Source: Pseudorhodobacter sp. PARRP1 (lineage in GTDB: Bacteria; Pseudomonadota; Alphaproteobacteria; Rhodobacterales; Rhodobacteraceae). Taken from it: DNA of 64,000 nt. The stretch is taken from positions 372,001 through 436,000 of the forward strand of contig NKIU01000001.1 in the NCBI GenBank assembly GCA_002256245.1, given 5' to 3'. The position numbers and the translations under genes were made by a program. A model generated the notes under the pieces. That model saw nothing but the letters and a program-made list of their open reading frames with translations. It had not been told where the DNA came from and ran no database searches. Shown piece by piece: positions 1-64,000 of the stretch (position 1 is the stretch's first letter; every line of letters begins with the position of its first letter).

Positions 1-833
1 AGCGGCACCATGACGTTTTTCAGCGCATGGACCCAGATCACCCGACGCTCTGGCATACCTTTGACGCGGGCGGTGGTGATGTATTCTTGCCCCAGTTCGT
101 TCATCATGAAGCTGCGGGTCATGCGGGAGATATAAGCCATTGAGATATAGGCCAGAATCCCTGCAGGCAGGATGATGTGGGAAAACGCGTTGGCGAACAT
201 ATCCCAGCGGTTGTTGAGCGCGGTATCCAGCAGGATCATCCCGGTATATTGATTGATTTCAAAGTCATAGGACATCTGATACAGCGCATCCAACCGCCCC
301 GGCCCGCCGACCCATTCCAACTGGCCGTAGAACAGCAAAAGCCCCATCAGGCCCAGCCAGAACACCGGCATCGAATAGCCCATCAGGCCGATCAGGCGGG
401 TGGATTGGTCGAAAAAGCTGCCGGGTTTGGTGGCGGCAATCACCCCGGCGGGCACACCGAGCAGCACGCCCAGAATGGTGGCGAGGGTGGCAAGCTCCAG
501 TGTCGCGGGGAAACGTTGGGCGACTTCTTCCAGCACAGGCTCTCGCGTGCGCACGGATGTGCCAAGATCGCCGTGCAGGGTGTTGTTGACGTAGATGCCG
601 AATTGCTTCCACAGCGGTTCATTCAGACCCAGACGTTCGCGGGCCTCGTCCATTTGTGCCTCGGTCGCGCGTTCGCCCAAAATCGACAGGACGGGATCAA
701 CCGGGATCACGTTCGAAATGAAGAACGTCACCATCAACAGGCCAAGGAAGGTGACAAACAGCGTCACAACCGTGCCGCCGATCTGGCGAAGCAACGGCAA
801 GACGCGCGAAGACGGGCTGGGGATGCTGGTCAT
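1..833 (-). CDS. ABC transporter permease, dipeptide/oligopeptide type (DppB-like), 3' end outside window
   Basis: Inner-membrane permease of a peptide-type ABC importer. About 277 residues are visible from an ATG at 833, and the C-terminus runs off the window. The N-terminus has a membrane segment (around residues 15-42) typical of DppB/OppB proteins, and several more hydrophobic segments follow. Near the visible end is the cytoplasmic EAA-type loop (EYITTARVKGMPERRV) that contacts the ATPase subunit. It lies 43 bp downstream of the solute-binding protein gene on the same strand, so the two almost certainly form an operon that continues beyond the window. A strong intercistronic hairpin separates them. 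Substrate is unknown; a dipeptide is plausible because an M19 dipeptidase is divergently encoded next to the operon. Confidence 0.9.
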   Translation of the reverse strand, partial: MTSIPSPSSRVLPLLRQIGGTVVTLFVTFLGLLMVTFFISNVIPVDPVLSILGERATEAQMDEARERLGLNEPLWKQFGIYVNNTLHGDLGTSVRTREPVLEEVAQRFPATLELATLATILGVLLGVPAGVIAATKPGSFFDQSTRLIGLMGYSMPVFWLGLMGLLLFYGQLEWVGGPGRLDALYQMSYDFEINQYTGMILLDTALNNRWDMFANAFSHIILPAGILAYISMAYISRMTRSFMMNELGQEYITTARVKGMPERRVIWVHALKNVMVP

Positions 834-841
834 GGGAAATG

Positions 842-870
842 GGGCGCGCCCCCAAGTCGGGGGCGCGCCC
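842..870. promoter_or_regulatory. Intercistronic GC-rich hairpin between binding-protein and permease genes
   Basis: A perfect 12-bp inverted repeat (GGGCGCGCCCCC, 5-base loop, then its complement) fills most of the gap between the solute-binding protein stop codon and the permease start. No T-tract follows on the minus strand. Such hairpins after binding-protein genes often protect the upstream message or attenuate read-through, giving more binding protein than permease. That role is inferred here. Confidence 0.6.
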
Positions 871-876
871 AGTGCC

Positions 877-2487
877 TTACTTGGTCACAAGCCAGTAGGC
901 GGTCGCATCAACGGCGCCACCCGTGTAGAAACCCTTGACGTTGGCGCGCACGCCGGTCTGGCGGGCTTGCTGGAACATCACGATGAACGGCGCTGTTTCG
1001 CGGAATTTCTTCTGCAAAGCGGCATACATTTCAACGCGCTTGGCCGGGTCTTGCTCGAGCACGGCGGCTTTCGATTCCGCGGTCATCTCACCCGGATCAT
1101 AGGCGTTGCGCCAAGCCAGATAGCCGGTGTTGTTGGCAGCATCCGAGTTGTCGGGGTTTTCGGCGAAGGTCGAGGAGTTGGTGTTCGGATCAGGATAATC
1201 CGGGCCCCAGGTTTGCAGCGTGCCGTCATGCAGGCGGGCGCGGTATTCTTTCAGCTGCTCGGCACCTTCACCGACCGAAAGATCAACCTTGATGCCAACC
1301 TGGCCAAAGGTGTTCTGGATCGACTGCGCCACATCCATCCGGTCAGCGGCATTGCGCACCGAAAGCTTGATCACCGGGTCTTTGATGCCGGATTCTGCCA
1401 GCAGCGCCTTGGCTTTCTCGACATCGAGCGAATAGGGGTTGTCGTCCAACGCGCCCAGATAGCCCGACGGCAGGAAGTTCTGGTGCACAACGGCGGCACC
1501 CTTCATAAAGCTGTCGGCCATACCCTGATAATCGACCGCCCAGCGCATCGCCTCAAGGTATTTGGCGTTCTTGTAGTTTTCATTCTTCTGGTTGAAAGAC
1601 AGATAATAGATCTGCCCGCCCACGTCTTCCTGCACCACCACATCGGCATTGCCAGCCATACCGGCCACATCCACCGGGGTCAGGGTGCGGGCAACGTCAA
1701 TGTCGCCTTTTTCAAGCTGCAACCGCTCGGTCGCGGCTTCGGGCACATGGGTCATGAACACCTTGGCCATCTTGGCATCGCCGCGCCAATAGCCGGGGCG
1801 CATCTCCAGCACGTAACCTTCGTTAGCCTTGAAGCTTTTCAGCGTGTAAGCGCCGGTGCCTGCCGAATGGGTTTTAAGGTATTCGTTGCCCATGTCAGAG
1901 GCGCCATCGACCATGACCTCATTCGCCTTCACCACGTCCATATCGACGATTGAGGCCACACCTGCGGTCAGGCAGTTATACAGGAAGGTCGGCGCATAGG
2001 GTTTATCGACCTTGATGGTCAGCGTGTCGCCCGCGCCGGTGATCATGGTATCGACGTTCTCGACCGACCAGCCGAACTGGTTCAGGATGAAGGCCGGGGT
2101 CTTGTTCAGCTTGACGGCGCGTTGCAGCGAATAGGCGGCGGCCTCTGCCGTCACCGGATTGCCGGAACTGAAGGTGACGCCCGCGCGCATCTTGAAGGTG
2201 TAGGTCAAACCGTCTTCTGCCACCGACCAGCTTTCCGCCAGACCGGGTTCGATTTCCAGCGTGGTCGGGTTGATCTCGACCAGACCGTCATAGGTGTTGT
2301 TCACCACATCAAGGCCCGAGAATTCATAGGCCTCATGCGGATCAAGGCTGACGATATCGTCAATCGCGCCCGCCAGCACCAGCGTATCAGCAGGCGTTTC
2401 AGCCATCAGCGCAGCAGGCGCGGTGCCCAGCATCAAGGCCGCAATCGCAACAGCGCCCACGCGGCGCAGCGTCGGTTCAAGTAGCAT
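877..2487 (-). CDS. ABC transporter substrate-binding protein, family 5 (DppA/OppA-like)
   Basis: Periplasmic solute-binding protein of 536 residues, a normal length for the SBP_bac_5 family. An N-terminal signal peptide (hydrophobic stretch about residues 11-28, ending ALMA-ETP) predicts export. The mature part shows family features: an early IDDIVSLDPHEAYEFSG segment, the lobe sequence FKMRAGVTFSSGNPVTAEA and a late TWGPDYPDPNTNSS segment. The ATG at 2487 is preceded by GGGAG at good spacing. It is first in an operon with the DppB-like permease. Peptide uptake is the best inference, although family members also bind nickel, opines or glutathione. Confidence 0.9.
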   Translation of the reverse strand: MLLEPTLRRVGAVAIAALMLGTAPAALMAETPADTLVLAGAIDDIVSLDPHEAYEFSGLDVVNNTYDGLVEINPTTLEIEPGLAESWSVAEDGLTYTFKMRAGVTFSSGNPVTAEAAAYSLQRAVKLNKTPAFILNQFGWSVENVDTMITGAGDTLTIKVDKPYAPTFLYNCLTAGVASIVDMDVVKANEVMVDGASDMGNEYLKTHSAGTGAYTLKSFKANEGYVLEMRPGYWRGDAKMAKVFMTHVPEAATERLQLEKGDIDVARTLTPVDVAGMAGNADVVVQEDVGGQIYYLSFNQKNENYKNAKYLEAMRWAVDYQGMADSFMKGAAVVHQNFLPSGYLGALDDNPYSLDVEKAKALLAESGIKDPVIKLSVRNAADRMDVAQSIQNTFGQVGIKVDLSVGEGAEQLKEYRARLHDGTLQTWGPDYPDPNTNSSTFAENPDNSDAANNTGYLAWRNAYDPGEMTAESKAAVLEQDPAKRVEMYAALQKKFRETAPFIVMFQQARQTGVRANVKGFYTGGAVDATAYWLVTK

Positions 2488-2607
2488 GACAAACTCCCTG
2501 TTTTATCATCGTTTTTTCATTGCCGTCCCTGAGTCTTTGCAAGCCCCAGGGTATTTCCTGACCGATTGGGCAACTTTCATGCGGGCTTGTCAACAGCGGC
2601 TTGCGCG

Positions 2608-2636
2608 GTGAAACTGCGGCCAACAGGCAGTTTCAC
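2608..2636. promoter_or_regulatory. 10-bp inverted repeat in the divergent dipeptidase/ABC transporter promoter region
   Basis: GTGAAACTGC and its perfect complement GCAGTTTCAC are separated by 9 bases, about 15 bp before the dipeptidase start and within the divergent intergenic region. This has the size and symmetry of a dimeric repressor operator. It could also form an RNA hairpin in the dipeptidase leader. No regulator gene is adjacent to identify it. Confidence 0.4.
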
Positions 2637-2651
2637 AGGCAGGTCGGCAAA

Positions 2652-3683
2652 ATGTCAGACTTTTCAATCTTCGACGGGCATAATGATCTGTTGTCCTGCC
2701 TGTGGGCGGAAAAATCCTTCGATGGGGCTGCGTTTTTTGCAGGCCGCGACGGCGACCTTGATCTGGCGAAATGCCGCGCTGGCGGCTTTGCGGGCGGTTT
2801 CTTCGCGGTTTGGGTGGGGGGCGCGCCCGGAACCGGGCCCGACCCGATGGCCACCTACCGCGCGTTTGAGCCGATTGACCCGGTGCGCGCTGAACGCCAG
2901 ACGCTCGAACAAATCGCTATCCTGCTGCGGATGCAGGCCGCGTGCCCCGATGCGATCCGGCTCTGCCGCAGCGTGGCCGAGATTGCCGCCGCACGGGCAA
3001 CGGGTGCGATTGCGGCGGTGCTGCATATCGAAGGAGTCGAGGCGATTGGTGAAAATCTGGACGCCTTGCACGTTTTTCACGCAGAAGGCCTGCGCAGTCT
3101 TGGCCCGGTCTGGAGCCGGTCGAACATTTTCGGCCACGGCGTGCCGTTCAACTTTCCCGCCAGCCCCGATACCGGGCCGGGGCTGACGGATGCGGGCATC
3201 CGGCTGGTGCGCGAATGTGATGCCTTGGGCGTGCTGGTCGATCTCAGCCATCTGAACGAGGCCGGGTTCTGGGATGTGGCGCGGGTGTCGCGCAAGCCGC
3301 TCGTCGCCACCCATTCCAACGCCCATGCGATCACCGCCGCCACCCGCAACCTGACCGACCGCCAGTTGGATGCGATCCGCGCCAGTGGCGGGCTGGTCGG
3401 GCTGAACTTCGGCTGCGCCTTCGTGCGCCCCGATGGCATCAAGAACCCGGCCACCGGCCCCGAGGTGATGCTGCGGCATCTCGATCATCTGCTGGCGCGC
3501 TTGGGAGAGGATGGCGTGGCGCTGGGGTCTGATTTCGACGGCACGATGATCCCCGATTTCATCACCGATGCCAGCGGCCTGCCCCATCTTGCCCAAGCGA
3601 TGCAGACGCATTTCGGCCAAGCGCTGACCGAGAAACTTTGCTGGGGCAACTGGCAGGGCCTGCTGGCACGCGTGATCGGCTGA
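2652..3683 (+). CDS. Membrane dipeptidase (renal dipeptidase family M19)
   Basis: Zinc dipeptidase of 343 residues, the usual size for bacterial M19 enzymes. The binuclear zinc ligands are all visible: H10 and D12 in DGHND, E127 in HIEG, H200 in DLSH and H221 in ATHSNAHA. The catalytic-site Asp is D294 in GSDFDG. There is no signal peptide, so it should be cytoplasmic and hydrolyse imported dipeptides, possibly including D-amino-acid-containing ones. I chose the ATG at 2652 because the zinc motif normally begins within about 10 residues of the N-terminus; an in-frame ATG at 2601 would add an unrelated extension. It is divergent from the dipeptide-type ABC operon, suggesting coupled uptake and hydrolysis. 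Confidence 0.92.
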   Translation: MSDFSIFDGHNDLLSCLWAEKSFDGAAFFAGRDGDLDLAKCRAGGFAGGFFAVWVGGAPGTGPDPMATYRAFEPIDPVRAERQTLEQIAILLRMQAACPDAIRLCRSVAEIAAARATGAIAAVLHIEGVEAIGENLDALHVFHAEGLRSLGPVWSRSNIFGHGVPFNFPASPDTGPGLTDAGIRLVRECDALGVLVDLSHLNEAGFWDVARVSRKPLVATHSNAHAITAATRNLTDRQLDAIRASGGLVGLNFGCAFVRPDGIKNPATGPEVMLRHLDHLLARLGEDGVALGSDFDGTMIPDFITDASGLPHLAQAMQTHFGQALTEKLCWGNWQGLLARVIG

Positions 3684-3708
3684 GGTTTGGCGGGTCCATA
3701 CCAAGAGG

Positions 3709-3727
3709 CCCCGGATCAAGTCCGGGG
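3709..3727. repeat. GGATCAAG palindromic repeat, copy 1
   Basis: CCCCGGA-TCAAG-TCCGGGG is a 7-bp-stem palindrome followed by GCGGCG. It is the first of five copies in this window and lies just after the dipeptidase stop codon, between convergent genes. It may act as a transcription terminator or simply be a dispersed repeat. Confidence 0.8.
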
Positions 3728-3768
3728 CGGCGGGGTGAAACAACATGCCCCCCCCCTTCCCTTCTACG

Positions 3769-3833
3769 GTCATCCTCTCTGCTCAAATATCCCGGGGGTG
3801 AGCCCGGCACGGGCGAGGGGGCTGGCCCCCTCC
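3769..3833 (-). repeat. GGATATTT/AGAGAGGATGACC dispersed element, copy A
   Basis: Read on the minus strand, this has a GGGGGCCAGCCCCC hairpin, then CACCCCCGGGATATTT, then GAGCAGAGAGGATGACC. It is one of seven related elements in the window, all between genes. It fills the stretch between the convergent dipeptidase and serine hydrolase genes together with the GGATCAAG palindrome; I see nothing else there. Confidence 0.75.
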
Positions 3834-3925
3834 CTATCCCCGCAAACTATCCCAGCAAAACACCGCCCGCCAATGCCTGCGGGGGTGAGGCTTTGCCGAG
3901 GGGGGCGGAAGCCCCCCTGCGCGGG

Positions 3926-4849
3926 TTAAAGCCGGGTGATATCCTCGGTCATCTCCCAGATCAGCCGCCCGATTTCAGGAAACGCGTGGGGATATGTCTG
4001 CGCCATGTCGCGGCCTTGGGTGGTCAGCACCATGGTAAGCGGCTTGCGCCCCGATGCCGCCACCCGCGCCATATCGTGCTTGAACCAACTGGTGCGGGCA
4101 TCCCCCGTCCACAGATTATGCCCGGCCTTTGACCAAACCTCGACGCCATCGGGTAAGTTGCCGCACAGATACTCGGACACCTGATACGCCGGGTTACCGG
4201 CATCTTCGCTGGCGCGGTCGCGCCGCAAGATCGCCTGAGCGCGGGCGCGTGACGGCTGCGACAACGGCAGATCGCCCGCGAACAATTCCCACAGCAGGCG
4301 GGCTGCAGCCAGTGGGGTCAGCCGGTTCAGATAGCCGCCGTCTTCCCCCGCAAATTGCGCCTCGCGGCCATAGCGGGTGTCGTCCATCAGCTTTTGCGCG
4401 ATGGTGCAGCCCTGCCATTCGTCCCAACCCAAGGCCCAGAAAAACCGGTTGAGCCGCTCGCGTTTGTTGACCCAATCCAGATATTCCGCGCCATGCAGCA
4501 GGGTGTCGCCCGTCGTTCCGGTGATCAGGTCGATGGCGTAGTTGGTGGCCCCGTTCGATGACCAGCGGATCATATCGCGCAGGGCGCGGTCCATCTCGCC
4601 ATGCGGCGCAATGCGGGCGTCTTCCAACAAAGCAAGCGCGTGCATCAGATGAAAACTTTTCACCAAGGAACAGGGATAAACCGCAACATCGCCGCGATGG
4701 GCAAAGCCTATGGGGCCACTGTCACCCGCTGCGATCAGCACAAGGCCAAAGCTGTCTGGCGTCAGCCCCTGCCCGGCGTAAAGTTCGCCCAGTGCCGCGG
4801 TCAGGCTGCGGCCCAGTGCTGACCATTCCGGGGTTTCGGTGAAGAACAT
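3926..4849 (-). CDS. Serine hydrolase, class A beta-lactamase-like fold
   Basis: Protein of 307 residues with the three active-site motifs of penicillin-recognising serine enzymes in correct order: S61-L-V-K64 (SxxK), S97-S-N99 (SxN) and K241-A-G (KxG). No signal peptide is evident, which is odd for a true beta-lactamase or carboxypeptidase and favours a cytoplasmic esterase or amidase, or a diverged relative. I start at 4849 because AGGAG sits 8 bases upstream; a longer reading from 4975 overlaps the divergent neighbour. No glutamate of the class A omega loop is confidently assigned. Calling it a beta-lactamase would overstate the evidence; the substrate is unknown. Confidence 0.8.
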   Translation of the reverse strand: MFFTETPEWSALGRSLTAALGELYAGQGLTPDSFGLVLIAAGDSGPIGFAHRGDVAVYPCSLVKSFHLMHALALLEDARIAPHGEMDRALRDMIRWSSNGATNYAIDLITGTTGDTLLHGAEYLDWVNKRERLNRFFWALGWDEWQGCTIAQKLMDDTRYGREAQFAGEDGGYLNRLTPLAAARLLWELFAGDLPLSQPSRARAQAILRRDRASEDAGNPAYQVSEYLCGNLPDGVEVWSKAGHNLWTGDARTSWFKHDMARVAASGRKPLTMVLTTQGRDMAQTYPHAFPEIGRLIWEMTEDITRL

Positions 4850-4964
4850 CGTGGCACTCCTGCGGTTGTGCGCCAGCTTAGGCGCGGATCGGGCGAAAGA
4901 AAGCCCACCATCGCGGTGCAATCGGGCTTGATACACGGCCCTGTGATCGGTTAGCCACAGCGCC

Positions 4965-5336
4965 ATGATCCGCATGATGCGCCAGTTTGCCCAAACCCTG
5001 ACCCTGCTGCTTTTCGCAGCGGCGCTCAGCGTGCTGGGCTATGGCCATCAGATGCCGCTGCACGACCCGGTTGATCTGAGCGCCTATGCGATGCCAGACG
5101 GCACCCTGCCCGAGTTGTGCCATGACGCAGGCAGCGCAGAGCATGGCCAGAAAGGCCAGCCGCCCTGCCCGCTGTGCCGCATCATCGCAGCGCTGGAACT
5201 GCCGCCGGTGGTCACTCTGCCGCCGCTGCACCTCGATCCGGTCGCCGTGGTCTGGCGCGATGCGGCGCTGACCGATGCCAAAAGCCATCAATCGCGTGCC
5301 CCGCCCGCCCGCGGGCCACCTGCCACCCTGATTTAA
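4965..5336 (+). CDS. DUF2946-like small exported protein
   Basis: A 123-residue protein with one N-terminal hydrophobic segment (about residues 8-26), probably a signal peptide or anchor, then a His/Cys-containing region ending in the motif PPCPLC around residue 65. This architecture (short hydrophobic start, CPLC motif, Pro-rich tail) fits the DUF2946 family, which is often found beside metal or siderophore uptake genes. It lies 55 bp upstream of a PepSY membrane protein on the same strand, so co-transcription is likely. A role in copper or iron handling at the membrane is inference only. Alternative ATGs lie at residues 4 and 5. Confidence 0.7.
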   Translation: MIRMMRQFAQTLTLLLFAAALSVLGYGHQMPLHDPVDLSAYAMPDGTLPELCHDAGSAEHGQKGQPPCPLCRIIAALELPPVVTLPPLHLDPVAVVWRDAALTDAKSHQSRAPPARGPPATLI

Positions 5337-5391
5337 GCGCAACTTGCGGGCCTTGGCCCGTGTCTGATGGCTTTTTTCAGGGAAATCCCCG

Positions 5392-6780
5392 ATGTCTGAT
5401 ACTTCCAACGCGCCTTCGGGCGTCAACAAACTCTACTTCGCGGTCTGGCGCTGGCACTTTTATGCCGGGCTTTACGTCATTCCGTTTCTGATCATGCTGG
5501 CGGTGACCGGCATCGTGATGGTCTGGTTCACCGCCATAGCCCCGGAATATGGTGAGCGGATGCAGCTTGCCCCGCAAGGCACGGCGCTCAGCGTCAGCCA
5601 ACAGGAAGCGGCGGCGCGGGCTGCCTATCCGGCGGGCAAGATCGGCCAGTATATCGCGCCCCATGATGCACAGACGCCCGCGATGCTGCGGGTTGATCTG
5701 GAGAGCGGTCAGCGCATGATCGCGCTGGACCCCTACAGCGGAGCCGTGCTGCGCGATACCGAGAACGGCGCCACCTGGTATGCGCTGGCCAACAAGATCC
5801 ACGGCACGCTGCTGATCGGCGATCTGGGTGACCGGCTGGTCGAGATTGCGGCCTCGCTGGGCCTGCTTCTGGTGATCACCGGGCTCTATCTGGTTTGGCC
5901 GCGCAATGGCGCACGCATCGGCGACATGCTGGTGCCCAATCTGCGCGCCAAGGGGCGGGCACTGTGGAAATCGCTGCACAGCGTGCTGGGGTTCTGGATT
6001 TCGCTGGTGCTGGTGTTCTTCCTGATCTCGGGCCTGTCGTGGGCCGGGATCTGGGGCGGCAAATATGTGCAGGCCTGGTCCACCTTTCCGGCGGCGAAAT
6101 GGGATAATGTGCCCCTGTCGGATGCCAAGCACAAAGACATGAACATGACGGCCGAAGATACCGTGCCGTGGGCGCTAGAACAAACGCCGATGCCGATGTC
6201 GGGCTCCGAGGCCGGGGTCGATGGCCTGCCGATGGGGATGCCGGTGACGCTGGAGAATATCGTGGCCTTGGGCCGCGCGATTGGTTTTCAGGGCCGCTTT
6301 CAAGTCGCCGTCCCTGCGGATGAAGGCGGTGTCTGGACACTAAGCCAGGACAGCATGAGCTATGACAGCCCCGATCCAACCGCAGACCGCACCGTGCATA
6401 TCGACCAATACACCGGCAAGATACTCGCACAGGTCGGCTTTGCCGATTACGCGCTGGCGGGCAAGGCGATGGCGGTTGGCATCTCGTTGCACGAGGGGCA
6501 GATGGGGCTGTGGAACGTGGTGGCCAACATCGTCTTCTGTGTGACCCTGATCTTTGTCGCCTTCAGTGGCGTGGTGATGTGGTGGAAACGCCGCCCGGCG
6601 GGCGCTTTGCGTCTGGCGGCACCGCCGAAACCTGCGGGCGTGCCGCTGCGCGGTGTGGCGCTGATTGCGCTGGTTTTGGGCGTGGCTTTCCCGATGTTGG
6701 GGCTGACGCTGCTGGCGGTGTTGCTGGTGGATTTCATCGTGCTGCAAAACGTGCCAGCCATGAAGCGCGCGTTCAGCTAA
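5392..6780 (+). CDS. PepSY-associated transmembrane helix family protein
   Basis: Inner-membrane protein of 462 residues. The N-terminal segment RWHFYAGLYVIPFLIML is characteristic of the PepSY_TM family (PiuB-like), usually linked to iron-siderophore or heme systems. Hydrophobic segments occur near residues 20-45, 150-170, 195-220, 370-400 and 420-450. Two soluble PepSY-type regions lie between the first membrane pairs, one with the sequence ALDPYSGAVLRDT and one with HIDQYTGKILAQV. It follows the DUF2946-like gene in a probable two-gene operon. Members may reduce ferric siderophores or move electrons across the membrane; no TonB receptor is present here to confirm the substrate. Confidence 0.88.
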   Translation: MSDTSNAPSGVNKLYFAVWRWHFYAGLYVIPFLIMLAVTGIVMVWFTAIAPEYGERMQLAPQGTALSVSQQEAAARAAYPAGKIGQYIAPHDAQTPAMLRVDLESGQRMIALDPYSGAVLRDTENGATWYALANKIHGTLLIGDLGDRLVEIAASLGLLLVITGLYLVWPRNGARIGDMLVPNLRAKGRALWKSLHSVLGFWISLVLVFFLISGLSWAGIWGGKYVQAWSTFPAAKWDNVPLSDAKHKDMNMTAEDTVPWALEQTPMPMSGSEAGVDGLPMGMPVTLENIVALGRAIGFQGRFQVAVPADEGGVWTLSQDSMSYDSPDPTADRTVHIDQYTGKILAQVGFADYALAGKAMAVGISLHEGQMGLWNVVANIVFCVTLIFVAFSGVVMWWKRRPAGALRLAAPPKPAGVPLRGVALIALVLGVAFPMLGLTLLAVLLVDFIVLQNVPAMKRAFS

Positions 6781-6869
6781 GCAACAGGTCGCGGCGGAAA
6801 TACCCGCCGCGACCCCGCCTTGGCAAAGACTGCGGCTTCGTGGCAGGGTGGCCCTGCTGGGAGGCCACC

Positions 6870-7796
6870 ATGTCAAAGATCATCATTTCCTGTGCGATCA
6901 CCGGCTCGATCCACACACCATCCATGTCAGACCATCTGCCGATCACCGGGACACAAATTGCAACCTCGGCGATTGAAGCCGCCGAAGCGGGCGCGGCGAT
7001 TTTGCACCTGCACGCCCGCGCGCCGGAAAATGGCCGCCCGTCGAGTGATCCGGTGCACTGGGCGGGGTTTCTGGGCCAGATCAAGGCGGGGTGCGCGGGC
7101 GTCGTCAACATGACCACCGGCGGCTCGGCGGTGATGAGCCTTGCCCAGCGCCTTGCCGCCCCCATGCAGTTTTGCCCCGAGATGTGCAGCCTGAACATGG
7201 GCACGATGAATTTCGCTTTGTATCCGATGGCGGCGCGGATCACCGACTGGAAACACGATTGGGAAAAGCCGTTTCTGGAAGGCTCGGACGATCTGGTGTT
7301 CAAGAACACCCCCCGCGATATTGCCTTTGTTTTGCACGAGATGGGCACGCAGCGCGGCGCGCGGTTTGAATTTGAGTGCTACGACGTCAGCCATCTGTAT
7401 ATGCTGAAGCATTTCGTGGATCGCGGCGCGGTGCAGGCGCCGTTGTTCATCCAGTTTGTGTTCGGCGTGCTGGGCGGGATGGCGGCAGACCCCGACATGC
7501 TGATGCTGATGAAGCGCACGGCGGATCGTTTGTTCGGCGACAGCTATCAGTTTTCAGTGTTGGCGGCGGGGCGCAATCAGATACCGATGGCCACGATGGC
7601 GGCGGCAATGGGCGGGCATGTGCGGGTGGGGTTAGAGGATAATCTTTACATCGCCAAGGGTGTGCTGGCGCAGTCGAACGCGCAGCAGGTGCGCCAGATC
7701 CGCGGCATTGTCGAGGCTTTGGGCCGCAGCGTGGCCACGCCGGATGAGGCGCGCGCGATGTTGGGGCTGAAAGGCATGGCCGAGGTGGCATTTTGA
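6870..7796 (+). CDS. Beta-keto acid cleavage enzyme (BKACE, DUF849 family)
   Basis: Zinc enzyme of 308 residues that in characterised relatives condenses a beta-keto acid with acetyl-CoA to give acetoacetate and a new acyl-CoA (as in 3-keto-5-aminohexanoate cleavage). The zinc ligands are seen as H46 and H48 in HLHAR, and the distal metal/catalytic segment VRVGLED gives R251, E255 and D256. The ATG at 6870 follows GGGAGG; the long upstream open frame is a shadow of the PepSY gene. Its stop overlaps the TTG start of the GNAT gene, so the three genes form one translationally coupled operon. The actual keto-acid substrate cannot be read from the sequence. Confidence 0.9.
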   Translation: MSKIIISCAITGSIHTPSMSDHLPITGTQIATSAIEAAEAGAAILHLHARAPENGRPSSDPVHWAGFLGQIKAGCAGVVNMTTGGSAVMSLAQRLAAPMQFCPEMCSLNMGTMNFALYPMAARITDWKHDWEKPFLEGSDDLVFKNTPRDIAFVLHEMGTQRGARFEFECYDVSHLYMLKHFVDRGAVQAPLFIQFVFGVLGGMAADPDMLMLMKRTADRLFGDSYQFSVLAAGRNQIPMATMAAAMGGHVRVGLEDNLYIAKGVLAQSNAQQVRQIRGIVEALGRSVATPDEARAMLGLKGMAEVAF

Positions 7797-8263
7797 TCAG
7801 CTATCGTTTGGCCGAGGCGGCAGACGCCGGCCTGATCCATGCCATGCTGTCCGAAATGGCCGAGGCCGAGGGCAGCACGATTGGTGGCGGGGTGGTGGCG
7901 CTGCAACAGCATGGCTTTGGCCCCACGCCGCGCTTTCGCGTGGTGCTGGTGGAAGAACATGGCGTTGCGTTGGGGTTTTGTCTGTTCTTGCCGGAATATT
8001 CCAGTTGGCGGGGGGCTATGGGCGTCTTCGTGCAGGACATCTACCTAAGCCATGCCGCACGCGGCAAAGGGCTGGGGCGCGGTTTACTGGCCGCAGCACG
8101 CGCCCATGCGCAAGACTGGCAGCCGCAGTTCATGGCGCTGATGGTCAAGCGCAGCAATCTGCGGGCGATCGGATTTTACGAAACCCTGGGCTTTGCGTTG
8201 CGCGATGCCTCTGACCCATACATCCTTGAGGGAGAGGGCCTGACCGCCCTGATGCAACCATGA
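7793..8263 (+). CDS. GNAT family N-acetyltransferase (diamine acetyltransferase-like)
   Basis: A 156-residue single-domain GNAT protein that would transfer acetyl from acetyl-CoA to an amine. Motif A, the CoA pyrophosphate loop, is visible as ARGKGLGRGLL around residues 85-95. The preceding strand VFVQDIYLS and the C-terminal IGFYETLGFALRD resemble spermidine/diamine acetyltransferases. Translation probably starts at TTG 7793, overlapping the BKACE stop. Its own stop overlaps the ATG of the next gene (ATGA). Sitting between a beta-keto acid cleavage enzyme and a deacetylase suggests an amine-bearing substrate that is reversibly acetylated; this is inference. Confidence 0.88.
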   Translation: MISYRLAEAADAGLIHAMLSEMAEAEGSTIGGGVVALQQHGFGPTPRFRVVLVEEHGVALGFCLFLPEYSSWRGAMGVFVQDIYLSHAARGKGLGRGLLAAARAHAQDWQPQFMALMVKRSNLRAIGFYETLGFALRDASDPYILEGEGLTALMQP

Positions 8264-9273
8264 TCACAGTCTTTGACGACGCCCAACGCGCGCATGATCC
8301 ACAGTTTTTCCTGTCGTCAGGTGCCGCCAAACGCTGCCCCGAACAACCCGCCCGCGTGGATGCCCTGCTGGGGGCGGTGCGGCGGATGGGCGACGCGGTG
8401 GTGCAGGCCCCCGATGCGGGGCTTGGCCCGATCCTTGCGGTGCATCCGCAGCGTTATGTCACCTTCCTGCAAGAGATTTATCAACGCTGGACCCGGATTG
8501 AGGGCGCATCGGCAGAAGTGATTCCGAATGTGCATCCGGCCAGCCGAAGCGATGGCTATCCCCTGTCGGCGGTGGGGCAAGCGGGGTTTCACATGACCGA
8601 TACCTCCTGCCCGATCTCGGCCGAGACCTGGGGCGCGGCCTATGCCAGCGCCCAAAGCGCGATCCATGCCGCCGATCTGGTGTTGGGCGGTGCGGTCGCT
8701 GCCTATGCGCTGTGCCGCCCGCCGGGGCACCATGCCTTTGCCGAAATTGCGGGCGGGTTCTGCTATTTGAACAATTCCGGCATTGCCGCGCAACGCTTGA
8801 CAGATGCCGGGCGCAAAGTGGCGATTTTGGACGTGGATTTGCACCACGGCAACGGCACGCAGGGCATGTTCTATGCGCGCGGCGATGTGCTGACGGTGTC
8901 GCTGCACGCCCACCCCGAGCGGTTTTATCCGTTCTTCTGGGGCTATGAGGGCGAGTTTGGCGCAGGCGCGGGCGCGGGGGCAAACCTGAACCTGCCGCTG
9001 CCGCGCGGCACCGGCGATGCGGGGTTTCTGGCGGCTTTGGCGCAGGGCATCGAAAAGGTGCAGGGCTGGGGGGCGGATACGCTGGTGCTGGCGCTGGGGT
9101 TGGATGCGTTTGAAGGCGACCCTTTTGCCGGGCTGGCCGTGACAACGCCGGGCTTTGCGGCCATCGGGCGCGCGGTGCAGGCGATGGGCCTGCCCACCGT
9201 GATCGTGCAAGAGGGCGGCTATCTTTGCCCGCAACTCGGCGATAACTTGCAGGCGGTTTTGCAGGCTTGGTAG
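8260..9273 (+). CDS. Histone deacetylase-family amidohydrolase (acetylpolyamine amidohydrolase-like)
   Basis: Zinc-dependent deacetylase of 337 residues in the arginase/HDAC fold. All catalytic elements are present: H157-H158 in RPPGHHA, zinc ligands D193 and H195 in DVDLHHGNGTQ, D282 in GLDAFEGDP, and Y321 in QEGGY. Length and the position of these residues closely track bacterial acetylpolyamine amidohydrolase (about 341 residues), so deacetylation of an acetylated polyamine or amino compound is the best guess; histones are not relevant here. The ATG at 8260 overlaps the GNAT stop. The pairing of an acetylase and deacetylase in one operon is noteworthy. Confidence 0.9.
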   Translation: MITVFDDAQRAHDPQFFLSSGAAKRCPEQPARVDALLGAVRRMGDAVVQAPDAGLGPILAVHPQRYVTFLQEIYQRWTRIEGASAEVIPNVHPASRSDGYPLSAVGQAGFHMTDTSCPISAETWGAAYASAQSAIHAADLVLGGAVAAYALCRPPGHHAFAEIAGGFCYLNNSGIAAQRLTDAGRKVAILDVDLHHGNGTQGMFYARGDVLTVSLHAHPERFYPFFWGYEGEFGAGAGAGANLNLPLPRGTGDAGFLAALAQGIEKVQGWGADTLVLALGLDAFEGDPFAGLAVTTPGFAAIGRAVQAMGLPTVIVQEGGYLCPQLGDNLQAVLQAW

Positions 9274-9292
9274 CGGGCTGTTTCATACTGGC

Positions 9293-9368
9293 TTAAATAT
9301 CCCCGCCAGAGGCTCTTGCGGTCAGCCGCGAAGCCTCCGGCGGGGATATTTAGACAGAGAGGATGACC
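9293..9368 (+). repeat. GGATATTT/AGAGAGGATGACC dispersed element, copy B, with mirrored half
   Basis: The full element (GGCGGGGATATTT then AGACAGAGAGGATGACC) sits at 9339-9368. A mirrored half, TAAATATCCCCGCC, lies at 9292-9305, so the whole forms a long stem with a ~30-base loop. It lies between the convergent deacetylase and phosphatase genes, where a bidirectional terminator would be useful. No poly-T run is clear. Confidence 0.75.
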
Positions 9369-9379
9369 AAAGCGGCGGT

Positions 9380-9961
9380 TCAGGCCCGGATTTCGGTGAT
9401 GCTTTGCTGCGGGCCCAAGGCATAGAACGCGTCTTGCGGCACCGGCAACATGTAGCTTTCAGCCTCGCACAGGCCCGCCCATTGCGCGCGGATCACCCGG
9501 CTGACGACGGCATGCGCGACGATGATCTTCACCGGGGTCGGATCGGTCTGGATCTCGCGCATTGCGGCGGCAAGGCGGGCGGCGAAGATCGCGTAGGTCT
9601 CGCCATCCGGCGAGTGAAACCACCAAGCCTCGGGTGGCAGACCGGCGCGCAGGCCGGGGTGTGCGCTGTCAATCTCGGCATCGGATTTGCCATCCCAACT
9701 GCCCATGCCGATCTCCATCAGGCGCGGATCAAGGCTGATCGGCACATCGCCAAGCTCGGCTGCGATCAACCGGGCCGAGTGATGCGCGCGCCCCAAGGGG
9801 CTGGCGAAGATACGCAGATCGGGCAAGTTGAGTGACGCCAGACGCCGCCCCATCGCGCGCGCCTGCGCTTGGCCGAGGTCCGTGAGGTTGCTGTCCACTT
9901 GGCCCTGACGGCGGCCTATCGCGTTGAACTCGGTCTGACCGTGACGGCAGAGATAGATCAT
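9380..9961 (-). CDS. Histidine phosphatase (phosphoglycerate mutase-like) family protein
   Basis: Cytoplasmic phosphatase of 193 residues with the catalytic RHGQT motif at residues 6-10, where His accepts the phosphate. A second conserved segment near the C-terminus, IIVAHAVVSRVI, carries the second catalytic His. The ATG at 9961 overlaps the stop of the upstream dimethylformamidase-like gene (ATGA), so it is the last gene of a three-gene operon with GAPDH. True dPGM enzymes are longer (about 230-250 residues), so this is more likely a sugar-phosphate or alpha-ribazole-type phosphatase. A phosphorylated carbon substrate handled with the GAPDH-like enzyme is possible but unproven. Confidence 0.88.
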   Translation of the reverse strand: MIYLCRHGQTEFNAIGRRQGQVDSNLTDLGQAQARAMGRRLASLNLPDLRIFASPLGRAHHSARLIAAELGDVPISLDPRLMEIGMGSWDGKSDAEIDSAHPGLRAGLPPEAWWFHSPDGETYAIFAARLAAAMREIQTDPTPVKIIVAHAVVSRVIRAQWAGLCEAESYMLPVPQDAFYALGPQQSITEIRA

Positions 9962-11535
9962 GCCCAATCCCCCAGCAGGATGTTGCGGGTGACGTGTTCG
10001 ACCGCGCGTTCGCGCTCGATCAACCCGGCCACCCATTCGCACGAGGCCGCGTTGAACACGGCCCCCTTTCCCCGGCGATATTCGGCCATACAGCCGTTGC
10101 CCTGCGCCGCGCGGGCAACGGCTTCGGGCGTGATCCCGCCATAAATCCGCAGCGCCAGATCCTCGGCATCGCCCGCGCCGATGAAGCGGTCACGGTCATG
10201 CGGGCCGGTGTGATGCGACAGCGCGGTGGCAGGCGACAGGCCGACGATGGTCAGATCGCCTTGCAGGCCCACATCCTTGGCGGCAAACGGCAGACCGTGG
10301 TGCATGGTGTAGTCGATGCCATCGACCTCGTAGGCGAAGATCTTCGCGGCGGCCCCAAGCACATCGCCATAGCCCAACCCCGTGCCGCGCAACGCCCAAT
10401 GCGCCGGGCGGTAGATTGCAAAACCACCCGAGCCATGTGCCGCACAGCGGCTCCACCCGGCATAGACGCCAGCGGCCCCCGTCAGGCCCATGGTGGCTGC
10501 GGCGGGGCGGCCAATCGCGGGATGATCCCAATAGCTGGTGATCCGGTCGGTATGCGCCAGCGGGTCGGCGACCTCGGCCGTGGTTTTGAAGCAGGTCTGC
10601 GTGGCAAGGTCATCCGAAAGCCGGGTCTGCCAGAAGAAGTTGCCCGCAAACCGCGCAAGCTGCCCGCCCCGGTCGAGCCAGCCTTCCAGATGGTCGCGCA
10701 TCTGCCATGTCCAGTATTCGTCATGCCCCACGATCAACACCCGGTCATACCCGTCGAGTGCGCCCCGGTTGCGGTGCAGATCGTGCTGCGTGGCATAATC
10801 CAGCGCGATGCCCTGCCCTTCGCACCACAGCGCAAACGGCCGCTCAAACGCCGCCCAACCCGAGGAGGCGTATTTCTTGGATATCCCCCGCGCGCGGGCA
10901 TAATCCATATGCGGATAGCGCGGTTTGGTCAGCAGGGCCGAGGCATGCGGGATACGTGGCGCGCCATCGGGCCAGGCGACAAAGCCGGTGGCCCAAGGCC
11001 GCAACAGGCTGACATGGGCGGCGAAATCACCCTGCGCCGGGCCGGTCAGCCCCTGATAATGGTTCGACCCGCCCCAATCATTATAGGCACACCACGTGCC
11101 CGTGGTCAGCAGCATCAGGATTTTCGCCTGTGGGCTTTGTGCCCGCAGCACGAACATGCCCTCGGAAGCATGGCCGGGGATGGCCACCTTCAGCCGATAG
11201 ACGCCGCTTTGCCAATCGTCAGGGATCGCAAGTCGCAGCACCTCGGGCCAATCGCAGCCGCTTTCCGAAGCCGCAAACGGCGTCGGCGCAAAGCGGGTGG
11301 CAAGCCGGGTTTTCAGCATCACCTCAGGGTGCGCGCCGTCGCGGGTGATGGTCAGCGTGGCCTCGGGCGCGCTTGACATGGCGTGCAGCACCAGCACCTC
11401 GCCGGGGGCGTAAGACAGCGCGGCGGGATAAATCCAGACCTGCGCGCGGGCGGGATCGGGGCTTGCGACCTCGTAATAATGCCCCGTCACCGCATCGCCG
11501 TCGTCCGTCGGCCCCGCTGTGAAAAAGCCTTTCAC
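9958..11535 (-). CDS. N,N-dimethylformamidase large (beta) subunit-like protein
   Basis: A 525-residue protein resembling the C-terminal portion of the large subunit of N,N-dimethylformamidase, an iron amidohydrolase. Visible family segments are LLTTGTWCAYNDWGG around residue 150 and VLIVGHDEYWTWQMRD around residue 270; their tyrosines match those expected to bind iron, which is established for the family but only inferred here. I prefer the GTG start at 11535, which overlaps the GAPDH stop (GTGA); a reading from 11586 would overlap GAPDH by 55 bp. The stop overlaps the phosphatase start. No small alpha-subunit gene is adjacent, so it is probably a homologue with another substrate. Confidence 0.78.
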   Translation of the reverse strand: MKGFFTAGPTDDGDAVTGHYYEVASPDPARAQVWIYPAALSYAPGEVLVLHAMSSAPEATLTITRDGAHPEVMLKTRLATRFAPTPFAASESGCDWPEVLRLAIPDDWQSGVYRLKVAIPGHASEGMFVLRAQSPQAKILMLLTTGTWCAYNDWGGSNHYQGLTGPAQGDFAAHVSLLRPWATGFVAWPDGAPRIPHASALLTKPRYPHMDYARARGISKKYASSGWAAFERPFALWCEGQGIALDYATQHDLHRNRGALDGYDRVLIVGHDEYWTWQMRDHLEGWLDRGGQLARFAGNFFWQTRLSDDLATQTCFKTTAEVADPLAHTDRITSYWDHPAIGRPAAATMGLTGAAGVYAGWSRCAAHGSGGFAIYRPAHWALRGTGLGYGDVLGAAAKIFAYEVDGIDYTMHHGLPFAAKDVGLQGDLTIVGLSPATALSHHTGPHDRDRFIGAGDAEDLALRIYGGITPEAVARAAQGNGCMAEYRRGKGAVFNAASCEWVAGLIERERAVEHVTRNILLGDWA

Positions 11536-12506
11536 GGGCGCGCCATCCGAGCAGCCACGTCCAGCATCCGGTTGGAAAAGCCCCATTCGTTGTCATACCA
11601 GCCGAACACCCGCAGCATCCCGCCGCGCGTCACACGCGTTTCCGGCAGCGCCATCACGATACTCTCGGCCCGCGCGCGCAGATCGGTGGACACCAGCGCC
11701 TTGCTGGTCGCGCCGATCACCCCGCCCGCCGCCGCCAGCACCGCGTTGACCTCGGCCACCGTGGTCGCGCGTTCGGTCATCACCGCCAGATCAACCGCCG
11801 AAACCGAAGCCGTCGGCACCCGCACCGCCGAGCCTTCGATCCGCCCCGCAATCTGCGGCAACACCTGATCTAGTAACCGCTGCGCCGAGGTCGTCGTGGG
11901 CACCATCGACAGCGCCGCCGCACGTGATCGCGCGAAATCGGCCGCCGGCGCATCGACCGTGGGCTGGCTGCCGGTATAGCAATGAATCGTGGTCATCGAG
12001 CCTGTGACAACGCCCCAGGTCTCATGGATCAACCGCGCCAATGGTGCCAGCGCGTTGGTGGTGCAGGACGCATTCGACACGATCTGCTGCCCCGCAAGCT
12101 CTGCGTCGTTCGCCCCCAACACCACCGTCAGATCGGCGGCCTTCGAAGGCCCCGAGATCAGCACCTTGCGCGCCCCTGCACGCAACCCGCGCGTGGCCAT
12201 CTCGCGGGCATCGGCGCGGCCGGTGCATTCCAGCACCACATCGACCCCCTTCAGCGCAAGGCTGGAGATATCGGGTGTGCGGTAAAGCGGGATCGACAGA
12301 CCGTCGATCATCAGGGCTGTGCCATCCAGCCGCACCTGCCCCGGCCACGGCCCAAAAATCGAGTCGAATTCAAACAGATAGGCGCACATCTCGGCTGCGG
12401 CGATATCGTTGATGCCAACGATCTTTGCCCCCGGCACAGCACCCTTGAGTGCTGCACGCAGCACCGAGCGGCCAATGCGACCAAAGCCATTGATGAACAG
12501 GTTCAT
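11532..12506 (-). CDS. Divergent type I glyceraldehyde-3-phosphate dehydrogenase paralogue
   Basis: NAD-dependent phosphorylating aldehyde dehydrogenase family protein of 324 residues. The Rossmann motif is NGFGRIGRSVLR near the N-terminus, and the active-site segment SNASCTTN carries the catalytic Cys near residue 147. The base His follows in TTIHCYTGSQ, and the C-terminal signature WYDNEWGFSNRM is intact. The inorganic-phosphate loop, normally SSTGAAKA, reads TTTSAQRL, so the acyl acceptor or substrate may differ from the glycolytic enzyme. It heads an operon with a dimethylformamidase-like protein and a phosphatase, not with pgk or tkt. It could be an erythrose-4-phosphate-type or other specialised aldehyde dehydrogenase. 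Confidence 0.88.
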   Translation of the reverse strand: MNLFINGFGRIGRSVLRAALKGAVPGAKIVGINDIAAAEMCAYLFEFDSIFGPWPGQVRLDGTALMIDGLSIPLYRTPDISSLALKGVDVVLECTGRADAREMATRGLRAGARKVLISGPSKAADLTVVLGANDAELAGQQIVSNASCTTNALAPLARLIHETWGVVTGSMTTIHCYTGSQPTVDAPAADFARSRAAALSMVPTTTSAQRLLDQVLPQIAGRIEGSAVRVPTASVSAVDLAVMTERATTVAEVNAVLAAAGGVIGATSKALVSTDLRARAESIVMALPETRVTRGGMLRVFGWYDNEWGFSNRMLDVAARMARP

Positions 12507-12633
12507 GGGCTTGCCCTTTCTGACGTTCGCGCCCTGAAATTTGCGCCGAACGCATGGGCAAAGTCAGATCACGGGATCGGGTGCCGATCAAGGCGTGCAA
12601 TAGGGTTTTGATCAAATAATTAAAGCGCAACGC

Positions 12634-13449
12634 TTAGGGGCGTGTGCCGCCGGTAGAGTAGGTGATCTGATCTGCCGCAGCACGCACCAGCGCGCCAAAC
12701 CGGGTGGCATCTGACAACCCCAGACGGAACGTTGGCCCTGCGATGGCAATGGCGGCAACCGGCTCGGCAAAGGCGTTGAAAATCGGGGCGGCGACGCCGC
12801 GCATGCCATCGGCGCGCTCTTGATCGTCAATGGCAAAACCGCGCTCGCGGCTGCGCTCCAGATCGCGCTGCAGGCTTTCGGGGCTGGAAAGCGTCAGGCT
12901 GGTGGCGCGGGGCATGCCCTTGGCTTGCAGGATTTGCGCAAGTTTTTCCGCGGGATACCACGCCAGCAGCGCCTTGCCGGGGGCGCACAGGTGCATCAAT
13001 CCCGTGCTGCCGGGCGGAAAGAACGCGCGCAGATCGGCGGGGCTTTCGACTTGGGCAAGGAACAACACCTCGGCCCGGGCCTCGATGGCAAGGCTGACGG
13101 TTTCCCCGGTGGCGTCGCGCAACGCCTCCATCGGCGTGCGGGCGCGTTCGGTGATCTTGGTGCGCCGCAGAAACGCGGACCCGGCGCGAAAAGTGCCGGG
13201 GCCAATGTGCCAGAGTTGCCCGGGGTCTTCCACCTCGACCATGCCGTGATGTTGCAGCGTCACCAGCGCGCGAAATACCGTGGCGATGGGCAGGCCGCTT
13301 TGCTCTGCCAGTTCAGACAGCGTCAAACCCGCGCTTTGCGCCAGCAGTTTCAGCAAACCCAACGCGCGGTCCAGCGCCTGCACGGTGTTCTGCTCGGTCT
13401 TGTCGATGATGGATTTCGGGCGGCCACGCAGGCGGGTCGGGTTGGGCAT
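12634..13449 (-). CDS. IclR-family transcriptional regulator (BhcR-like by context)
   Basis: A 271-residue regulator with an N-terminal winged helix-turn-helix (segment LTLSELAEQSGLPIATVFRA) and a C-terminal IclR effector-binding domain (GSTGLMHLCAPGKALLAWYP, then GVAAPIFNAFAEPVAAIAI). I choose the ATG at 13449 because GGAG lies 6 bases upstream; upstream in-frame starts at 13461 and 13509 lack such a site. It is divergent from a beta-hydroxyaspartate aldolase gene with 153 bp between, the same pairing as bhcR and the bhc operon in Paracoccus, where the regulator senses glyoxylate. The effector here is inferred. A 12-bp palindrome lies in the shared promoter region. Confidence 0.85.
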   Translation of the reverse strand: MPNPTRLRGRPKSIIDKTEQNTVQALDRALGLLKLLAQSAGLTLSELAEQSGLPIATVFRALVTLQHHGMVEVEDPGQLWHIGPGTFRAGSAFLRRTKITERARTPMEALRDATGETVSLAIEARAEVLFLAQVESPADLRAFFPPGSTGLMHLCAPGKALLAWYPAEKLAQILQAKGMPRATSLTLSSPESLQRDLERSRERGFAIDDQERADGMRGVAAPIFNAFAEPVAAIAIAGPTFRLGLSDATRFGALVRAAADQITYSTGGTRP

Positions 13450-13559
13450 CGGCAACTCCATGGCACCGCCGCGCCGCGATGACGCGCAACCATTGTGCAG
13501 GTGCAGCATAACACGGATTGCAGGAATGAAAGAAGTTTTCGCAAGCTGTGGTCAACTGC

Positions 13560-13571
13560 GCGCAATTGCGC
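13560..13571. promoter_or_regulatory. Palindrome GCGCAATTGCGC, candidate IclR operator
   Basis: A perfect 12-bp palindrome, flanked by near-symmetric bases (CAACTGC before, AACT after), lies 32 bp upstream of the aldolase start in the divergent promoter region. IclR-type proteins bind palindromes of this kind next to their own gene. It could repress or activate the aldolase depending on the transcription start. Confidence 0.45.
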
Positions 13572-13602
13572 AACTCTGGCGCGGAACGATGCGGAGGCTG
13601 CG

Positions 13603-14751
13603 ATGGATTTCAAGGGTCTGGAAGTGGGATACGACATCCCTGCCCTGCCGGGAATGACCGCCGAGCAGGTGCAAACGCCCTGTCTGGTGCTGGATCTTGA
13701 CGCGCTGGAACGCAACATCCGCGCAATGGGAGACGCCGCGCGGGCGATGGGGGTGCGGCACCGGGTGCATGGCAAGATGCACAAATCGGTGGATGTGGCA
13801 CTGTTGCAGATGCGGATGGGTGGGGCCTGCGGGGTGTGCTGCCAGAAGGTGTCCGAAGCCGAGGCCTTCGTGCGCGGCGGCGTGATGGATGTGCTGGTGT
13901 CAAACCAAGTCACCGACCTTGCCAAGATTGACCGGCTGGCGCGGTTGGGATTGCGCGGCGCGCGGGTGATCGTCTGTGTCGATAACGCGCAGAATGTGGC
14001 CGATTTGGCGGCGGCGGCGCGGCGGCATGGCGTGGTGCTGGAGTGTCTGGTCGAGATGGACGTGGGCGCCGGGCGTTGTGGCGTGAACGGGACTGCGGCG
14101 GTTGTAGCCTTGGCGCAGGCCATCAGCACGGCAGAGGGGCTGCGGTTTTCCGGCATTCAGGCCTATCACGGCGCGATGCAGCATCTGACGCTGTTTGCCG
14201 ACCGCAAGGCCGCAATGGACGCGGCGGTGGACCTCGTGCGCGCCGCGGTGGCCGCGCTGCAAGGGCTGGGGCTGGCTTGCGATATCGTGGCGGGGGCGGG
14301 CACCGGAAGTTGGCGGCTGGAGGCAGGCTCGGGCGTTTACAATGAACTGCAATGCGGCTCTTACGCCTTCATGGATGTCGATTATGGCCGCGTGCTCGAT
14401 CAGGATGGGCGGCGGCTGGATCAGGTCTGGGAAAACGCGCTGTTCGTGCTGACCGGCGTGATGAGCCACGTGCGCCCCGATTGGGCGGTTTGTGATGCCG
14501 GGTTGAAGGCGGTGGCGATGGACTCGGGGTTGCCGGTGGTCTGGGGCGTGACGGGTGTGCAATATCTGAAATGCTCGGACGAGCATGGCGAAATCAGCGA
14601 TCCGGCGGGCATTCTGAAGATCAACGACAAGCTGCGGCTGGTGCCGGGGCATTGCGACCCGACGTGCAATCTGCACGATTGGTATGTGGGTATCCGGGGT
14701 GGGCTGGTCGAGGCCGTGTGGCCGATTTCGGCGCGCGGCAAGGGGTTTTAG
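13603..14751 (+). CDS. bhcC: D-3-hydroxyaspartate aldolase (BhcC) / D-threonine aldolase family
   Basis: PLP-dependent fold-type III aldolase of 382 residues. BhcC condenses glyoxylate and glycine to (2R,3S)-beta-hydroxyaspartate in the beta-hydroxyaspartate cycle. The PLP lysine is probably K58 in HGKMHKS, and the divalent metal ligands are H350 and D352 in VPGHCDPTCN. The opening GYDIPALPGM and the stretch NELQCGSYAFMD are strongly BhcC-like in my recollection of the family. The ATG at 13603 follows GGAGG; an upstream in-frame ATG at 13495 lies in the promoter region. It is divergent from an IclR regulator. The usual partners bhcA, bhcB and bhcD are absent, so a D-threonine or D-hydroxyaspartate catabolic role is a fair alternative. 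Confidence 0.8.
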   Translation: MDFKGLEVGYDIPALPGMTAEQVQTPCLVLDLDALERNIRAMGDAARAMGVRHRVHGKMHKSVDVALLQMRMGGACGVCCQKVSEAEAFVRGGVMDVLVSNQVTDLAKIDRLARLGLRGARVIVCVDNAQNVADLAAAARRHGVVLECLVEMDVGAGRCGVNGTAAVVALAQAISTAEGLRFSGIQAYHGAMQHLTLFADRKAAMDAAVDLVRAAVAALQGLGLACDIVAGAGTGSWRLEAGSGVYNELQCGSYAFMDVDYGRVLDQDGRRLDQVWENALFVLTGVMSHVRPDWAVCDAGLKAVAMDSGLPVVWGVTGVQYLKCSDEHGEISDPAGILKINDKLRLVPGHCDPTCNLHDWYVGIRGGLVEAVWPISARGKGF

Positions 14752-14754
14752 GGC

Positions 14755-14780
14755 CGGTCCCAAACGGGGACCGCAGAAGT
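14755..14780 (+). terminator. Hairpin after the aldolase gene
   Basis: CGGTCCC-AAACG-GGGACCG forms a 7-bp stem 3 bases after the stop codon, followed by CAGAAGTTTTATT. The T-run is short and displaced, so this is a weak intrinsic terminator. Confidence 0.55.
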
Positions 14781-14867
14781 TTTATTCAAGAACAATAGCT
14801 TAACTTGTGCCCATTACTTTTTGTTAACATTTTGCGTCCAGCATCAGACGCGATTGTGCCCGTCGCA

Positions 14868-14901
14868 GAAAACTAAAACGCCCAAGCAAGATGCTTGGGC
14901 G
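14868..14901 (-). terminator. Intrinsic terminator of the yjb-like operon
   Basis: On the minus strand a 9-bp stem (CGCCCAAGC, loop ATCTT, GCTTGGGCG) is followed by TTTTAGTTTT, 40 bp after the yjbE-like stop codon. It should end the operon transcript. Confidence 0.85.
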
Positions 14902-14940
14902 TTCGATACTTCATCAGCCACCCGTAAAGGGCAGAGACAG

Positions 14941-15174
14941 TTAGCGCGGAGTATCGTTGGTGTTCGAGCTCGAGCTGCTGTCGTTCGAAAGAACTGCACC
15001 AACAACCACAACGCCACCGATGATGGCCCACAGCGGAACAGCCGAGGACGAGCTGTCTTCGGTCACAACAACGGGTGCGGGCTCAACAACAGGGTCCGTC
15101 ATGCCGCCAGCGAAAGCTGCAGAAGACGCCATGACGAGCGAGGAAACGAGCGCGAAAGAAGTGATCTTTTTCAT
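14941..15174 (-). CDS. Small exported YjbE-like protein
   Basis: A 77-residue protein with a clear signal peptide (MKKITSFALVSSLVMASSAAFA), a short acidic/Ser linker (TEDSSSSAV), one hydrophobic segment (PLWAIIGGVVVVGAVL) and a Ser/Asn-rich tail. This resembles E. coli YjbE, the small first member of the yjbEFGH exopolysaccharide operon, in length, signal peptide and Ser/Thr-rich tail. The hydrophobic segment could anchor it in the membrane. The ATG at 15174 follows GGAG at 8-base spacing. It lies 80 bp after the yjbF-like gene on the same strand and is followed by a strong terminator. Its molecular role is unknown even in E. coli. Confidence 0.7.
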   Translation of the reverse strand: MKKITSFALVSSLVMASSAAFAGGMTDPVVEPAPVVVTEDSSSSAVPLWAIIGGVVVVGAVLSNDSSSSSNTNDTPR

Positions 15175-15254
15175 TGGAAATACTCCGGTTGGATGGGTTC
15201 TCCCGATCAATGTATAGTGAAGGGGTCTAAAAGAAAAGTCTAACGCAAGTAAAA

Positions 15255-15833
15255 TCAGCCATCTTTTCGCTCAACCGCGGCATATCCGACACCCTGCGAC
15301 ACCCACTGCTTTGATTTGACCACAGAACCAGCAGAATCAAACCAGTACTGGTTACGAATCGTGCCGATATCGGACGTGCAAGCCTCGGCAACGGCATTAT
15401 TTGCAGCGGAATCTCGCTCAACCGTGCAGGTAAAGACGTGCCGAATCGTCGTGTCAGTGCCGTCCATATCATAATAGCTGCGCTGATGCGCTGCGCCGGC
15501 GCGCAGGCCAGCCGGGGTGGGCGCATCCGCTGACATCAAATCACGGCCCAGACCGCGCGTGCCGATCAACATGCCATTGCGCAAGAACACCTGCACTCCG
15601 TCTTTGGCCGCGTAGATGGTGACCCCATCGCGCTGGCTGATCTGTGTCATCGGAAACTTGACCCCGCGCGAGAACAACGTGAGCCAGATTTGCGGCGCGC
15701 CCGCTGCGGGTTTGACCACAGGCGCACCGGCAGGGCCAATCACACGGCTGGCCAGTGCCTTCATCGTCGCCGCGTTGCAACCGGCAAGCGCCAGAACTGC
15801 GGCCAAAGTAACAAGACTGCGCGGCACATTCAT
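15255..15833 (-). CDS. YjbF/GfcB-family outer-membrane lipoprotein
   Basis: A 192-residue lipoprotein: the signal sequence ends in LALAGC, a lipobox whose Cys (about residue 18) would be lipidated. The mature domain (sequences QISQRDGVTIYAAKDGVQVFL and LGRDLMSADAP) matches the YjbF/GfcB family encoded in exopolysaccharide and group 4 capsule operons. I start at 15833, where ATGA overlaps the stop of the yjbH-like gene; another ATG at 15851 is possible. It lies between the YjbH-like and YjbE-like genes, probably all one operon. The function is likely outer-membrane export or assembly of a polysaccharide, by analogy. Confidence 0.85.
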   Translation of the reverse strand: MNVPRSLVTLAAVLALAGCNAATMKALASRVIGPAGAPVVKPAAGAPQIWLTLFSRGVKFPMTQISQRDGVTIYAAKDGVQVFLRNGMLIGTRGLGRDLMSADAPTPAGLRAGAAHQRSYYDMDGTDTTIRHVFTCTVERDSAANNAVAEACTSDIGTIRNQYWFDSAGSVVKSKQWVSQGVGYAAVERKDG

Positions 15834-17935
15834 CTCCAGAACCGCCCCCATGCGGCGTCGAGGTCGGTTTGCTGATACGGCCGCACGGTGTCGTAAAGCC
15901 GGCCTTCGACGTCCAGCCGCGCGCCACCGTCGCGCAACAGCGGCCGCAGGGTGATTTTCGAGGTTTTCTGCACCTGCCCCCCGGTGAAAAACGCCATCGG
16001 CAGCGAGATGCGGATGCCCTTGTCGAAAGAGCCTTCACCAAAGGTATCAAACGGCACATCCGTCAGCGTGGCGAACGCGCCCACCTTGATACCATTGGCA
16101 AATTCGCGGTCCAATGCCAGCGTGGCACCATAGTCGCCCGCCAGATAGCGGCCAACATCCAGTTGTGCGTGATACCCGCCGCCAAAGCTGTAATAGCCCG
16201 AGATATGGCCCGTCACGACGCTGTAATCTTGAAAGCCAAGCAACTGATCAAAGTCGCGTTGTTTGACATAGTTGATCTCGGCCCCGATGGCGTAAGGCTT
16301 GTCGGGTTGCTGCCACAGCACCTCTCCCGAGACGCCGCCGAACATCCGCTCCAGGTACCCCACGGTGATCCGGGTGTAGAGTTCGGGCGAGGGTTTGGCA
16401 TACCACGCAAGCGTCAGCCGTTCGAGCGCAGGGTCGCCTTCCAGCGTATATAGGTTCGAATCGCTGCGCACATGCGGCAGTTTGCTGTTCGACGCGAAGG
16501 TCGAACGCTCGATCCCCTGATAGATCGGCTTGGCAACCGAGGTTGAAAGCACCCAACCGGGGGCGATGTCATAGCGCGCGGTCAGCCGCACACCGACATT
16601 GGCCTGCAACGGTTTGCCCGGATCAAACAGGCTGGTGGCCACATAGGGCCCAAGGTTCCACTTGAAGCGCGGATATAGCCCCGCGCTGCGCATGGCCCCT
16701 TCGGGCAGCGCGAAGCCAGCGGGCAACACCTGCGCGCGCTGCTGCATCGCAATGTCGCCACCCGGCGCAAACTCCAGCGCCTCAAGATCGGCGCGGCGGA
16801 TCACCACGTTTGACAACGGCACGCCCTGCGCCATCGCCACGATTTCAAATGTCGCCACCGATGACGGCATCACGGCTGCCAACGCACGCGCCGTGCGGCC
16901 GATGGCCTGCGGCGCGTTGTCCAGCCGGGTGTTGCGGATGCGCAGATGCACGCGGCTTGCGTTGATCGCCATGCTTTCGATGGTGATGCCGTCGCGCGCA
17001 AGAATGGCCTGGGTCTGATCACGCATGGCGGCTTGGCTGCCACGGTCGTTGACCCAATCCGGCCCCCAGCTTTTGGCGGCGGCGCGCGCGGTCACCGGCA
17101 GCGGGCCAGGCCCCAGAGTGCCGCCACGCGGCCGTTGTTTTGGATCAACCGCGATCTGCACCGAAAAGCCGACCTTGGAGCCGTAGAGCGAATAGAGGCC
17201 CACACGAAAGTTGTCTTTCGGCGCATATTCGACGCCAAAGTTGAACGGACTGTTGCGCTCAAAGGTGGCGCGGTTTTCCGCCTCCTCGACATAGGCGTCC
17301 GAGGAATACTCGGCTTTCACCGACCATTTCTGGTTCACTTGCCATTCAACACCCGCGAAGGGGGCCACATCGCCGCGAAACCACTGGCCGGTGCGCAGAT
17401 TGCCGCCCTTGCCGAAATCCACCGCCGGGCGGTCGCCAAACGGCGCACCAATGCTGCCATAACTGCCATAGCGGCCCCAGCCAAGGCCAGCGGTAAGTTT
17501 TACCTTGTCGCCAAAGGTCTTGGTGGCGGCCAGATATTCACCAGACAGAATCCCGGTGCCGATGATATCCTGCAAGCCCACGGTGATTGCGGGCACGTAG
17601 CGGCCTTCGGTGGTCAGTTGATAGCGCAGATCGAAACTGCGGTCGGCATAGGTGGTGATGCCGTCTTCCGGCGGATCAAACCAGTCTTTCACCGACGTAT
17701 AGCGAAAGCTGCCCGACAGACGCGGCGTGATCTGGAACGACAGCGTGGTGCGGCCAATCGGGCCAAACTGCGATTTCACCACCGACAGGGTGCCGTCGCT
17801 TTGGGCCTCACCCGAGGGCATGTCGATCAGGCCGGTCACCCCGGAAAAGGCAAAGCTGGGCCGCATCTCGGCTTGCGCAGGCAGGGCGACAGCGCCCCAA
17901 AGCGCGCAAAATGCCAGAGATTTCGAATGCTTCAT
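15830..17935 (-). CDS. YjbH-domain outer-membrane protein, exopolysaccharide export
   Basis: A 701-residue exported protein. The signal peptide MKHSKSLAFCALWGAVALPAQA is followed by a repetitive, aromatic- and glycine-rich sequence typical of an outer-membrane beta-barrel. YjbH family segments include FSGVTGLIDMPSGEAQSDG at the start and FDKGIRISLPMAFFTGG near the end. YjbH homologues are thought to form the outer-membrane component of a polysaccharide secretion system. The ATG at 17935 is preferred over 17953 since it begins the signal peptide. It is first of the yjbH-yjbF-yjbE-like operon and lies downstream of a sugar dehydratase gene, supporting a polysaccharide role. No YjbG/GfcC-like gene is present. 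Confidence 0.88.
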   Translation of the reverse strand: MKHSKSLAFCALWGAVALPAQAEMRPSFAFSGVTGLIDMPSGEAQSDGTLSVVKSQFGPIGRTTLSFQITPRLSGSFRYTSVKDWFDPPEDGITTYADRSFDLRYQLTTEGRYVPAITVGLQDIIGTGILSGEYLAATKTFGDKVKLTAGLGWGRYGSYGSIGAPFGDRPAVDFGKGGNLRTGQWFRGDVAPFAGVEWQVNQKWSVKAEYSSDAYVEEAENRATFERNSPFNFGVEYAPKDNFRVGLYSLYGSKVGFSVQIAVDPKQRPRGGTLGPGPLPVTARAAAKSWGPDWVNDRGSQAAMRDQTQAILARDGITIESMAINASRVHLRIRNTRLDNAPQAIGRTARALAAVMPSSVATFEIVAMAQGVPLSNVVIRRADLEALEFAPGGDIAMQQRAQVLPAGFALPEGAMRSAGLYPRFKWNLGPYVATSLFDPGKPLQANVGVRLTARYDIAPGWVLSTSVAKPIYQGIERSTFASNSKLPHVRSDSNLYTLEGDPALERLTLAWYAKPSPELYTRITVGYLERMFGGVSGEVLWQQPDKPYAIGAEINYVKQRDFDQLLGFQDYSVVTGHISGYYSFGGGYHAQLDVGRYLAGDYGATLALDREFANGIKVGAFATLTDVPFDTFGEGSFDKGIRISLPMAFFTGGQVQKTSKITLRPLLRDGGARLDVEGRLYDTVRPYQQTDLDAAWGRFWR

Positions 17936-18087
17936 GCTGACAGACCCTACCATTTGCGCCCGATACCAAGGCGCCTTCTGGCTATTGATAAGCGAAAATC
18001 TGACGCCGCGCCACCAACCTTGCGCTAAAAACCCGCCGCTGTGGTAGCAACGCCCAAGCCGTTGCAGCGGATTTTTGCCAAGCGGGT

Positions 18088-20070
18088 TCAGCCATGCACC
18101 AGCATCAGGCGGCGCTGGTCGGGGGCTGATTTTTCGGCAGGCAGATCCAGCCCGTCATCTTCTGTCCAGAACTGATCAAAGATTTCGCTGGTCGGCTGGT
18201 AGGCGGTTTGCTGTTCGATCATGATCCGGCGGATGCGTTCGACATCGTTGCGATCGCAGGCCTGCGCCAGTTGCGCCAGCGCCGCCGTCAATTCCTCGAG
18301 CGGTTGGCGACGTTCGGTTGCCGACATGATGCGCGGATGGCTGGTGGCTTTGGGGTCGTTGCCGATCAGCAATTCTTCATGCAGCTTTTCGCCGGGGCGC
18401 AGCTTGGTGAAGGTGATGCCGATCTCGCCCTTGCCGGGTTTTTCGGCCACCGGGTCAGTGAAAATCACCGGCTTAAGCCCATGCAAACGCGCCATTTTCG
18501 CGGCCAACTCGGTGATCAACACCGGATCGCCCATGTCGAGCACAAACACTTCACCGCCCTGCGCCATCGCACCGGCCTGAATAACCAACTGCGCGGCCTC
18601 GGGGATGGTCATGAAAAACCGGGTGATCTCGGGATGCGTGACGGTGATCGGGCCCCCCGCCTCTATCTGGCGGCGAAACAACGGGATCACCGAACCGGAC
18701 GAGCCAAGCACATTGCCAAATCGCACCATGGAAATCGTCGTGCCCGTGTTGCGCGGCGCATCGGCCAGCGATTGGCAGACCAGTTCCGCCAAGCGTTTCG
18801 AGGCCCCCATCATGTTGGTCGGGCGCACCGATTTATCTGATGAGATCAGGATGAACGACTTCACCCCAGCCGCAATCGACGCTTCCGCCAAGGTTGCGGT
18901 GCCAAACACGATGTTGCGCACGCCCTCGACGATGTTGTGCTCGACCAGCGGCACATGCTTGTAGGCGGCGGCGTGATAAACCGTCTCGACCCCGAAATGC
19001 CGCAAGGTGCGGTCAACCAGCCGCGCCGATTTGATACAGCCCAACACCGGCGACAGCGCCACTTGCGCGCGCATCGCCCCCTGCATGATCGTCAGTTCCT
19101 GCTCGATCGTGTAAAGCGCCAGTTCCGAGATTTCATACAGCACCAGCCGCGCAGGCTTCAGCCGCAGGATCTGGCGGCACAATTCCGAGCCGATAGACCC
19201 CCCCGCGCCCGTCACCATCACCACTTTGCCGGTGATATTGGCCCCCAGCAATTCGCGCTGCGGCGGCACCGGGTCGCGTCCCAGCAGGTCTTCGATGCTG
19301 ATATCGTTGATCTGATCAATGCTGGCCTTGCCGGTCATGATATCGTCCAGACCCGGCACGGTTTGGATCAGAAGCGGCTGCACTTCCAATGACTTCAGGA
19401 TTTCATTGCGCCGCGCCTTGCTGGCCGACGGAATGGCCAGCAACACGACATTGACGCCGTTGTTGCGGATCAACCGGTCGATCTGCGCGGGGGCATAGAC
19501 CATAAGACCGCCCACATGCGTGCCCTGCGCCTGCGGCGAGTCGTCGATGAAGGCGACAGGCACGTAATCGCTGCGCTGGTGCAACACTTGCAGCAATTGC
19601 CGCCCCGCAGCCCCCGCACCATAAATCGCCACGCGCTCCTTGCGGCGGTTCTGCGCATAATTCACCAACTCGCGGAAACCAAAGCGCACGCCCCCGACGC
19701 ACAGGAAGGTCAGCAGCATGTAGATCAGCGGCACAGCGCGCGGCACCGGCAGATTGGCCATCTGCACCACAAGTGTCATGGTGACGGCCGAAATCATCGC
19801 GCCCAGCAAAATGGTGATCAACGCGCGCCCGGCAATATAGCGCAGCACGGCCCGGTAAAACCCAAGCCGCACAAACGAAAAGATCGTGACCGGCAACACC
19901 GGGATCAGCACCAGCCAAACGTGCGGGTTGTCAAGAAAAGCGAAACTGTCCAGCTTAAGCCACATCGCCAGCACGAACATCGACGGCAGCAGCAGCAGAT
20001 CGACCGCAACCTGAAGAACCCGCTTTTTGCTACGGTTCATCGACAACAGTCGATAGACATAGGGGTTCAT
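18088..20070 (-). CDS. Membrane nucleotide-sugar dehydratase/epimerase (FlaA1/WbpM/CapD type)
   Basis: A 660-residue membrane enzyme for UDP-sugar modification. Four N-terminal membrane helices (roughly residues 18-125) are followed by a CoA-binding-like Rossmann region (YGAGAAGRQLLQVLHQ) and a catalytic SDR domain starting at VMVTGAGGSIGSELC. The catalytic segment is SSDKSVRPTNMMGASKR, with Met in place of the usual Tyr, as in FlaA1, WbpM and PglF 4,6-dehydratases. It probably converts UDP-GlcNAc to a 4-keto-6-deoxy sugar for polysaccharide or glycan synthesis at the inner membrane. An AGGA motif precedes the ATG at 20070. It lies 152 bp upstream of the yjbH-like gene on the same strand. Confidence 0.9.
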   Translation of the reverse strand: MNPYVYRLLSMNRSKKRVLQVAVDLLLLPSMFVLAMWLKLDSFAFLDNPHVWLVLIPVLPVTIFSFVRLGFYRAVLRYIAGRALITILLGAMISAVTMTLVVQMANLPVPRAVPLIYMLLTFLCVGGVRFGFRELVNYAQNRRKERVAIYGAGAAGRQLLQVLHQRSDYVPVAFIDDSPQAQGTHVGGLMVYAPAQIDRLIRNNGVNVVLLAIPSASKARRNEILKSLEVQPLLIQTVPGLDDIMTGKASIDQINDISIEDLLGRDPVPPQRELLGANITGKVVMVTGAGGSIGSELCRQILRLKPARLVLYEISELALYTIEQELTIMQGAMRAQVALSPVLGCIKSARLVDRTLRHFGVETVYHAAAYKHVPLVEHNIVEGVRNIVFGTATLAEASIAAGVKSFILISSDKSVRPTNMMGASKRLAELVCQSLADAPRNTGTTISMVRFGNVLGSSGSVIPLFRRQIEAGGPITVTHPEITRFFMTIPEAAQLVIQAGAMAQGGEVFVLDMGDPVLITELAAKMARLHGLKPVIFTDPVAEKPGKGEIGITFTKLRPGEKLHEELLIGNDPKATSHPRIMSATERRQPLEELTAALAQLAQACDRNDVERIRRIMIEQQTAYQPTSEIFDQFWTEDDGLDLPAEKSAPDQRRLMLVHG

Positions 20071-20387
20071 CTGGGGTTCCTTAGAAATACAAAGGCGCTG
20101 GTCTGTGGCCGACCATGAGTGAAACTTACCTACGATAAATGCTGCGTTAGCACAATTATTCTACCAAAGACAGCATAACGCAGATCAAGATTCGTCGGAA
20201 GTCTGATTTTTGGGCAAACGCCCGCCGACGCCTGCGCAATTATGCGCCATTTCTGCGGCAAGCGCCGCAACAGCAGCGCGCGCTGCACTTGCCCGGCATT
20301 AACCCGGTTTCTGTAGCACTGCGACCCTACGCCCTGCGCGCGCCGCAGTGGCTGGTCAATGCGGGCAAATCGAGGCGAGGTGACGCG
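20071..20387. other. Intergenic region of 317 bp with divergent promoters
   Basis: This stretch separates the divergent sugar dehydratase and pectate-lyase-fold genes. It has an AT-rich portion (about 20126-20175) suited to promoters, then a GC-rich leader for the rightward gene. Small open frames crossing it have no ribosome sites and no recognisable product. I see no RNA gene or repeat. Confidence 0.6.
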
Positions 20388-22679
20388 ATGAACAAGGCAA
20401 TTACCCAAGGGCTGGTGCTGATGCCGCCGCCATTCTCGGCAGGTTTGGCGCTGTGGTCGCGCGAGGATGGCCTGAGTGGTCAGGGATCATATCTGGGGCA
20501 GCCCAATGCGGCCTATGTGCCCGCCGATCAGGATTTCGCGGGCTGTATGGAGTTGCAGAAAACCAGTGCGGTGCAAAAGTTGCGCTGCTTTCAGTCGATC
20601 CCCTGCCAGCCGGGGCTGTATCTGCGGGTCACGGCGCGCGTCAAGGCGGTCAGCGGGGCCTTGCCAGTGGTGCGGATTGCGGGCTGGGCGGGGTCAGGCT
20701 CGGGCAGCAATGTCACAACCGCCGATCAGCAAGGGCCGGATGTGGCGCTGACAAGCTATGGCACGGTTGTGACGGTCAGCGCGATCATCGGCTCGGGCAA
20801 TCGGCCGGGCGTCGATATGGTGTGGGGCACGGCACCCGCCTTTGGCCACTTCGGGCTGGATCTGACCGGGCCCACCGGCGGGGTCGTGCGGATTGACGAC
20901 ATCACCATCGAGGACGTGACGGATGTGTTTCACTCCGAGATGTTCGATTGGGTCGATGTGCGCGATTACGGTGCCGTGGGCGACGGTGTGACCGATGACC
21001 GCGCAGCGTTTGATGCCGCAGACACGGCGGCGGCGGGCAAGACGGTGGTGGTCTCGCCGGGGGTTTACTTCATCGGCAGCCATCTGACCTTTGAAAACCC
21101 GGTGCAGTTTGAGGGCACGATCGTGATGCCCGACAGCCAGCGGCTGGCCTGCACGCGCAACTACAACCTTGATACCTATGCGGCGGCGTTTGGCAGCGAA
21201 TTGGCAGGCTTCAAGAAGGCATTGCAGGCGCTGTTTTACTTCACCGACCACGTCACGCTTGATCTGAACGGGCGGCGGGTCGAGTTGACCGCACCGATCA
21301 ACGTCGCGGCGCTGTGCGGTTTGACCAGCTTTACCACCCGTCGCGCGCTGGTGAATGGCAATCTGGTGGCGGTGGCCGGCACCGCGTGGAACACCCAGAC
21401 CATGACAGCCGTGGCGACCTATACGGTGAGCAATCCGCTGGTGCTGACCGGCGTCGCCAACATCGCGGCGGTTCCGGTGGGTGCGCGGATCAGCGGCACC
21501 GGTGTGGGGCGCGAAGTTTATGTGACCTCAAAGAACGTCGCCACCAGCACGATCAACCTGAGCCGTCCGCTGTGGGCGGCAGCGGGCACGCGCACCTTTA
21601 CCTTTGATCGCTACGCCTACATGCTGGATTTCTCGGGCTTTACCGAGCTGACGCGGTTTCAGATCAAAGAGGTGGAGTTCAGCTGCGGCGGCATCGCCAG
21701 TGGCATCTCTCTGGCCACGACCGGCGCGATCTTTGAGGTCTCGGAATGCATGTTCGGGCTGGTGAAGGATCGCGCGATCACCTCAACCGGCGAGGGCTGT
21801 CAGGATCTGCACATCGACCGCTGCCAGTTCTTTGCCGCCGATCAGGGGCAGCCTGCGCAGAACCGGGTGTCGATGGTGTTCAACGCCAACGCCAATGACA
21901 TCAAGATCCGCAACAACCGGGCCTCGCGCTTTGGCAACTTTGGCGTCGTGGCAGGCTCGGGCGCGATCTTTCTGGGCAACCACTTTTTCGGCGGCGACGA
22001 TGTGCTGCTGAACGGCATCCGCCGCGCGGGTGTGGTGCTGACCTTGCCGAACTCGAAGACGTTCTTCACCGGCAACTACGTCGATAACTACTTCATCGAG
22101 TTGTCGAACGAACACGATTCTACCCCGACCTTTGGCAGCGAATATTCGTTTGGCGGGCTGACCATCACCGGCAACATCTTCATCTGCCAGCACACAGCGC
22201 CGTGGTTTTCGTGGATCGTGGTGACACCGCGCGGGCCGGGGCATTTCATCTCGGGGCTGACGGTGACCAGCAACGTGTTCTCGGCGCGCGGCGAGGATAT
22301 TGACCGGGTGGAATCGATTGACACCAGCTATGCGACGCTGTCGTTCAACTCGTTCCGCAACGTGAATTTCGAGCAGAACACCTTCAACGGCGTGGTGCAG
22401 CGCGCGGTCAGCCCGATGTTGATCGAGCATATCCAGAACACGGTCTCGGACACCTGGGCGGTGAACAGCAACAACCTGCTGCCGTTCGGGGGCCGCGCGC
22501 GCAATGTGACGGCAGTGGTGGCAGAAGGTGCGATCACGAACGGCGCCGGGGCCGCGCAGTTCGTAGCGCCCTACACGCAGGTGGAACAGGGCGCTGGCGG
22601 GCAGTTTGCCAACCTGAAATGGCCCACCCCGGTGAAGGGCCGCGTGCAGGTGACGCTGCGGGTCGATAACCCGGTGTAA
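20388..22679 (+). CDS. Pectate-lyase-fold (glycosyl hydrolase 28-related) polysaccharide protein
   Basis: A 763-residue protein with no signal peptide. The central signature VRDYGAVGDGVTDDRAAF (about residues 188-205) is the start of a Pectate_lyase_3 right-handed beta-helix domain, and the rest shows the Asn/Gly-rich repeating strands expected of a parallel beta-helix (for example LTITGNIFICQ and LTVTSNVFSA). Such proteins cleave or bind polysaccharides or act as tailspike-like fibres. The ATG at 20388 follows GAGG. It is divergent from a FlaA1-type dehydratase, so processing or chain-length control of an exopolysaccharide is a fair inference. Missing secretion signal suggests non-classical export or a cytoplasmic role. 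Confidence 0.82.
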   Translation: MNKAITQGLVLMPPPFSAGLALWSREDGLSGQGSYLGQPNAAYVPADQDFAGCMELQKTSAVQKLRCFQSIPCQPGLYLRVTARVKAVSGALPVVRIAGWAGSGSGSNVTTADQQGPDVALTSYGTVVTVSAIIGSGNRPGVDMVWGTAPAFGHFGLDLTGPTGGVVRIDDITIEDVTDVFHSEMFDWVDVRDYGAVGDGVTDDRAAFDAADTAAAGKTVVVSPGVYFIGSHLTFENPVQFEGTIVMPDSQRLACTRNYNLDTYAAAFGSELAGFKKALQALFYFTDHVTLDLNGRRVELTAPINVAALCGLTSFTTRRALVNGNLVAVAGTAWNTQTMTAVATYTVSNPLVLTGVANIAAVPVGARISGTGVGREVYVTSKNVATSTINLSRPLWAAAGTRTFTFDRYAYMLDFSGFTELTRFQIKEVEFSCGGIASGISLATTGAIFEVSECMFGLVKDRAITSTGEGCQDLHIDRCQFFAADQGQPAQNRVSMVFNANANDIKIRNNRASRFGNFGVVAGSGAIFLGNHFFGGDDVLLNGIRRAGVVLTLPNSKTFFTGNYVDNYFIELSNEHDSTPTFGSEYSFGGLTITGNIFICQHTAPWFSWIVVTPRGPGHFISGLTVTSNVFSARGEDIDRVESIDTSYATLSFNSFRNVNFEQNTFNGVVQRAVSPMLIEHIQNTVSDTWAVNSNNLLPFGGRARNVTAVVAEGAITNGAGAAQFVAPYTQVEQGAGGQFANLKWPTPVKGRVQVTLRVDNPV

Positions 22680-22690
22680 GCCGAGACTTC

Positions 22691-22900
22691 GCAGCGAAAG
22701 CAAACTCTGCGGGGCAGAGTTTGCCGCTGCGTTGCTCATAAGGCTGAAAGCCGTTGAGCAAGGGGCGTTGTGCAGCAATCCAGCGATGGGGAAATCGGGG
22801 CGCGCCTGACTGGGCTGGCGCGTGCAAACGCGCCTGCCGGGGGCAGGCAGGCGCGGCCCGATTTGGCGCGGGCCAAATCGGGCAAGATGACCTGCGTTGC
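22691..22900 (+). repeat. Multi-hairpin structured repeat, copy 1
   Basis: About 200 bp that recur in inverted orientation near 32.9 kb. From 5' to 3' it holds a 10-bp hairpin (CAAACTCTGC, loop GGG), a two-tier hairpin beginning TTGCTCATAAGGCT, and three mutually complementary arms: 22793-22808, 22848-22863 and 22872-22883. Arm 2 can pair with arm 1 (15 of 16 bp) or overlapping bases with arm 3 (12 of 12 bp). It lies between the beta-helix gene and the convergent split-barrel gene. No open frame in it is credible. Confidence 0.85.
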
Positions 22901-22916
22901 GAAAGCGCCAGGAAGT

Positions 22917-23450
22917 CTAACGCAAATCTTCCGCAGTAAACCGAAACGCCTTGCCAAAGCCGCCGTTCAGCAACGCCGATTGCGGCAGCAGGCGCACGAA
23001 GGCAAAATCAGGCAGGTCGATGTAAAGGGTCGCCTTCGGGTGGCCCTTTAGCCAATGCGCCCGCAAGCCCGGGCGCTGCGGATCATCGCCCGCCACAAAC
23101 GCAGCCATTGCCCGGATCATCAGGCGCGGATGCGTCAACGGATCGCCCTTTTCGCCCGGCTCTCCCAGCATCACCGCGCAGGCCGGATTTGCCCGCAACG
23201 CCGCCGTGTGCGGCGCCAAACCTGAGACAAGCGCCATCGGCACGCCGTCCGCATCCAGCCCAAAGGCGATGCGGCTGATCCCCGGTGTTTGGCTTTCGGC
23301 ATCAACATAGGCCAGCGCGGCATGATGCGCCTGCATCAAACCGCGCGCCAAGGCGCGCGCCTCGGCATCGGCTGTGGCAACAGGATCGCGGGAAACAGTG
23401 GCGGGGGCAACAGGATCGCGGGAAACAGGATCGGGGCGTTTTGTGGTCAT
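22917..23450 (-). CDS. Pyridoxamine-5'-phosphate-oxidase-like flavin split-barrel protein (HugZ-like)
   Basis: A 177-residue protein matching the FMN-binding split-barrel family often annotated as pyridoxamine 5'-phosphate oxidase-related or HugZ-like. Typical segments are ALAYVDAESQTPGISRIAF, ALVSGLAPHTAALRANPACA and the ending FVRLLPQSALLNGGFGKAFR. It may bind flavin or heme; the true substrate is unknown. The N-terminus from the ATG at 23450 contains a tandem 10-residue duplication with VSRDPVA twice, a low-complexity linker. It is convergent with the beta-helix gene and divergent from acsA. A longer reading to 23603 has no ribosome site or conservation that I recognise. Confidence 0.82.
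   Translation of the reverse strand: MTTKRPDPVSRDPVAPATVSRDPVATADAEARALARGLMQAHHAALAYVDAESQTPGISRIAFGLDADGVPMALVSGLAPHTAALRANPACAVMLGEPGEKGDPLTHPRLMIRAMAAFVAGDDPQRPGLRAHWLKGHPKATLYIDLPDFAFVRLLPQSALLNGGFGKAFRFTAEDLR
23376..23428 (-). repeat. 30-bp-period tandem duplication at the start of the split-barrel gene
   Basis: A 23-bp identical sequence (GGCAACAGGATCGCGGGAAA and three more bases) occurs at 23376 and 23406. The 30-bp period keeps the reading frame, giving two copies of a VSRDPVA-containing decapeptide near the N-terminus. Confidence 0.8.
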
Positions 23451-23876
23451 ATCGGGCCTTTGAAACCAAAGCGCGGGGCTGCGGTGGCGTGATCTGCATC
23501 GCAGATCGGCTGCCGGGAGACCCGCTTGCGCTATCATGCGAATCACCCTTTTGTGAACCGGGCATTGCGCCACAGCCGCGCGCAGCACCAACACCGGCCA
23601 CAACCGCCGCGCGTTCCACCCCCGCCACCCCCACCCGGCTGTGCCCGCAACCCGCCCCCGCGTGACGCTCCGTCATTTCATTGCCAATTTTCCAATAATT
23701 GACAAAATTCACCACCTTGCTTGTCAATTTATTTACAGAAAAACTGCATGAATAAAAAGAGTTACCAATTATTTTACAACTGCGCTATGATCACGCTACA
23801 AACGGGGGAGCCCTGCCCTATCCGGCAGGCCGTTGGGGCGGGTCGCAAGACCTGACTGGGAACTGGGGAGAGAGTT
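23451..23876. other. Intergenic region of 426 bp upstream of acsA
   Basis: The left part is GC-rich with a small hairpin (GATCTGC-ATC-GCAGATC, 23491-23507). The right part (about 23670-23800) is markedly AT-rich and should hold the acsA promoter and regulatory sites. I see no RNA gene; open frames here are short and lack ribosome sites. Confidence 0.6.
23698..23728 (+). promoter_or_regulatory. Inverted repeat ATTGACAA-N15-TTGTCAAT in the acsA upstream region
   Basis: Two perfect 8-bp half-sites separated by 15 bases lie in the AT-rich region about 150 bp before acsA. The left half contains TTGACA, which could be a -35 element, so the repeat may be an operator overlapping a promoter. The regulator is not identifiable from sequence. 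Confidence 0.45.
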
Positions 23877-25838
23877 ATGTCTGACCACGCTGCTGCGCAG
23901 AAATATGCGGCTTCGGATGAATTTGTAGCCCATGCGCATGTGAACGCCGCGCAGTATCAGACGATGTATGCGGCCTCGGTCGCAGATCCGGTGGCGTTCT
24001 GGGCCAAGGAAGGTCAGCGCATCGACTGGATCAAGGATTTCACCCGCGTGAAAGACACCAGCTTCAAGCGCGGCGAAGTCTCGATCAAATGGTTTGAAGA
24101 CGGCACGCTGAACGTCTCGGCCAACTGCATCGACCGCCACATGGTCACCCGCGCCAACCAGACCGCGATCATCTGGGAACCCGATGATCCGAAAACCCCC
24201 GCCCAGCACATCACCTATGCCCAACTGCTGGAAAACACCTCGCGCATGGCGAATGTGCTGAAATCGCATGGTGTTTCGCGTGGTGACCGCGTGGTGATCT
24301 ATCTGCCGATGATCCCCGAAGCCGCCTATGCCATGCTGGCCTGCGCGCGGATCGGGGCAATCCATTCCATCGTGTTCGCGGGCTTCTCGCCCGATGCCTT
24401 GGCCAACCGCATCAATGACTCGGACGCCAAGGTGGTGATCACCGCCGATTTCGCGCCGCGTGGCGGCAAGAAGACCGGGCTGAAGAACAACACCGACGCC
24501 GCCCTGTTGCATTGCAACGACCATGTGAAATGTCTGGTGGTCAAGCACACCGGCGATCAGACCTCGTGGGTCGATGGCCGCGATATCGACGTGAAGGCCG
24601 AGATGGCCACCGCCAAACCCTATTGCCCCTATGTCGAAATGGGCGCGGAAGACCCGCTGTTCATCCTTTACACCTCCGGCTCGACCGGCAAGCCGAAGGG
24701 GGTTGTGCATACCTCGGGCGGCTATCTGGTCTATGCCGCGATGACGCAGCAGATCACCTTCGATTACCACGACGGCGATGTGTTCTGGTGCACCGCCGAT
24801 GTCGGCTGGGTGACGGGCCACAGCTATATCATCTACGGCCCGCTGGCGAATGGCGCGACCACGGTGATGTTCGAAGGTGTGCCAACCTTCCCCGATGCAG
24901 GCCGCTTCTGGGAGGTGTGCGCCAAGCACAAGGTGTCGCAATTCTACACCGCCCCCACCGCGATCCGCTCGCTGATGGGCATGGGGCCGGAATGGCCCGC
25001 CAAGCATGACCTTTCCAGCCTGAAGCTGCTGGGTTCGGTGGGCGAGCCGATCAACCCCGAGGCTTGGAATTGGTATAACCAGCATGTCGGCAAGGGCCGC
25101 TGCCCCATCGTCGATACGTTCTGGCAGACCGAAACCGGCGGCCATCTGATCACGCCGCTGCCGGGGGCGATTGCGCAGAAACCCGGCTCGGCCACCCTGC
25201 CGTTCTTCGGCATCACCCCCATCGTGCTCGACCCCGCCACCGCCAAGGTGCAGGACGCGGTGGAAACCGATGGTGTGCTGTGCATCGCCGACAGTTGGCC
25301 GGGCCAGATGCGCACGCTGTGGGGCGATCATGCCCGGTTCGAGGAAGCCTATTTCAGCCAATACCCCGGCTATTACTTCACCGGCGACGGCTGCAAGCGC
25401 GATGCCGATGGCTATTACTGGATCACCGGCCGCGTGGATGATGTGATCAACGTCTCGGGTCACCGCATGGGCACCGCAGAGGTCGAAAGCGCGCTCGTCG
25501 CCCACCCGAAAGTGGCGGAAAGCGCCGTGGTCGGCTACCCGCATGACATAAAGGGTCAAGGCATCTACGCCTATGTGACGCTGATGAAGGGCGAAGAACC
25601 CAGCGACGCCCTGCGCAAGGAACTTGAGGCTTGGGTGCGCACCGAAATCGGCCCGATCGCCAAGCCCGATCTGATCCAATGGGCCCCCGGCCTGCCAAAA
25701 ACCCGCTCGGGCAAGATCATGCGCCGCATCCTGCGCAAGATCGCCGAGAATGATTTCGGCGCTTTGGGCGATACCAGCACCCTCGCCGATCCGTCGGTGG
25801 TGGATGATCTGATCGCCAACCGCATGAACAAGGGCTGA
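23877..25838 (+). CDS. acsA: Acetyl-coenzyme A synthetase, AMP-forming
   Basis: Enzyme of 653 residues, the standard length, converting acetate, ATP and CoA to acetyl-CoA, AMP and PPi. The ATP-binding motif [15 protein letters not shown] lies near residue 265. Later adenylation motifs are visible as [11 protein letters not shown] and [21 protein letters not shown]. The C-terminal [11 protein letters not shown] contains K613, the lysine whose acetylation inactivates this enzyme in many bacteria. GGGGAGAG precedes the ATG. It is followed after 3 bp by adk and then by an MHS-type transporter, so the unit is suited to growth on acetate or similar short acids. Upstream is an AT-rich region with an inverted repeat. 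Confidence 0.97.
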
Positions 25839-25841
25839 GGC

Positions 25842-26501
25842 ATGGCACCTGTCCTGATCCTGCTTGGTCCCCCCGGCGCGGGCAAAGGCACCCAAGCCCG
25901 GATGCTCGAGGAAGACTTCGGTCTGATCCAGCTTTCCACCGGCGACCTTTTGCGCGCAGCGGTGGCGGCGGGCACGCCTGCGGGGTTGGCCGCCAAGGCG
26001 GTGATGGCAGCGGGTGGCCTTGTCTCGGACGATATCGTGCTCGCGATCCTGAAGGATCGGATGGCGCAGGCAGACGTGGCAAAGGGCATCATTCTGGATG
26101 GCTTTCCGCGCACCGCAGGCCAAGCCGCCGCACTCGATACCCTGCTGGCGCAATCGGGCCAAAAGATCACCGCCGCGATCAGCCTTGAGGTTGACGATGA
26201 CGCGATGATCGAACGCGTGGCAGGCCGCTACACCTGCACCTGCGGCGAAGGCTATCACGACACGTTCAAGCGCCCCACCCATGCGGGCACTTGCGACAAA
26301 TGCGGCGGCACCACCTTCAAACGCCGCCCCGATGACAACGCCGAAACGGTGCGCGACAGGCTGGCCGCCTATCACGCCCAAACGGCGCCGCTGATTGCCT
26401 ATTACGACGACAAGGGCGTGCTGGAACGCATCAACGCGATGGGCCCCATCGCCGAGATCCGCGAAAGCCTTGCCCAGATCGTCGCAGGCATCACGGCCTG
26501 A
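25842..26501 (+). CDS. adk: Adenylate kinase with zinc-type LID domain
   Basis: A 219-residue adenylate kinase (ATP + AMP to 2 ADP). The P-loop is GPPGAGKGT at residues 9-17, the AMP-binding segment LSTGDLLR at 31-38 and the catalytic DGFPRT at 86-91. The LID contains four Cys (132, 134, 151, 154), but the first pair is CxC rather than the usual CxxC, which may weaken or alter zinc binding. The gene starts 3 bp after acsA, so it is co-translated with the AMP-producing synthetase, a clear functional pairing. Alphaproteobacteria normally carry another adk in the ribosomal protein cluster, so this may be a second copy. Confidence 0.93.
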   Translation: MAPVLILLGPPGAGKGTQARMLEEDFGLIQLSTGDLLRAAVAAGTPAGLAAKAVMAAGGLVSDDIVLAILKDRMAQADVAKGIILDGFPRTAGQAAALDTLLAQSGQKITAAISLEVDDDAMIERVAGRYTCTCGEGYHDTFKRPTHAGTCDKCGGTTFKRRPDDNAETVRDRLAAYHAQTAPLIAYYDDKGVLERINAMGPIAEIRESLAQIVAGITA

Positions 26502-26662
26502 CAGCATACCCCGCCGCCGGAGGAGCGACGGCGGGGGTTACACGACCAGACCAGACAGCCGTTGGCTGAACCCCGCTTGCCGGGGATCGCAATAGGCTTG
26601 CCCGGCGCTGGACAAGGATAGGGAACCGGCGAGACCATCGCCGCATAACAGGGAGGCCTAAC

Positions 26663-28540
26663 ATGGCACTAGCACCCGACGCGAGCGTGCGCTCACGTCC
26701 AATGACGGCGGAGGAACGCAAGGTCATCTTGGCCTCGTCCGCCGGCACCATCTTTGAATGGTATGACTTCTACCTCTACGGTTCGCTCGCCGCGATCATC
26801 GGCGCGCAGTTCTTCACGCCGTTCCCCGAAGCCACCCGCAACATCTTCGCGCTGCTGGCCTTTGCCGCAGGCTTCATCGTGCGCCCGTTCGGCGCGCTGG
26901 TGTTCGGCAGCCTCGGAGACTTGATCGGGCGGAAATACACCTTCCTGATGACGATCCTGATCATGGGTCTGTCAACCTTCCTCGTCGGCATCCTGCCCGG
27001 CTATCAAAGCTGGGGCATCGCCGCCCCGATCATCCTGATCGGCCTGCGCATGCTGCAAGGCTTGGCCTTGGGGGGTGAATACGGTGGCGCTGCGGTCTAT
27101 GTGGCTGAACACGCGCCACAAAACCGTCGCGGCTATTACACCTCGTTCATCCAGACCACGGCGACCCTTGGTCTGCTGTTGTCCTTGGTGGTGATCCTGC
27201 TGCTGACCGGCTACGTCAACGGCAACTACCCGACCGTGCCGCAAGTTGGCCTTGATGGCGCACCGCTGCTCGATGCCAAAGGCGTGCAAGTCATGCTCGA
27301 GCCGTGGAAAGCCTGGGGCTGGCGCCTGCCGTTCATCGGCTCGCTGGCACTTCTGGCGGTGTCGCTGTATATCCGCCTGACCATGCACGAAAGCCCGGCC
27401 TTCAAGAAGATGAAGGAAGAGGGTGCGGCCTCGAAAGCCCCGCTGCGCGAAGCCTTCGGCCAGTGGAAAAACGCCAAGATCGCCCTGATCGCGCTGTTCG
27501 GTCTGACTGCCGGGCAAGCCGTGGTCTGGTATTCCGGCCAGTTCTACGCGCTGTTCTTCCTGCAAAACGTCGTCAAGGTGGACAGCTATTCGGCCAACGT
27601 CTTTGTGGCTTGGTCGCTGATCCTGGGCACCGGGGGCTTTTTGTTCTTCGGCGCGCTGTCTGACAAAATCGGCCGCAAGCCGATCATTCTGGCAGGCTGC
27701 CTGATTGCCGCGATCACCTACTTCCCGGTGTTCAACGCGCTGACCAAAGTCGCCAACCCGGCGCTGCACGCCGCACAAGACACCCCGGTTGTGGTCACGG
27801 CAAACCCGGCGGATTGCTCGTTCCAGTTCAACCCAGTCGGCACCGCCAAGTTCACCAAATCCTGTGACATCGCCAAGGCGTTGCTGCTGAAAGGCTCGGT
27901 CAACTCGACCACCGTCGAGGCCCCGGCTGGCACGATTGCCTCGGTGAAAATCGGCGAAACCGTGATCCCTGCCTATGATGGCAGCGTCAACGGCAAGGCG
28001 ATTGCGGATGCCAAAGCGGCGCTTGAAACCGCCAAAGCCGGCACCGATCAGGCCGCAACCGATGCAGCGCAAGCGGCACTGGACGCAGCCAATGGCGTGA
28101 AAGCCGGGTTCGAAAAGTCGATCAACGATGCGCTGACGGCGGCAGGCTATCCGCTGGTCGCAGCCGACAATACCACGGTGGCAAAGGTCGGTGGCTTCTT
28201 TGACATCTTCTCGGCGCAGAACCTGAGCGTCGTGGCGATCCTGACCTATCTGATCATTCTGGTGACGATGGTTTACGGCCCGATTGCGGCCATGCTGGTC
28301 GAGTTGTTCCCGACCCGTATCCGCTACTCGGGGATGTCGCTGCCCTACCACATCGGCAACGGCTGGTTCGGTGGCTTGCTGCCCGCAACCGCACTGGCGA
28401 TCTCGGCCCAGACCGGCAATATCTATTCGGGTCTGTGGTATGCGATCGTTGTCGCCCTTGCGACAGTGGTGATCGGCACGCTGCTGGTGCCGAACGGCAC
28501 GCACAAGAAAGACATCTTCTCGGATGCCAACAACCGCTGA
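26663..28540 (+). CDS. MHS-family MFS transporter with a large periplasmic loop
   Basis: A 625-residue secondary transporter, long for MFS (typically 420-450). Twelve membrane segments are readable, with family motifs GTIFEWYDFYLYG in TM1 and GDLIGRK after TM2. Between TM9 and TM10, residues about 363-519 form a soluble insert predicted to be periplasmic. It has two Cys (C385, C401) that could form a disulfide and an Ala-rich, probably helical stretch (about 443-497). MHS proteins carry small organic solutes with protons (for example citrate, proline, shikimate). Position 161 bp after acsA-adk suggests a short-chain acid, but this is inference. The ATG at 26663 follows GGGAGG. Confidence 0.9.
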   Translation: MALAPDASVRSRPMTAEERKVILASSAGTIFEWYDFYLYGSLAAIIGAQFFTPFPEATRNIFALLAFAAGFIVRPFGALVFGSLGDLIGRKYTFLMTILIMGLSTFLVGILPGYQSWGIAAPIILIGLRMLQGLALGGEYGGAAVYVAEHAPQNRRGYYTSFIQTTATLGLLLSLVVILLLTGYVNGNYPTVPQVGLDGAPLLDAKGVQVMLEPWKAWGWRLPFIGSLALLAVSLYIRLTMHESPAFKKMKEEGAASKAPLREAFGQWKNAKIALIALFGLTAGQAVVWYSGQFYALFFLQNVVKVDSYSANVFVAWSLILGTGGFLFFGALSDKIGRKPIILAGCLIAAITYFPVFNALTKVANPALHAAQDTPVVVTANPADCSFQFNPVGTAKFTKSCDIAKALLLKGSVNSTTVEAPAGTIASVKIGETVIPAYDGSVNGKAIADAKAALETAKAGTDQAATDAAQAALDAANGVKAGFEKSINDALTAAGYPLVAADNTTVAKVGGFFDIFSAQNLSVVAILTYLIILVTMVYGPIAAMLVELFPTRIRYSGMSLPYHIGNGWFGGLLPATALAISAQTGNIYSGLWYAIVVALATVVIGTLLVPNGTHKKDIFSDANNR

Positions 28541-28561
28541 GCGGTGACGGTGTGAACATGC

Positions 28562-28593
28562 AAAGGGCCGCAGGGAAACCTGCGGCCCTTTTG
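28562..28593 (+). terminator. Intrinsic terminator of the MHS transporter gene
   Basis: A 10-bp GC-rich stem (GGGCCGCAGG, loop GAAA, CCTGCGGCCC) flanked by AAA and TTTT lies 21 bp after the stop codon. The A and T flanks make it potentially bidirectional, also serving the convergent small membrane protein gene. Confidence 0.9.
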
Positions 28594-28606
28594 CGTTGAT
28601 GGGTGG

Positions 28607-28888
28607 TCAGGCCCGAAGGCGCAGATACAGCGTCCAAGCGCCCAGAATGATCGCAAGCCAGATCACATTGGCCACGATCCCTGCGCCAATCGCCGCAGCC
28701 AAAGGCACAGCCAGCCCGGCCTGCGCGGTCAGCGGCAGCAGCACCGCCACAAACACCGCTCCGATGGCCAAGGGGATCACCGTCCCCGACGCCGCGCGCG
28801 TGCGCAGCATGGTGATGAACAACGCGATCAACAGCCCGATGCGGAACGGATCAGACAGTTGCAGCAAAAGCAGATCAGAAAGGGACAT
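28607..28888 (-). CDS. Small hypothetical membrane protein
   Basis: A 93-residue protein with three hydrophobic segments (about residues 15-30, 36-57 and 63-90) and few charged residues, so almost certainly an inner-membrane protein. I do not recognise a family with a known function. It lies alone between the terminator of the MHS transporter gene and an intergenic repeat region. The ATG at 28888 is preceded by a weak GAGCG site. Coding potential is supported by membrane-like composition and by clean boundaries with its neighbours, not by homology. Confidence 0.65.
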   Translation of the reverse strand: MSLSDLLLLQLSDPFRIGLLIALFITMLRTRAASGTVIPLAIGAVFVAVLLPLTAQAGLAVPLAAAIGAGIVANVIWLAIILGAWTLYLRLRA

Positions 28889-28967
28889 GCGCGCTCCTAT
28901 GGTTTACGCAATGTTAGGCGACAGAAGCGAGATGATCCAGCAGCCGCTGCGCGCTGCATCGGCCAAG

Positions 28968-29017
28968 CCGGGGGCCAGCCCCCGGACCCCCGGGATATTT
29001 AAGCAGAGAGGATGACC
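28968..29017 (+). repeat. GGATATTT/AGAGAGGATGACC dispersed element, copy C
   Basis: Hairpin GGGGGCCAGCCCCC, then GGACCCCCGGGATATTT, then AAGCAGAGAGGATGACC. Its layout matches copies A and F. Confidence 0.8.
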
Positions 29018-29152
29018 AGAAGCGTTAACTTGGTTTTAACCCGAATCTTTCAGTGTCAAACAGCGGGACAGGCGGGGACGCCGATGACCGCCAGAGGGGA
29101 TGGCACCCCGTGGCAAGATACGTTCTGCTGTCGGGGTGCTTGACCTTCGCGC

Positions 29153-29217
29153 TCATCCTCTCTGCGCAAATATCCTCGGGGGTAGCCCGAAGGGCGCAGG
29201 GGGCAGACAGCCCCCTG
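29153..29217 (-). repeat. GGATATTT/AGAGAGGATGACC dispersed element, copy D
   Basis: On the minus strand it reads GGGGGCTGTCTGCCCCC (hairpin), then GGGCTACCCCCGAGGATATTT with one base skipped into the core GCGCAGAGAGGATGAG. The hairpin loop sequence is shared with copy G. Confidence 0.78.
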
Positions 29218-29237
29218 ATTTTTCGCAGAAAAATGGC

Positions 29238-30014
29238 TTACAGGCCCGCGAAAGGATCAACCGGATAGCCAACTCCGGTCATATACAGCCCGTCGGGCGG
29301 CGAGACCGGCCCGCAGGCGGCGCGGTCGGCGGCTTGCAGCGCCGCTTTCACCTGATCCGGCGCCCAGGCCCCAGCCCCCACCCGCTCCAGCGTGCCGACG
29401 ATCGAGCGGACCTGGTTGTGCAGGAAACTTCGCGCGCGCAGGGTGAAGCGGTATTCCACACCGGCCGGATAAGGCAGCGCCACGATGGACACCTCATCCA
29501 GCGATTTCACCGGGCTGGCGGCTTGGCAGTAGGTCGAGCGGAAGGTGGTGAAATCATGCTTGCCGATCAGATGCGCCGCCCCCGCCCGCATCGCGTCCAG
29601 ATCCAGCGGGGAATGCACGCGCCAGACCTTGCCGCGATCATGCGTCGCGGGCGCGCGGCGGGCAATCAGCCGGAACAGATAGCGCCGCTCGCGCGCCGAA
29701 AACCGCGCGTGAAAATCGTCGTCCACCCGCACCACTGCCAGCACCGACACCGGATGGGGCCGCAGATGCGCGTTCAGCGCGGATGCCAACCGAAAGCAGT
29801 CCCATTCCTTGGCCAGATCGCAATGCGCCACCTGCCCCGTCGCATGCACCCCGGAATCCGTCCGCCCCGCGGCGGCAATCGTATGCGGCCCCGGCTCTAG
29901 CCGCGCCAGCGCCGCTTCAATCGCGCCCTGCACCGTCAACTGCCCGCCCGCCTGGCGCTGCCAGCCGTTGAACGGGCCTCCGTCGTAGTCGATGAGCATG
30001 GCATATCTGGGCAT
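29238..30014 (-). CDS. truA: tRNA pseudouridine(38-40) synthase
   Basis: A 258-residue enzyme that converts uridines 38-40 of the tRNA anticodon arm to pseudouridine. The N-terminal [12 protein letters not shown] and the catalytic motif [14 protein letters not shown], with the essential Asp near residue 52, are diagnostic. The C-terminal half shows [20 protein letters not shown], the other conserved TruA block. Length is normal. It stands alone on the minus strand, divergent from the ycjX gene with 95 bp between the start codons. It is a housekeeping gene with no sign of change. Confidence 0.96.
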
Positions 30015-30109
30015 GGCCGTTCAGTTACCGCGCGGGCGCTTGCGTGTCCATGCCTTCCAAAACCAGCCCCCACCCCCTATGTTCACACTGAACAGAAGGA
30101 TGATGCCGC

Positions 30110-31516
30110 GTGTTTTCCAGCCTGACCAATGGCATCGCCCGCCAGATCGAGGCCGCAGCCTCGGCGCTGACCGGATACGAACCCGTGTTGCGCATCGGCG
30201 TCACCGGCCTGAGCCGCGCGGGCAAGACCGTGTTCATCACCAGCCTTGTCGCCAACCTGCTTGACCGCGCGCGGATGCCGCAACTGTCCGCCCAATCGCA
30301 GGGCCGCATCGAGGCGGTCTATCTGCAACCGCAGCCCGACGACACCCTGCCCCGCTTTGCCTTCGAGGATCACCTGGCCGCGATGACCGGCGATGATCCG
30401 CGCTGGCCGCAATCCACCCGTGCGGTGTCCGAACTCCGCCTGTCGTTCCGCACCCGTCCCGGCGGTTTCATCAACAGCCTGTCGGGCCCGCGCACCCTGC
30501 ATGTCGATATCGTCGATTACCCCGGTGAGTGGCTTTTGGACCTTGCCCTGCTGGATAAATCCTACGCCGAATGGTCGGAGGAAACCCTGCATCGCATCGC
30601 CAAACGCAGCCAAGCTGCGGGTTTCATGGCCCATGCCCGCGCCGAGGATGGCAGCCTGCGCCTTGACGAAACCCGCGCGCAGGCGCTTTCCGCCGCCTTC
30701 ACCGATTACCTGAAAGCCGCCCGCGCCGCGGGTTGGTCCGATTGCACGCCGGGCCGCTTTCTGTTGCCGGGAGACCTTGCAGGCTCCCCGGTCCTTACCT
30801 TCGCCCCCCTGCCCGCACCCGCACAAACCCCGCGCGGCAGCCTGTGGCGCGAGATGCAGCGCCGCTACGACGCTTACAAATCCCGCGTCATCCAGCCGTT
30901 CTTCCGCGAGCATTTCGCCAAGATTGATCGCCAGATCGTCCTCGTCGATGTGCTTTCTGCCCTGCATCAAGGCCCGCAAGCCGTGGAAGACCTGCGCCGC
31001 ACCATGGCCGACGTGCTGGATGCCTTCCGCCCCGGTCGCAACGGCTGGCTGACCGGCATCCTGGGCGGCAAACGGGTGGAGAAAATCCTGTTCGCCGCCA
31101 CCAAGGCCGATCATCTGCACCACACCCAGCACCCGGCCCTTACCGGCATCATGCGCGCCATGCTGCGCGAGGCCGTCAGCCGCGCCGATTTCGCAGGCGC
31201 GCAGACGGCGGCGATCTCGATGGCAAGCCTGCGCTCGACCGTGGAAGAAACCGTTCTGCGCGAAGGGGTTAGCCTTTATGCCGTGCGCGGGCGCTTGCTG
31301 TCGAACGGCAAGCAGGCGGTGATGTATCCGGGTCAGTTGCCCACCGATCCCACCCGCTTGCTGTCGCCCGCCCGCGAAGGCGCGGAAAAGTGGCTCGATG
31401 CCGACTACGCCCTGATGGAGTTTGCCCCTGCCCGCACCACCCTGCGCCCCGGCGAAGGCCCGCCACATATCCGGCTGGACCGCGCCGCCGAATTCCTGAT
31501 CGGAGACCGCTTGTGA
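30110..31516 (+). CDS. YcjX family P-loop GTPase/ATPase-like protein (DUF463)
   Basis: A 468-residue protein with a Walker A motif in GVTGLSRAGKTVFITSL (about residues 28-44). Other conserved YcjX segments are HVDIVDYPGEWLLDL (a Walker B/G3-like stretch) and FAATKADHLHHTQHPAL (a G4-like region). In E. coli the homologue is part of the stress-induced psp/ycj region; the biochemical role is not settled. Translation begins with GTG at 30110, with AAGGA nine bases upstream. The stop overlaps the GTG of the ycjF-like gene (GTGA), so the two are translationally coupled, as in many Proteobacteria. Confidence 0.9.
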   Translation: MFSSLTNGIARQIEAAASALTGYEPVLRIGVTGLSRAGKTVFITSLVANLLDRARMPQLSAQSQGRIEAVYLQPQPDDTLPRFAFEDHLAAMTGDDPRWPQSTRAVSELRLSFRTRPGGFINSLSGPRTLHVDIVDYPGEWLLDLALLDKSYAEWSEETLHRIAKRSQAAGFMAHARAEDGSLRLDETRAQALSAAFTDYLKAARAAGWSDCTPGRFLLPGDLAGSPVLTFAPLPAPAQTPRGSLWREMQRRYDAYKSRVIQPFFREHFAKIDRQIVLVDVLSALHQGPQAVEDLRRTMADVLDAFRPGRNGWLTGILGGKRVEKILFAATKADHLHHTQHPALTGIMRAMLREAVSRADFAGAQTAAISMASLRSTVEETVLREGVSLYAVRGRLLSNGKQAVMYPGQLPTDPTRLLSPAREGAEKWLDADYALMEFAPARTTLRPGEGPPHIRLDRAAEFLIGDRL

Positions 31517-32547
31517 GCCTTGAAGACCCGCCCCGCCTGCATGGCCCCTTGATGCAGGAATATGACGGTGACGCAGCCGACCCCGGTCTGGCAGATGCGC
31601 TGCCAGAGCACGGGGCAGATGCTGGTGCCGCCCGCGCGCTGAACACCGCCGCCGTGCTGGCCAACCGCCGCGGCTCGGGCTTCACCCGCTTTGCGCTTTG
31701 GGTGTTTGGCAGTCTGTTCACGCTGATCCTGTCGGTGTCGGCATGGAACTTCGTGATCGGCTTGTTCAGTGAAAACTCTGTCTTGGGCTGGGTGGCCTTC
31801 GTTCTGCTGATGCTGGCGCTGTTGGTGGTGCTGGTGGTCTCGGCGCGCGAGGTGTTGGCGTTTTCGCGCATGGCGCGGCTGGATCGGTTGCGCGTGAACG
31901 CGGCCGAGGCGCGGATGGCGGGCGATCTGAAAGCCGCCCGCGCCGTGGTGGCAAGCCTGACCAGCCTTTACGCCGACCGCGCCGATACCGCATGGGGCCG
32001 CGCCCGTCTGGCCGAGCGTGGACCCGAGGTGTTTGACGCCGACGCCATGCTGTCACTGGCCGAGGTTGAACTTTTGGCCCCGCTGGACCGCGCCGCACTG
32101 GCCGAGGTTGAGGCCGCCGCGCGTCAAGTCGCCACCGTCACCGCCTTTGTGCCCTTGGCCTTGGCCGATGTGGCGACGGCGCTGTATTCCAACCTCAAGC
32201 TGATCCGGCGTCTGTCGCAGATTTACGGCGGGCGGTCGGGCAGCCTGGGCAGCTTTCGCCTGATGCGCCGTGTGTTCTCGGCCCTGCTGGGCGCGGGCGC
32301 GATTGCCTTGGCCGATGATCTGGTAGGCTCGGTCGCCTCGGGTGGCTTGCTGGCCAAGATTTCCCGCCGCTTTGGCGAAGGCGTGGTGAACGGTGCCCTG
32401 ACCGCCCGCGTCGGCCTCGCCGCGATGGAGCTTTCGCGCCCGATGCCCTTCGTGGCCCTGCCGCGACCGGGCACCAGCGCCACCACCAGCCGCGCCTTGG
32501 CGGGGTTGTTCGGGCGGGCGGAAAAGGCCGACGAGCAACTCCCCTAA
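31513..32547 (+). CDS. YcjF/TIGR01620 family membrane protein (DUF697)
   Basis: A 344-residue inner-membrane protein partnered with YcjX. Two membrane segments lie near residues 62-85 and 96-120, and a C-terminal DUF697-type domain includes TAFVPLALADVATALYSNLKL and GLLAKISRRFGEGVVNG. The GTG start at 31513 overlaps the ycjX stop. The 3' end of the gene (about 78 bp) plus a GGATCAAG palindrome are repeated tandemly just downstream, giving two decayed extra copies of its last codons. Role unknown; a membrane-stress or cell-envelope role is suggested for the family. Confidence 0.88.
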   Translation: MSLEDPPRLHGPLMQEYDGDAADPGLADALPEHGADAGAARALNTAAVLANRRGSGFTRFALWVFGSLFTLILSVSAWNFVIGLFSENSVLGWVAFVLLMLALLVVLVVSAREVLAFSRMARLDRLRVNAAEARMAGDLKAARAVVASLTSLYADRADTAWGRARLAERGPEVFDADAMLSLAEVELLAPLDRAALAEVEAAARQVATVTAFVPLALADVATALYSNLKLIRRLSQIYGGRSGSLGSFRLMRRVFSALLGAGAIALADDLVGSVASGGLLAKISRRFGEGVVNGALTARVGLAAMELSRPMPFVALPRPGTSATTSRALAGLFGRAEKADEQLP

Positions 32548-32555
32548 CCCCGCCG

Positions 32556-32574
32556 CCCCGGACTTGATCCGGGG
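32556..32574. repeat. GGATCAAG palindromic repeat, copy 2
   Basis: CCCCGGACTTGATCCGGGG, in the opposite orientation to copy 1, 8 bp after the ycjF-like stop codon and inside tandem unit 1. Confidence 0.85.
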
Positions 32575-32678
32575 CCTGATGGCGAATGACGCGAGGCACC
32601 AGCGCACCACCCGCCGCGCCATGGCAGGTCTGTTCGGGCGGGCGGAAAGGCCGACGATCACCCCCCCTAACCCCGCCG

Positions 32679-32697
32679 CCCCGGACTTGATCCGGGG
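32679..32697. repeat. GGATCAAG palindromic repeat, copy 3
   Basis: Identical to copy 2 and placed at the equivalent position of tandem unit 2, showing the palindrome was duplicated together with the gene end. Confidence 0.85.
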
Positions 32698-32821
32698 CCT
32701 CGTGGCGTGCAAAGCAAGGCACCAGCGCCACCACCAGCCGCGCCTTGGCGGGGTTGTTCGGGCGGGCCGAAAAGGCCGACGAGCAATTCCCCTAACCGTG
32801 CAACACTTACATGCCAGATCG

Positions 32822-33035
32822 GACGTGGCGCAGCATTTGCCTTGCAAGATTTGGCCGCAGACAAATCTTGCCGCGCCTGCCTGCCCTCGGCAGGCGCGTT
32901 TCCGCGCCCGCCCAGCCAGGCGCGGCAAGATTGGAGCGCGCAGGTTTACTGCATCAAACCCCTTGCTCAACGGCCTTCAGCCTTATGAGCAACGCACCGG
33001 AAAACTCTGCCCCGCAGAGTTTTCTTTCGGCGCGG
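32822..33035 (-). repeat. Multi-hairpin structured repeat, copy 2 (inverted)
   Basis: The reverse complement aligns along its whole length with the copy at 22.7-22.9 kb. Its arms are 32917-32932, 32864-32879 and 32844-32853. Arms 1 and 2 are perfectly complementary over 16 bp, and arms 2 and 3 share a 10-bp complement. Where copy 1 has CGGG/CCCG in the arms, this copy has CTTG/CAAG, changed in all three arms together. The flanking 10-bp hairpin (AAAACTCTGC, loop GGG) is also kept. Confidence 0.85.
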
Positions 33036-33109
33036 GTCCAGTCCTCAATCGGCTCAAAGGTTAAAAATGTCTTAAATCACACACCCTAACCCACTGATTT
33101 ACAACCACT

Positions 33110-33134
33110 AAAAAAGGTCCCGAGTTGGGACCGC
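33110..33134 (-). terminator. Intrinsic terminator of argE
   Basis: On the minus strand GGTCCC-AACTC-GGGACC is followed by TTTTTTAG, a few bases after the argE stop codon. The stem sequence is shared with hairpins at 14755 and 35250. Confidence 0.88.
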
Positions 33135-33136
33135 CG

Positions 33137-34285
33137 CTAAAACCCCACCTCACAGCGCTCCACCAGCGCCGCCAGCATCGCCCGGCAGCGCTCAATCTGC
33201 TCGATGGATACAAACTCATCCGGCTTGTGCCCCTGCGCCATCGACCCCGGCCCGCAGATCACCGTCGGGATGCCAAGGCGGGCATCAAACAGCCCGCCCT
33301 CGGTTCCGAAAGCCACCTTGATCGTCCCGTTCGCCCCGGTCAGCGATTTCACGAAATTCACCACCCCCGCGTCCGATGGCGTGCCAAGGCCGGGGTAATC
33401 CCACAGCCGCTCAATCCTGATCTCCGCCTCGGGAAACTCTGCCCGCAGCGGCGCCACGATAGCCTCCGCCCCCGCCCGCAGATCGGCAATCAAGGCGTCG
33501 GTGTCCTCTCCGGCCAGACTGCGGATTTCAAAGTCGATCACGGCAGAATTGGGCACGATATTCACCTGCACCCCACCATTCAGCTTGCCGACATGCAGCG
33601 TCGAATAGGGCACATCATAGTCGCCATCCCGCAACCCCGTCGCCGCCACCCGCGCCTGCAGACCCCGCACCACCCCAACAAAATCCGCCGCCAGATGCAG
33701 CGCATTCAACGCGAGCGGCGCCAGCGCCGAATGCCCTTCCCGGCCCACACACGTCGCCCGCAAGGCAATCTTGCCCTTGTGCCCGGTCGCGACCTGCATC
33801 GCGGTAGGCTCCCCCACAATACACATCCGCGGGCGGATGGGGGCTGCCTCCAGCATCTCGATCAAACTGCGCACGCCCATGCAGCCGATTTCCTCATCGT
33901 AGGACAAAGCCAGATGCAGCGGCACTTTCAGCGGGCGTTTGCTGGCCGCCAGAACCGCCTCGATCGCGCAGGCGGCGAACCCCTTCATGTCGGCCGCACC
34001 CCGGCCGTAGTAGCGGGCGTCCCGCTCGGTCAGCCCAAACGGCGGCACGGTCCAGGCCTGCCCTTCTACCGGGACAACATCGGTATGCCCCGACAGCATC
34101 ACCCCCGCCACCCCCTCCTGCCCGACGGTGGCATAGAGGTTCGCCTTGCCGCCCGACGGATCAGGGATCAGCGTGGCAGCGATACCCGCCTTGGCCAGCA
34201 TCTCTTGCACATAGGCCATAAGGGCGCTGTTCGGCTTGGAGCTGACGGTATCAAAGCTGAGCAGTCGGTCCAAAATCGCGCGCAT
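33137..34285 (-). CDS. argE: Acetylornithine deacetylase
   Basis: M20-family zinc hydrolase of 382 residues that removes the acetyl group from N-acetylornithine in arginine synthesis. Metal-binding motifs are visible: LSGHTDVVPV (His and Asp near residue 67), YGRGAADMKGF with the bridging Asp, and SYDEEIGCMG with the catalytic Glu pair. The C-terminal block IPTVICGPGSMAQGHKPDEF carries the last zinc His. Length fits ArgE; related succinyl-diaminopimelate desuccinylases are similar in size, but overall motifs favour ArgE. It stands alone, convergent with the ycjF-like gene, and ends at a clear terminator. Confidence 0.9.
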   Translation of the reverse strand: MRAILDRLLSFDTVSSKPNSALMAYVQEMLAKAGIAATLIPDPSGGKANLYATVGQEGVAGVMLSGHTDVVPVEGQAWTVPPFGLTERDARYYGRGAADMKGFAACAIEAVLAASKRPLKVPLHLALSYDEEIGCMGVRSLIEMLEAAPIRPRMCIVGEPTAMQVATGHKGKIALRATCVGREGHSALAPLALNALHLAADFVGVVRGLQARVAATGLRDGDYDVPYSTLHVGKLNGGVQVNIVPNSAVIDFEIRSLAGEDTDALIADLRAGAEAIVAPLRAEFPEAEIRIERLWDYPGLGTPSDAGVVNFVKSLTGANGTIKVAFGTEGGLFDARLGIPTVICGPGSMAQGHKPDEFVSIEQIERCRAMLAALVERCEVGF

Positions 34286-34455
34286 CGGGGGCTCCTGTTG
34301 TTGCGGGCAAGCTAGCGTGAAGCGGGGGGGCGCGAAAGGTCAGCCGCGACCGATATGACGTGATTTGTCACGCGGAACCCACTTCCCAAACCGGGGGCTT
34401 CCTGCCAAATTCACCTGATACCGCCCCTACAGGGCCCCAACGGATTGGACAGCAG

Positions 34456-35193
34456 ATGACATTGAAAGCGATTTTCCCTGCCCTTGCCACCACCGCATTG
34501 GTGGCGCTGACCCTGCCCAGCTTTGCACAAACCGCGACCGATGCCCCCGCAGCCGAAGCGCCTGCGGCCACGATGGCGGCGAAGGGGCCGAATGTGAAAT
34601 CCTCGGCGGTGGGCACCAAGGGTGCGGTGGCGACCTTGGCGATGGCGCAGGATCTTTACACGTTGGGCATGACCAACAAGGACGCGCTGACGGTGCTGAC
34701 GGCGGCCAAGTTGGCCGGGTCGGTCGAGGTGAAGGATGTCGAGCGCAAGAAAGAAACCAAGGGCACCGAAGTTGCAGGCGATGCCGAAGGCAAGGATCTG
34801 CCGGTGGATGCGGCGACGATGATGGCTTCGGCCAAGGAACTGGCGGGCGAGGACGAGGTGCTGGCTGGGCTGGTCGAGGATGCGATGGTCGAGGCGGGCC
34901 GGGGCCGGGTGGGCGGCGCGTCGTCCACGCTGTCGCGGCTGCCGGGCGGGCAGACCGACACCTGGGAAGTGCCGTTCTATGGCGACAGCTATGCCGAACT
35001 GGCGGTGGTGGGCGACGGCGATTCGAACCTTGACGTGCTGGTGACCGACGAGTCCGGCAACACGATCTGTTATGATGTCAGCTGGTCGGACAAGATTTAT
35101 TGCGACTTTGTGCCGAGCTGGAACGGCTATTTCTATGTCACGGTGCAGAACAACGGCAGCTCGCGCAACAGCTATTATCTGATGACGAACTGA
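34456..35193 (+). CDS. Hypothetical exported protein with a C-terminal beta domain
   Basis: A 245-residue protein. Residues 1-25 (MTLKAIFPALATTALVALTL and the following PSFAQ) form a signal peptide. The middle is Ala/Lys/Glu-rich and probably helical. The C-terminal third (from DTWEVPFYGDSYAELAVVGDGD to NGYFYVTVQNN) resembles a pre-peptidase C-terminal-like beta-sandwich, with Asp-rich turns and two Cys that might pair. I do not recognise a family function. I start at 34456 because the signal peptide begins there; the longer reading from 34360 crosses the promoter. It is a single-gene unit followed by a strong terminator. Confidence 0.75.
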   Translation: MTLKAIFPALATTALVALTLPSFAQTATDAPAAEAPAATMAAKGPNVKSSAVGTKGAVATLAMAQDLYTLGMTNKDALTVLTAAKLAGSVEVKDVERKKETKGTEVAGDAEGKDLPVDAATMMASAKELAGEDEVLAGLVEDAMVEAGRGRVGGASSTLSRLPGGQTDTWEVPFYGDSYAELAVVGDGDSNLDVLVTDESGNTICYDVSWSDKIYCDFVPSWNGYFYVTVQNNGSSRNSYYLMTN

Positions 35194-35206
35194 GCCGGAG
35201 GGCATG

Positions 35207-35243
35207 AAAAAAAGCGGCGCATCCCACGGATGTGCCGCTTTTT
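35207..35243 (+). terminator. Intrinsic terminator after the exported protein gene
   Basis: A 12-bp stem (AGCGGCGCATCC, loop CAC, then GGATGTGCCGCT with one G-U pair) with an A-run before and TTTTT after it, 13 bp past the stop codon. Confidence 0.9.
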
Positions 35244-35365
35244 CTTGGGCTGGTCCCGCATGGGGACCACGGAAGATTGCGGGTAATTCAAAGCCTTAGC
35301 CGCAAGCGTTTACCGGATTTTAAGATTTGGCAAGTTCAGCGCCAGATGGCAAAGGCCTGTGCCCG

Positions 35366-35415
35366 GGGCGGGTCGCGGAAGCCTCCGGCGGGGATATTTG
35401 GGCAGAGAGGATGAC
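35366..35415 (+). repeat. GGATATTT/AGAGAGGATGACC dispersed element, copy E
   Basis: CGCGGAAGCCTCCGGCGGGGATATTTG then GGCAGAGAGGATGAC. Its left half matches copy B (GAAGCCTCCGGCGGGG) rather than the GGGGGC-hairpin subtype. Confidence 0.78.
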
Positions 35416-35448
35416 AATTTTAGACAAGTTTTACCGGATTTGCCGCGC

Positions 35449-36081
35449 CTAGATCAGCAAGCCCGCCTGACGGGCCCCTGCAAGCAGATTGTCGGCCAGA
35501 TGATGCGCCCAGCGGCCCTTGCTGGGCACCACATCGGGCACTTGCACCACAAAACATCCGGCGCGATGCGCGGCTTCGGCCCCGGTTTCGCTGTCTTCGA
35601 ACACAAGGCAGCGCGCGGGTGCCACGCCAAGCTTTTCGGCGGCCAGCAGATAGGGCGCCGGATCGGGTTTCGGGGCGGTCACATCATCGACGGTGATGAT
35701 CAGATCGAACATATCGGCGATGCCCGCCACCGCCAGCTTGTGATGCGCCTCGCGGCGGCCCGAGGATGTCACCAGCGCCATCGGCAACAAGCGGGCTTGC
35801 AAAATGTCTAAGGCGCCCGATTTCAGGTTCAGCCCGTTCTTCTCCATCGCGGCCACGAACCCCGATTGCCACAACGGTTGCAGGGCATCGTGATCCAGCC
35901 CCGGCAGAGCGGCGCGGATGATCTTGCCGCCGGTGGGCATATCGACGCCGACAAGCTGATGCAGAAAATCCTCGGTCACCGGATGGCCAAGGGCGGCAAA
36001 CGCTGCCAGACCCGAGGCCATGGCAAGGCTTTCGGTATCAATCAGCGTGCCGTCTAGATCGAAGAAAATCGCGTCAAACAT
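35449..36081 (-). CDS. HAD superfamily hydrolase, subfamily IA (phosphoglycolate/beta-phosphoglucomutase-like)
   Basis: A 210-residue haloacid dehalogenase-type phosphatase. Motif I is FDLDGTLIDTE (catalytic Asp near residues 8 and 10), motif II is ALVTSSGRREAH, and the motif III/IV region is KPDPAPYLLAAEKLGV followed by CLVFEDSETGAEAA. The cap segment resembles sugar-phosphatases of the GS1 or beta-phosphoglucomutase kind. The ATG at 36081 places motif I at the usual position; a start at 36123 would add an unrelated N-terminus. It is downstream of cpdB on the same strand with a 48-bp gap, so the two may be co-transcribed. Substrate unknown. Confidence 0.88.
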   Translation of the reverse strand: MFDAIFFDLDGTLIDTESLAMASGLAAFAALGHPVTEDFLHQLVGVDMPTGGKIIRAALPGLDHDALQPLWQSGFVAAMEKNGLNLKSGALDILQARLLPMALVTSSGRREAHHKLAVAGIADMFDLIITVDDVTAPKPDPAPYLLAAEKLGVAPARCLVFEDSETGAEAAHRAGCFVVQVPDVVPSKGRWAHHLADNLLAGARQAGLLI

Positions 36082-36129
36082 CGCAAACCCCGGTTCTGCA
36101 CCCTTGCGGGCCGCCGCCCTCATAGCGGA

Positions 36130-38046
36130 TCACAGATGCAGGCGAAAGCGACGAAAGCCGGTGGGCTGCATGCCAAGCGGTTCAAGGCGCAGATGCGGCA
36201 CTTCGGCCAGATGATGGGCGGCATTGTTGCTGAGATCGACGGTCACCGTGCTGCCGGGCATCGGCAGAAAATGCCAATCCATGCTGGTTTGGCTGGGCTG
36301 CCCGCCGCGACGCAGATAGGCCGCCAAAATCTCGCGGTTGTTTTCGGTGCCGTCATAGACCACCTGCGCCCCGCCCGTGCCGGGAAACCCCGCCCCGCCT
36401 GCCGCGCGGTAGCTGTTGGTGGCCAGCGCAAACATCTGCTCGGGGTGCACCGGCTGGCCCTTGTAGCGCAGATCGCGGATGCGGCGTGCCTCGGGCGCAA
36501 TCACGCGGCCGAAGGTGTTGAAACGCGGCGGTGTCGAAAGGTCGATCTGGTAGCTGAGGCCGTGGATGGTATCGAAGTTAAAGCTGGGGAAATCTTCGTT
36601 GATCAGCGCGACATCGGTGCTGCCGGGGGCGATCTGGCGATAAAGGCTGACCGAGCGTTCCAGCCAATCGGCCAGATCCTGTCCGCTGACGCGCAGGCAG
36701 GCCACGCTGTTGGGATGGATGTAAAGATCGCTGACATGGCGGGCCATAAGCGGGCCTGCGGGGATATCGGTGAAGTTTTCAGGCCCGCCGCGCCCTCCGG
36801 CCTTGAACGGGGCCACGGCAGACAGCAGCGGCAGATCGGCCAGCCGTTTGTCGGCGGCGTCGGCCAGCACGCGTTGCAGATGGTCAGCCTGTGCCGCCGC
36901 GACCAGCGCCAAGGGCGGGCTTTGCGTCAGCAGCGCGAAATGGCTGTGCAGCGCGATCGGGCTGTGGCCGACGATCACATCGGTGCGCGCCAGCAGCGCC
37001 TGATGCGCGGGTTGGGCAATTTCAACGATGGCCGGATTGTCGGCCACCAGCGCCATCACGTCGCCGGTTTCGGGGTTGCGCTGCGAGATCGGGCGCACTT
37101 CGGCATCAAAGCTGGCAATGCGCCAGCCTTTGCTGCCGGTGCGCAGCGTCAGGTCGATCACCCCCAGATGCGAGCCGAAGAACCCCGGCATCACAGCAGG
37201 CTTTCCGGCCAGATTTTGCTGGCTGGCGGTGGGGAAGGTCAGATGGGTGTGGCCGGCGATGATCACATCAATGCCGTCGATTTCGGCCAGTGCAGAGCTT
37301 GCGTTCTCGGCCCCCGGCTCGTCCCCCGTGGCGCTGATGCCGGAATGCGAGAGGGCCACGATCAGATCGGCGCCGCGGGCGCGCAATTCGGGCACCAGAT
37401 GGCGGGCCGAGGCGGTGATGTCATCGACCGAGGCGCGGCTTTTCAGATAGCGCTTTTCCCAGATCGTGGTTTGCGGCGGGATAAAGCCCAAGACGCCAAT
37501 CTTGATGCGGTGCAGTTTGCCGTGGCGGTCGCGCAGATCGCGGTGAAGCAGCAAATAGGATGCCGCCAATGGCGCGCCTCGCGTCGGCTTGAAATAGAGG
37601 TTCGAACAGACGATGGGAAAGCGGGTGGCCGCCAGCGAGCGGCGCAGAAAGCCCAGACCATGGCCGAATTCGTGATTGCCCAGCGCCACGGCGTCATAAT
37701 CCAGCGCGTTCATCGCGGCGATCATCGGATGGGTGTGCAGCGGGCGGCCCGAGCGCAGGGTGGGGGTGGATTCGGCGATGAAATCACCCAGCACGGTGCC
37801 ATGCAGGAAGTCGCCATTGTCAAACAGCAGGTTTTGCGGGCTCTCGAAACGCGCTTTGTGGATCAGGGCGGCAACACGGGCCAAGCCACGCTGCGGACAG
37901 GGCCGGCTGGTGTGGTAATCCCAGGCCAGCAGGTTGGCGTGCAGATCCGACGTAGCCAGAATCCGCAGATCAATAACTGATCCGCCAAAGGCATTCGCAT
38001 CTGAACCGCGCGCGCTTACAAATCTGTATGGCACCGTAATTCCCAT
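36130..38046 (-). CDS. cpdB: 2',3'-cyclic-nucleotide 2'-phosphodiesterase/3'-nucleotidase
   Basis: A 638-residue metallophosphoesterase with a C-terminal 5'-nucleotidase domain. The N-terminal catalytic block includes ILATSDLHANLLAWDY, LLFDNGDFLHGT and ALGNHEFGHGLGFL, the metal-binding His/Asp/Asn motifs. The second domain has LATNSYRAAGGAGFPG near the C-terminus. CpdB is normally periplasmic, but no convincing signal peptide is seen from the ATG at 38046 and no better start exists in frame. Either it is cytoplasmic or it uses another export route. It would hydrolyse 2',3'-cyclic nucleotides and 3'-nucleotides, for example from RNA degradation. Confidence 0.9.
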   Translation of the reverse strand: MGITVPYRFVSARGSDANAFGGSVIDLRILATSDLHANLLAWDYHTSRPCPQRGLARVAALIHKARFESPQNLLFDNGDFLHGTVLGDFIAESTPTLRSGRPLHTHPMIAAMNALDYDAVALGNHEFGHGLGFLRRSLAATRFPIVCSNLYFKPTRGAPLAASYLLLHRDLRDRHGKLHRIKIGVLGFIPPQTTIWEKRYLKSRASVDDITASARHLVPELRARGADLIVALSHSGISATGDEPGAENASSALAEIDGIDVIIAGHTHLTFPTASQQNLAGKPAVMPGFFGSHLGVIDLTLRTGSKGWRIASFDAEVRPISQRNPETGDVMALVADNPAIVEIAQPAHQALLARTDVIVGHSPIALHSHFALLTQSPPLALVAAAQADHLQRVLADAADKRLADLPLLSAVAPFKAGGRGGPENFTDIPAGPLMARHVSDLYIHPNSVACLRVSGQDLADWLERSVSLYRQIAPGSTDVALINEDFPSFNFDTIHGLSYQIDLSTPPRFNTFGRVIAPEARRIRDLRYKGQPVHPEQMFALATNSYRAAGGAGFPGTGGAQVVYDGTENNREILAAYLRRGGQPSQTSMDWHFLPMPGSTVTVDLSNNAAHHLAEVPHLRLEPLGMQPTGFRRFRLHL

Positions 38047-38267
38047 TTCTCGACGCAGCCGGAGGTCTGATCTGTGTCAAGTTTTTCTCCCACTGGTTTA
38101 GCGTCTCATTCTAAATTGCCGAAAGGAAGGCAAAATTTGACGCTGCGTGAAAAGTTTCAGCTTCCAGTTGCAAATTTGATTGCGATTGCAGGATTTTTCG
38201 GGCGGGGGCGAAGAATTGCTCTGGGCGGGGTTCCATGCGATGAACGGCGCAAAGCAGGGGTGTGGCA

Positions 38268-39218
38268 ATGCGGCTGGCGGAAACGGTGACATTTGGCGGG
38301 TCGGGTCTGGATCGGGCGGCGATGCTGCGCAGCGATGGCGCGCGGATGGCAGAGTTGCTGGCGCAGGGGCAGGTGCTGGCGCTGTGGCGTGGCAAGCCGC
38401 TGGTCGCGGGGCAGGATGCTTTGGGTTGGCTTGCGGCAGACCATGTGGTGCTTGCGGGGTCTGCGCCGGTGTTTCTGGGGCTGGATGACGGTGTGCCGCG
38501 CTTTGCCGCCGATATCTCGCGCTGGCAGCCCGAGGCGGTTGAGGCGGGCGCGCCTGCGGGGTTTCTCGATACCAACCGCCAGCACCACCCTGCCCTGCCC
38601 GAGGATCACGCGTTCGAGGACTTGCGCGGCGTGATGGCGCAACTGACCCCGCGCGCGGCAGAGTTGGCGGCAACTGCCAAGGCGGTGCTGCAATGGCACA
38701 GCACGCATGGGTTTTGTGCGACCTGCGGCGCGGCATCGCAGATGATCAACGCGGGCTGGCAGCGCAGTTGTCCGGCCTGTGGCGCGCAGCATTTTCCGCG
38801 CACCGATCCGGTGGTGATCATGCTGGTGGTGCGCGGCAACAAGCTGCTTCTGGGCCGCTCCGCCCCGTGGCCCGAGGGGATGTATTCTTTGCTGGCAGGA
38901 TTTGTGGAGCCCGGCGAGACGCTGGAGGCGGCGGTGCGGCGCGAGGTGTTCGAGGAGACCGGCATCACCACGGGGGCGGTGCGCTATCTGGCGTCGCAGC
39001 CTTGGCCGTTTCCGGCCTCGCTGATGTTTGGCTGCATTGCGGAAGCCACCTCGGACGCCATCACGCTGGACCCTGCCGAGTTGGAAGATGCGCTATGGGT
39101 CACGCGCGAGGAGTTGGTTGCGGTGATGGCAGGGCAACACCCCAAGATCAAACCGGGGCGAAAAGGCGCTATTGCGCAGTTTCTGATGGCTAATTTCCTT
39201 GCAGAACGGCTGGATTGA
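38268..39218 (+). CDS. nudC: NAD+ diphosphatase / NADH pyrophosphatase (NudC)
   Basis: A 316-residue Nudix hydrolase. The zinc ribbon is seen as CATCG and CPACG around residues 140-165. The Nudix box GFVEPGETLEAAVRREVFEETGI (here split as GFVEPGETLE then EVFEETG) is intact. The NudC-specific SQPWPFPASLM motif follows. It cleaves NAD(H) to NMN(H) and AMP and, in E. coli, removes NAD caps from RNA. I prefer the ATG at 38268, with AGGGG upstream, over the GTG at 38262. It lies just before the SRPBCC gene, 81 bp apart on the same strand. Confidence 0.94.
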   Translation: MRLAETVTFGGSGLDRAAMLRSDGARMAELLAQGQVLALWRGKPLVAGQDALGWLAADHVVLAGSAPVFLGLDDGVPRFAADISRWQPEAVEAGAPAGFLDTNRQHHPALPEDHAFEDLRGVMAQLTPRAAELAATAKAVLQWHSTHGFCATCGAASQMINAGWQRSCPACGAQHFPRTDPVVIMLVVRGNKLLLGRSAPWPEGMYSLLAGFVEPGETLEAAVRREVFEETGITTGAVRYLASQPWPFPASLMFGCIAEATSDAITLDPAELEDALWVTREELVAVMAGQHPKIKPGRKGAIAQFLMANFLAERLD

Positions 39219-39299
39219 TCGCTATTCCTATCGCGTTAACAATTTCGCCGTGGCTGTTGGCAGACAATAACAAGAACAAGCAAGGCTGGGGGAGTGTCG

Positions 39300-39773
39300 A
39301 TGCGGTTTGCGACAAAGCAGGATATCGAAGCGCCGGTTGCCGATGTGTTTCGGATCATGTCGGATTTCGAGACTTGGGAGCGCGCAGCGATGCGGCGCGG
39401 GGCAGAGGTTGCGCGGCTGGACAAACTGCGCACAACGGCTGCCGGAATGCGCTGGAGCACACGGTTTTCCTATCGCAGCAAGCCGCGCACCATGGAGTTG
39501 GAGTTGACGCAGATCGACAGCCCGCAGCTGTTGCGCTTTGCCGGGATTTCGCAGGCCATTGAAGGCGTCGTGTCGATGGATTTGATGGAATTGGGCGTCA
39601 AGCGCACCCGGATGCATGTGGTGCTGGACGTGTCGCCGCGCAGCCTGACGGCGCGGCTGTTCCTGCAATCGTTGCGGCTTGCGCGAGCGCGGATTGACCG
39701 CAAATTTGACCAACGTGCAGCACAACTGGCAGGCGAGATCGAGGCGCGCTATCGGGCGGTGAAGAAGTATTAA
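39300..39773 (+). CDS. SRPBCC (START-like) family protein
   Basis: A 157-residue protein with START/polyketide cyclase-like fold features: the opening FATKQDIEAPVADVFRIMSD and the later FSYRSKPRTMELELTQIDS and MHVVLDVSPRSLTARLFLQS. Such proteins form a hydrophobic cavity and bind lipids, quinones or other apolar ligands. The ligand here is unknown. The ATG at 39300 follows GGGGGAG. It is downstream of nudC on the same strand, and no other neighbour explains its role. The stretch from its end to pheA (265 bp) holds nothing I recognise. Confidence 0.82.
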   Translation: MRFATKQDIEAPVADVFRIMSDFETWERAAMRRGAEVARLDKLRTTAAGMRWSTRFSYRSKPRTMELELTQIDSPQLLRFAGISQAIEGVVSMDLMELGVKRTRMHVVLDVSPRSLTARLFLQSLRLARARIDRKFDQRAAQLAGEIEARYRAVKKY

Positions 39774-40038
39774 GCACGGTGCAGGCTGGCGAAGGCGGGG
39801 GACCCCGCGCTACCTGCTATTTCAGCAACAGGCATATCGGAGGCATAGGGCAGCGCTTGACCGCCGGGTGGGCGAGCCACAGTGGTTCTAGGCGCTTTAT
39901 GCCTCAGCAAATCCCCCAGAATTTCTAGGCGAGAGACGGCAATAGCGCCCGCCCGAGGGGGCGGTCAGGCGCTGCCCGGCGGGCTTCGCCCTTGATTCCG
40001 GGCTTGGATGGCTTGCTTGGCTGGCGCGGAGGCGGGCG

Positions 40039-40869
40039 TTAATCCCTGCGCCGGTCTGCCGGATAGACCCCGAGAATATCCACCTGCGTCGAGAAATAGC
40101 GCAATTCTTCCAACGCGCGCTTTACAGGCGCGTCTTCGGGGTGGCCTTCGATATCGGCATAAAACTCGGTCGCGGTGAAAGACCCGCCGACCATATAGCT
40201 TTCCAGCTTGGTCATGTTGATGCCATTGGTGGCAAAGCCGCCCATCGCCTTATACAAAGCCGCCGGAATGTTGCGCACGCGGAAGGTGAAGGTGGTGATC
40301 ATCTGATCGGCCCGGCGCGCATGGTCGGGCGTGCGGCTCATCACCAGAAAGCGCGTGGTGTTATTGGCGTTATCCTCGATATGCGGGGCCAGCACATCCA
40401 GCCCGTAGATCGACGCCGCAAGCTCTGACGCCAGCGCGGCCTTTGAAACATCGCCCCATTCCACCACTTCACGCGCGGCACGGGCATTGTCGGAACTGAC
40501 ACGGCCCTTGATGCCATGGGCTTTGAGAAACCCTGCGCATTGCGGCAAGATCACCACATGGCCATGCGCCTCGCGCACATCCGCCAGTTTCGCGCCGCGC
40601 ACGCCCAAAAGGTTCACATGCACCCGCACGAAGGCCTCATCGACAATGTGCAAGCCTGCGCGCGGCAACAAGGAATGCACATCGGCCACGCGACCGTAGG
40701 TCGAGTTTTCCACCGCCAGCATGCCCAACTCGACCTCGCCTGACCGAGTCAGTTCGACCACGTCTTCAAAGGTGGTGCAGGGAAACGCCTCCATATCCGG
40801 GCGCGCCTGCTGGCATGCCTGATGAGAATACGCCCCCAATTCGCCCTGAAACGCGATACGACCTGACAT
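40039..40869 (-). CDS. pheA: Prephenate dehydratase with ACT domain
   Basis: A 276-residue monofunctional enzyme converting prephenate to phenylpyruvate for phenylalanine synthesis. The catalytic domain starts RIAFQGELGAYSHQAC and includes AVENSTYGRVADVHSL and the TTRF motif (NNTTRFLVMSRT). A C-terminal ACT domain (from TTFTFRVRNIPAALYKAM) senses phenylalanine. The usual ACT ligand motif ESRP reads ESYM here, so feedback behaviour may differ from E. coli PheA, though I believe this change is common in the clade. The ATG at 40869 follows GGAG. It is divergent from the cytochrome gene and stands alone. Confidence 0.94.
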   Translation of the reverse strand: MSGRIAFQGELGAYSHQACQQARPDMEAFPCTTFEDVVELTRSGEVELGMLAVENSTYGRVADVHSLLPRAGLHIVDEAFVRVHVNLLGVRGAKLADVREAHGHVVILPQCAGFLKAHGIKGRVSSDNARAAREVVEWGDVSKAALASELAASIYGLDVLAPHIEDNANNTTRFLVMSRTPDHARRADQMITTFTFRVRNIPAALYKAMGGFATNGINMTKLESYMVGGSFTATEFYADIEGHPEDAPVKRALEELRYFSTQVDILGVYPADRRRD

Positions 40870-41017
40870 TTCGACCACTCCGCCGTAAAAAGCCCCGCAT
40901 TGAGGCTATTGGTCGCGCTACTACACCTTGAAAGAAGGCGGGGGAAGCGGGTAGATAACCCCAAATCAGGTTCCGGCTTTGCAGCCCACCCAAACACGTC
41001 CCGAAGGAAGGCCCGAC

Positions 41018-41542
41018 ATGTTCGACACGATGACTTTGACCAAGGTGACCGGCGCGGTCTGCGGCTCGCTTCTTGTGTATATGTTCATTTCCTGGGCAGG
41101 CGAGAGCATTTATCACGGCGGCGCGGAAAGCCATGGTGGTGAAGAAGTGGCGCAGGCCTATGCGATTCCGGTCGATGATGCCGCCCCCACAGATGCTGCC
41201 GCTGCCGACGAAGGTCCGGCCTGGGATGTCGTTTATGCCGCAGCCGATCCGGCAGCCGGCGAGAAGGTGTTCAAGAAATGCGGTGCCTGCCACAAGGTGG
41301 ATGGCAGCAACGGCACCGGCCCGCATCTGAACGGCGTTGTTGGCCGTCCGCGCGGCTCGGTTGCCGATTTTGCCTATTCCGACGGCATGGCCTCGATCCA
41401 CGATCCGTGGACGCCGGAACTGCTGGAAGTGTTCCTGCTGAACCCGAAGGCGGATGTTGCCGGCACCAAGATGGGCTTTGCCGGTCTGCCGAACATCAAA
41501 GACCGCGCCGATGTGATCGCCTATCTGGCAACCACCAAGTAA
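41018..41542 (+). CDS. cycM: Membrane-anchored class I cytochrome c (CycM/cytochrome c552 type)
   Basis: A 174-residue electron carrier. An uncleaved N-terminal membrane anchor ([20 protein letters not shown], about residues 7-26) is followed by an Ala/Asp-rich linker and a class I cytochrome domain. The heme motif is CGACH with [10 protein letters not shown] after it, and the axial Met is in GTKMGFAG. In Paracoccus and Rhodobacter such cytochromes carry electrons from the bc1 complex to the aa3 oxidase. GAAGGAAGG precedes the ATG at 41018. It is divergent from pheA and stands alone upstream of the yej operon. Confidence 0.93.
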
Positions 41543-41718
41543 GTTTTGCGAAATGCGCATGGGATGGCCGCTCTTTTGGGCGGCCTTTTCAATTTCACGC
41601 GGCTGCGAGGCGGCTGGCAGCTTTGATCACACATTCGCGCCTTGTGGCGCGCGCGGGTTCCGATTTAGCATATGCAGCAACAGGCCGCAGCATAGCGGCG
41701 GATGGCAAGGGGTTGGGA

Positions 41719-43584
41719 ATGCGGCAGATCAGAGCGGGCTTGGTGGCAGTGCTGGCGTTTGGGGCAGGCACCGCTTGGGCGCAGGATGCCAAGATCATCG
41801 TCGCGCACGGGATTTCCACCTTTGGCACGCTGAAATACCCCGCCGATTTCAAACATCTGGATTATGTGAACCCCGATGCGCCGAAAGGTGGCGAGATTTC
41901 CGAATGGGCACCGGGCACGTTTGACAGCGTGAACCCCTATTCGGTGAAGGGGGTTGCGGCGGTGGCCTCGTCGATCTTTTACGAAAGCATCCTCGTCAGC
42001 CCCACCGATGAAATCGGTGCGGCCTATTGTCTGATGTGCGAGACGATGGAGTATCCTGAAGATCGCTCTTGGGTGATTTTCCACCTGCGGCATGATGTGA
42101 AATTCTCGGACGGCAGCCCGATGACGGCGGCTGATGTGGTGTTCAGCTACGAGATGTTCCGCGACAAGGGCATTGCGGAATACCGCTCCGTCTTTAACCA
42201 GAAATTCCAGTCGGTTGAGGCGTTGGACGACTACACGGTCAAGTTCGTCTTCACCCCCGGCACGCCGTTCCGCGATATGCCCGCGATTGCTGGCAGCCTG
42301 ACCATCATGTCGAAGGCGGATTACGAGGGCAACAAGCGCGATCTGGAAGACAGCACGTTGAAGCCTTTCCTTGGCACCAGCCCCTATGTGCTGGACAGCC
42401 TGAAACCCGGCCAGCAGATCATCTACAAACGCAACCCGGATTATTGGGGCGCGAACCACCCGCTGAGCATCGGGCAGAACAATTTCGACCGCATCCGCTA
42501 TGAATATTTCGGCGACGATACGGCGGCGTTTGAGGCGTTCAAGACCGGGATCTACACCTTCCGGCAAGAGAATTCCTCCAAGCAATGGGCGACGGGCTAT
42601 CAGTTCAGCAACCTCAGCAACGGCTCGGTGATCAAGACCGAATTGCCGAACGGAAATATCGCCTCGGGTCAGGGGTTTCTGTTGAACCTGCGGCGCGAGA
42701 AATTCCAGGACCCGCGCGTGCGCGAGGCGATCGGGTTGATGTTCAACTTTGAATGGTCGAACCAGACGCTGTTCTATGGCCTTTACAGCCGGATCAATTC
42801 GATCTGGGAAAACACCCAGATGGCCGCCAAGGGTGCGCCAAGTGCGGCTGAAGTAGCACTTTTGAAGCCATTGGTGGATGAGGGCCTGCTGGATGCGTCG
42901 ATTTTGACCGACGATGCGGTGATGGGCTCAGTGTCCACCTCGGAAAAGGGGATGGACCGGGGCAATCTGCGCAAAGCCTCGAAACTGCTGGACGAAGCCG
43001 GTTGGGAAGTGGGCGCAGACGGCATCCGCCGCAATGCCAAGGGTGAAACGCTGAAAGTTGATTTCCTCGAAGACACCCCCAGCTTTGAGCGCGTGATCAG
43101 CCCCTATGTCGAAAACCTGCGCGCGCTCGGCATCGACGCATCGCTCAACATGATCGACCCCGCGCAGATGAGCCAGCGCACCGATCCGCCGAATTTCGAT
43201 TTCGACGTGATTTCGGGCAATGCGGTGAACGGCGGATACGAGCCGGGCGGCGAGTTGAAGCAGGCCTATGCCTCTGTCACCAAAGACAATTCCACCCGCA
43301 ACCGGGCGGGCTTTGCCAATCCGGCGGTGGATAAGCTGCTGGATATGGTCGAGGGCGCGAAAACCCGTGAGGAGTTGGACACCGTGGTCAGCGCCCTCGA
43401 CCGGGTGCTGCGGGCGCAACGGTTCTGGATTCCGGGCTGGTTCAACGACCAGTATTTCGTCGCCTACTACGACCAATACGACCACCCCGCCACCCTGCCG
43501 CCCTATGCCTTGGGAGAGCTGTCGTTCTGGTGGTATGACCAAGGCAAGGCCGACAAGCTGAAAGCCGCGGGCGTGTTGAAATAG
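41719..43584 (+). CDS. yejA: Oligopeptide ABC transporter substrate-binding protein (YejA-like)
   Basis: Family 5 solute-binding protein of 621 residues with signal peptide MRQIRAGLVAVLAFGAGTAWA. Its length and segments such as FKHLDYVNPDAPKGGEISEW and GTFDSVNPYSVKG are those of YejA, the binding protein for microcin C-like and other N-formylated or modified peptides. The ATG at 41719 begins the signal peptide; the upstream open frame overlaps the cytochrome gene and is not real. The yejB start codon follows its stop codon directly, giving a complete yejABEF operon. Uptake of oligopeptides, and possibly sensitivity to peptide antibiotics, is the likely role. Confidence 0.92.
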   Translation: MRQIRAGLVAVLAFGAGTAWAQDAKIIVAHGISTFGTLKYPADFKHLDYVNPDAPKGGEISEWAPGTFDSVNPYSVKGVAAVASSIFYESILVSPTDEIGAAYCLMCETMEYPEDRSWVIFHLRHDVKFSDGSPMTAADVVFSYEMFRDKGIAEYRSVFNQKFQSVEALDDYTVKFVFTPGTPFRDMPAIAGSLTIMSKADYEGNKRDLEDSTLKPFLGTSPYVLDSLKPGQQIIYKRNPDYWGANHPLSIGQNNFDRIRYEYFGDDTAAFEAFKTGIYTFRQENSSKQWATGYQFSNLSNGSVIKTELPNGNIASGQGFLLNLRREKFQDPRVREAIGLMFNFEWSNQTLFYGLYSRINSIWENTQMAAKGAPSAAEVALLKPLVDEGLLDASILTDDAVMGSVSTSEKGMDRGNLRKASKLLDEAGWEVGADGIRRNAKGETLKVDFLEDTPSFERVISPYVENLRALGIDASLNMIDPAQMSQRTDPPNFDFDVISGNAVNGGYEPGGELKQAYASVTKDNSTRNRAGFANPAVDKLLDMVEGAKTREELDTVVSALDRVLRAQRFWIPGWFNDQYFVAYYDQYDHPATLPPYALGELSFWWYDQGKADKLKAAGVLK

Positions 43585-44736
43585 ATGCTGGCCTATATCC
43601 TTCGGCGGCTGATTTTGGTGATCCCGACGCTGCTCGGCATCATGGTGGTCAACTTTGCGCTGACGCAATTCGTCCCCGGCGGTCCGTTCGACCAGATTGA
43701 GGCGCGGATGCAAGGCTCGGGCGATTCCATCGGGGCTGTCAGCGGTGCGGCGGGCGCAGATGCGGGCACCGATGCCGAAGGCGGCAAGGGTTACGTCGGC
43801 GCGCGGGGGCTTCCGCCCGAGTTCCGCGCCAAGCTGGAGGTTGAATTCGGCTTTGCCCGCTTCATCTGCCCCGCAGGCTATGAGGGCACGCTGCTGCAAC
43901 AGGCCAAAGACTGCCAGAAGGAAATGATCCCGGCCTACGAGCGATTTTTCATCATGATGGGGAAATTCATCCGCTTTGATTTCGGCCAAAGCTATTTCCG
44001 TTCCGAAAGCGTGATGGGTCTGGTGGCCGAAAAGCTGCCGGTGTCGATCACTTTGGGGCTGTGGTCCACCCTGCTCGCCTACCTGATCTCGATCCCCTTG
44101 GGCATCCGCAAAGCCGTCAGCGATGGCTCGCGCTTTGACAGTTGGACAAGCGGCGTGATCATCGCCGCCTATGCGATCCCCGGACTGTTGGTGGCGGTGA
44201 TGCTGTTGGTGTTGTTCGCCGGTGGGTCGTATTGGAAGATTTTCCCGCTGCGCGGCCTCACCTCGGACAATTTCGATCAGTTGTCGCTGCTGGGCAAGGT
44301 CGGAGATTACCTGTGGCACATCACCCTTCCGGTGATCGCCAGCACGATTTCGTCGTTTGCGACGCTGACCCTGCTGACCAAGAACAGCTTTCTGGATGAG
44401 ATCAAAAAGCAATACGTGATGACCGCCCGCGCCAAGGGATTGTCGGAACGGCGGGTGCTTTATGGCCACGTGTTCCGCAACGCCATGCTGATCGTGATTG
44501 CTGGCTTTCCGGCCTTGTTCATCGGGGTGTTTTTCGGCGGCAGTCTGATCATCGAGAATATTTTCAGCTTGGACGGTCTGGGCCAGCTTGGGTTTAAGTC
44601 AGCGGTGGAACGCGATTATCCGGTGATCTTTGGCACGCTGTTCGCCTTTGGCCTGATGGGGCTGGTGGTCGGCATCCTGTCGGATCTGATGTATGTCTGG
44701 GTCGATCCCCGCATTGATTTTGAGCGGAGGGGCTGA
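43585..44736 (+). CDS. yejB: Oligopeptide ABC transporter permease (YejB-like)
   Basis: A 383-residue inner-membrane permease starting immediately after the yejA stop codon. It begins with the DppB-type helix ([21 protein letters not shown]) and contains a long periplasmic section (about residues 35-130) seen in YejB. The EAA loop motif, [20 protein letters not shown], lies near residue 280 and contacts the ATPase. It works as a heterodimer with YejE. The last base of its stop codon is the first base of the yejE ATG, so translation is coupled. Confidence 0.93.
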
Positions 44737-45845
44737 TGGCTTTGTCCCCTTTGAACCAGCGCCGCTGGCGGAATTTCAAATCGAACAGGCGTGCCTATTG
44801 GTCTTTGCTGATCTTCGCAGCGCTGTTCGGGCTTTCGCTGTTTGCCGAAGTGCTGGCGAATGATCGCCCGCTGCTGGTGCAATATCGCGGCGAATGGCGG
44901 ATGCCGTTTCTCAAGTTCTACACCGAGACAGACTTTGGCGGCGATTTCAAAACCGAGGCGAATTACAAAGCGCCCGAGGTGCAGTGCCTGATCGTCACCG
45001 GCGGCGTGGTCGATTGCTTTGATACGCCCGAGGATATCATGGCGGCGGTGGATGCGGGCACCTATCAAGCCGAAGGCTTTGAAAAGGGCCGCATCGTCTG
45101 GCCGTTGATCCCCTATTCCTACAATACGATCAATGACTTGGGCGGTAAGGCCGCCCCATCTGCCCCCGATGCGCAGCACTGGCTGGGCACCGATGACACC
45201 AGCCGCGATGTGCTGGCGCGGGTGATCTATGGCTTCCGGCTGTCGGTGGCGTTTGCGCTGATCGTGACGGTTCTCACCTCGGTTCTGGGCATCGCGGCAG
45301 GCGCGGTGCAGGGCTATTTCGGCGGCAAGGTCGATCTGATCTTTCAGCGCGTGCTGGAGATTTGGGGCGGCACGCCGGATCTTTACGTGATCATCATCGT
45401 GTTTTCGGTCTGGCAGCGCAGTTTCTGGGTGCTGATCCTGCTGATGATCGCCTTTGGCTGGACACGGCTGATCGGCATCGTGCGGGCCGAATTCCTGCGG
45501 GCGCGGAATTTCGAATATGTGAGGGCCGCCAAGGCCTTGGGCGTGTCCGACTTCACGATCATCGTGCGGCACGTGTTGCCGAATGCGATGGTGGCGACGC
45601 TGACCATGCTGCCGTTTGTTGTCTCGGGCGCCATCGGCTCATTGGCGGCGCTGGATTATCTGGGGTTTGGGTTGCCTGCCTCGTTGCCGAGTTTGGGACA
45701 GCTTTCCCGGCAAGCGCAGCAGAATTTGCAGATGCCCTCGCTGGCCTTCACCGCGTTTTTCACCTTTGCCATCATGCTGTCGCTGCTGGTCTTCATCTTT
45801 GAAGGCGTGCGCGATGCGTTTGACCCCAGAAAGACCTTTCAATGA
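44736..45845 (+). CDS. yejE: Oligopeptide ABC transporter permease (YejE-like)
   Basis: A 369-residue permease partner of YejB. An N-terminal OppC_N-type helix (YWSLLIFAALFGLSLFAEV) precedes a long periplasmic region, then the transport domain with the EAA motif FEYVRAAKALGVSDFTIIVR near residue 255. The sequence WLGTDDTSRDVLARVIYG is typical of DppC/OppC-type permeases. It overlaps yejB by one base and yejF by four (ATGA). Confidence 0.93.
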   Translation: MALSPLNQRRWRNFKSNRRAYWSLLIFAALFGLSLFAEVLANDRPLLVQYRGEWRMPFLKFYTETDFGGDFKTEANYKAPEVQCLIVTGGVVDCFDTPEDIMAAVDAGTYQAEGFEKGRIVWPLIPYSYNTINDLGGKAAPSAPDAQHWLGTDDTSRDVLARVIYGFRLSVAFALIVTVLTSVLGIAAGAVQGYFGGKVDLIFQRVLEIWGGTPDLYVIIIVFSVWQRSFWVLILLMIAFGWTRLIGIVRAEFLRARNFEYVRAAKALGVSDFTIIVRHVLPNAMVATLTMLPFVVSGAIGSLAALDYLGFGLPASLPSLGQLSRQAQQNLQMPSLAFTAFFTFAIMLSLLVFIFEGVRDAFDPRKTFQ

Positions 45846-47440
45846 ATCCGGTGTTGGAGGTTGCGGGGCTGAACATCGGTTTCCGTCAGGATGGCCGGGA
45901 TGTCTCGGCTGTGCGCGGGGTCAGTTTCACCGTCGGCAAGGGCGAAACCGTGGCGTTGGTGGGCGAGAGCGGTTCGGGCAAGTCGGTCACCGCTTTGTCC
46001 ACCGTGGGGCTGCTGCCCGATAGCGCCAAGGTGACAGGCTCGGTCAGGTATCTGGGCCAGGAAATGATCGGCGCAAGTCAGGCCCAGTTGCGGGCGGTGC
46101 GCGGCAATGACATCAGTTTCATCTTTCAGGAACCGATGACCAGCCTGAACCCGCTGCACACGATTGAGCGGCAGTTGGCGGAAAGTCTGTCGCTGCACCA
46201 AGGGCTTAATGGCGCTGCCGCCCGCGCGCGCAGTCTGGAGTTGCTCGATAAGGTCGGCATCCGCGACGCGGAAAGCCGCCTCTCCGCCTATCCACACCAG
46301 TTGTCGGGCGGGCAAAGGCAGCGCGTGATGATCGCGATGGCGCTGGCGAATGGGCCGGAACTTCTGGTGGCGGATGAGCCTACCACGGCCTTGGACGTAA
46401 CGATTCAGGCGCAGATTCTCGCACTTCTGGCTGATCTGAAAAAGACCGAAGGCCTTTCCCTTTTGTTCATCACCCACGATCTTGGCATCGTGCGCCGCAT
46501 CGCCGACCGGGTTTGCGTGATGCAGGGCGGTGAGATTGTCGAACAGGGGCCAACGGCGGACATCTTCGCCAACCCTGCGCATCCCTATACGCAAAAACTG
46601 CTGGCGGCAGAGCCGCAGGGCCGCCCCGATCCGGTGCCCGCCGACGCGCCCGTGGTGGCCGAGACCCAACATCTGCGGGTGTGGTTTCCCATCCACGCCG
46701 GCTTTCTGCGCAAGGTCGTCGGCCATGTCAAAGCGGTGAACGACGCAAGCCTGACGGTGCGCGCGGGCGAAACCCTTGGTATTGTGGGCGAATCCGGCTC
46801 GGGCAAGACCACGCTGGCGCTGGCAATGTTGCGGCTGATCGACAGCACCGGGCGGATTGCGGTGCTGAGCCGCGACATTCAGAACCTTGCGCCCAAGGCG
46901 ATGCGCGACCGTCGCCGCGACATGCAGATCGTGTTCCAAGACCCCTACGGCAGCCTGTCACCGCGCATGACCGTGGCCGAAATCATCGCGGAAGGCTTGG
47001 GCGTGCATGGGCTAGAGCCGGGCCGCAACCGCGCCGAGATGGTCGCCGAGATCATGGCCGAGGTTGGTCTTGATCCGGCCACCTCTGCCCGCTACCCGCA
47101 CGAGTTTTCCGGCGGCCAGAAGCAGCGCATCGCCATCGCCCGCGCGATGATCCTGCGTCCGAAACTGGTGCTGCTGGACGAACCCACCAGCGCCTTGGAT
47201 ATGACCGTGCAGGTGCAGATCGTTGACCTTTTGCGCGATTTGCAGCGCAAATGGGGGCTTGCCTATATCTTCATCAGCCATGATCTGCGGGTGATCCGCG
47301 CGCTTGCGCATAAGGTGATGGTGATGAAAAATGGCGATGTGGTCGAGGCGGGCACGGGTGCCGATCTGTTCGCCAATCCGCAAACCGACTACACCCGCGC
47401 GTTGATGGCGGCAGCTTTCGGAGATAACCTGCGGCCATGA
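45842..47440 (+). CDS. yejF: Oligopeptide ABC transporter ATP-binding protein with two ATPase domains (YejF-like)
   Basis: A 532-residue cytoplasmic ATPase made of two fused ABC domains. The first has Walker [12 protein letters not shown] (about residue 42), signature LSGGQRQRV and Walker [13 protein letters not shown]. The second has [20 protein letters not shown] and [12 protein letters not shown]. It provides both ATPase halves for the YejB/YejE channel. The start overlaps yejE and the stop overlaps the following glycosyltransferase gene (ATGA), so all five genes are likely made from one transcript. Confidence 0.95.
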
Positions 47441-48690
47441 AAATCCTGTTCGTGCATCAGAATTTCCCCGGCCAATTCCTGCATCTGGCCCCCGAACTGG
47501 CCGCGCGCGGGCATGATTGCATGGCGCTGACCGATGCCAGCAACACCCGCGCCTCACCGATTCCGCTGGCCAAATACACCCACAAGCCCGAGGCCGTGGA
47601 CCCCGCCGCCACCCGTCTGGGCCGCAACTACACCACGATGAGCGACCGGGGCGTGACTGTGGCCCGCGCAGCCCAAGCGATGCGCGCCAAGGGCTATGTG
47701 CCGGATGCGATCTTCGGCCATTCCGGCTGGGGTGAGACGCTTTTCCTGAAAGAAGTCTGGCCCGAAGCCAAGCTGATCGTCTATGCCGAGTTCTACTATC
47801 GCGGGCGCGGCGCGGATGTCGGCTTTGACCGCGAATTTAGCGAGCCGAATTTCGATCAGGTGATGATCGCCCAGGGCCGCGCCACCTATCTGGGCCAGGC
47901 CTTGGCCCATGCCGATGCGGGCCTGTCGCCGACCGAATGGCAGGCCTCGACCTACCCCGACCCGCTGCGCCGGATGATCACGGTGATCCACGACGGCGTG
48001 GATACCAGCGGCATGGCCCCAGACCCTCAGGCGCGCTTCAGCTTGCCGAATGGCCGCGTGGTCACACCGGGGGATGAGGTTTTGACCTTCGTGAACCGCA
48101 ATCTGGAACCTTACCGCGGCTATCACACCTTCATGCGCGCGCTGCCTGCGGTGATGGCGGCGCGACCCAGCGCGCAGGTGGTGATCGTGGGCGGCGATGA
48201 AGTGTCTTATGGCGCGGCCCCCAAGGGCGAAAAGGGCTGGAAAAAACGCTTCCTGTCGGAAGTGCGCGACCGTCTGGACCTAAGCCGCGTGCATTTCATG
48301 GGCAAGGTGCCCTACCCCGATTTCGTGGCGCTGATGAAGGTCAGCCGCGCCCATGCTTACCTCACCTATCCGTTCGTTTTGTCATGGTCGATGATCGAGG
48401 CGATGGCGGCGGGCTGCCATATCATCGGCTCGGCCACCAAACCGGTGATGGAGGCTTTGGAGCATGGCAAGACCGGCACTTTGGTCGATTTCTTCGACGT
48501 GCCGGGGTGGTCGGCGGCGATGATTGAAGCGCTGGCACACCCGGAACGCTTTACCGCGATGCGGGCAGCGGCGCGCAAAGTGGCGTTGGAACGCTATGAT
48601 CTGCGCGCCAACTGCCTGCCGCGTATGGTGCAATTCGTCGAAGGCTTTGCACCCCAAGCGGACGCAGCGCCGCCGCCGCTCCGGACTTGA
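47437..48690 (+). CDS. Glycosyltransferase family 4 protein coupled to the yej operon
   Basis: A 417-residue GT-B glycosyltransferase. The N-terminal domain begins [20 protein letters not shown], and the donor-binding C-terminal domain has VLTFVNRNLEPYRGYHTFMRA and SMIEAMAAGCHIIGS with the conserved Glu for a nucleotide sugar. No membrane segment or signal peptide is seen. It begins by overlapping the yejF stop, which is unusual because yej operons normally end at yejF. The last codons (PPPLRT) and the TGA stop lie inside a GGATCAAG palindromic repeat, so the repeat has set the C-terminus. Acceptor and sugar are unknown. Confidence 0.87.
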   Translation: MKILFVHQNFPGQFLHLAPELAARGHDCMALTDASNTRASPIPLAKYTHKPEAVDPAATRLGRNYTTMSDRGVTVARAAQAMRAKGYVPDAIFGHSGWGETLFLKEVWPEAKLIVYAEFYYRGRGADVGFDREFSEPNFDQVMIAQGRATYLGQALAHADAGLSPTEWQASTYPDPLRRMITVIHDGVDTSGMAPDPQARFSLPNGRVVTPGDEVLTFVNRNLEPYRGYHTFMRALPAVMAARPSAQVVIVGGDEVSYGAAPKGEKGWKKRFLSEVRDRLDLSRVHFMGKVPYPDFVALMKVSRAHAYLTYPFVLSWSMIEAMAAGCHIIGSATKPVMEALEHGKTGTLVDFFDVPGWSAAMIEALAHPERFTAMRAAARKVALERYDLRANCLPRMVQFVEGFAPQADAAPPPLRT

Positions 48691-48694
48691 TCCG
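48676..48694. repeat. GGATCAAG palindromic repeat, copy 4, containing a stop codon
   Basis: CTCCGGACTTGATCCGGAG; the TGA of the glycosyltransferase gene is within it (48688-48690). With copy 5 it makes a larger inverted pair between convergent genes. Confidence 0.85.
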
Positions 48695-48714
48695 GAGCCT
48701 CACCTTATACGCAG

Positions 48715-48733
48715 AGGCCCCGGATCAAGTCCG
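48715..48733. repeat. GGATCAAG palindromic repeat, copy 5
   Basis: CCCCGGATCAAGTCCGGGG followed by CGGCG, facing copy 4 across a 20-bp spacer, just before the end of hemN. The pair could terminate both convergent transcripts. Confidence 0.85.
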
Positions 48734-48748
48734 GGGCGGCGTAGATCG

Positions 48749-50104
48749 CTATACCGCCGCCGAATGTTTCGCGCGGGCGTGGTCGTAGGCGTCAAACATC
48801 CGCGCCACCATCCGGGTCAGCGGGCGGCTGGTTTCGGGAATCGAAAGCCCCGCGGCATCCAGCACCAGCATCTGCGGGAACGCAGCGGCGGCACTTGTCA
48901 GCAACGCATCCAACTGTTCGGGCGTGACCGCAAAATCGCGCAAAATCTCGGCCCGGTTGATGTGGAAATCGCACATCAACGCCTCGATCAGCCGCCCGCG
49001 CAAGCCGTCCTCTCCGGCAAAGGCATGGCCGCGCTCGGTCGAAAACTGCCCCGCCCGGATCGCCTTGGTATGGGCCGCTGTGGCGGGCGCGTTTTGCGCA
49101 TAGCCCTGCGGAAAGCGCGAGATCGACGACGCCCCCAGCCCGATCAGAATCGGCGAGGTATCATCAGTATAGCCCTGAAAATTCCGCCGCAGCCTGCCCG
49201 CCTTGGCCGCCTGCGCCATGCTGTCGGTGGGCTTGGCGAAATGGTCGATGCCGATTTCGGCGTAGCCATCCGCCACAAACATCTGCCGCGCGACCTCGAA
49301 CAGATCCAGCCGTTCCTCGGGTGTGGGCATCGCGTCTGACGGGATCATCTGCTGGCGGCGGCTCATCCACGGCACATGGGCGTAGCCGTAAAGCGCCACG
49401 CGGTCAGGCGACAACGCCAGCAACTTTTGCACCGAATCGGCAATGCGCGCCGGGGTCTGATGCGGCAGACCGTAAAGAATGTCGGCGTTCAGGCTGGCCA
49501 CACCCCGCGCGCGGATCATCTGCGCCACGGCGAGGGTCGTCTCATACGGCTGTTCGCGGCCAATCGCGGTTTGAATTTCCGGGTCAAAATCCTGCACCCC
49601 GATCGAGGCGCGGTTCATCCCCGCCGCCACCAGCGCATCCAGCCTTGGGGCGTCAATCTCCATCGGGTCAATCTCGACCGAGAACGTGCCACCCTCGGCC
49701 ATCGGGGCCACATCGAAAATCTGCGCCGCCAGATCGCGGATCAGTTCAGGGGCAAGCATCGTGGGTGTGCCCCCGCCCCAATGCAGCTTGGCCAAGCGGA
49801 TGCCGGGGGGCAAACGCTCGCGCAGAAGCTCAATTTCGGCTTTCAGCACACGGGCATAGGCCCGCACCGGATCATCCGAGACGGTGCCCTGCGTGCGGCA
49901 AGCGCAGAACCAACACAGGCGGCGGCAAAATGGCACGTGGATATACAGCGAAACCTCGGTGCCCGCCGGGATAGCGGTGATCCAGCGCGTGAAATCGGCA
50001 GGCCCCACTGCCCCGCTGAACTGCGGCGCGGTCGGATAGCTGGTGTAGCGGGGCACGCGCGCGTCAAAAAGACCGAGGTGCATCAGTTGCGAATGGAGTG
50101 TCAT
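48749..50104 (-). CDS. hemN: Oxygen-independent coproporphyrinogen III oxidase
   Basis: Radical-SAM enzyme of 451 residues for anaerobic heme and chlorophyll precursor synthesis (coproporphyrinogen III to protoporphyrinogen IX). The cluster motif CRRLCWFC (CxxxCxxC) lies near residue 61, preceded by SLYIHVPF. HemN-specific segments are VPRYTSYPTAPQFSGAV at the start and NADILYGLPHQTPARI. It is divergent from fnrL, and an FNR box lies between them, so low-oxygen activation by FnrL is expected, as known for the Rhodobacter homologue. A second in-frame ATG at 50083 could be the true start, leaving room for a transcription start 40 bases from the box. Confidence 0.96.
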   Translation of the reverse strand: MTLHSQLMHLGLFDARVPRYTSYPTAPQFSGAVGPADFTRWITAIPAGTEVSLYIHVPFCRRLCWFCACRTQGTVSDDPVRAYARVLKAEIELLRERLPPGIRLAKLHWGGGTPTMLAPELIRDLAAQIFDVAPMAEGGTFSVEIDPMEIDAPRLDALVAAGMNRASIGVQDFDPEIQTAIGREQPYETTLAVAQMIRARGVASLNADILYGLPHQTPARIADSVQKLLALSPDRVALYGYAHVPWMSRRQQMIPSDAMPTPEERLDLFEVARQMFVADGYAEIGIDHFAKPTDSMAQAAKAGRLRRNFQGYTDDTSPILIGLGASSISRFPQGYAQNAPATAAHTKAIRAGQFSTERGHAFAGEDGLRGRLIEALMCDFHINRAEILRDFAVTPEQLDALLTSAAAAFPQMLVLDAAGLSIPETSRPLTRMVARMFDAYDHARAKHSAAV

Positions 50105-50138
50105 GCGCGTAACCTGTCAGCGTGCGTGGGTGGATGCC

Positions 50139-50152
50139 TTGACCCAGATCAA
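50139..50152. promoter_or_regulatory. FNR-type binding site between hemN and fnrL
   Basis: TTGACCCAGATCAA matches the FNR/FnrL consensus TTGAT-N4-ATCAA at 9 of 10 specified positions. It is 22 bp before fnrL and 34 bp before hemN. It probably activates hemN and gives autoregulation of fnrL under low oxygen. Confidence 0.8.
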
Positions 50153-50174
50153 CCCTCCCATCGAAAGGCTGGAC

Positions 50175-50918
50175 ATGTCGCATCTTGACCCGAAACTCGC
50201 TGACCTCAAATGCGGCAGCTGCCCGATCCGCCACCGCGCCGTTTGTGCCCGCTGCGAGGCCGATGAGTTGCAACAGCTTGAGGCGATCAAATATTACCGC
50301 AGCTTTGAGGCTGGGCAGCCGGTGATCTGGTCGGGCGACCGGATGGAATTTGTGGCATCGGTGGTGACAGGCATCGCGACATTGACCCAGACGATGGAGG
50401 ATGGGCGGCGGCAGATGGTGGGCTTGTTGCTGCCGTCAGATTTCGTCGGCCGTCCGGGGCGCGCGACGGCGGCTTATGATGTGACCGCCACCACCGATCT
50501 GGTGATGTGCTGCTTTCGCAAGAAGCCGTTTGAAGATCTGATGGCCTCTACCCCCCATATCGCGCAGCGTTTGCTGGAGATGACGCTGGATGAATTGGAC
50601 GCCGCGCGCGAATGGATGCTGCTTTTGGGCCGCAAGACCGCGCGCGAGAAGATCGCCTCGCTGCTGGCGATCATCGCGCGGCGCAATGCGTCGCTCCGGG
50701 CCGCCAATACGGGCGGGGTGCGTTTTGATCTGCCGCTGACACGTGAGGAGATGGCCGATTATCTGGGGCTGACGCTGGAAACCGTAAGCCGGCAAATGTC
50801 GAGCCTGAAACGCGAAGGCGTGATCGTGCTGGAGGGCAAACGACACGTGATCGTGCCCGATCTGGATCGTTTGCTGGAAGAAACCGGGGATGATTCCGAT
50901 GGCGGGATGCTGAACTGA
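50175..50918 (+). CDS. fnrL: Oxygen-sensing Crp/Fnr-family regulator FnrL
   Basis: A 247-residue regulator. N-terminal cysteines C13, C16, C24 and C27, with C112/C113 further on, provide ligands for an oxygen-labile 4Fe-4S cluster. The effector domain is a cyclic-nucleotide-binding-like barrel, and the C-terminal helix-turn-helix reads YLGLTLETVSRQMSSLKREG, where E, S and R are the residues that contact TTGAT half-sites. The ATG at 50175 begins the known FnrL N-terminus; an upstream start at 50103 would run through the FNR box. It controls respiratory and tetrapyrrole genes at low oxygen, here with a site shared with hemN. Confidence 0.95.
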   Translation: MSHLDPKLADLKCGSCPIRHRAVCARCEADELQQLEAIKYYRSFEAGQPVIWSGDRMEFVASVVTGIATLTQTMEDGRRQMVGLLLPSDFVGRPGRATAAYDVTATTDLVMCCFRKKPFEDLMASTPHIAQRLLEMTLDELDAAREWMLLLGRKTAREKIASLLAIIARRNASLRAANTGGVRFDLPLTREEMADYLGLTLETVSRQMSSLKREGVIVLEGKRHVIVPDLDRLLEETGDDSDGGMLN

Positions 50919-51016
50919 ACTCCCACGCGGGACCTTTTGGAAACGTTTGAAAACAATGGGTTGACCCTGTCGCATTCACAGTTTCTTAATCCTTCACCCG
51001 CAACGCAGGACACCCC

Positions 51017-51412
51017 ATGCCACAACCGCCAGATCCGGAACAGCCCAGTGGTGCCTTGACCCTGCGCACGCTGACGATGCCGCGCGATGTGAACAACAAC
51101 GGCGACATTTTCGGCGGTTGGGTTCTCAGCCAGATGGACATGGCGGCGGGCATCGTCGCGTCGGCGCGCGCACATGGCCGCGTGGCCACGGTGGCGATTG
51201 ACGCGATGCAATTCATCCGCCCGGTCAAGGTGGGCGACGTGCTGTGTATCTACGTAAGCATCGCGCGCGAAGGCCGCACGTCGATGGGTTTGCAGATCGA
51301 GGCCTGGGTGCTGCGCAACCGCCAAGAGCAGCGCGAAAAGGTCACCCATGGTCTGTTCACCTTTGTGGCCATTGACGACGCAGGTAAACCCCGCCCGCTG
51401 CCGCCCGCATAA
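51017..51412 (+). CDS. Acyl-CoA thioesterase, YciA type
   Basis: A 131-residue hotdog-fold thioesterase. The active-site segment DVNNNGDIFGGWVLSQMDMAAG, with the conserved Asn/Asp and GGW motif, is characteristic of the YciA/BACH group. It is followed by VATVAIDAMQFIRPVKVGDVL. It would hydrolyse medium-length acyl-CoAs in the cytoplasm. It lies 98 bp after fnrL on the same strand and ends at a strong terminator, so it may have its own promoter. Confidence 0.93.
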   Translation: MPQPPDPEQPSGALTLRTLTMPRDVNNNGDIFGGWVLSQMDMAAGIVASARAHGRVATVAIDAMQFIRPVKVGDVLCIYVSIAREGRTSMGLQIEAWVLRNRQEQREKVTHGLFTFVAIDDAGKPRPLPPA

Positions 51413-51429
51413 AACGCAAGTTTGAACGC

Positions 51430-51460
51430 AAAACGGCGCGGGATGATCCCGCGCCGTTTT
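51430..51460 (+). terminator. Intrinsic terminator after the thioesterase gene
   Basis: A perfect 14-bp stem (AAAACGGCGCGGGA, loop TGA, TCCCGCGCCGTTTT) ends in TTTT. Because the A-run mirrors the T-run it can work on both strands, also ending the small peptide gene. Confidence 0.92.
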
Positions 51461-51486
51461 GGCATGTTTAGTAATTGTGGAAGGCG

Positions 51487-51564
51487 TCAGAAAATGCCGG
51501 TCACATACAGCAGAATGATGACGACAATCGGAATTCCGAGGAAGTAGGCGACGATGCCTTTCAT
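51487..51564 (-). CDS. 25-residue membrane peptide
   Basis: A very short gene encoding MKGIVAYFLGIPIVVIILL then YVTGIF: a single hydrophobic helix with a charged start. GGAGAG lies 4 bases before the ATG, and a strong bidirectional terminator follows. On its strand, GGAAC-N16-AGTT lies about 40 bp upstream of the ATG, like a stress-type promoter. Similar single-helix miniproteins exist in other proteobacteria, but no function is known to me. It is divergent from csbD, another likely stress gene. The small size makes coding status less certain than for longer genes. Confidence 0.65.
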   Translation of the reverse strand: MKGIVAYFLGIPIVVIILLYVTGIF

Positions 51565-51602
51565 AACGCTCTCCTTTATGGCTGTTTCGAACTTGCGAGG
51601 AA

Positions 51603-51627
51603 AACTGTTGATCGGCGCTTTGGTTCC
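51603..51627 (-). promoter_or_regulatory. Candidate GGAAC-N16-AGTT promoter for the 25-residue peptide
   Basis: On the minus strand GGAAC (51627-51623) and AGTT (51606-51603) are spaced 16 bases, close to the alphaproteobacterial general-stress (EcfG-type) consensus GGAAC-N16/17-CGTT. The start codon is about 39 bp downstream. Confidence 0.4.
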
Positions 51628-51708
51628 AACCTTGCGCGCAAAAACTTGATCAGACTTGATTTGACGCCAGCACGGGGTGGTTGGGGCGCAATGGTTGGAT
51701 CGCGGCGC

Positions 51709-51733
51709 GGAACCATCCGAAAGGCGCTGCGTT
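51709..51733 (+). promoter_or_regulatory. Candidate GGAAC-N16-CGTT promoter upstream of csbD
   Basis: GGAAC at 51709-51713 and CGTT at 51730-51733 match the EcfG-type consensus exactly with 16-base spacing. csbD starts 113 bp downstream, and CsbD proteins are typical general-stress products. Whether this genome encodes such a sigma factor is not known. Confidence 0.5.
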
Positions 51734-51785
51734 GTAATGGCATGTGACAGCGCGGCAGGGGTTTGGATCATCCGCCTTTGCCCCG

Positions 51786-51819
51786 GTCACTTAAGACAAA
51801 CCGTCACTTAAGACAAACC
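51786..51819 (+). repeat. 17-bp tandem duplication in the csbD leader
   Basis: GTCACTTAAGACAAACC occurs twice head to tail (51786-51802, 51803-51819), 27 bp before csbD. It could be a replication slip or a doubled regulatory half-site. Confidence 0.85.
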
Positions 51820-51845
51820 GCCACCTCAACCTTCAGGAGATTATC

Positions 51846-52031
51846 ATGGATAAAGATCGGATCGCAGGCTCGGCCAAAGTCATCAAGGGCAAGGCCAAAG
51901 AGGCCATCGGCTCGGTGCTGGGCGATGCCAAGATGGAAACCGAAGGCAAGGCAGATCAGGTGGAAGGCCGCGTGCAGAACGCAGTCGGCTCGGCCAAGGA
52001 TAAAGTGCGCGAAGTGGTCAAGGGCAAGTAA
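51846..52031 (+). CDS. CsbD family stress protein
   Basis: A 61-residue, highly charged, hydrophilic protein beginning MDKDRIAGSAKVIKGKAKEA and continuing with GSVLGDAKMETEGKADQVEG, the hallmark of the CsbD family, whose first members are general stress proteins. It is likely cytoplasmic and helical or partly disordered. CAGGAG precedes the ATG at good spacing. A GGAAC-N16-CGTT promoter-like site lies upstream. A hairpin (CAGGTTGG with CCAACCTG, 52044-52068) separates it from the next small gene. Confidence 0.93.
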   Translation: MDKDRIAGSAKVIKGKAKEAIGSVLGDAKMETEGKADQVEGRVQNAVGSAKDKVREVVKGK

Positions 52032-52097
52032 ACCCTGACCAAACAGGTTGGTCCCGCAGGCCAACCTGCCCCTGCCCTTTCATATCGGATGAACCCT

Positions 52098-52262
52098 ATG
52101 TCGCTTGGAACCATTCTGCTGATCCTGTTGGTGATCTTTTTGCTGGGTGGCTTCAGCGGCCGTTTTGGCGGCTACGGCTATGGCTACGGCCACGGCGGCG
52201 TTGGGGTGATCGGGCTGTTGGTGATTATTCTGGTGGTGTTGTTGCTGACCGGGCGAGTGTAG
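52098..52262 (+). CDS. Small DUF3309-type membrane protein
   Basis: A 54-residue protein starting MSLGTILLILLVIFLLGG, with a Gly/Tyr-rich centre (FGGYGYGYGHGGVG) and a second hydrophobic segment ending LLLTGRV. Two short membrane helices with a glycine hinge are the pattern of the DUF3309 family, often linked to stress genes. It lies 66 bp after csbD on the same strand and is followed by a terminator, so the two may be co-expressed. An in-frame ATG at 52089 is an alternative start. Function unknown. Confidence 0.8.
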   Translation: MSLGTILLILLVIFLLGGFSGRFGGYGYGYGHGGVGVIGLLVIILVVLLLTGRV

Positions 52263-52282
52263 TTCCGGGCTGTCACAGCCAT

Positions 52283-52313
52283 AAAAAAGCCGGGGAAATC
52301 CCCGGCATTTTTA
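52283..52313. terminator. Bidirectional terminator between the DUF3309-type gene and ettA
   Basis: AAAAAA-GCCGGGGA-AA-TCCCCGGC-ATTTTT: an 8-bp stem with A and T runs on both sides, lying between convergent genes, so it can terminate both. Confidence 0.9.
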
Positions 52314-52332
52314 TGTGTGGATGATTGTAAGC

Positions 52333-53988
<1,656 letters not shown>

Positions 53989-54070
53989 TGGGATGCTCCT
54001 GACAAGATCGCTTGCGCTGTTGCTGCGCTATGTAGCGATTGTTGGGGGCAAGGGCAACGTGGGGCGGCGA

Positions 54071-54946
54071 TTATAGGGTTTTGCCCAGCCAGTGCGTCGC
54101 GGGGAATTGGGTGTAGGCCGGGATGTCGTGCCAGCCGTCGCGGTGATACAGCGCTATAGCTTCGGTCAGGGCGGCGTTGGTGTCGAGTTTCAGCGCGGTG
54201 TAGCCAAGGCTGCGGGCGCGGGTCTCGATGGCGTGCATCAGGCGGCGGGCGAGGCCCTGGCCACGGGCCGACGTGTGGACCCACAGGCGTTTGACCTCGG
54301 CGGTGGTGCCATCCAACGGGCGCAGCGAGACGGTGCCGACGGGGAGATCATCGCTCCACGCGACCAGAAAAGCGCCGTGGGGGGCGCGGTATTTTTCGGG
54401 ATCAGACAGCGGCAGGGCCAGCATATCGGGGGTGATGCCGGTGATTTTTTCGGCCAGCAGATCGTAGTAGGATTGCAGGCAGGCGAGGCTGGCGGGGTCG
54501 CTTGGGCCCGCGTCGCGGATCGCAATCTGATCTTGCAGCAGGGTGGTGGCGATCAGGTCCATCGCGTCGATCAGCGCCTGTTCGCGGCCCTTGGCACGGG
54601 CGAGGGTTTCGGCGGCGCGGGCGTAACCGATGGCGTTATAGGCGCGCATCTCGGCCTCTCCGGCCCCCGTCAGATGTGCGGTGCGGCGGCGGCGGTCGGC
54701 GGGGTCGCTGACAAGTTGGATCAAAGATTCAGCCTCAAGGCTGCGCAGCAGGCGGCTGAGCAGGCCGGAATCCAGCGCCAGTCTGGCGCGGATTTCGGCA
54801 ATATCGGTGCCTTGCGGCGTGATCAGTTGCAGCACCCGCGCGGCCCCCAGCGGGCGACCGCGGCCAAGGTAGGAATGATCGAGCGCGCCGACCTCTCGGG
54901 TGACGGCGCGGTTAAAGCGGCGCAGGCGGGCGATGTGATCAAGCAT
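54071..54946 (-). CDS. MarR-type HTH and GNAT acetyltransferase fusion protein
   Basis: A 291-residue two-domain protein. The N-terminal part (about 1-135) is a MarR-like winged helix: LGAARVLQLITPQGTDIAEI, then LSRLLRSLEAESLIQLV and the wing DPADRRRRTAHLT. The C-terminal part is a GNAT acetyltransferase with the CoA loop SARGQGLARRLM and the ending ALYHRDGWHDIPAYTQ. Such bifunctional proteins are recurrent in Proteobacteria and may couple acetylation of a toxic amine with control of its genes; target and substrate are unknown. The ATG at 54946 is preferred over 54970. It is downstream of the reverse transcriptase gene on the same strand, separated by dispersed element F. Confidence 0.88.
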   Translation of the reverse strand: MLDHIARLRRFNRAVTREVGALDHSYLGRGRPLGAARVLQLITPQGTDIAEIRARLALDSGLLSRLLRSLEAESLIQLVSDPADRRRRTAHLTGAGEAEMRAYNAIGYARAAETLARAKGREQALIDAMDLIATTLLQDQIAIRDAGPSDPASLACLQSYYDLLAEKITGITPDMLALPLSDPEKYRAPHGAFLVAWSDDLPVGTVSLRPLDGTTAEVKRLWVHTSARGQGLARRLMHAIETRARSLGYTALKLDTNAALTEAIALYHRDGWHDIPAYTQFPATHWLGKTL

Positions 54947-54968
54947 GGTTGGCCTTGGTTTGCGGCAC

Positions 54969-55028
54969 AAAGGCTGGGGGTTTCACACCCCCAGACCCCC
55001 GTGGGATATTTGAGCAGAGAGGATGACA
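54969..55028 (+). repeat. GGATATTT/AGAGAGGATGACC dispersed element, copy F
   Basis: Hairpin CTGGGGGTTTCACACCCCCAG, here a 7-bp stem with a TTTCACA loop (split as CTGGGGG and CCCCCAG), then ACCCCCGTGGGATATTT and GAGCAGAGAGGATGAC. It lies between the MarR-GNAT and reverse transcriptase genes. Confidence 0.8.
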
Positions 55029-55070
55029 ATTTTAGGAAAATTGTCGTGGACTGCTGATAGCTGACTTAAA

Positions 55071-56402
55071 TCAGCTATCTTGCGGCGTCAACAGCGCGGC
55101 GTGCAGGCGGTCGTGCAGTTTCGCGCCTTTGGCGGGGTTGATTTGCGCGACCCACGCGATGCGGCCGTGCAGATTGGCAAGAAAGGCCCGGTCGTGGCGG
55201 CGCGGATCGGTGGGGCGCGACAGGTGGTGGATGGTGGCTTTCAGCAGGTCGTAGGAACCGCGGGCAGGGTTCAGCGTTTCGTTGACGGTGATGCCGGTCA
55301 CGGTCTGGCGGTGGTGGGCGGGTTGGGCGCGGGTTTTCGCGGGGTTCAGGCGGAAGCCCTGTTCAGCCACGATTTGCGGCACCGCGCGCTGCAAGATCGG
55401 GGCAATACGCGCGTCGCCCGAAAAGGTCAGATCATCGGCGTAGCGTGTGTAGCTGGCGCCTAAGCTGTGTGCGAGGCCTGCAAGGCGGCGGTCCAGTTGC
55501 AGCGCGCTGAGGTTGGCAAGCGCGGGCGATGTGGGTGCGCCTTGCGGCAAGTGGCGGTTGGAAAGCTGGTCGCGGGCGGCAAGGTTGGCGGTATGCAGCA
55601 CATGTGCAGGGGTGAGGGCGGTGGTCAGTCCCGCAAGGCTGCGCGCGCAATGTGCCGGATACCCCAAGGCGCGGAACAGCGCATAGATGCGGCGATCGGT
55701 GATCGAAGGGAAAAACTGTGCCAGATCAAAGCAGAGCACGATCTGCTCGCCCGCGTGGCGGGCGGCGGCCTGGATGCAGTTGCGCCCCGGCACAAAGCCA
55801 TAGGCGGCGGGGTGCGGCGGGATATGGTTCAGCAGGCCAGCAAGGATGCGGCGTTGCAGGCGTTTCAGGAAGGGTTTGGGCTCTTCAATCAGGCGCAACT
55901 GGCCGTTGGATTTGGCGATCAGGTGGTGGTGGTAATGCGGCGCCCAAGGGCTGTCGGTGCGGGCGGACAACCCGCGCAGATCGGCAAAGCGCGTCAGTTG
56001 ATCGGGGGTGATCGCCAGCCAGTCGGCCAGTTCGGCCTCGGTCGCAAGCGGCGGCAGGGCAAGGTGGTGCAACGGCGGGATCGGGCGATGCGCAGGCGGC
56101 GTCAGGCTGTGCGCGGGCAGCAGCTGATAGCGGCGGGCATGGGCCAGCACCGCCCTGCCTTGCGGCGACTGCTGCAGATGGCGCAGGATTTGTGCCGCAT
56201 CCGGCGCGCTGCGGGCGGGAAAGCTTTGCAACAGGCTGCGCGCCAGCCGTGCCGCGCGGGCGGGTTGGTCGCCGGGCAGGCGCTGGCGCAGGTGCAGAAC
56301 CAGCGCCGCCTCGGTCCAGTCTTGCTGGGCAAGGCTGGCGGCCAGCGGGGCCAGTGCGGCGCGGTCTGGGAATGGCGGGCGCAAGGGCCGGGTCAACCTC
56401 AC
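55071..56402 (-). CDS. Retron-type reverse transcriptase with an N-terminal extension
   Basis: A 443-residue RNA-directed DNA polymerase. RT blocks are clear: SNGQLRLIEEPKPFLKRLQ (165-183), FDLAQFFPSI (225-234, catalytic D226), LPQGAPTSPALANL (285-298), YADD (321-324, catalytic D323/D324) and FRLNPAKTR (350-358). The QTVTGITVN segment (366-374) contains the VTG triplet typical of retron RTs. The retron NAxxH motif is degenerate (AAARH, 212-216). About 150 N-terminal residues precede the RT, with no effector domain I recognise. The start is a GTG at 56402. A 160-bp hairpin-rich region lies upstream. Group II intron maturase or DGR RT seems less likely: no domain X/intron or variable repeat is seen. 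Confidence 0.88.
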   Translation of the reverse strand: MRLTRPLRPPFPDRAALAPLAASLAQQDWTEAALVLHLRQRLPGDQPARAARLARSLLQSFPARSAPDAAQILRHLQQSPQGRAVLAHARRYQLLPAHSLTPPAHRPIPPLHHLALPPLATEAELADWLAITPDQLTRFADLRGLSARTDSPWAPHYHHHLIAKSNGQLRLIEEPKPFLKRLQRRILAGLLNHIPPHPAAYGFVPGRNCIQAAARHAGEQIVLCFDLAQFFPSITDRRIYALFRALGYPAHCARSLAGLTTALTPAHVLHTANLAARDQLSNRHLPQGAPTSPALANLSALQLDRRLAGLAHSLGASYTRYADDLTFSGDARIAPILQRAVPQIVAEQGFRLNPAKTRAQPAHHRQTVTGITVNETLNPARGSYDLLKATIHHLSRPTDPRRHDRAFLANLHGRIAWVAQINPAKGAKLHDRLHAALLTPQDS

Positions 56403-56565
56403 CTGTCCTGCATGGCCGGATCTGAATGATGTTCAGGCAAGGCCATGCGTCGAATGTCACAACGTGCGAAAGATGGGCGGGGAAGCCCCGCCCAGCCGGG
56501 ATGCCCGGCGTCTTGACCCGGCCTTGCTGTCGGTGATTGTAAAGCAGCACCGGATCGGGTCAAGA
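56403..56565 (-). ncRNA. Hairpin-rich region upstream of the reverse transcriptase; candidate retron msr-msd RNA
   Basis: The 170-bp gap between the divergent RT and nadD genes is packed with inverted repeats. On the minus strand, in order: TCTTGACCCG pairing with CGGGTCAAGA (56556-56565 with 56511-56520), CCGGGC-type hairpin (56495-56509), GGGCGGGG/CCCCGCCC (56475-56493), and GCATGGCC/GGCCATGC with an inner CTGAA/TTCAG (56410-56448). A retron RNA would lie here, but I cannot identify the outer a1/a2 pair or the branching G, so this is a candidate only. The hairpins could instead belong to the nadD leader. Confidence 0.35.
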
Positions 56566-56573
56566 TGCGCGAC

Positions 56574-57170
56574 ATGAAAGCAGGATTTCCCATAGCGACC
56601 AAAGGCATGGTCATCGGTCTTCTGGGCGGGTCGTTCGATCCTGCGCATGAAGGCCACGCCCATATCACGCGTGAGGCGCTGAAGCGGATGGGGCTGGATC
56701 AGGTCTGGTGGCTGGTCAGCCCCGGCAATCCTTTGAAGGCACGGCAACCCGCACCGATGGCGGAGCGCTTGGCGCGGGCGCGCGCGGTGATGCCCGATCC
56801 GCAGGTGAAGATCACCGATCTGGAGGCGCGTTTGGGCACGCGGGCCACGGTGGACACCTTGCGCCGCTTGCGGGCGATCTATCCGGGCGTGCATTTCGTC
56901 TGGCTGATGGGGGCGGATAATCTGGTGCAGTTTCACCGCTGGAACCGCTGGCGCGATATCTTGCGCAGCGTGCCGGTGGGGGTTTTGGCGCGACCGGGGT
57001 CTGGGGTGGCGGCGCGCACATCGGTGGCGGCGCGGGCGTTTCGGGTCAATCAGATCGACCGGGGCGAGAATTTGCGCGGCCACAAGGCTCCGGTCTGGTG
57101 TTTCGTGAACATGCCGATGAATGGCGCGTCATCAAGTGCGATCCGGGCGCGGGGCGAATGGAAGCGGTGA
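56574..57170 (+). CDS. nadD: Nicotinate-nucleotide adenylyltransferase
   Basis: A 198-residue enzyme that adenylates nicotinate mononucleotide in NAD synthesis. The nucleotidyltransferase motif [14 protein letters not shown] (HxGH-type, about residues 14-27) and the substrate segment [11 protein letters not shown] are diagnostic, and the C-terminal ISTxSS-type motif appears as [12 protein letters not shown]. Starts at 56565, 56574 and 56607 are all in frame; 56574 gives the usual N-terminus. The start region overlaps the inverted repeat shared with the RT upstream region. dacB follows on the same strand after dispersed element G. Confidence 0.93.
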
Positions 57171-57185
57171 ATTTGCTGTGATCGG

Positions 57186-57267
57186 TGGTGCCAGGGGGCT
57201 GTCTGCCCCCACGGCCGCGATTGCATCGCAGCCTCCCCCGAGGATATTTGTGCAAAGAGGATGACCA
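57186..57267 (+). repeat. GGATATTT/AGAGAGGATGACC dispersed element, copy G, abutting dacB
   Basis: Hairpin GGGGGCTGTCTGCCCCC, then CCTCCCCCGAGGATATTT, then GTGCAAAGAGGATGACC. The ATG inside its GAGGATGACC end is in frame with dacB 18 bases upstream of the start I chose, so the element may supply a leader or a false start. Confidence 0.8.
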
Positions 57268-57278
57268 AAGGAATCGCA

Positions 57279-58766
57279 ATGAAGCTGTCGCGCAGGTTTG
57301 TGTTGGGCGGTCTGCTGGCGGGTGCTGCCCTGCCGGTCTGGGCCGAAGCCCCCAGCGTGTCGCTGCGCCCCCGCGCGCGGGTGGTGAAGGGCAACGGCGG
57401 CAAGCCTGCGGACGCCTCGGATCTGGTGGCGGCGGCCAAGCTGACCGGGACGGTGGGCTATTGCGTGGTTAATCTGGCTTCGGGGCGGGTGCTTGAGGCA
57501 TCGGGCGCGGCGCAGGAAATGCCGCCTGCCAGTGTGACCAAAGCCGTGACGACGGCGTTTGCGCTGGAAAAGCTGGGGGTGGATCACCGCTTTGTCACGC
57601 GGGTGATGCGGACGGGGGCGGTCACGAACGGGCGGCTGGACGGCGATCTGATCTTGGCGGGCGGCGGCGATCCGACCTTTGACACCGACAAGATGGGCGA
57701 TCTGGTGGCGGCTTTGGCGGCCAGTGGCCTGCGCGAGGTGACGGGGAAATTTATAGCCTATGCAGGCGCTTTGCCGGAACGGGCCGAGATCGCCAGTGAT
57801 CAGCCGGATTTCGTCGGCTATAACCCGGCGATTTCGGGGCTGATGCTGAACTTCAACCGGGTGAATTTCGTCTGGAAAGCGGTGAATGACGGCTACAACC
57901 TGTCGATGAACGCCGAGGGCGCGCGGTTTGTGCCGCCCGTTGCCATGGCGCGGGTGCAAATCGTTGACCGCGATGTGCCGGTGTTCGCCTACCAGCCCGG
58001 AGACGCGCAGGATCGCTGGACGGTGGCGCGCGGCGCTTTGGGGCGCGAAGGCTCGCGTTGGTTGCCGGTGCGCCATGCCGCCACTTACGTGGCCGAGGTG
58101 TTTCAGACCCTATGCGCCGCGCAGGGCATCAAACTGCCCGCGGCCGAGGTGGTTTATACCCTGCCTGCCGCGACTGAAATCGTGCGCCACGAGTCCGAGG
58201 CTTTGCCAGACGTGCTGCGCAAGATGTTGAAATTCTCGACCAATCTGACCGCCGAGGCTGTGGGGCTGACCGCATCAGGCGCGGGCAGTCTGGAGGGCTC
58301 GGCTGCGGTGATGACCAGTTGGGCGCGGCGGCGGTTTGGCGTGCAGGCGGTGTTTGGCGATCATTCCGGCCTTGGTCCCAAGACCCGGATCAGCCCTGCC
58401 GAGATGGTCAAGGTGATGATCGCCACCCGCGCCGACAAGCGGTTGTCGCTGCTGCATGGCCTGCTGAAAACCGCCGATCTGCCCAGCGCAGATGGCCAGC
58501 CAGCGGCCAAAGCGGCCAAGGCAGGCAGCGTGGCGCGGGTGGCTGCGAAAAGCGGCACGATGAATTTCGTCTCAAACCTGTCGGGCTATGTCGATGCCCC
58601 GGACGGGCGGGCGCTGGCCTTTGCGATCTTTGCCGCCGATCTGCCGCGCCGCGCCGCCGTGCCGGTGTGGAACCGGGAATCACCCGAAGGCGACAAGGCC
58701 TGGGTCAAGCGCGCCCACCGGTTGCAGGCGCAATTGCTGAACCGCTGGGGCAAGGCCTATCTGTAA
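57279..58766 (+). CDS. dacB: D-alanyl-D-alanine carboxypeptidase/endopeptidase (PBP4, DacB)
   Basis: A 495-residue class C low-molecular-weight penicillin-binding protein acting on periplasmic peptidoglycan. Catalytic motifs are PASVTKAV (SxxK, near residue 80), KFSTNLTAE (SxN) and AKSGTMNF (KSG). The N-terminus MKLSRRFVLGGLLAGAALP has a twin-arginine (Tat) motif and signal peptide, unusual for PBP4. I chose the ATG at 57279, with AAGGA upstream, over the ATG at 57261 that belongs to the dispersed element. It removes the terminal D-Ala and cleaves cross-links. It follows nadD on the same strand. Confidence 0.94.
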   Translation: MKLSRRFVLGGLLAGAALPVWAEAPSVSLRPRARVVKGNGGKPADASDLVAAAKLTGTVGYCVVNLASGRVLEASGAAQEMPPASVTKAVTTAFALEKLGVDHRFVTRVMRTGAVTNGRLDGDLILAGGGDPTFDTDKMGDLVAALAASGLREVTGKFIAYAGALPERAEIASDQPDFVGYNPAISGLMLNFNRVNFVWKAVNDGYNLSMNAEGARFVPPVAMARVQIVDRDVPVFAYQPGDAQDRWTVARGALGREGSRWLPVRHAATYVAEVFQTLCAAQGIKLPAAEVVYTLPAATEIVRHESEALPDVLRKMLKFSTNLTAEAVGLTASGAGSLEGSAAVMTSWARRRFGVQAVFGDHSGLGPKTRISPAEMVKVMIATRADKRLSLLHGLLKTADLPSADGQPAAKAAKAGSVARVAAKSGTMNFVSNLSGYVDAPDGRALAFAIFAADLPRRAAVPVWNRESPEGDKAWVKRAHRLQAQLLNRWGKAYL

Positions 58767-58939
58767 CCGGGGCCATGCCCAAGAAACGGGCCGTTGCCGC
58801 TGTTTCGGGCAAGCCTGCCGCGCCGCGATACTTGCCGCTACGTCACCGCGCATCCTGCGGATAACGCAGCAGGATTTCTGCGCAGGATCATCGGCCACAC
58901 TGCGCGCAACTGCATAGACAGAACGATCCTAGCGTGTAG

Positions 58940-60118
<1,179 letters not shown>

Positions 60119-60132
60119 GCTGCGCCGAAACG

Positions 60133-60166
60133 AAAGCCCCCGCCGAGCGATCGGCGGGGGCTTTTT
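60133..60166 (+). terminator. Intrinsic terminator after takP
   Basis: A 14-bp stem (AAAGCCCCCGCCGA, loop GCGA, TCGGCGGGGGCTTT) followed by TT, 14 bp after the takP stop and between convergent genes. Confidence 0.9.
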
Positions 60167-60184
60167 GGTGCGCTGTCCCCAAGG

Positions 60185-61963
60185 TCAGGGCGCGGGTTTT
60201 GTCGTGCCAAAGCTGGGCGGTTGCGACAGCAGGTCATTGCCGCCCAAAGGTGCAGGCGAAGCAGGTGCCGCCGGGGTGGCAGGGCTGCCCAAGCCGCCCA
60301 AGCCGCCCCCCAACCCGCCATCCAAACCGCCCAATCCCCCCAAGCCACCAAGGCCCGAGTTCGGCGCGGTAAAGGTGACATGCGATGTATCCACCACCGC
60401 GCCCTTGTAGTGCATCACCATCTGCGGGAAAGCGATCACCAGACCGATCATCACCACCTGAATCACTACAAACGGCACCGCGCCCCAGTAAATCTGGCTG
60501 GTTTTCACCGGAGCCATCGTCAGGCCTGTCACCTTGTCGGTATAGGGCGATTTTGGCGCCACCGACCGCAGATAGAACAGCGAGAACCCGAACGGCGGAT
60601 GCATGAACGAGGTCTGCATGTTCACCCCCAAAATCACCCCGAACCAGATCAGATCAATGCCCATCTTATCCGCCACCGGGGCCAAAAGCGGCACAAGGAT
60701 GAAGGCCAACTCAAAGAAATCGAGGAAAAACGCCAGCAGGAACACCAGAATAGACACCCCGATCAGGAAGCCCAACTGCCCGCCCGGCATCGCCGTCAGC
60801 AGGTGTTCCACCCAGATATGCCCCTGCACGCCGTAAAAGGTCAGCGAGAACACCCGCGCGCCTAGCAGAATGAACATCACGAACGACGACAGCCGCGTGG
60901 TCGAGGCCAGCGCCTGCTGGATCACCCCCATGTTCAGCCGCCCCTTGACCCCGGCCAGGATCAGCGAGCCGACAGCCCCCATCGCCCCGCCCTCGGTCGG
61001 GGTGGCGATGCCCAGATAGATCGTGCCCAGCACCAGAAAAATCAGCGCCAAGGGCGGGATCAGCACGATGATCACCTGCGAACACAGGCGCGACATCAGG
61101 TTGATGTTCAACGCCCGGTCCAGCAGCGCCGCCACATAGATGCCGATGATCGCAACCGCAGCGCCGATGATATCCGCGCCCTCGCCATATACCGGCAGCA
61201 GGGCTGTGATGATCAGATAGCCCGCCCCGCCCGCGACCAGCAGCGACACCAAAAGCGAGGTAACGCCATTGCCCAAAGTCCGCGCCTCTTTCGGCAGCGC
61301 CGGGGCCCAACTGGGGCGAAACAGCGTGACCAGAAAGATGTAAGACATGTAAAGCCCGGTCAAAACCAGCCCCGGCACCATCGCGCCCTTATACATATCG
61401 CCGACCGAGCGGCCCAACTGATCCGCCAGAATGATCAGCACCAACGAAGGCGGAATGATCTGCGCCAGCGTGCCCGATGCTGCAATCACCCCGCTGGCAA
61501 GGCGGCGGTCATAGCCATAGCGCAGCATAATCGGCAGCGAAATCAACCCCATGGCGATCACCGAGGCCGCAACCACGCCCGTCGTCGCCGCCAAAAGCGC
61601 GCCGACGATGATCACCGCATAGGCAAGCCCACCGCGCACCGGGCCAAACAACTGCCCGATGGTTTCCAGCAAATCCTCGGCCATGCCGGAGCGTTCCAGC
61701 ACGATGCCCATGAAGGTAAAGAACGGGATCGCCAGCAGCGTCTCATTCTGCATCACCCCCCAGAACCGTTCGGGCAAGGCGTAAAGCAAAGGCCAGTCCA
61801 GCGTGATGGTGCCTTCCGACAGGGGGGCCAGAAACACCCCGAACACGAAGAACAACAAGCCATTGGCGGCCAGCGAAAACGCCACCGGATAGCCCGCCAG
61901 CAGAAACACCACCAACGAGACGAACATGATCGGTGCCATGTTCTGCGCGATAAGCTCCATCAT
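60185..61963 (-). CDS. TRAP transporter large permease (DctM-like) with Gly-rich tail
   Basis: A 592-residue inner-membrane sodium/solute symporter subunit, longer than typical DctM (about 425) and in the range of the large mannitol/2-oxoacid-type TRAP permeases. Twelve or more hydrophobic segments run from residue 10 to about 515. After the last one, a low-complexity tail of about 60 residues (GGLGGLGGLDGGLGGG then Pro/Ala-rich) reaches the C-terminus, with no known function. It overlaps the small permease stop (ATGA). It is convergent with takP and is very likely its partner. Confidence 0.93.
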   Translation of the reverse strand: MMELIAQNMAPIMFVSLVVFLLAGYPVAFSLAANGLLFFVFGVFLAPLSEGTITLDWPLLYALPERFWGVMQNETLLAIPFFTFMGIVLERSGMAEDLLETIGQLFGPVRGGLAYAVIIVGALLAATTGVVAASVIAMGLISLPIMLRYGYDRRLASGVIAASGTLAQIIPPSLVLIILADQLGRSVGDMYKGAMVPGLVLTGLYMSYIFLVTLFRPSWAPALPKEARTLGNGVTSLLVSLLVAGGAGYLIITALLPVYGEGADIIGAAVAIIGIYVAALLDRALNINLMSRLCSQVIIVLIPPLALIFLVLGTIYLGIATPTEGGAMGAVGSLILAGVKGRLNMGVIQQALASTTRLSSFVMFILLGARVFSLTFYGVQGHIWVEHLLTAMPGGQLGFLIGVSILVFLLAFFLDFFELAFILVPLLAPVADKMGIDLIWFGVILGVNMQTSFMHPPFGFSLFYLRSVAPKSPYTDKVTGLTMAPVKTSQIYWGAVPFVVIQVVMIGLVIAFPQMVMHYKGAVVDTSHVTFTAPNSGLGGLGGLGGLDGGLGGGLGGLGSPATPAAPASPAPLGGNDLLSQPPSFGTTKPAP

Positions 61964-62568
61964 TTGCGGGCCTCCCTTTCGGCTTCGGCCTGCAACGCGG
62001 CCAGCTTTTCGGCCAGCTCCGCGCCCTCTTGCGCTGCCGCCTCGTGCGCTGACACAAACGGCGTCGGGTCGGGGATCACCCCCCGCATCACCGCGATTTT
62101 CTTGATGATTTCAGAGATGCCTTGCAGCGTCAAAAGCACCATGCCCACCAGCAGCAACGCCTTGGCAGGCCACAGCACCAGCCCGCCCGCGTTGTTGGAA
62201 ACCTCGCCCGAGCGGTAGGATTGCAGCACATAACTGACGAAATACACATCCATCAGAATGGCAAACGGCATCAGGAAAAACACATGCCCCAGCAGATCAA
62301 TCCAATGCTGTTTGCGCCGTGACAGCGCGCCATAGACAATGTCGATGCGGATATGTTCGTTCTGCTTCAACGTGTAAGCCGCCGCCAACAGGAACGCCGC
62401 GCCATATAGATACCATTGCGCCTCTAGCAGCGCGTTGGACGAGGTGTTGAACAGCTTGCGCACCACCGCATTGCCGGCGCTGAGCAGAATGGCCGCCAGA
62501 ATGAACCAGCCGACTGTCTTGCCGATGACTTCATTCCCGCGGTCGATAAAGCGTGATAAATTCAACAT
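61960..62568 (-). CDS. TRAP transporter small permease (DctQ-like)
   Basis: A 202-residue inner-membrane protein with four hydrophobic segments (about residues 17-38, 52-70, 92-115 and 135-155), the pattern of TRAP small subunits. Segments FNTSSNALLEAQWYLYGAAF and EHIRIDIVYGALSRRKQHWID are typical. A charged, Glu/Ala-rich C-terminal tail (about 30 residues) extends into the cytoplasm. It overlaps the DctM-like gene by 4 bp, so both are co-translated. It would form the membrane complex with the large permease and TakP. Confidence 0.92.
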   Translation of the reverse strand: MLNLSRFIDRGNEVIGKTVGWFILAAILLSAGNAVVRKLFNTSSNALLEAQWYLYGAAFLLAAAYTLKQNEHIRIDIVYGALSRRKQHWIDLLGHVFFLMPFAILMDVYFVSYVLQSYRSGEVSNNAGGLVLWPAKALLLVGMVLLTLQGISEIIKKIAVMRGVIPDPTPFVSAHEAAAQEGAELAEKLAALQAEAEREARK

Positions 62569-62715
62569 GATGGCCCTCCCTTGCGGTTGAGTTTGGTCAA
62601 CACGGGGGCATCGGTCAATCAGCGATGCAGGGCTTCAACGCACCGCGCGTGCGAATTTGGAAGTGATAAGCCGATGACGTAACGGCAAGGATGGGGCGGC
62701 AACCGCCCGCCCAGA

Positions 62716-63138
62716 TCAGGGCCGCATATGGCGCACCCGCGCGCCCCATTCGATGGCGGCGGCGTGCAGACGGTCGATGTTCAACTCCTCGCGCACCTCC
62801 TCCAGCATCCGCAACTCCACCTCGCGCAGATTGCCGTCGGCGGTCGCCACATCGCAGGCCAGCGCATACGCGGTCTCACTCAACCGTTCGGGCAAAGCAT
62901 CGCGGATCAGGCCGAACAGTGCATCAAGCCCGTCTTCTTCTTCGAACAGATCAAACACCGTCTGCGCCACCACCCGCATCCGGTCGGCGTCATAGCCTGC
63001 AAACACCGGCATGTGGTTCACCGTGCGCTGGATCGCCACCAGTTCGGGCGTGCGCATCTGCTCATCCGCCGCCGAAACCGCGATCATCACGGCCAGCAAC
63101 GCATCCTGGGGCGACAGCGAGGGGGGGGTATCGGGCAC
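62716..63138 (-). CDS. TerB-like (tellurite resistance/DUF533-type) protein
   Basis: A 140-residue cytoplasmic helical protein. The opening SPQDALLAVMIAVSAADEQM and the later ACDVATADGNLREVELRMLE contain the paired acidic helix motifs of TerB-family proteins, which bind metal ions. I chose GTG 63138 because AGGAG lies 7 bases upstream; a longer reading to 63192 lacks a site. Homologues occur beside stress genes, but a tellurite role is not shown. It is divergent from lysK with about 100 bp between. Confidence 0.82.
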   Translation of the reverse strand: MPDTPPSLSPQDALLAVMIAVSAADEQMRTPELVAIQRTVNHMPVFAGYDADRMRVVAQTVFDLFEEEDGLDALFGLIRDALPERLSETAYALACDVATADGNLREVELRMLEEVREELNIDRLHAAAIEWGARVRHMRP

Positions 63139-63246
63139 GTCTGGTCTCCTGTTGTTGCGGTGCAGAATATTGACCTGAGCGCGTGGCGGCAATAGAGGAC
63201 AGGGGATTGCGACAACATGGGGTTGGCGCAGATGGAGACTGCCGCG

Positions 63247-64000
63247 ATGTCCGCTTTGCGCGATGCTGGGATGAAATCGAAAGCTTGGCCCTTTGAAGAG
63301 GCCCGCGCGCTGCTGAAACGCTATGAAAAAAAGGCCCCCGAAAAGGGCTATGTGCTGTTTGAAACCGGCTATGGCCCGTCAGGCCTGCCGCATATCGGCA
63401 CTTTCGGCGAGGTCGCCCGCACCACCATGATACGCCGCGCGTTCGAGGCGATTTCCGATATCCCCACCCGGCTGATCTGTTTTTCGGATGATGTGGACGG
63501 CATGCGCAAGGTGCCGGAAAACGTGCCGCAGCAGGATATGCTGCGCGAGCATATGCAAAAACCGCTCACCTCGGTGCCCGATCCTTACGGCGAATACCCC
63601 AGCTTTGGCGCGCATAACAACGCCATGCTGCGCCGCTTCCTGGATACCTTCGGCTTTGAATATGAATTCATCAGCGCCACCGAATTCTACAAATCGGGCC
63701 GCTTTGACGACACACTGAAGCTGGCCACCGAACGCTATGACGCGATCATGAAGATCATGCTGGCGTCTTTGCGCGATGAACGCCAGCAGACCTATTCCTG
63801 CTTCCTGCCGATCCACCCCGAAACCGGCCGCGTGCTGTATGTGCCGATGAAGCATGTCGATGCCGTCAACCACACCATCACCTTCGACGACGAGACGGGC
63901 CGCGAATGGACGCTTCCGGTCACCGGCGGCAATGTGAAGCTGCAATGGAAGCCCGATTTCGGCGCCCGCTGGGCAGCGCTGGATGTCGATTTTGAGATGT
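63247..64000 (+). CDS. lysK: Lysyl-tRNA synthetase, class I (5' part only)
   Basis: The first 251 codons of an archaeal-type class I LysRS, which many alphaproteobacteria use instead of the class II enzyme. The sequence begins [20 protein letters not shown] and has the class I HIGH-equivalent in [14 protein letters not shown], then [13 protein letters not shown] and [11 protein letters not shown]. No stop occurs before the window end. I start at 63247 where GGAG lies 9 bases upstream and the N-terminus matches relatives; 63217 and 63232 are alternative in-frame ATGs. It charges tRNA-Lys in the cytoplasm. Confidence 0.93.

Follow-up and report, generated by a model that had tools for sequence, protein, structure and literature searches.

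The 64,000-nucleotide stretch of Cypionkella DNA analysed here (the window) contains two segments of about 200 bp, around 22691-22900 and 32822-33035, which a sequence-only reading had described as end-to-end reverse complements of each other, and which raise the question of whether such a repeat is mobile DNA, a structured RNA or a large terminator. The described relationship was borne out by alignment, and the model search delimited the whole repeat to 22689-22885 on the plus strand for copy 1 (220.5 bits, in agreement with the alignment) and to 32842-33035 on the minus strand for copy 2 (201.6 bits). Its layout, over about 195 bp, consists of a two-tier hairpin (H1), a second hairpin (H2), a linker and a 3' module of three arms, with a long GC-rich rod seated between arm 1 and arm 2. 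In copy 1 (all features on the plus strand), H1 (22690-22731; pair-change counts and folding) comprises a 7-bp lower stem (22690-22696 with 22725-22731), an 11-bp upper stem (22700-22710 with 22714-22724) and a 3-base loop; what had been reported as a 10-bp hairpin is thus indeed a hairpin but, being two-tier, not a simple one. H2 (22732-22761) pairs TTGCTCA with TGAGCAA around an inner GGCT-GAA-AGCC, and is followed by GGGG and a less conserved linker, which in the alignment occupy 22762-22792 and end at arm 1 (AATCGGG, 22793-22799). The rod (22801-22855) has the order a-b-loop-c-d and can pair a with d and b with c or, alternatively, a with b and c with d, while the middle arm 2 (CCCGATT, 22857-22863) can pair with arm 1 or with arm 3 (AATCGGG, 22876-22882). 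The corresponding minus-strand features of copy 2 are H1 at 32993-33034 and H2 at 32963-32992 (both from alignment and pair-change counts), arm 1 (AATCTTG) at 32926-32932, the rod at 32872-32924, arm 2 (CAAGATT) at 32864-32870 and arm 3 (AATCTTG) at 32845-32851. The arm letters given earlier for both copies were recovered on re-reading the sequence, and a simple codon-usage caller picked out nothing resembling a coding frame in copy 1 or copy 2, in line with the claim that neither encodes a protein. Compared with shuffles, folding of 22691-22890 gave a z of -6.4 as RNA and -9.0 as DNA.

The two copies had been regarded as a pair; both exist, but the model search makes them members of a larger dispersed family. 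Their own Cypionkella genome yielded 32 matches above 100 bits, and 6 of 14 other Cypionkella genomes yielded between 1 and 15 (G007, 15; G004, 14; G001, 7; G005, 7; G009, 5; G012, 1). With 8 of the 15 genomes devoid of any match above 100 bits, the distribution is patchy. Matches above 75 bits occurred in 10 other genera among the 295 genomes of the bacterial family that were searched, whereas a class-wide sample of 336 additional genomes gave none. Distant blastn with copy 1 as query matched nothing in collections of plasmids and phages, and a narrow pattern run against named genomes picked up 3 Cypionkella loci. In a tree of 58 copies, G004 was the only genome whose copies formed one group (support 76/89); genome labels nevertheless clustered overall, requiring 20 changes versus 27.2 when shuffled, a value as low being reached in none of 200 shuffles. 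No description of the repeat was found in the literature searched, of which most subscription journals formed no part, and a term search of a paper on stem-loop families (PMC2267715) gave no match.

We conclude that the repeat is probably non-autonomous mobile DNA of about 195 bp, non-coding, and spread by an enzyme supplied from elsewhere. In this respect the earlier description of a dispersed, non-coding, structured and mobile-looking element in gene 3' spacers is supported. Orthologous spacers without the element were found in relatives at all five loci tested, which belong to one genome and at which some relatives carry other sequence; 2 of 24 relative loci were dropped from this comparison, a flank being missing. 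At five spacers, different species carry the element in opposite orientations (L003/L152, L017/L140, L022/L088, L023/L063 and L002/L192). L152 and L140 are truncated copies. Many sites are common to different species (23 site pairs in the same orientation with both flanks matching, an identical duplicate not counted), which indicates that many copies are old. The ends are sharp, with consensus CGAACCG and GGGCAAG (68 copies), and have by eye no inverted similarity, hence no terminal inverted repeats. Among the same 68 copies, neither a strong target consensus nor a target duplication was apparent, the longest string shared by the two flanks averaging 3.53 as compared with 3.37 (3.09-3.62) for shuffled pairings.

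Gene context was counted for 86 of the 95 matches, the nine lowest (<59 bits) being dropped. Among the 75 element-bearing spacers with called genes on both sides, 44 were convergent; the corresponding figure for the window's spacers was 11 of 48 (P = 1e-4). The signal shrinks when the background spacers are longer (7 of 22 window spacers of at least 100 bp; P = 0.03). The window's spacers replaced a first background (5/59 convergent; P = 7e-10), which was biased because the neighbour of a convergent spacer cannot be convergent itself. Gene 3' ends were found at 114 of 150 edges, versus 47 of 96 in the background (P = 2e-5), and an inward-facing stop lay within 50 bp of 62 of the 86 copies.

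Such placement, at gene 3' ends and in convergent spacers, would also suit an RNA that serves the host at mRNA 3' ends, as a bidirectional terminator or stabiliser whose three arms form an attenuator-like switch, and by eye H1, with its short T-run, resembles the stem of a terminator. We consider this alternative unlikely. The element is indifferent to orientation, its 5' edge lying at a gene end 64 times and its 3' edge 61 times; the same spacers in relatives do without it; and hairpins with T-runs remain, by eye, beside some of the copies. Rfam returned no match at the gathering score in the window, the best sub-threshold match of copy 1 being sX13 on the other strand (E = 0.084; 20.6 bits versus 50). 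As in attenuator RNA switches, a single arm has two possible partners, at close predicted energies, but the repeat has neither a fixed position upstream of a gene nor an orientation preference. The large terminator suggested by the sequence-only reading is likewise not favoured as the main role, a weakly tested point for which the nearly equal orientations and the neighbouring T-run hairpins are the grounds; a terminator scan of 22600-23000, covering copy 1 only, found none, and has little weight since shuffles averaged 0.7.

Loss of arm complementarity in other copies had been named beforehand as the finding that would overturn the structural claim. Complementarity is kept: 50 of 71 copies have exact matches across all three arms, and these matching sets fall into six sequence types. 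Both alternative 3' folds are 96-97% paired, with two-sided changes at 9 pairs each, and for both pairings the observed two-sided counts were reached in none of 500 shuffles. Alignment of 28 of the 30 own-genome copies (the shorter L029 and L030 were left out) showed two-sided changes in 22 of 58 pairs. In the 5' module, two-sided and broken changes stood at 1771:460 between own-genome copies and at 19:23 between copies at shared sites (10 pairs), a contrast affected by copy selection, the own copies being the best BLAST matches, by non-independent comparisons and by some pairs of uncertain orthology. The 19 two-sided changes at shared sites fit an RNA function, as does the excess of G-T over A-C cells in H1 (31:16) and H2 (18:5), a hint that the RNA of the sense strand may matter in the 5' module. 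In contrast, mispairs of the 3' module were G-T 34 times and A-C 33 times (MAFFT columns), as expected for DNA and contrary to an RNA element. The predicted energies of the two 3' folds, with arm 2 paired to arm 1 or to arm 3, are close, almost by construction, because arm 1 and arm 3 share sequence; the two folds may act as a working switch.

Pairing is kept as had been claimed, but the statement that it implies selection on structure is too strong, as correction of hairpin arms can come from template switching in replication as well (PMC8794818). A purely mutational origin of the concerted arm changes, with template switching copying one hairpin arm onto the other, appears improbable. The adjacent multi-base change from CGGG to CTTG in all three arms looks like a product of such a process, and the equal G-T and A-C counts of the 3' module fit it. 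However, spacer inversion, one possible product, was nearly absent among 60 arm 2-arm 3 loops from 71 copies, the single reverse-complementary loop-type pair (TTTGAAAA, seen 3 times, and TTTTCAAA, seen once) being one that point changes could also yield. Pairs are often broken at shared sites, where the process should still act, and it leaves spread and placement unexplained. Template switching is compatible with mobility and could be a partial cause of the concerted change.

With regard to known systems, ERIC, RUP, BOX and MITE-like repeats are non-autonomous and intergenic, measure 100-200 bp and form strong hairpins. Our repeat, of about 195 bp, resembles them in these features and differs, as it does from MITEs derived from DDE transposons, in having neither terminal inverted repeats nor target duplication. 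Non-autonomous HUH elements, derived from IS200/IS605 or like IS91/ISCR, have hairpins near their ends but lack terminal inverted repeats and target duplication, and the repeat shares all three of these traits. Y1 and Y2 enzymes do not track it in the 15 Cypionkella genomes. Y1_Tnp profile matches were confined to G000, G005 and G006, with one over the cut-off, and were absent from the carriers (>100 bits) G001, G004, G007, G009 and G012, two of which are incomplete genomes (G009, 89%; G012, 82%), while G006 has no element above 100 bits. The Y1_Tnp of G000 lies on contig C28, where the model search found no copy and one 40-base partial match lies 169 kb away. Y2_Tnp was present in G000, G001, G003 and G004 and absent from the carriers G005, G007, G009 and G012. 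Both RAYT (Y1) and IS91-type (Y2) partners were consequently rejected, since their distributions do not follow the element. This failure to find a mobilising enzyme weighs against the mobile reading, as does the absence of any observed movement.

The best reading is that the element works like REPIN/BIME repeats but lacks their RAYT and end-tag marks. REPIN, REP and BIME sequences are, according to PMC3116915 and PMC3733652, short non-coding extragenic palindromes present in tens of copies, with compensated hairpins and with convergent and downstream placement, all of which the repeat resembles; it is unlike them in its three arms. PMC3733652 reads GT pairing in REP-type repeats as evidence that they are transcribed and function as RNA, whereas the 3' module of the Cypionkella repeat has no G-T excess. 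It is very improbable that a REP-associated tyrosine transposase (RAYT, Y1) moves the repeat as a REPIN/BIME: long-hairpin palindromes, extragenic sites, spread without target duplication and the compensatory changes reported for REPINs too (PMC3116915) would agree with this, but Y1_Tnp occurs in 3 of 15 genomes and is missing from five carriers (two incomplete), the consensus ends bear no GTAG or CGTC tag (68 copies), and the element, at about 195 bp, is built of two dissimilar modules.

As non-autonomous mobile DNA, the repeat may move as a folded single strand by HUH-type transposition, because hairpins lie near both ends and neither terminal inverted repeats nor target duplication is present. 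HUH-type movers include IS200/IS605, REPIN and IS91-like elements. Pairing would be kept mainly because badly folding copies fail to propagate, and copies would survive best between convergent genes because an insertion there breaks no gene and no promoter. By shuttling between arms 1 and 3, arm 2 would switch the 3' end from one longer rod to a rod with a terminal hairpin and back. Unlikely, in our estimate, is the more specific proposal of a class of mobile DNA confined to this bacterial family, in which this bistable single-stranded fold is the transposition substrate, with the arm exchange, kept by three-way covariation, being part of the movement and with the enzyme favouring convergent-gene junctions; the exchange might, for example, tell the donor end from the joined end. 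The three-way covariation, recurring in copy after copy, offers a natural test to distinguish an alternative pairing that is put to use from one that is just tolerated. With the same spacer empty, filled or inverted in sister species, the element is also a record of how convergent gene junctions come to be occupied by small mobile DNA.

Gene calls throughout came from the codon-usage caller and not from an annotation. Within the window itself, copy 1 lies, as had been stated, between convergent genes (20289-22679, plus strand, and 22917-23603, minus strand). Copy 2 lies downstream of the stop of a minus-strand gene (33137-34285), and in the opposite direction 1.3 kb separate it from the closest called gene (30110-31516, plus strand). 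A mechanical plus-strand frame at 31390-32547 was not called as a gene, and 124-bp tandem repeats are found between the gene at 30110-31516 and copy 2.

Alignment of the two stretches bore out the whole-length inverted homology noticed in the sequence-only reading, and model searches placed the limits of copy 1 at 22689-22885 (+ strand) and of copy 2 at 32842-33035 (- strand). In line with the proposed lack of protein coding, a simple codon-usage caller found no coding-like frame in either copy. No Rfam match at gathering score was obtained anywhere in the window. According to Pfam, the genes next to copy 1 match a pectate-lyase-like family and pyridoxamine oxidase (the latter below the curated cut-off), while for the two next to copy 2 the matches are an M20 peptidase and a YcjX-like family.

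When copy 1 was compared by BLAST with the 4.35-Mb genome it comes from, 55 matches turned up, many being partial or antisense. Thirty of these places were fetched and set on one strand, and the 28 full-length copies among them were aligned into a covariance model (R1), a search with which, in this genome and in related ones, returned many further copies, showing a dispersed family rather than a pair. Above 100 bits, R1 matched 32 places in the own genome, 15 in G007 (including two identical copies with identical flanks, which may be an assembly duplicate), 14 in G004, 7 each in G001 and G005, 5 in G009 and 1 in G012, while 8 of the 15 Cypionkella genomes had no match at this threshold. One of these 8, G011, gave four divergent R1 matches, none over 47.4 bits; these loci (L068, L075, L082 and L089) carry a strongly diverged version of the repeat, the three arms of L075 reading AATCTGAC / GTCAGATT / AATCTGAC. 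Among 295 genomes of the family, at least 33 had R1 matches at E <=0.001 and at least 11, the own genome included, at >75 bits, both counts being lower bounds as at most 8 candidates per genome were scored under stricter filters. With the same restrictions, a class-wide sample of 337 genomes, a few from the same family, yielded an R1 match in the own genome alone.

The repeat opens on its 5' side with two hairpins, H1 (lower stem 7 bp, upper stem 11 bp) and then H2. GGGG and a linker lead to arm 1, which a GC-rich rod separates from arm 2; a short loop lies between arm 2 and arm 3, and CAAG closes the 3' end. Across 71 copies, the H2 loop was G-N-A in 45 of the 55 caught by pattern, and the rod tip GNAA in 39 of 56. 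RNAalifold predicted 58 pairs from the 28 own copies, 22 of them with two-sided changes, and in the 5' module (H1 and H2) compared across genera (26 sequences) such changes affected 18 of 21 predicted pairs.

The complementarity claimed for the three arms was found to be kept in other copies, all three matching exactly in 50 of 71. These 50 represent six types: AATCGGG (n = 40), AATCTGG (n = 3), AATCTGC (n = 3), AATCTTG (n = 2; copy 2 of the window and its same-site counterpart in G007), AATCAGG (n = 1) and AATCCGG (n = 1). The remaining 21 have at least one deviating arm, each differently, and one copy lacks the arm-1 letters. In 26 3' modules from several genera, the fold pairing arm 1 with arm 2 and forming the rod showed 96.3% paired cells, and that pairing arm 2 with arm 3 and forming two small hairpins 97.2%, each with 9 pairs showing two-sided changes. 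None of 500 shuffles, a scheme that leaves relatedness among copies aside, equalled either fold in its share of paired cells, its two-sided counts or its covariation score; slid partners scored far lower than the true ones in both. The two-sided pairs lay in arm 1:arm 2 (6/9) and in the arm 2:arm 3 hairpin (7/9), respectively; covariation support for both folds comes from the arms, and the rod and small hairpins hardly vary and are thus barely tested. With each pairing enforced in 70 copies, the predicted energies of the two folds differed by a median of 1.2 kcal/mol for RNA (<=3 kcal/mol in 33 copies) and 0.55 kcal/mol for DNA (<=3 kcal/mol in 47 copies), a similarity that is partly by construction because arms 1 and 3 are identical in sequence. 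Most of the rod stays intact in either enforced state of copies 1 and 2, so that the alternative is mainly which outer arm takes arm 2.

Structure conserved at the RNA level is expected to show G-U above A-C on the transcribed strand. The copies are related, so the following mispair counts carry no exact probability. In the 3' module, G-T (34) and A-C (33) were nearly equal over six helices, some columns being shared by two alternative helices, which looks strand-symmetric, as for DNA; the G-T excess in H1 (31:16) and H2 (18:5) makes the 5' module lean to RNA. Changed pairs of the 5' module were two-sided in 1771 cases, broken in 460 and wobble in 229 among own-genome copies, versus 19, 23 and 12 at cross-species shared sites (ten pairs), where the 3'-module arms gave 8, 13 and 2. 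Such a difference would be expected if the fold counts more during propagation than once a copy has landed; the contrast is weakened because intact copies were chosen for the own-genome set and because orthology is doubtful for some of the ten pairs.

At all five own-genome loci tested, orthologous gene ends without the repeat were present in at least two relatives, several of these empty spacers containing other sequence (e.g. both relatives at L006). Four species pairs carry the repeat in the same spacer in opposite orientation, two of them involving truncated copies (L152 and L140), and a fifth case (L192) was seen in empty-site alignments. Site and orientation are common to 23 copy pairs (one identical duplicate excluded), indicating that many copies are old. 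The 68 copies scoring >150 bits have sharp ends (5' CGAACCG, 3' GGGCAAG), no target duplication and weak base preference beyond the ends.

Element-bearing spacers (five genomes, n = 75) were convergent in 44 cases and divergent in 5, as compared to 11 and 12 of all 48 window spacers (P = 1e-4 and 0.006) and to 7 and 6 of the 22 spacers >=100 bp (P = 0.03 and 0.02). Gene 3' ends accounted for 114 of the 150 edges of element-bearing spacers, compared with 47 of the 96 edges of window spacers (P = 2e-5). An inward-facing stop lay <=50 bp away in 62 of 86 copies. Among the 86, the 5' edge of the repeat was next to a gene end in 64 cases and the 3' edge in 61. Such placement fits survival where insertion harms least, and a host function is not required to explain it.

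Of the marks examined, the repeat lacks those of MITEs (inverted-repeat ends and duplication) and those of RAYT-driven REPs (a matching Y1 distribution and a tag). We infer that it would be moved by HUH-type single-strand transposition, with the enzyme acting in trans, a reading that fits hairpins near both ends, the lack of inverted-repeat ends and duplication, and insertion in either orientation. Across the 15 genomes, the presence of Y1_Tnp and that of Y2_Tnp were each out of step with the repeat distribution. The ~195-bp repeat works like REPIN/BIME-type repeats; as compensatory changes are on record for REPINs (PMC3116915) and convergent placement for REPs (PMC3733652), these two traits are not new. 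What differ are the three-arm design and a distribution without known enzyme. No description of the repeat emerged from a literature search that had most subscription journals outside its reach.

Variants were also observed. A survey with separate models of the 3' (R2) and 5' (R3) modules in 26 genomes, picked mainly for having matched already, mostly found both together. Among the matches listed, G083, a single-contig genome of another genus, had 17 of the 3' type and none of the 5' type, one copy (L117, 1501-1651) sitting 38 bases behind a tRNA-Pro gene; the 5' type occurred at places without the 3' type in G317, G311 and G026. The own genome harbors a second, diverged subfamily of the same layout at L124-L128, with arms based on GGGCAGCGCC / GGCGCTGCCC, of which L129 shows the 3' part alone. 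Four copies (L120, L136, L148 and L150) contain an extra ~70-base hairpin pair, tipped by TCCAGTGGA, at the same point of the rod, and L096 has it at another rod position; its presence at two different G004 loci suggests that the composite form has spread. At L130 of G007 (1501-2486), two direct repeat copies ~600 bp apart flank a 222-codon open frame that has no Pfam match.

Beside copy 2, three tandem units at 124-bp spacing (32470-32797) contain the palindrome CCCCGGATCAAGTCCGGGG at 32556 and 32679; exact palindromes also occur at 3709 and 48718. A hairpin, GGTCCCAACTCGGGACC, with a T-run and a ~80-bp conserved tail, lies at 33045-33132 (- strand) and in the downstream flank of L006. Among the matches listed (query positions 969-1047), it was found at dozens of places or more across 6 of 7 Cypionkella genomes searched (G001, G003, G004, G005, G007 and G009, but not G014), including G003, which is without the repeat. 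It appears to be another dispersed family, one associated with terminators.
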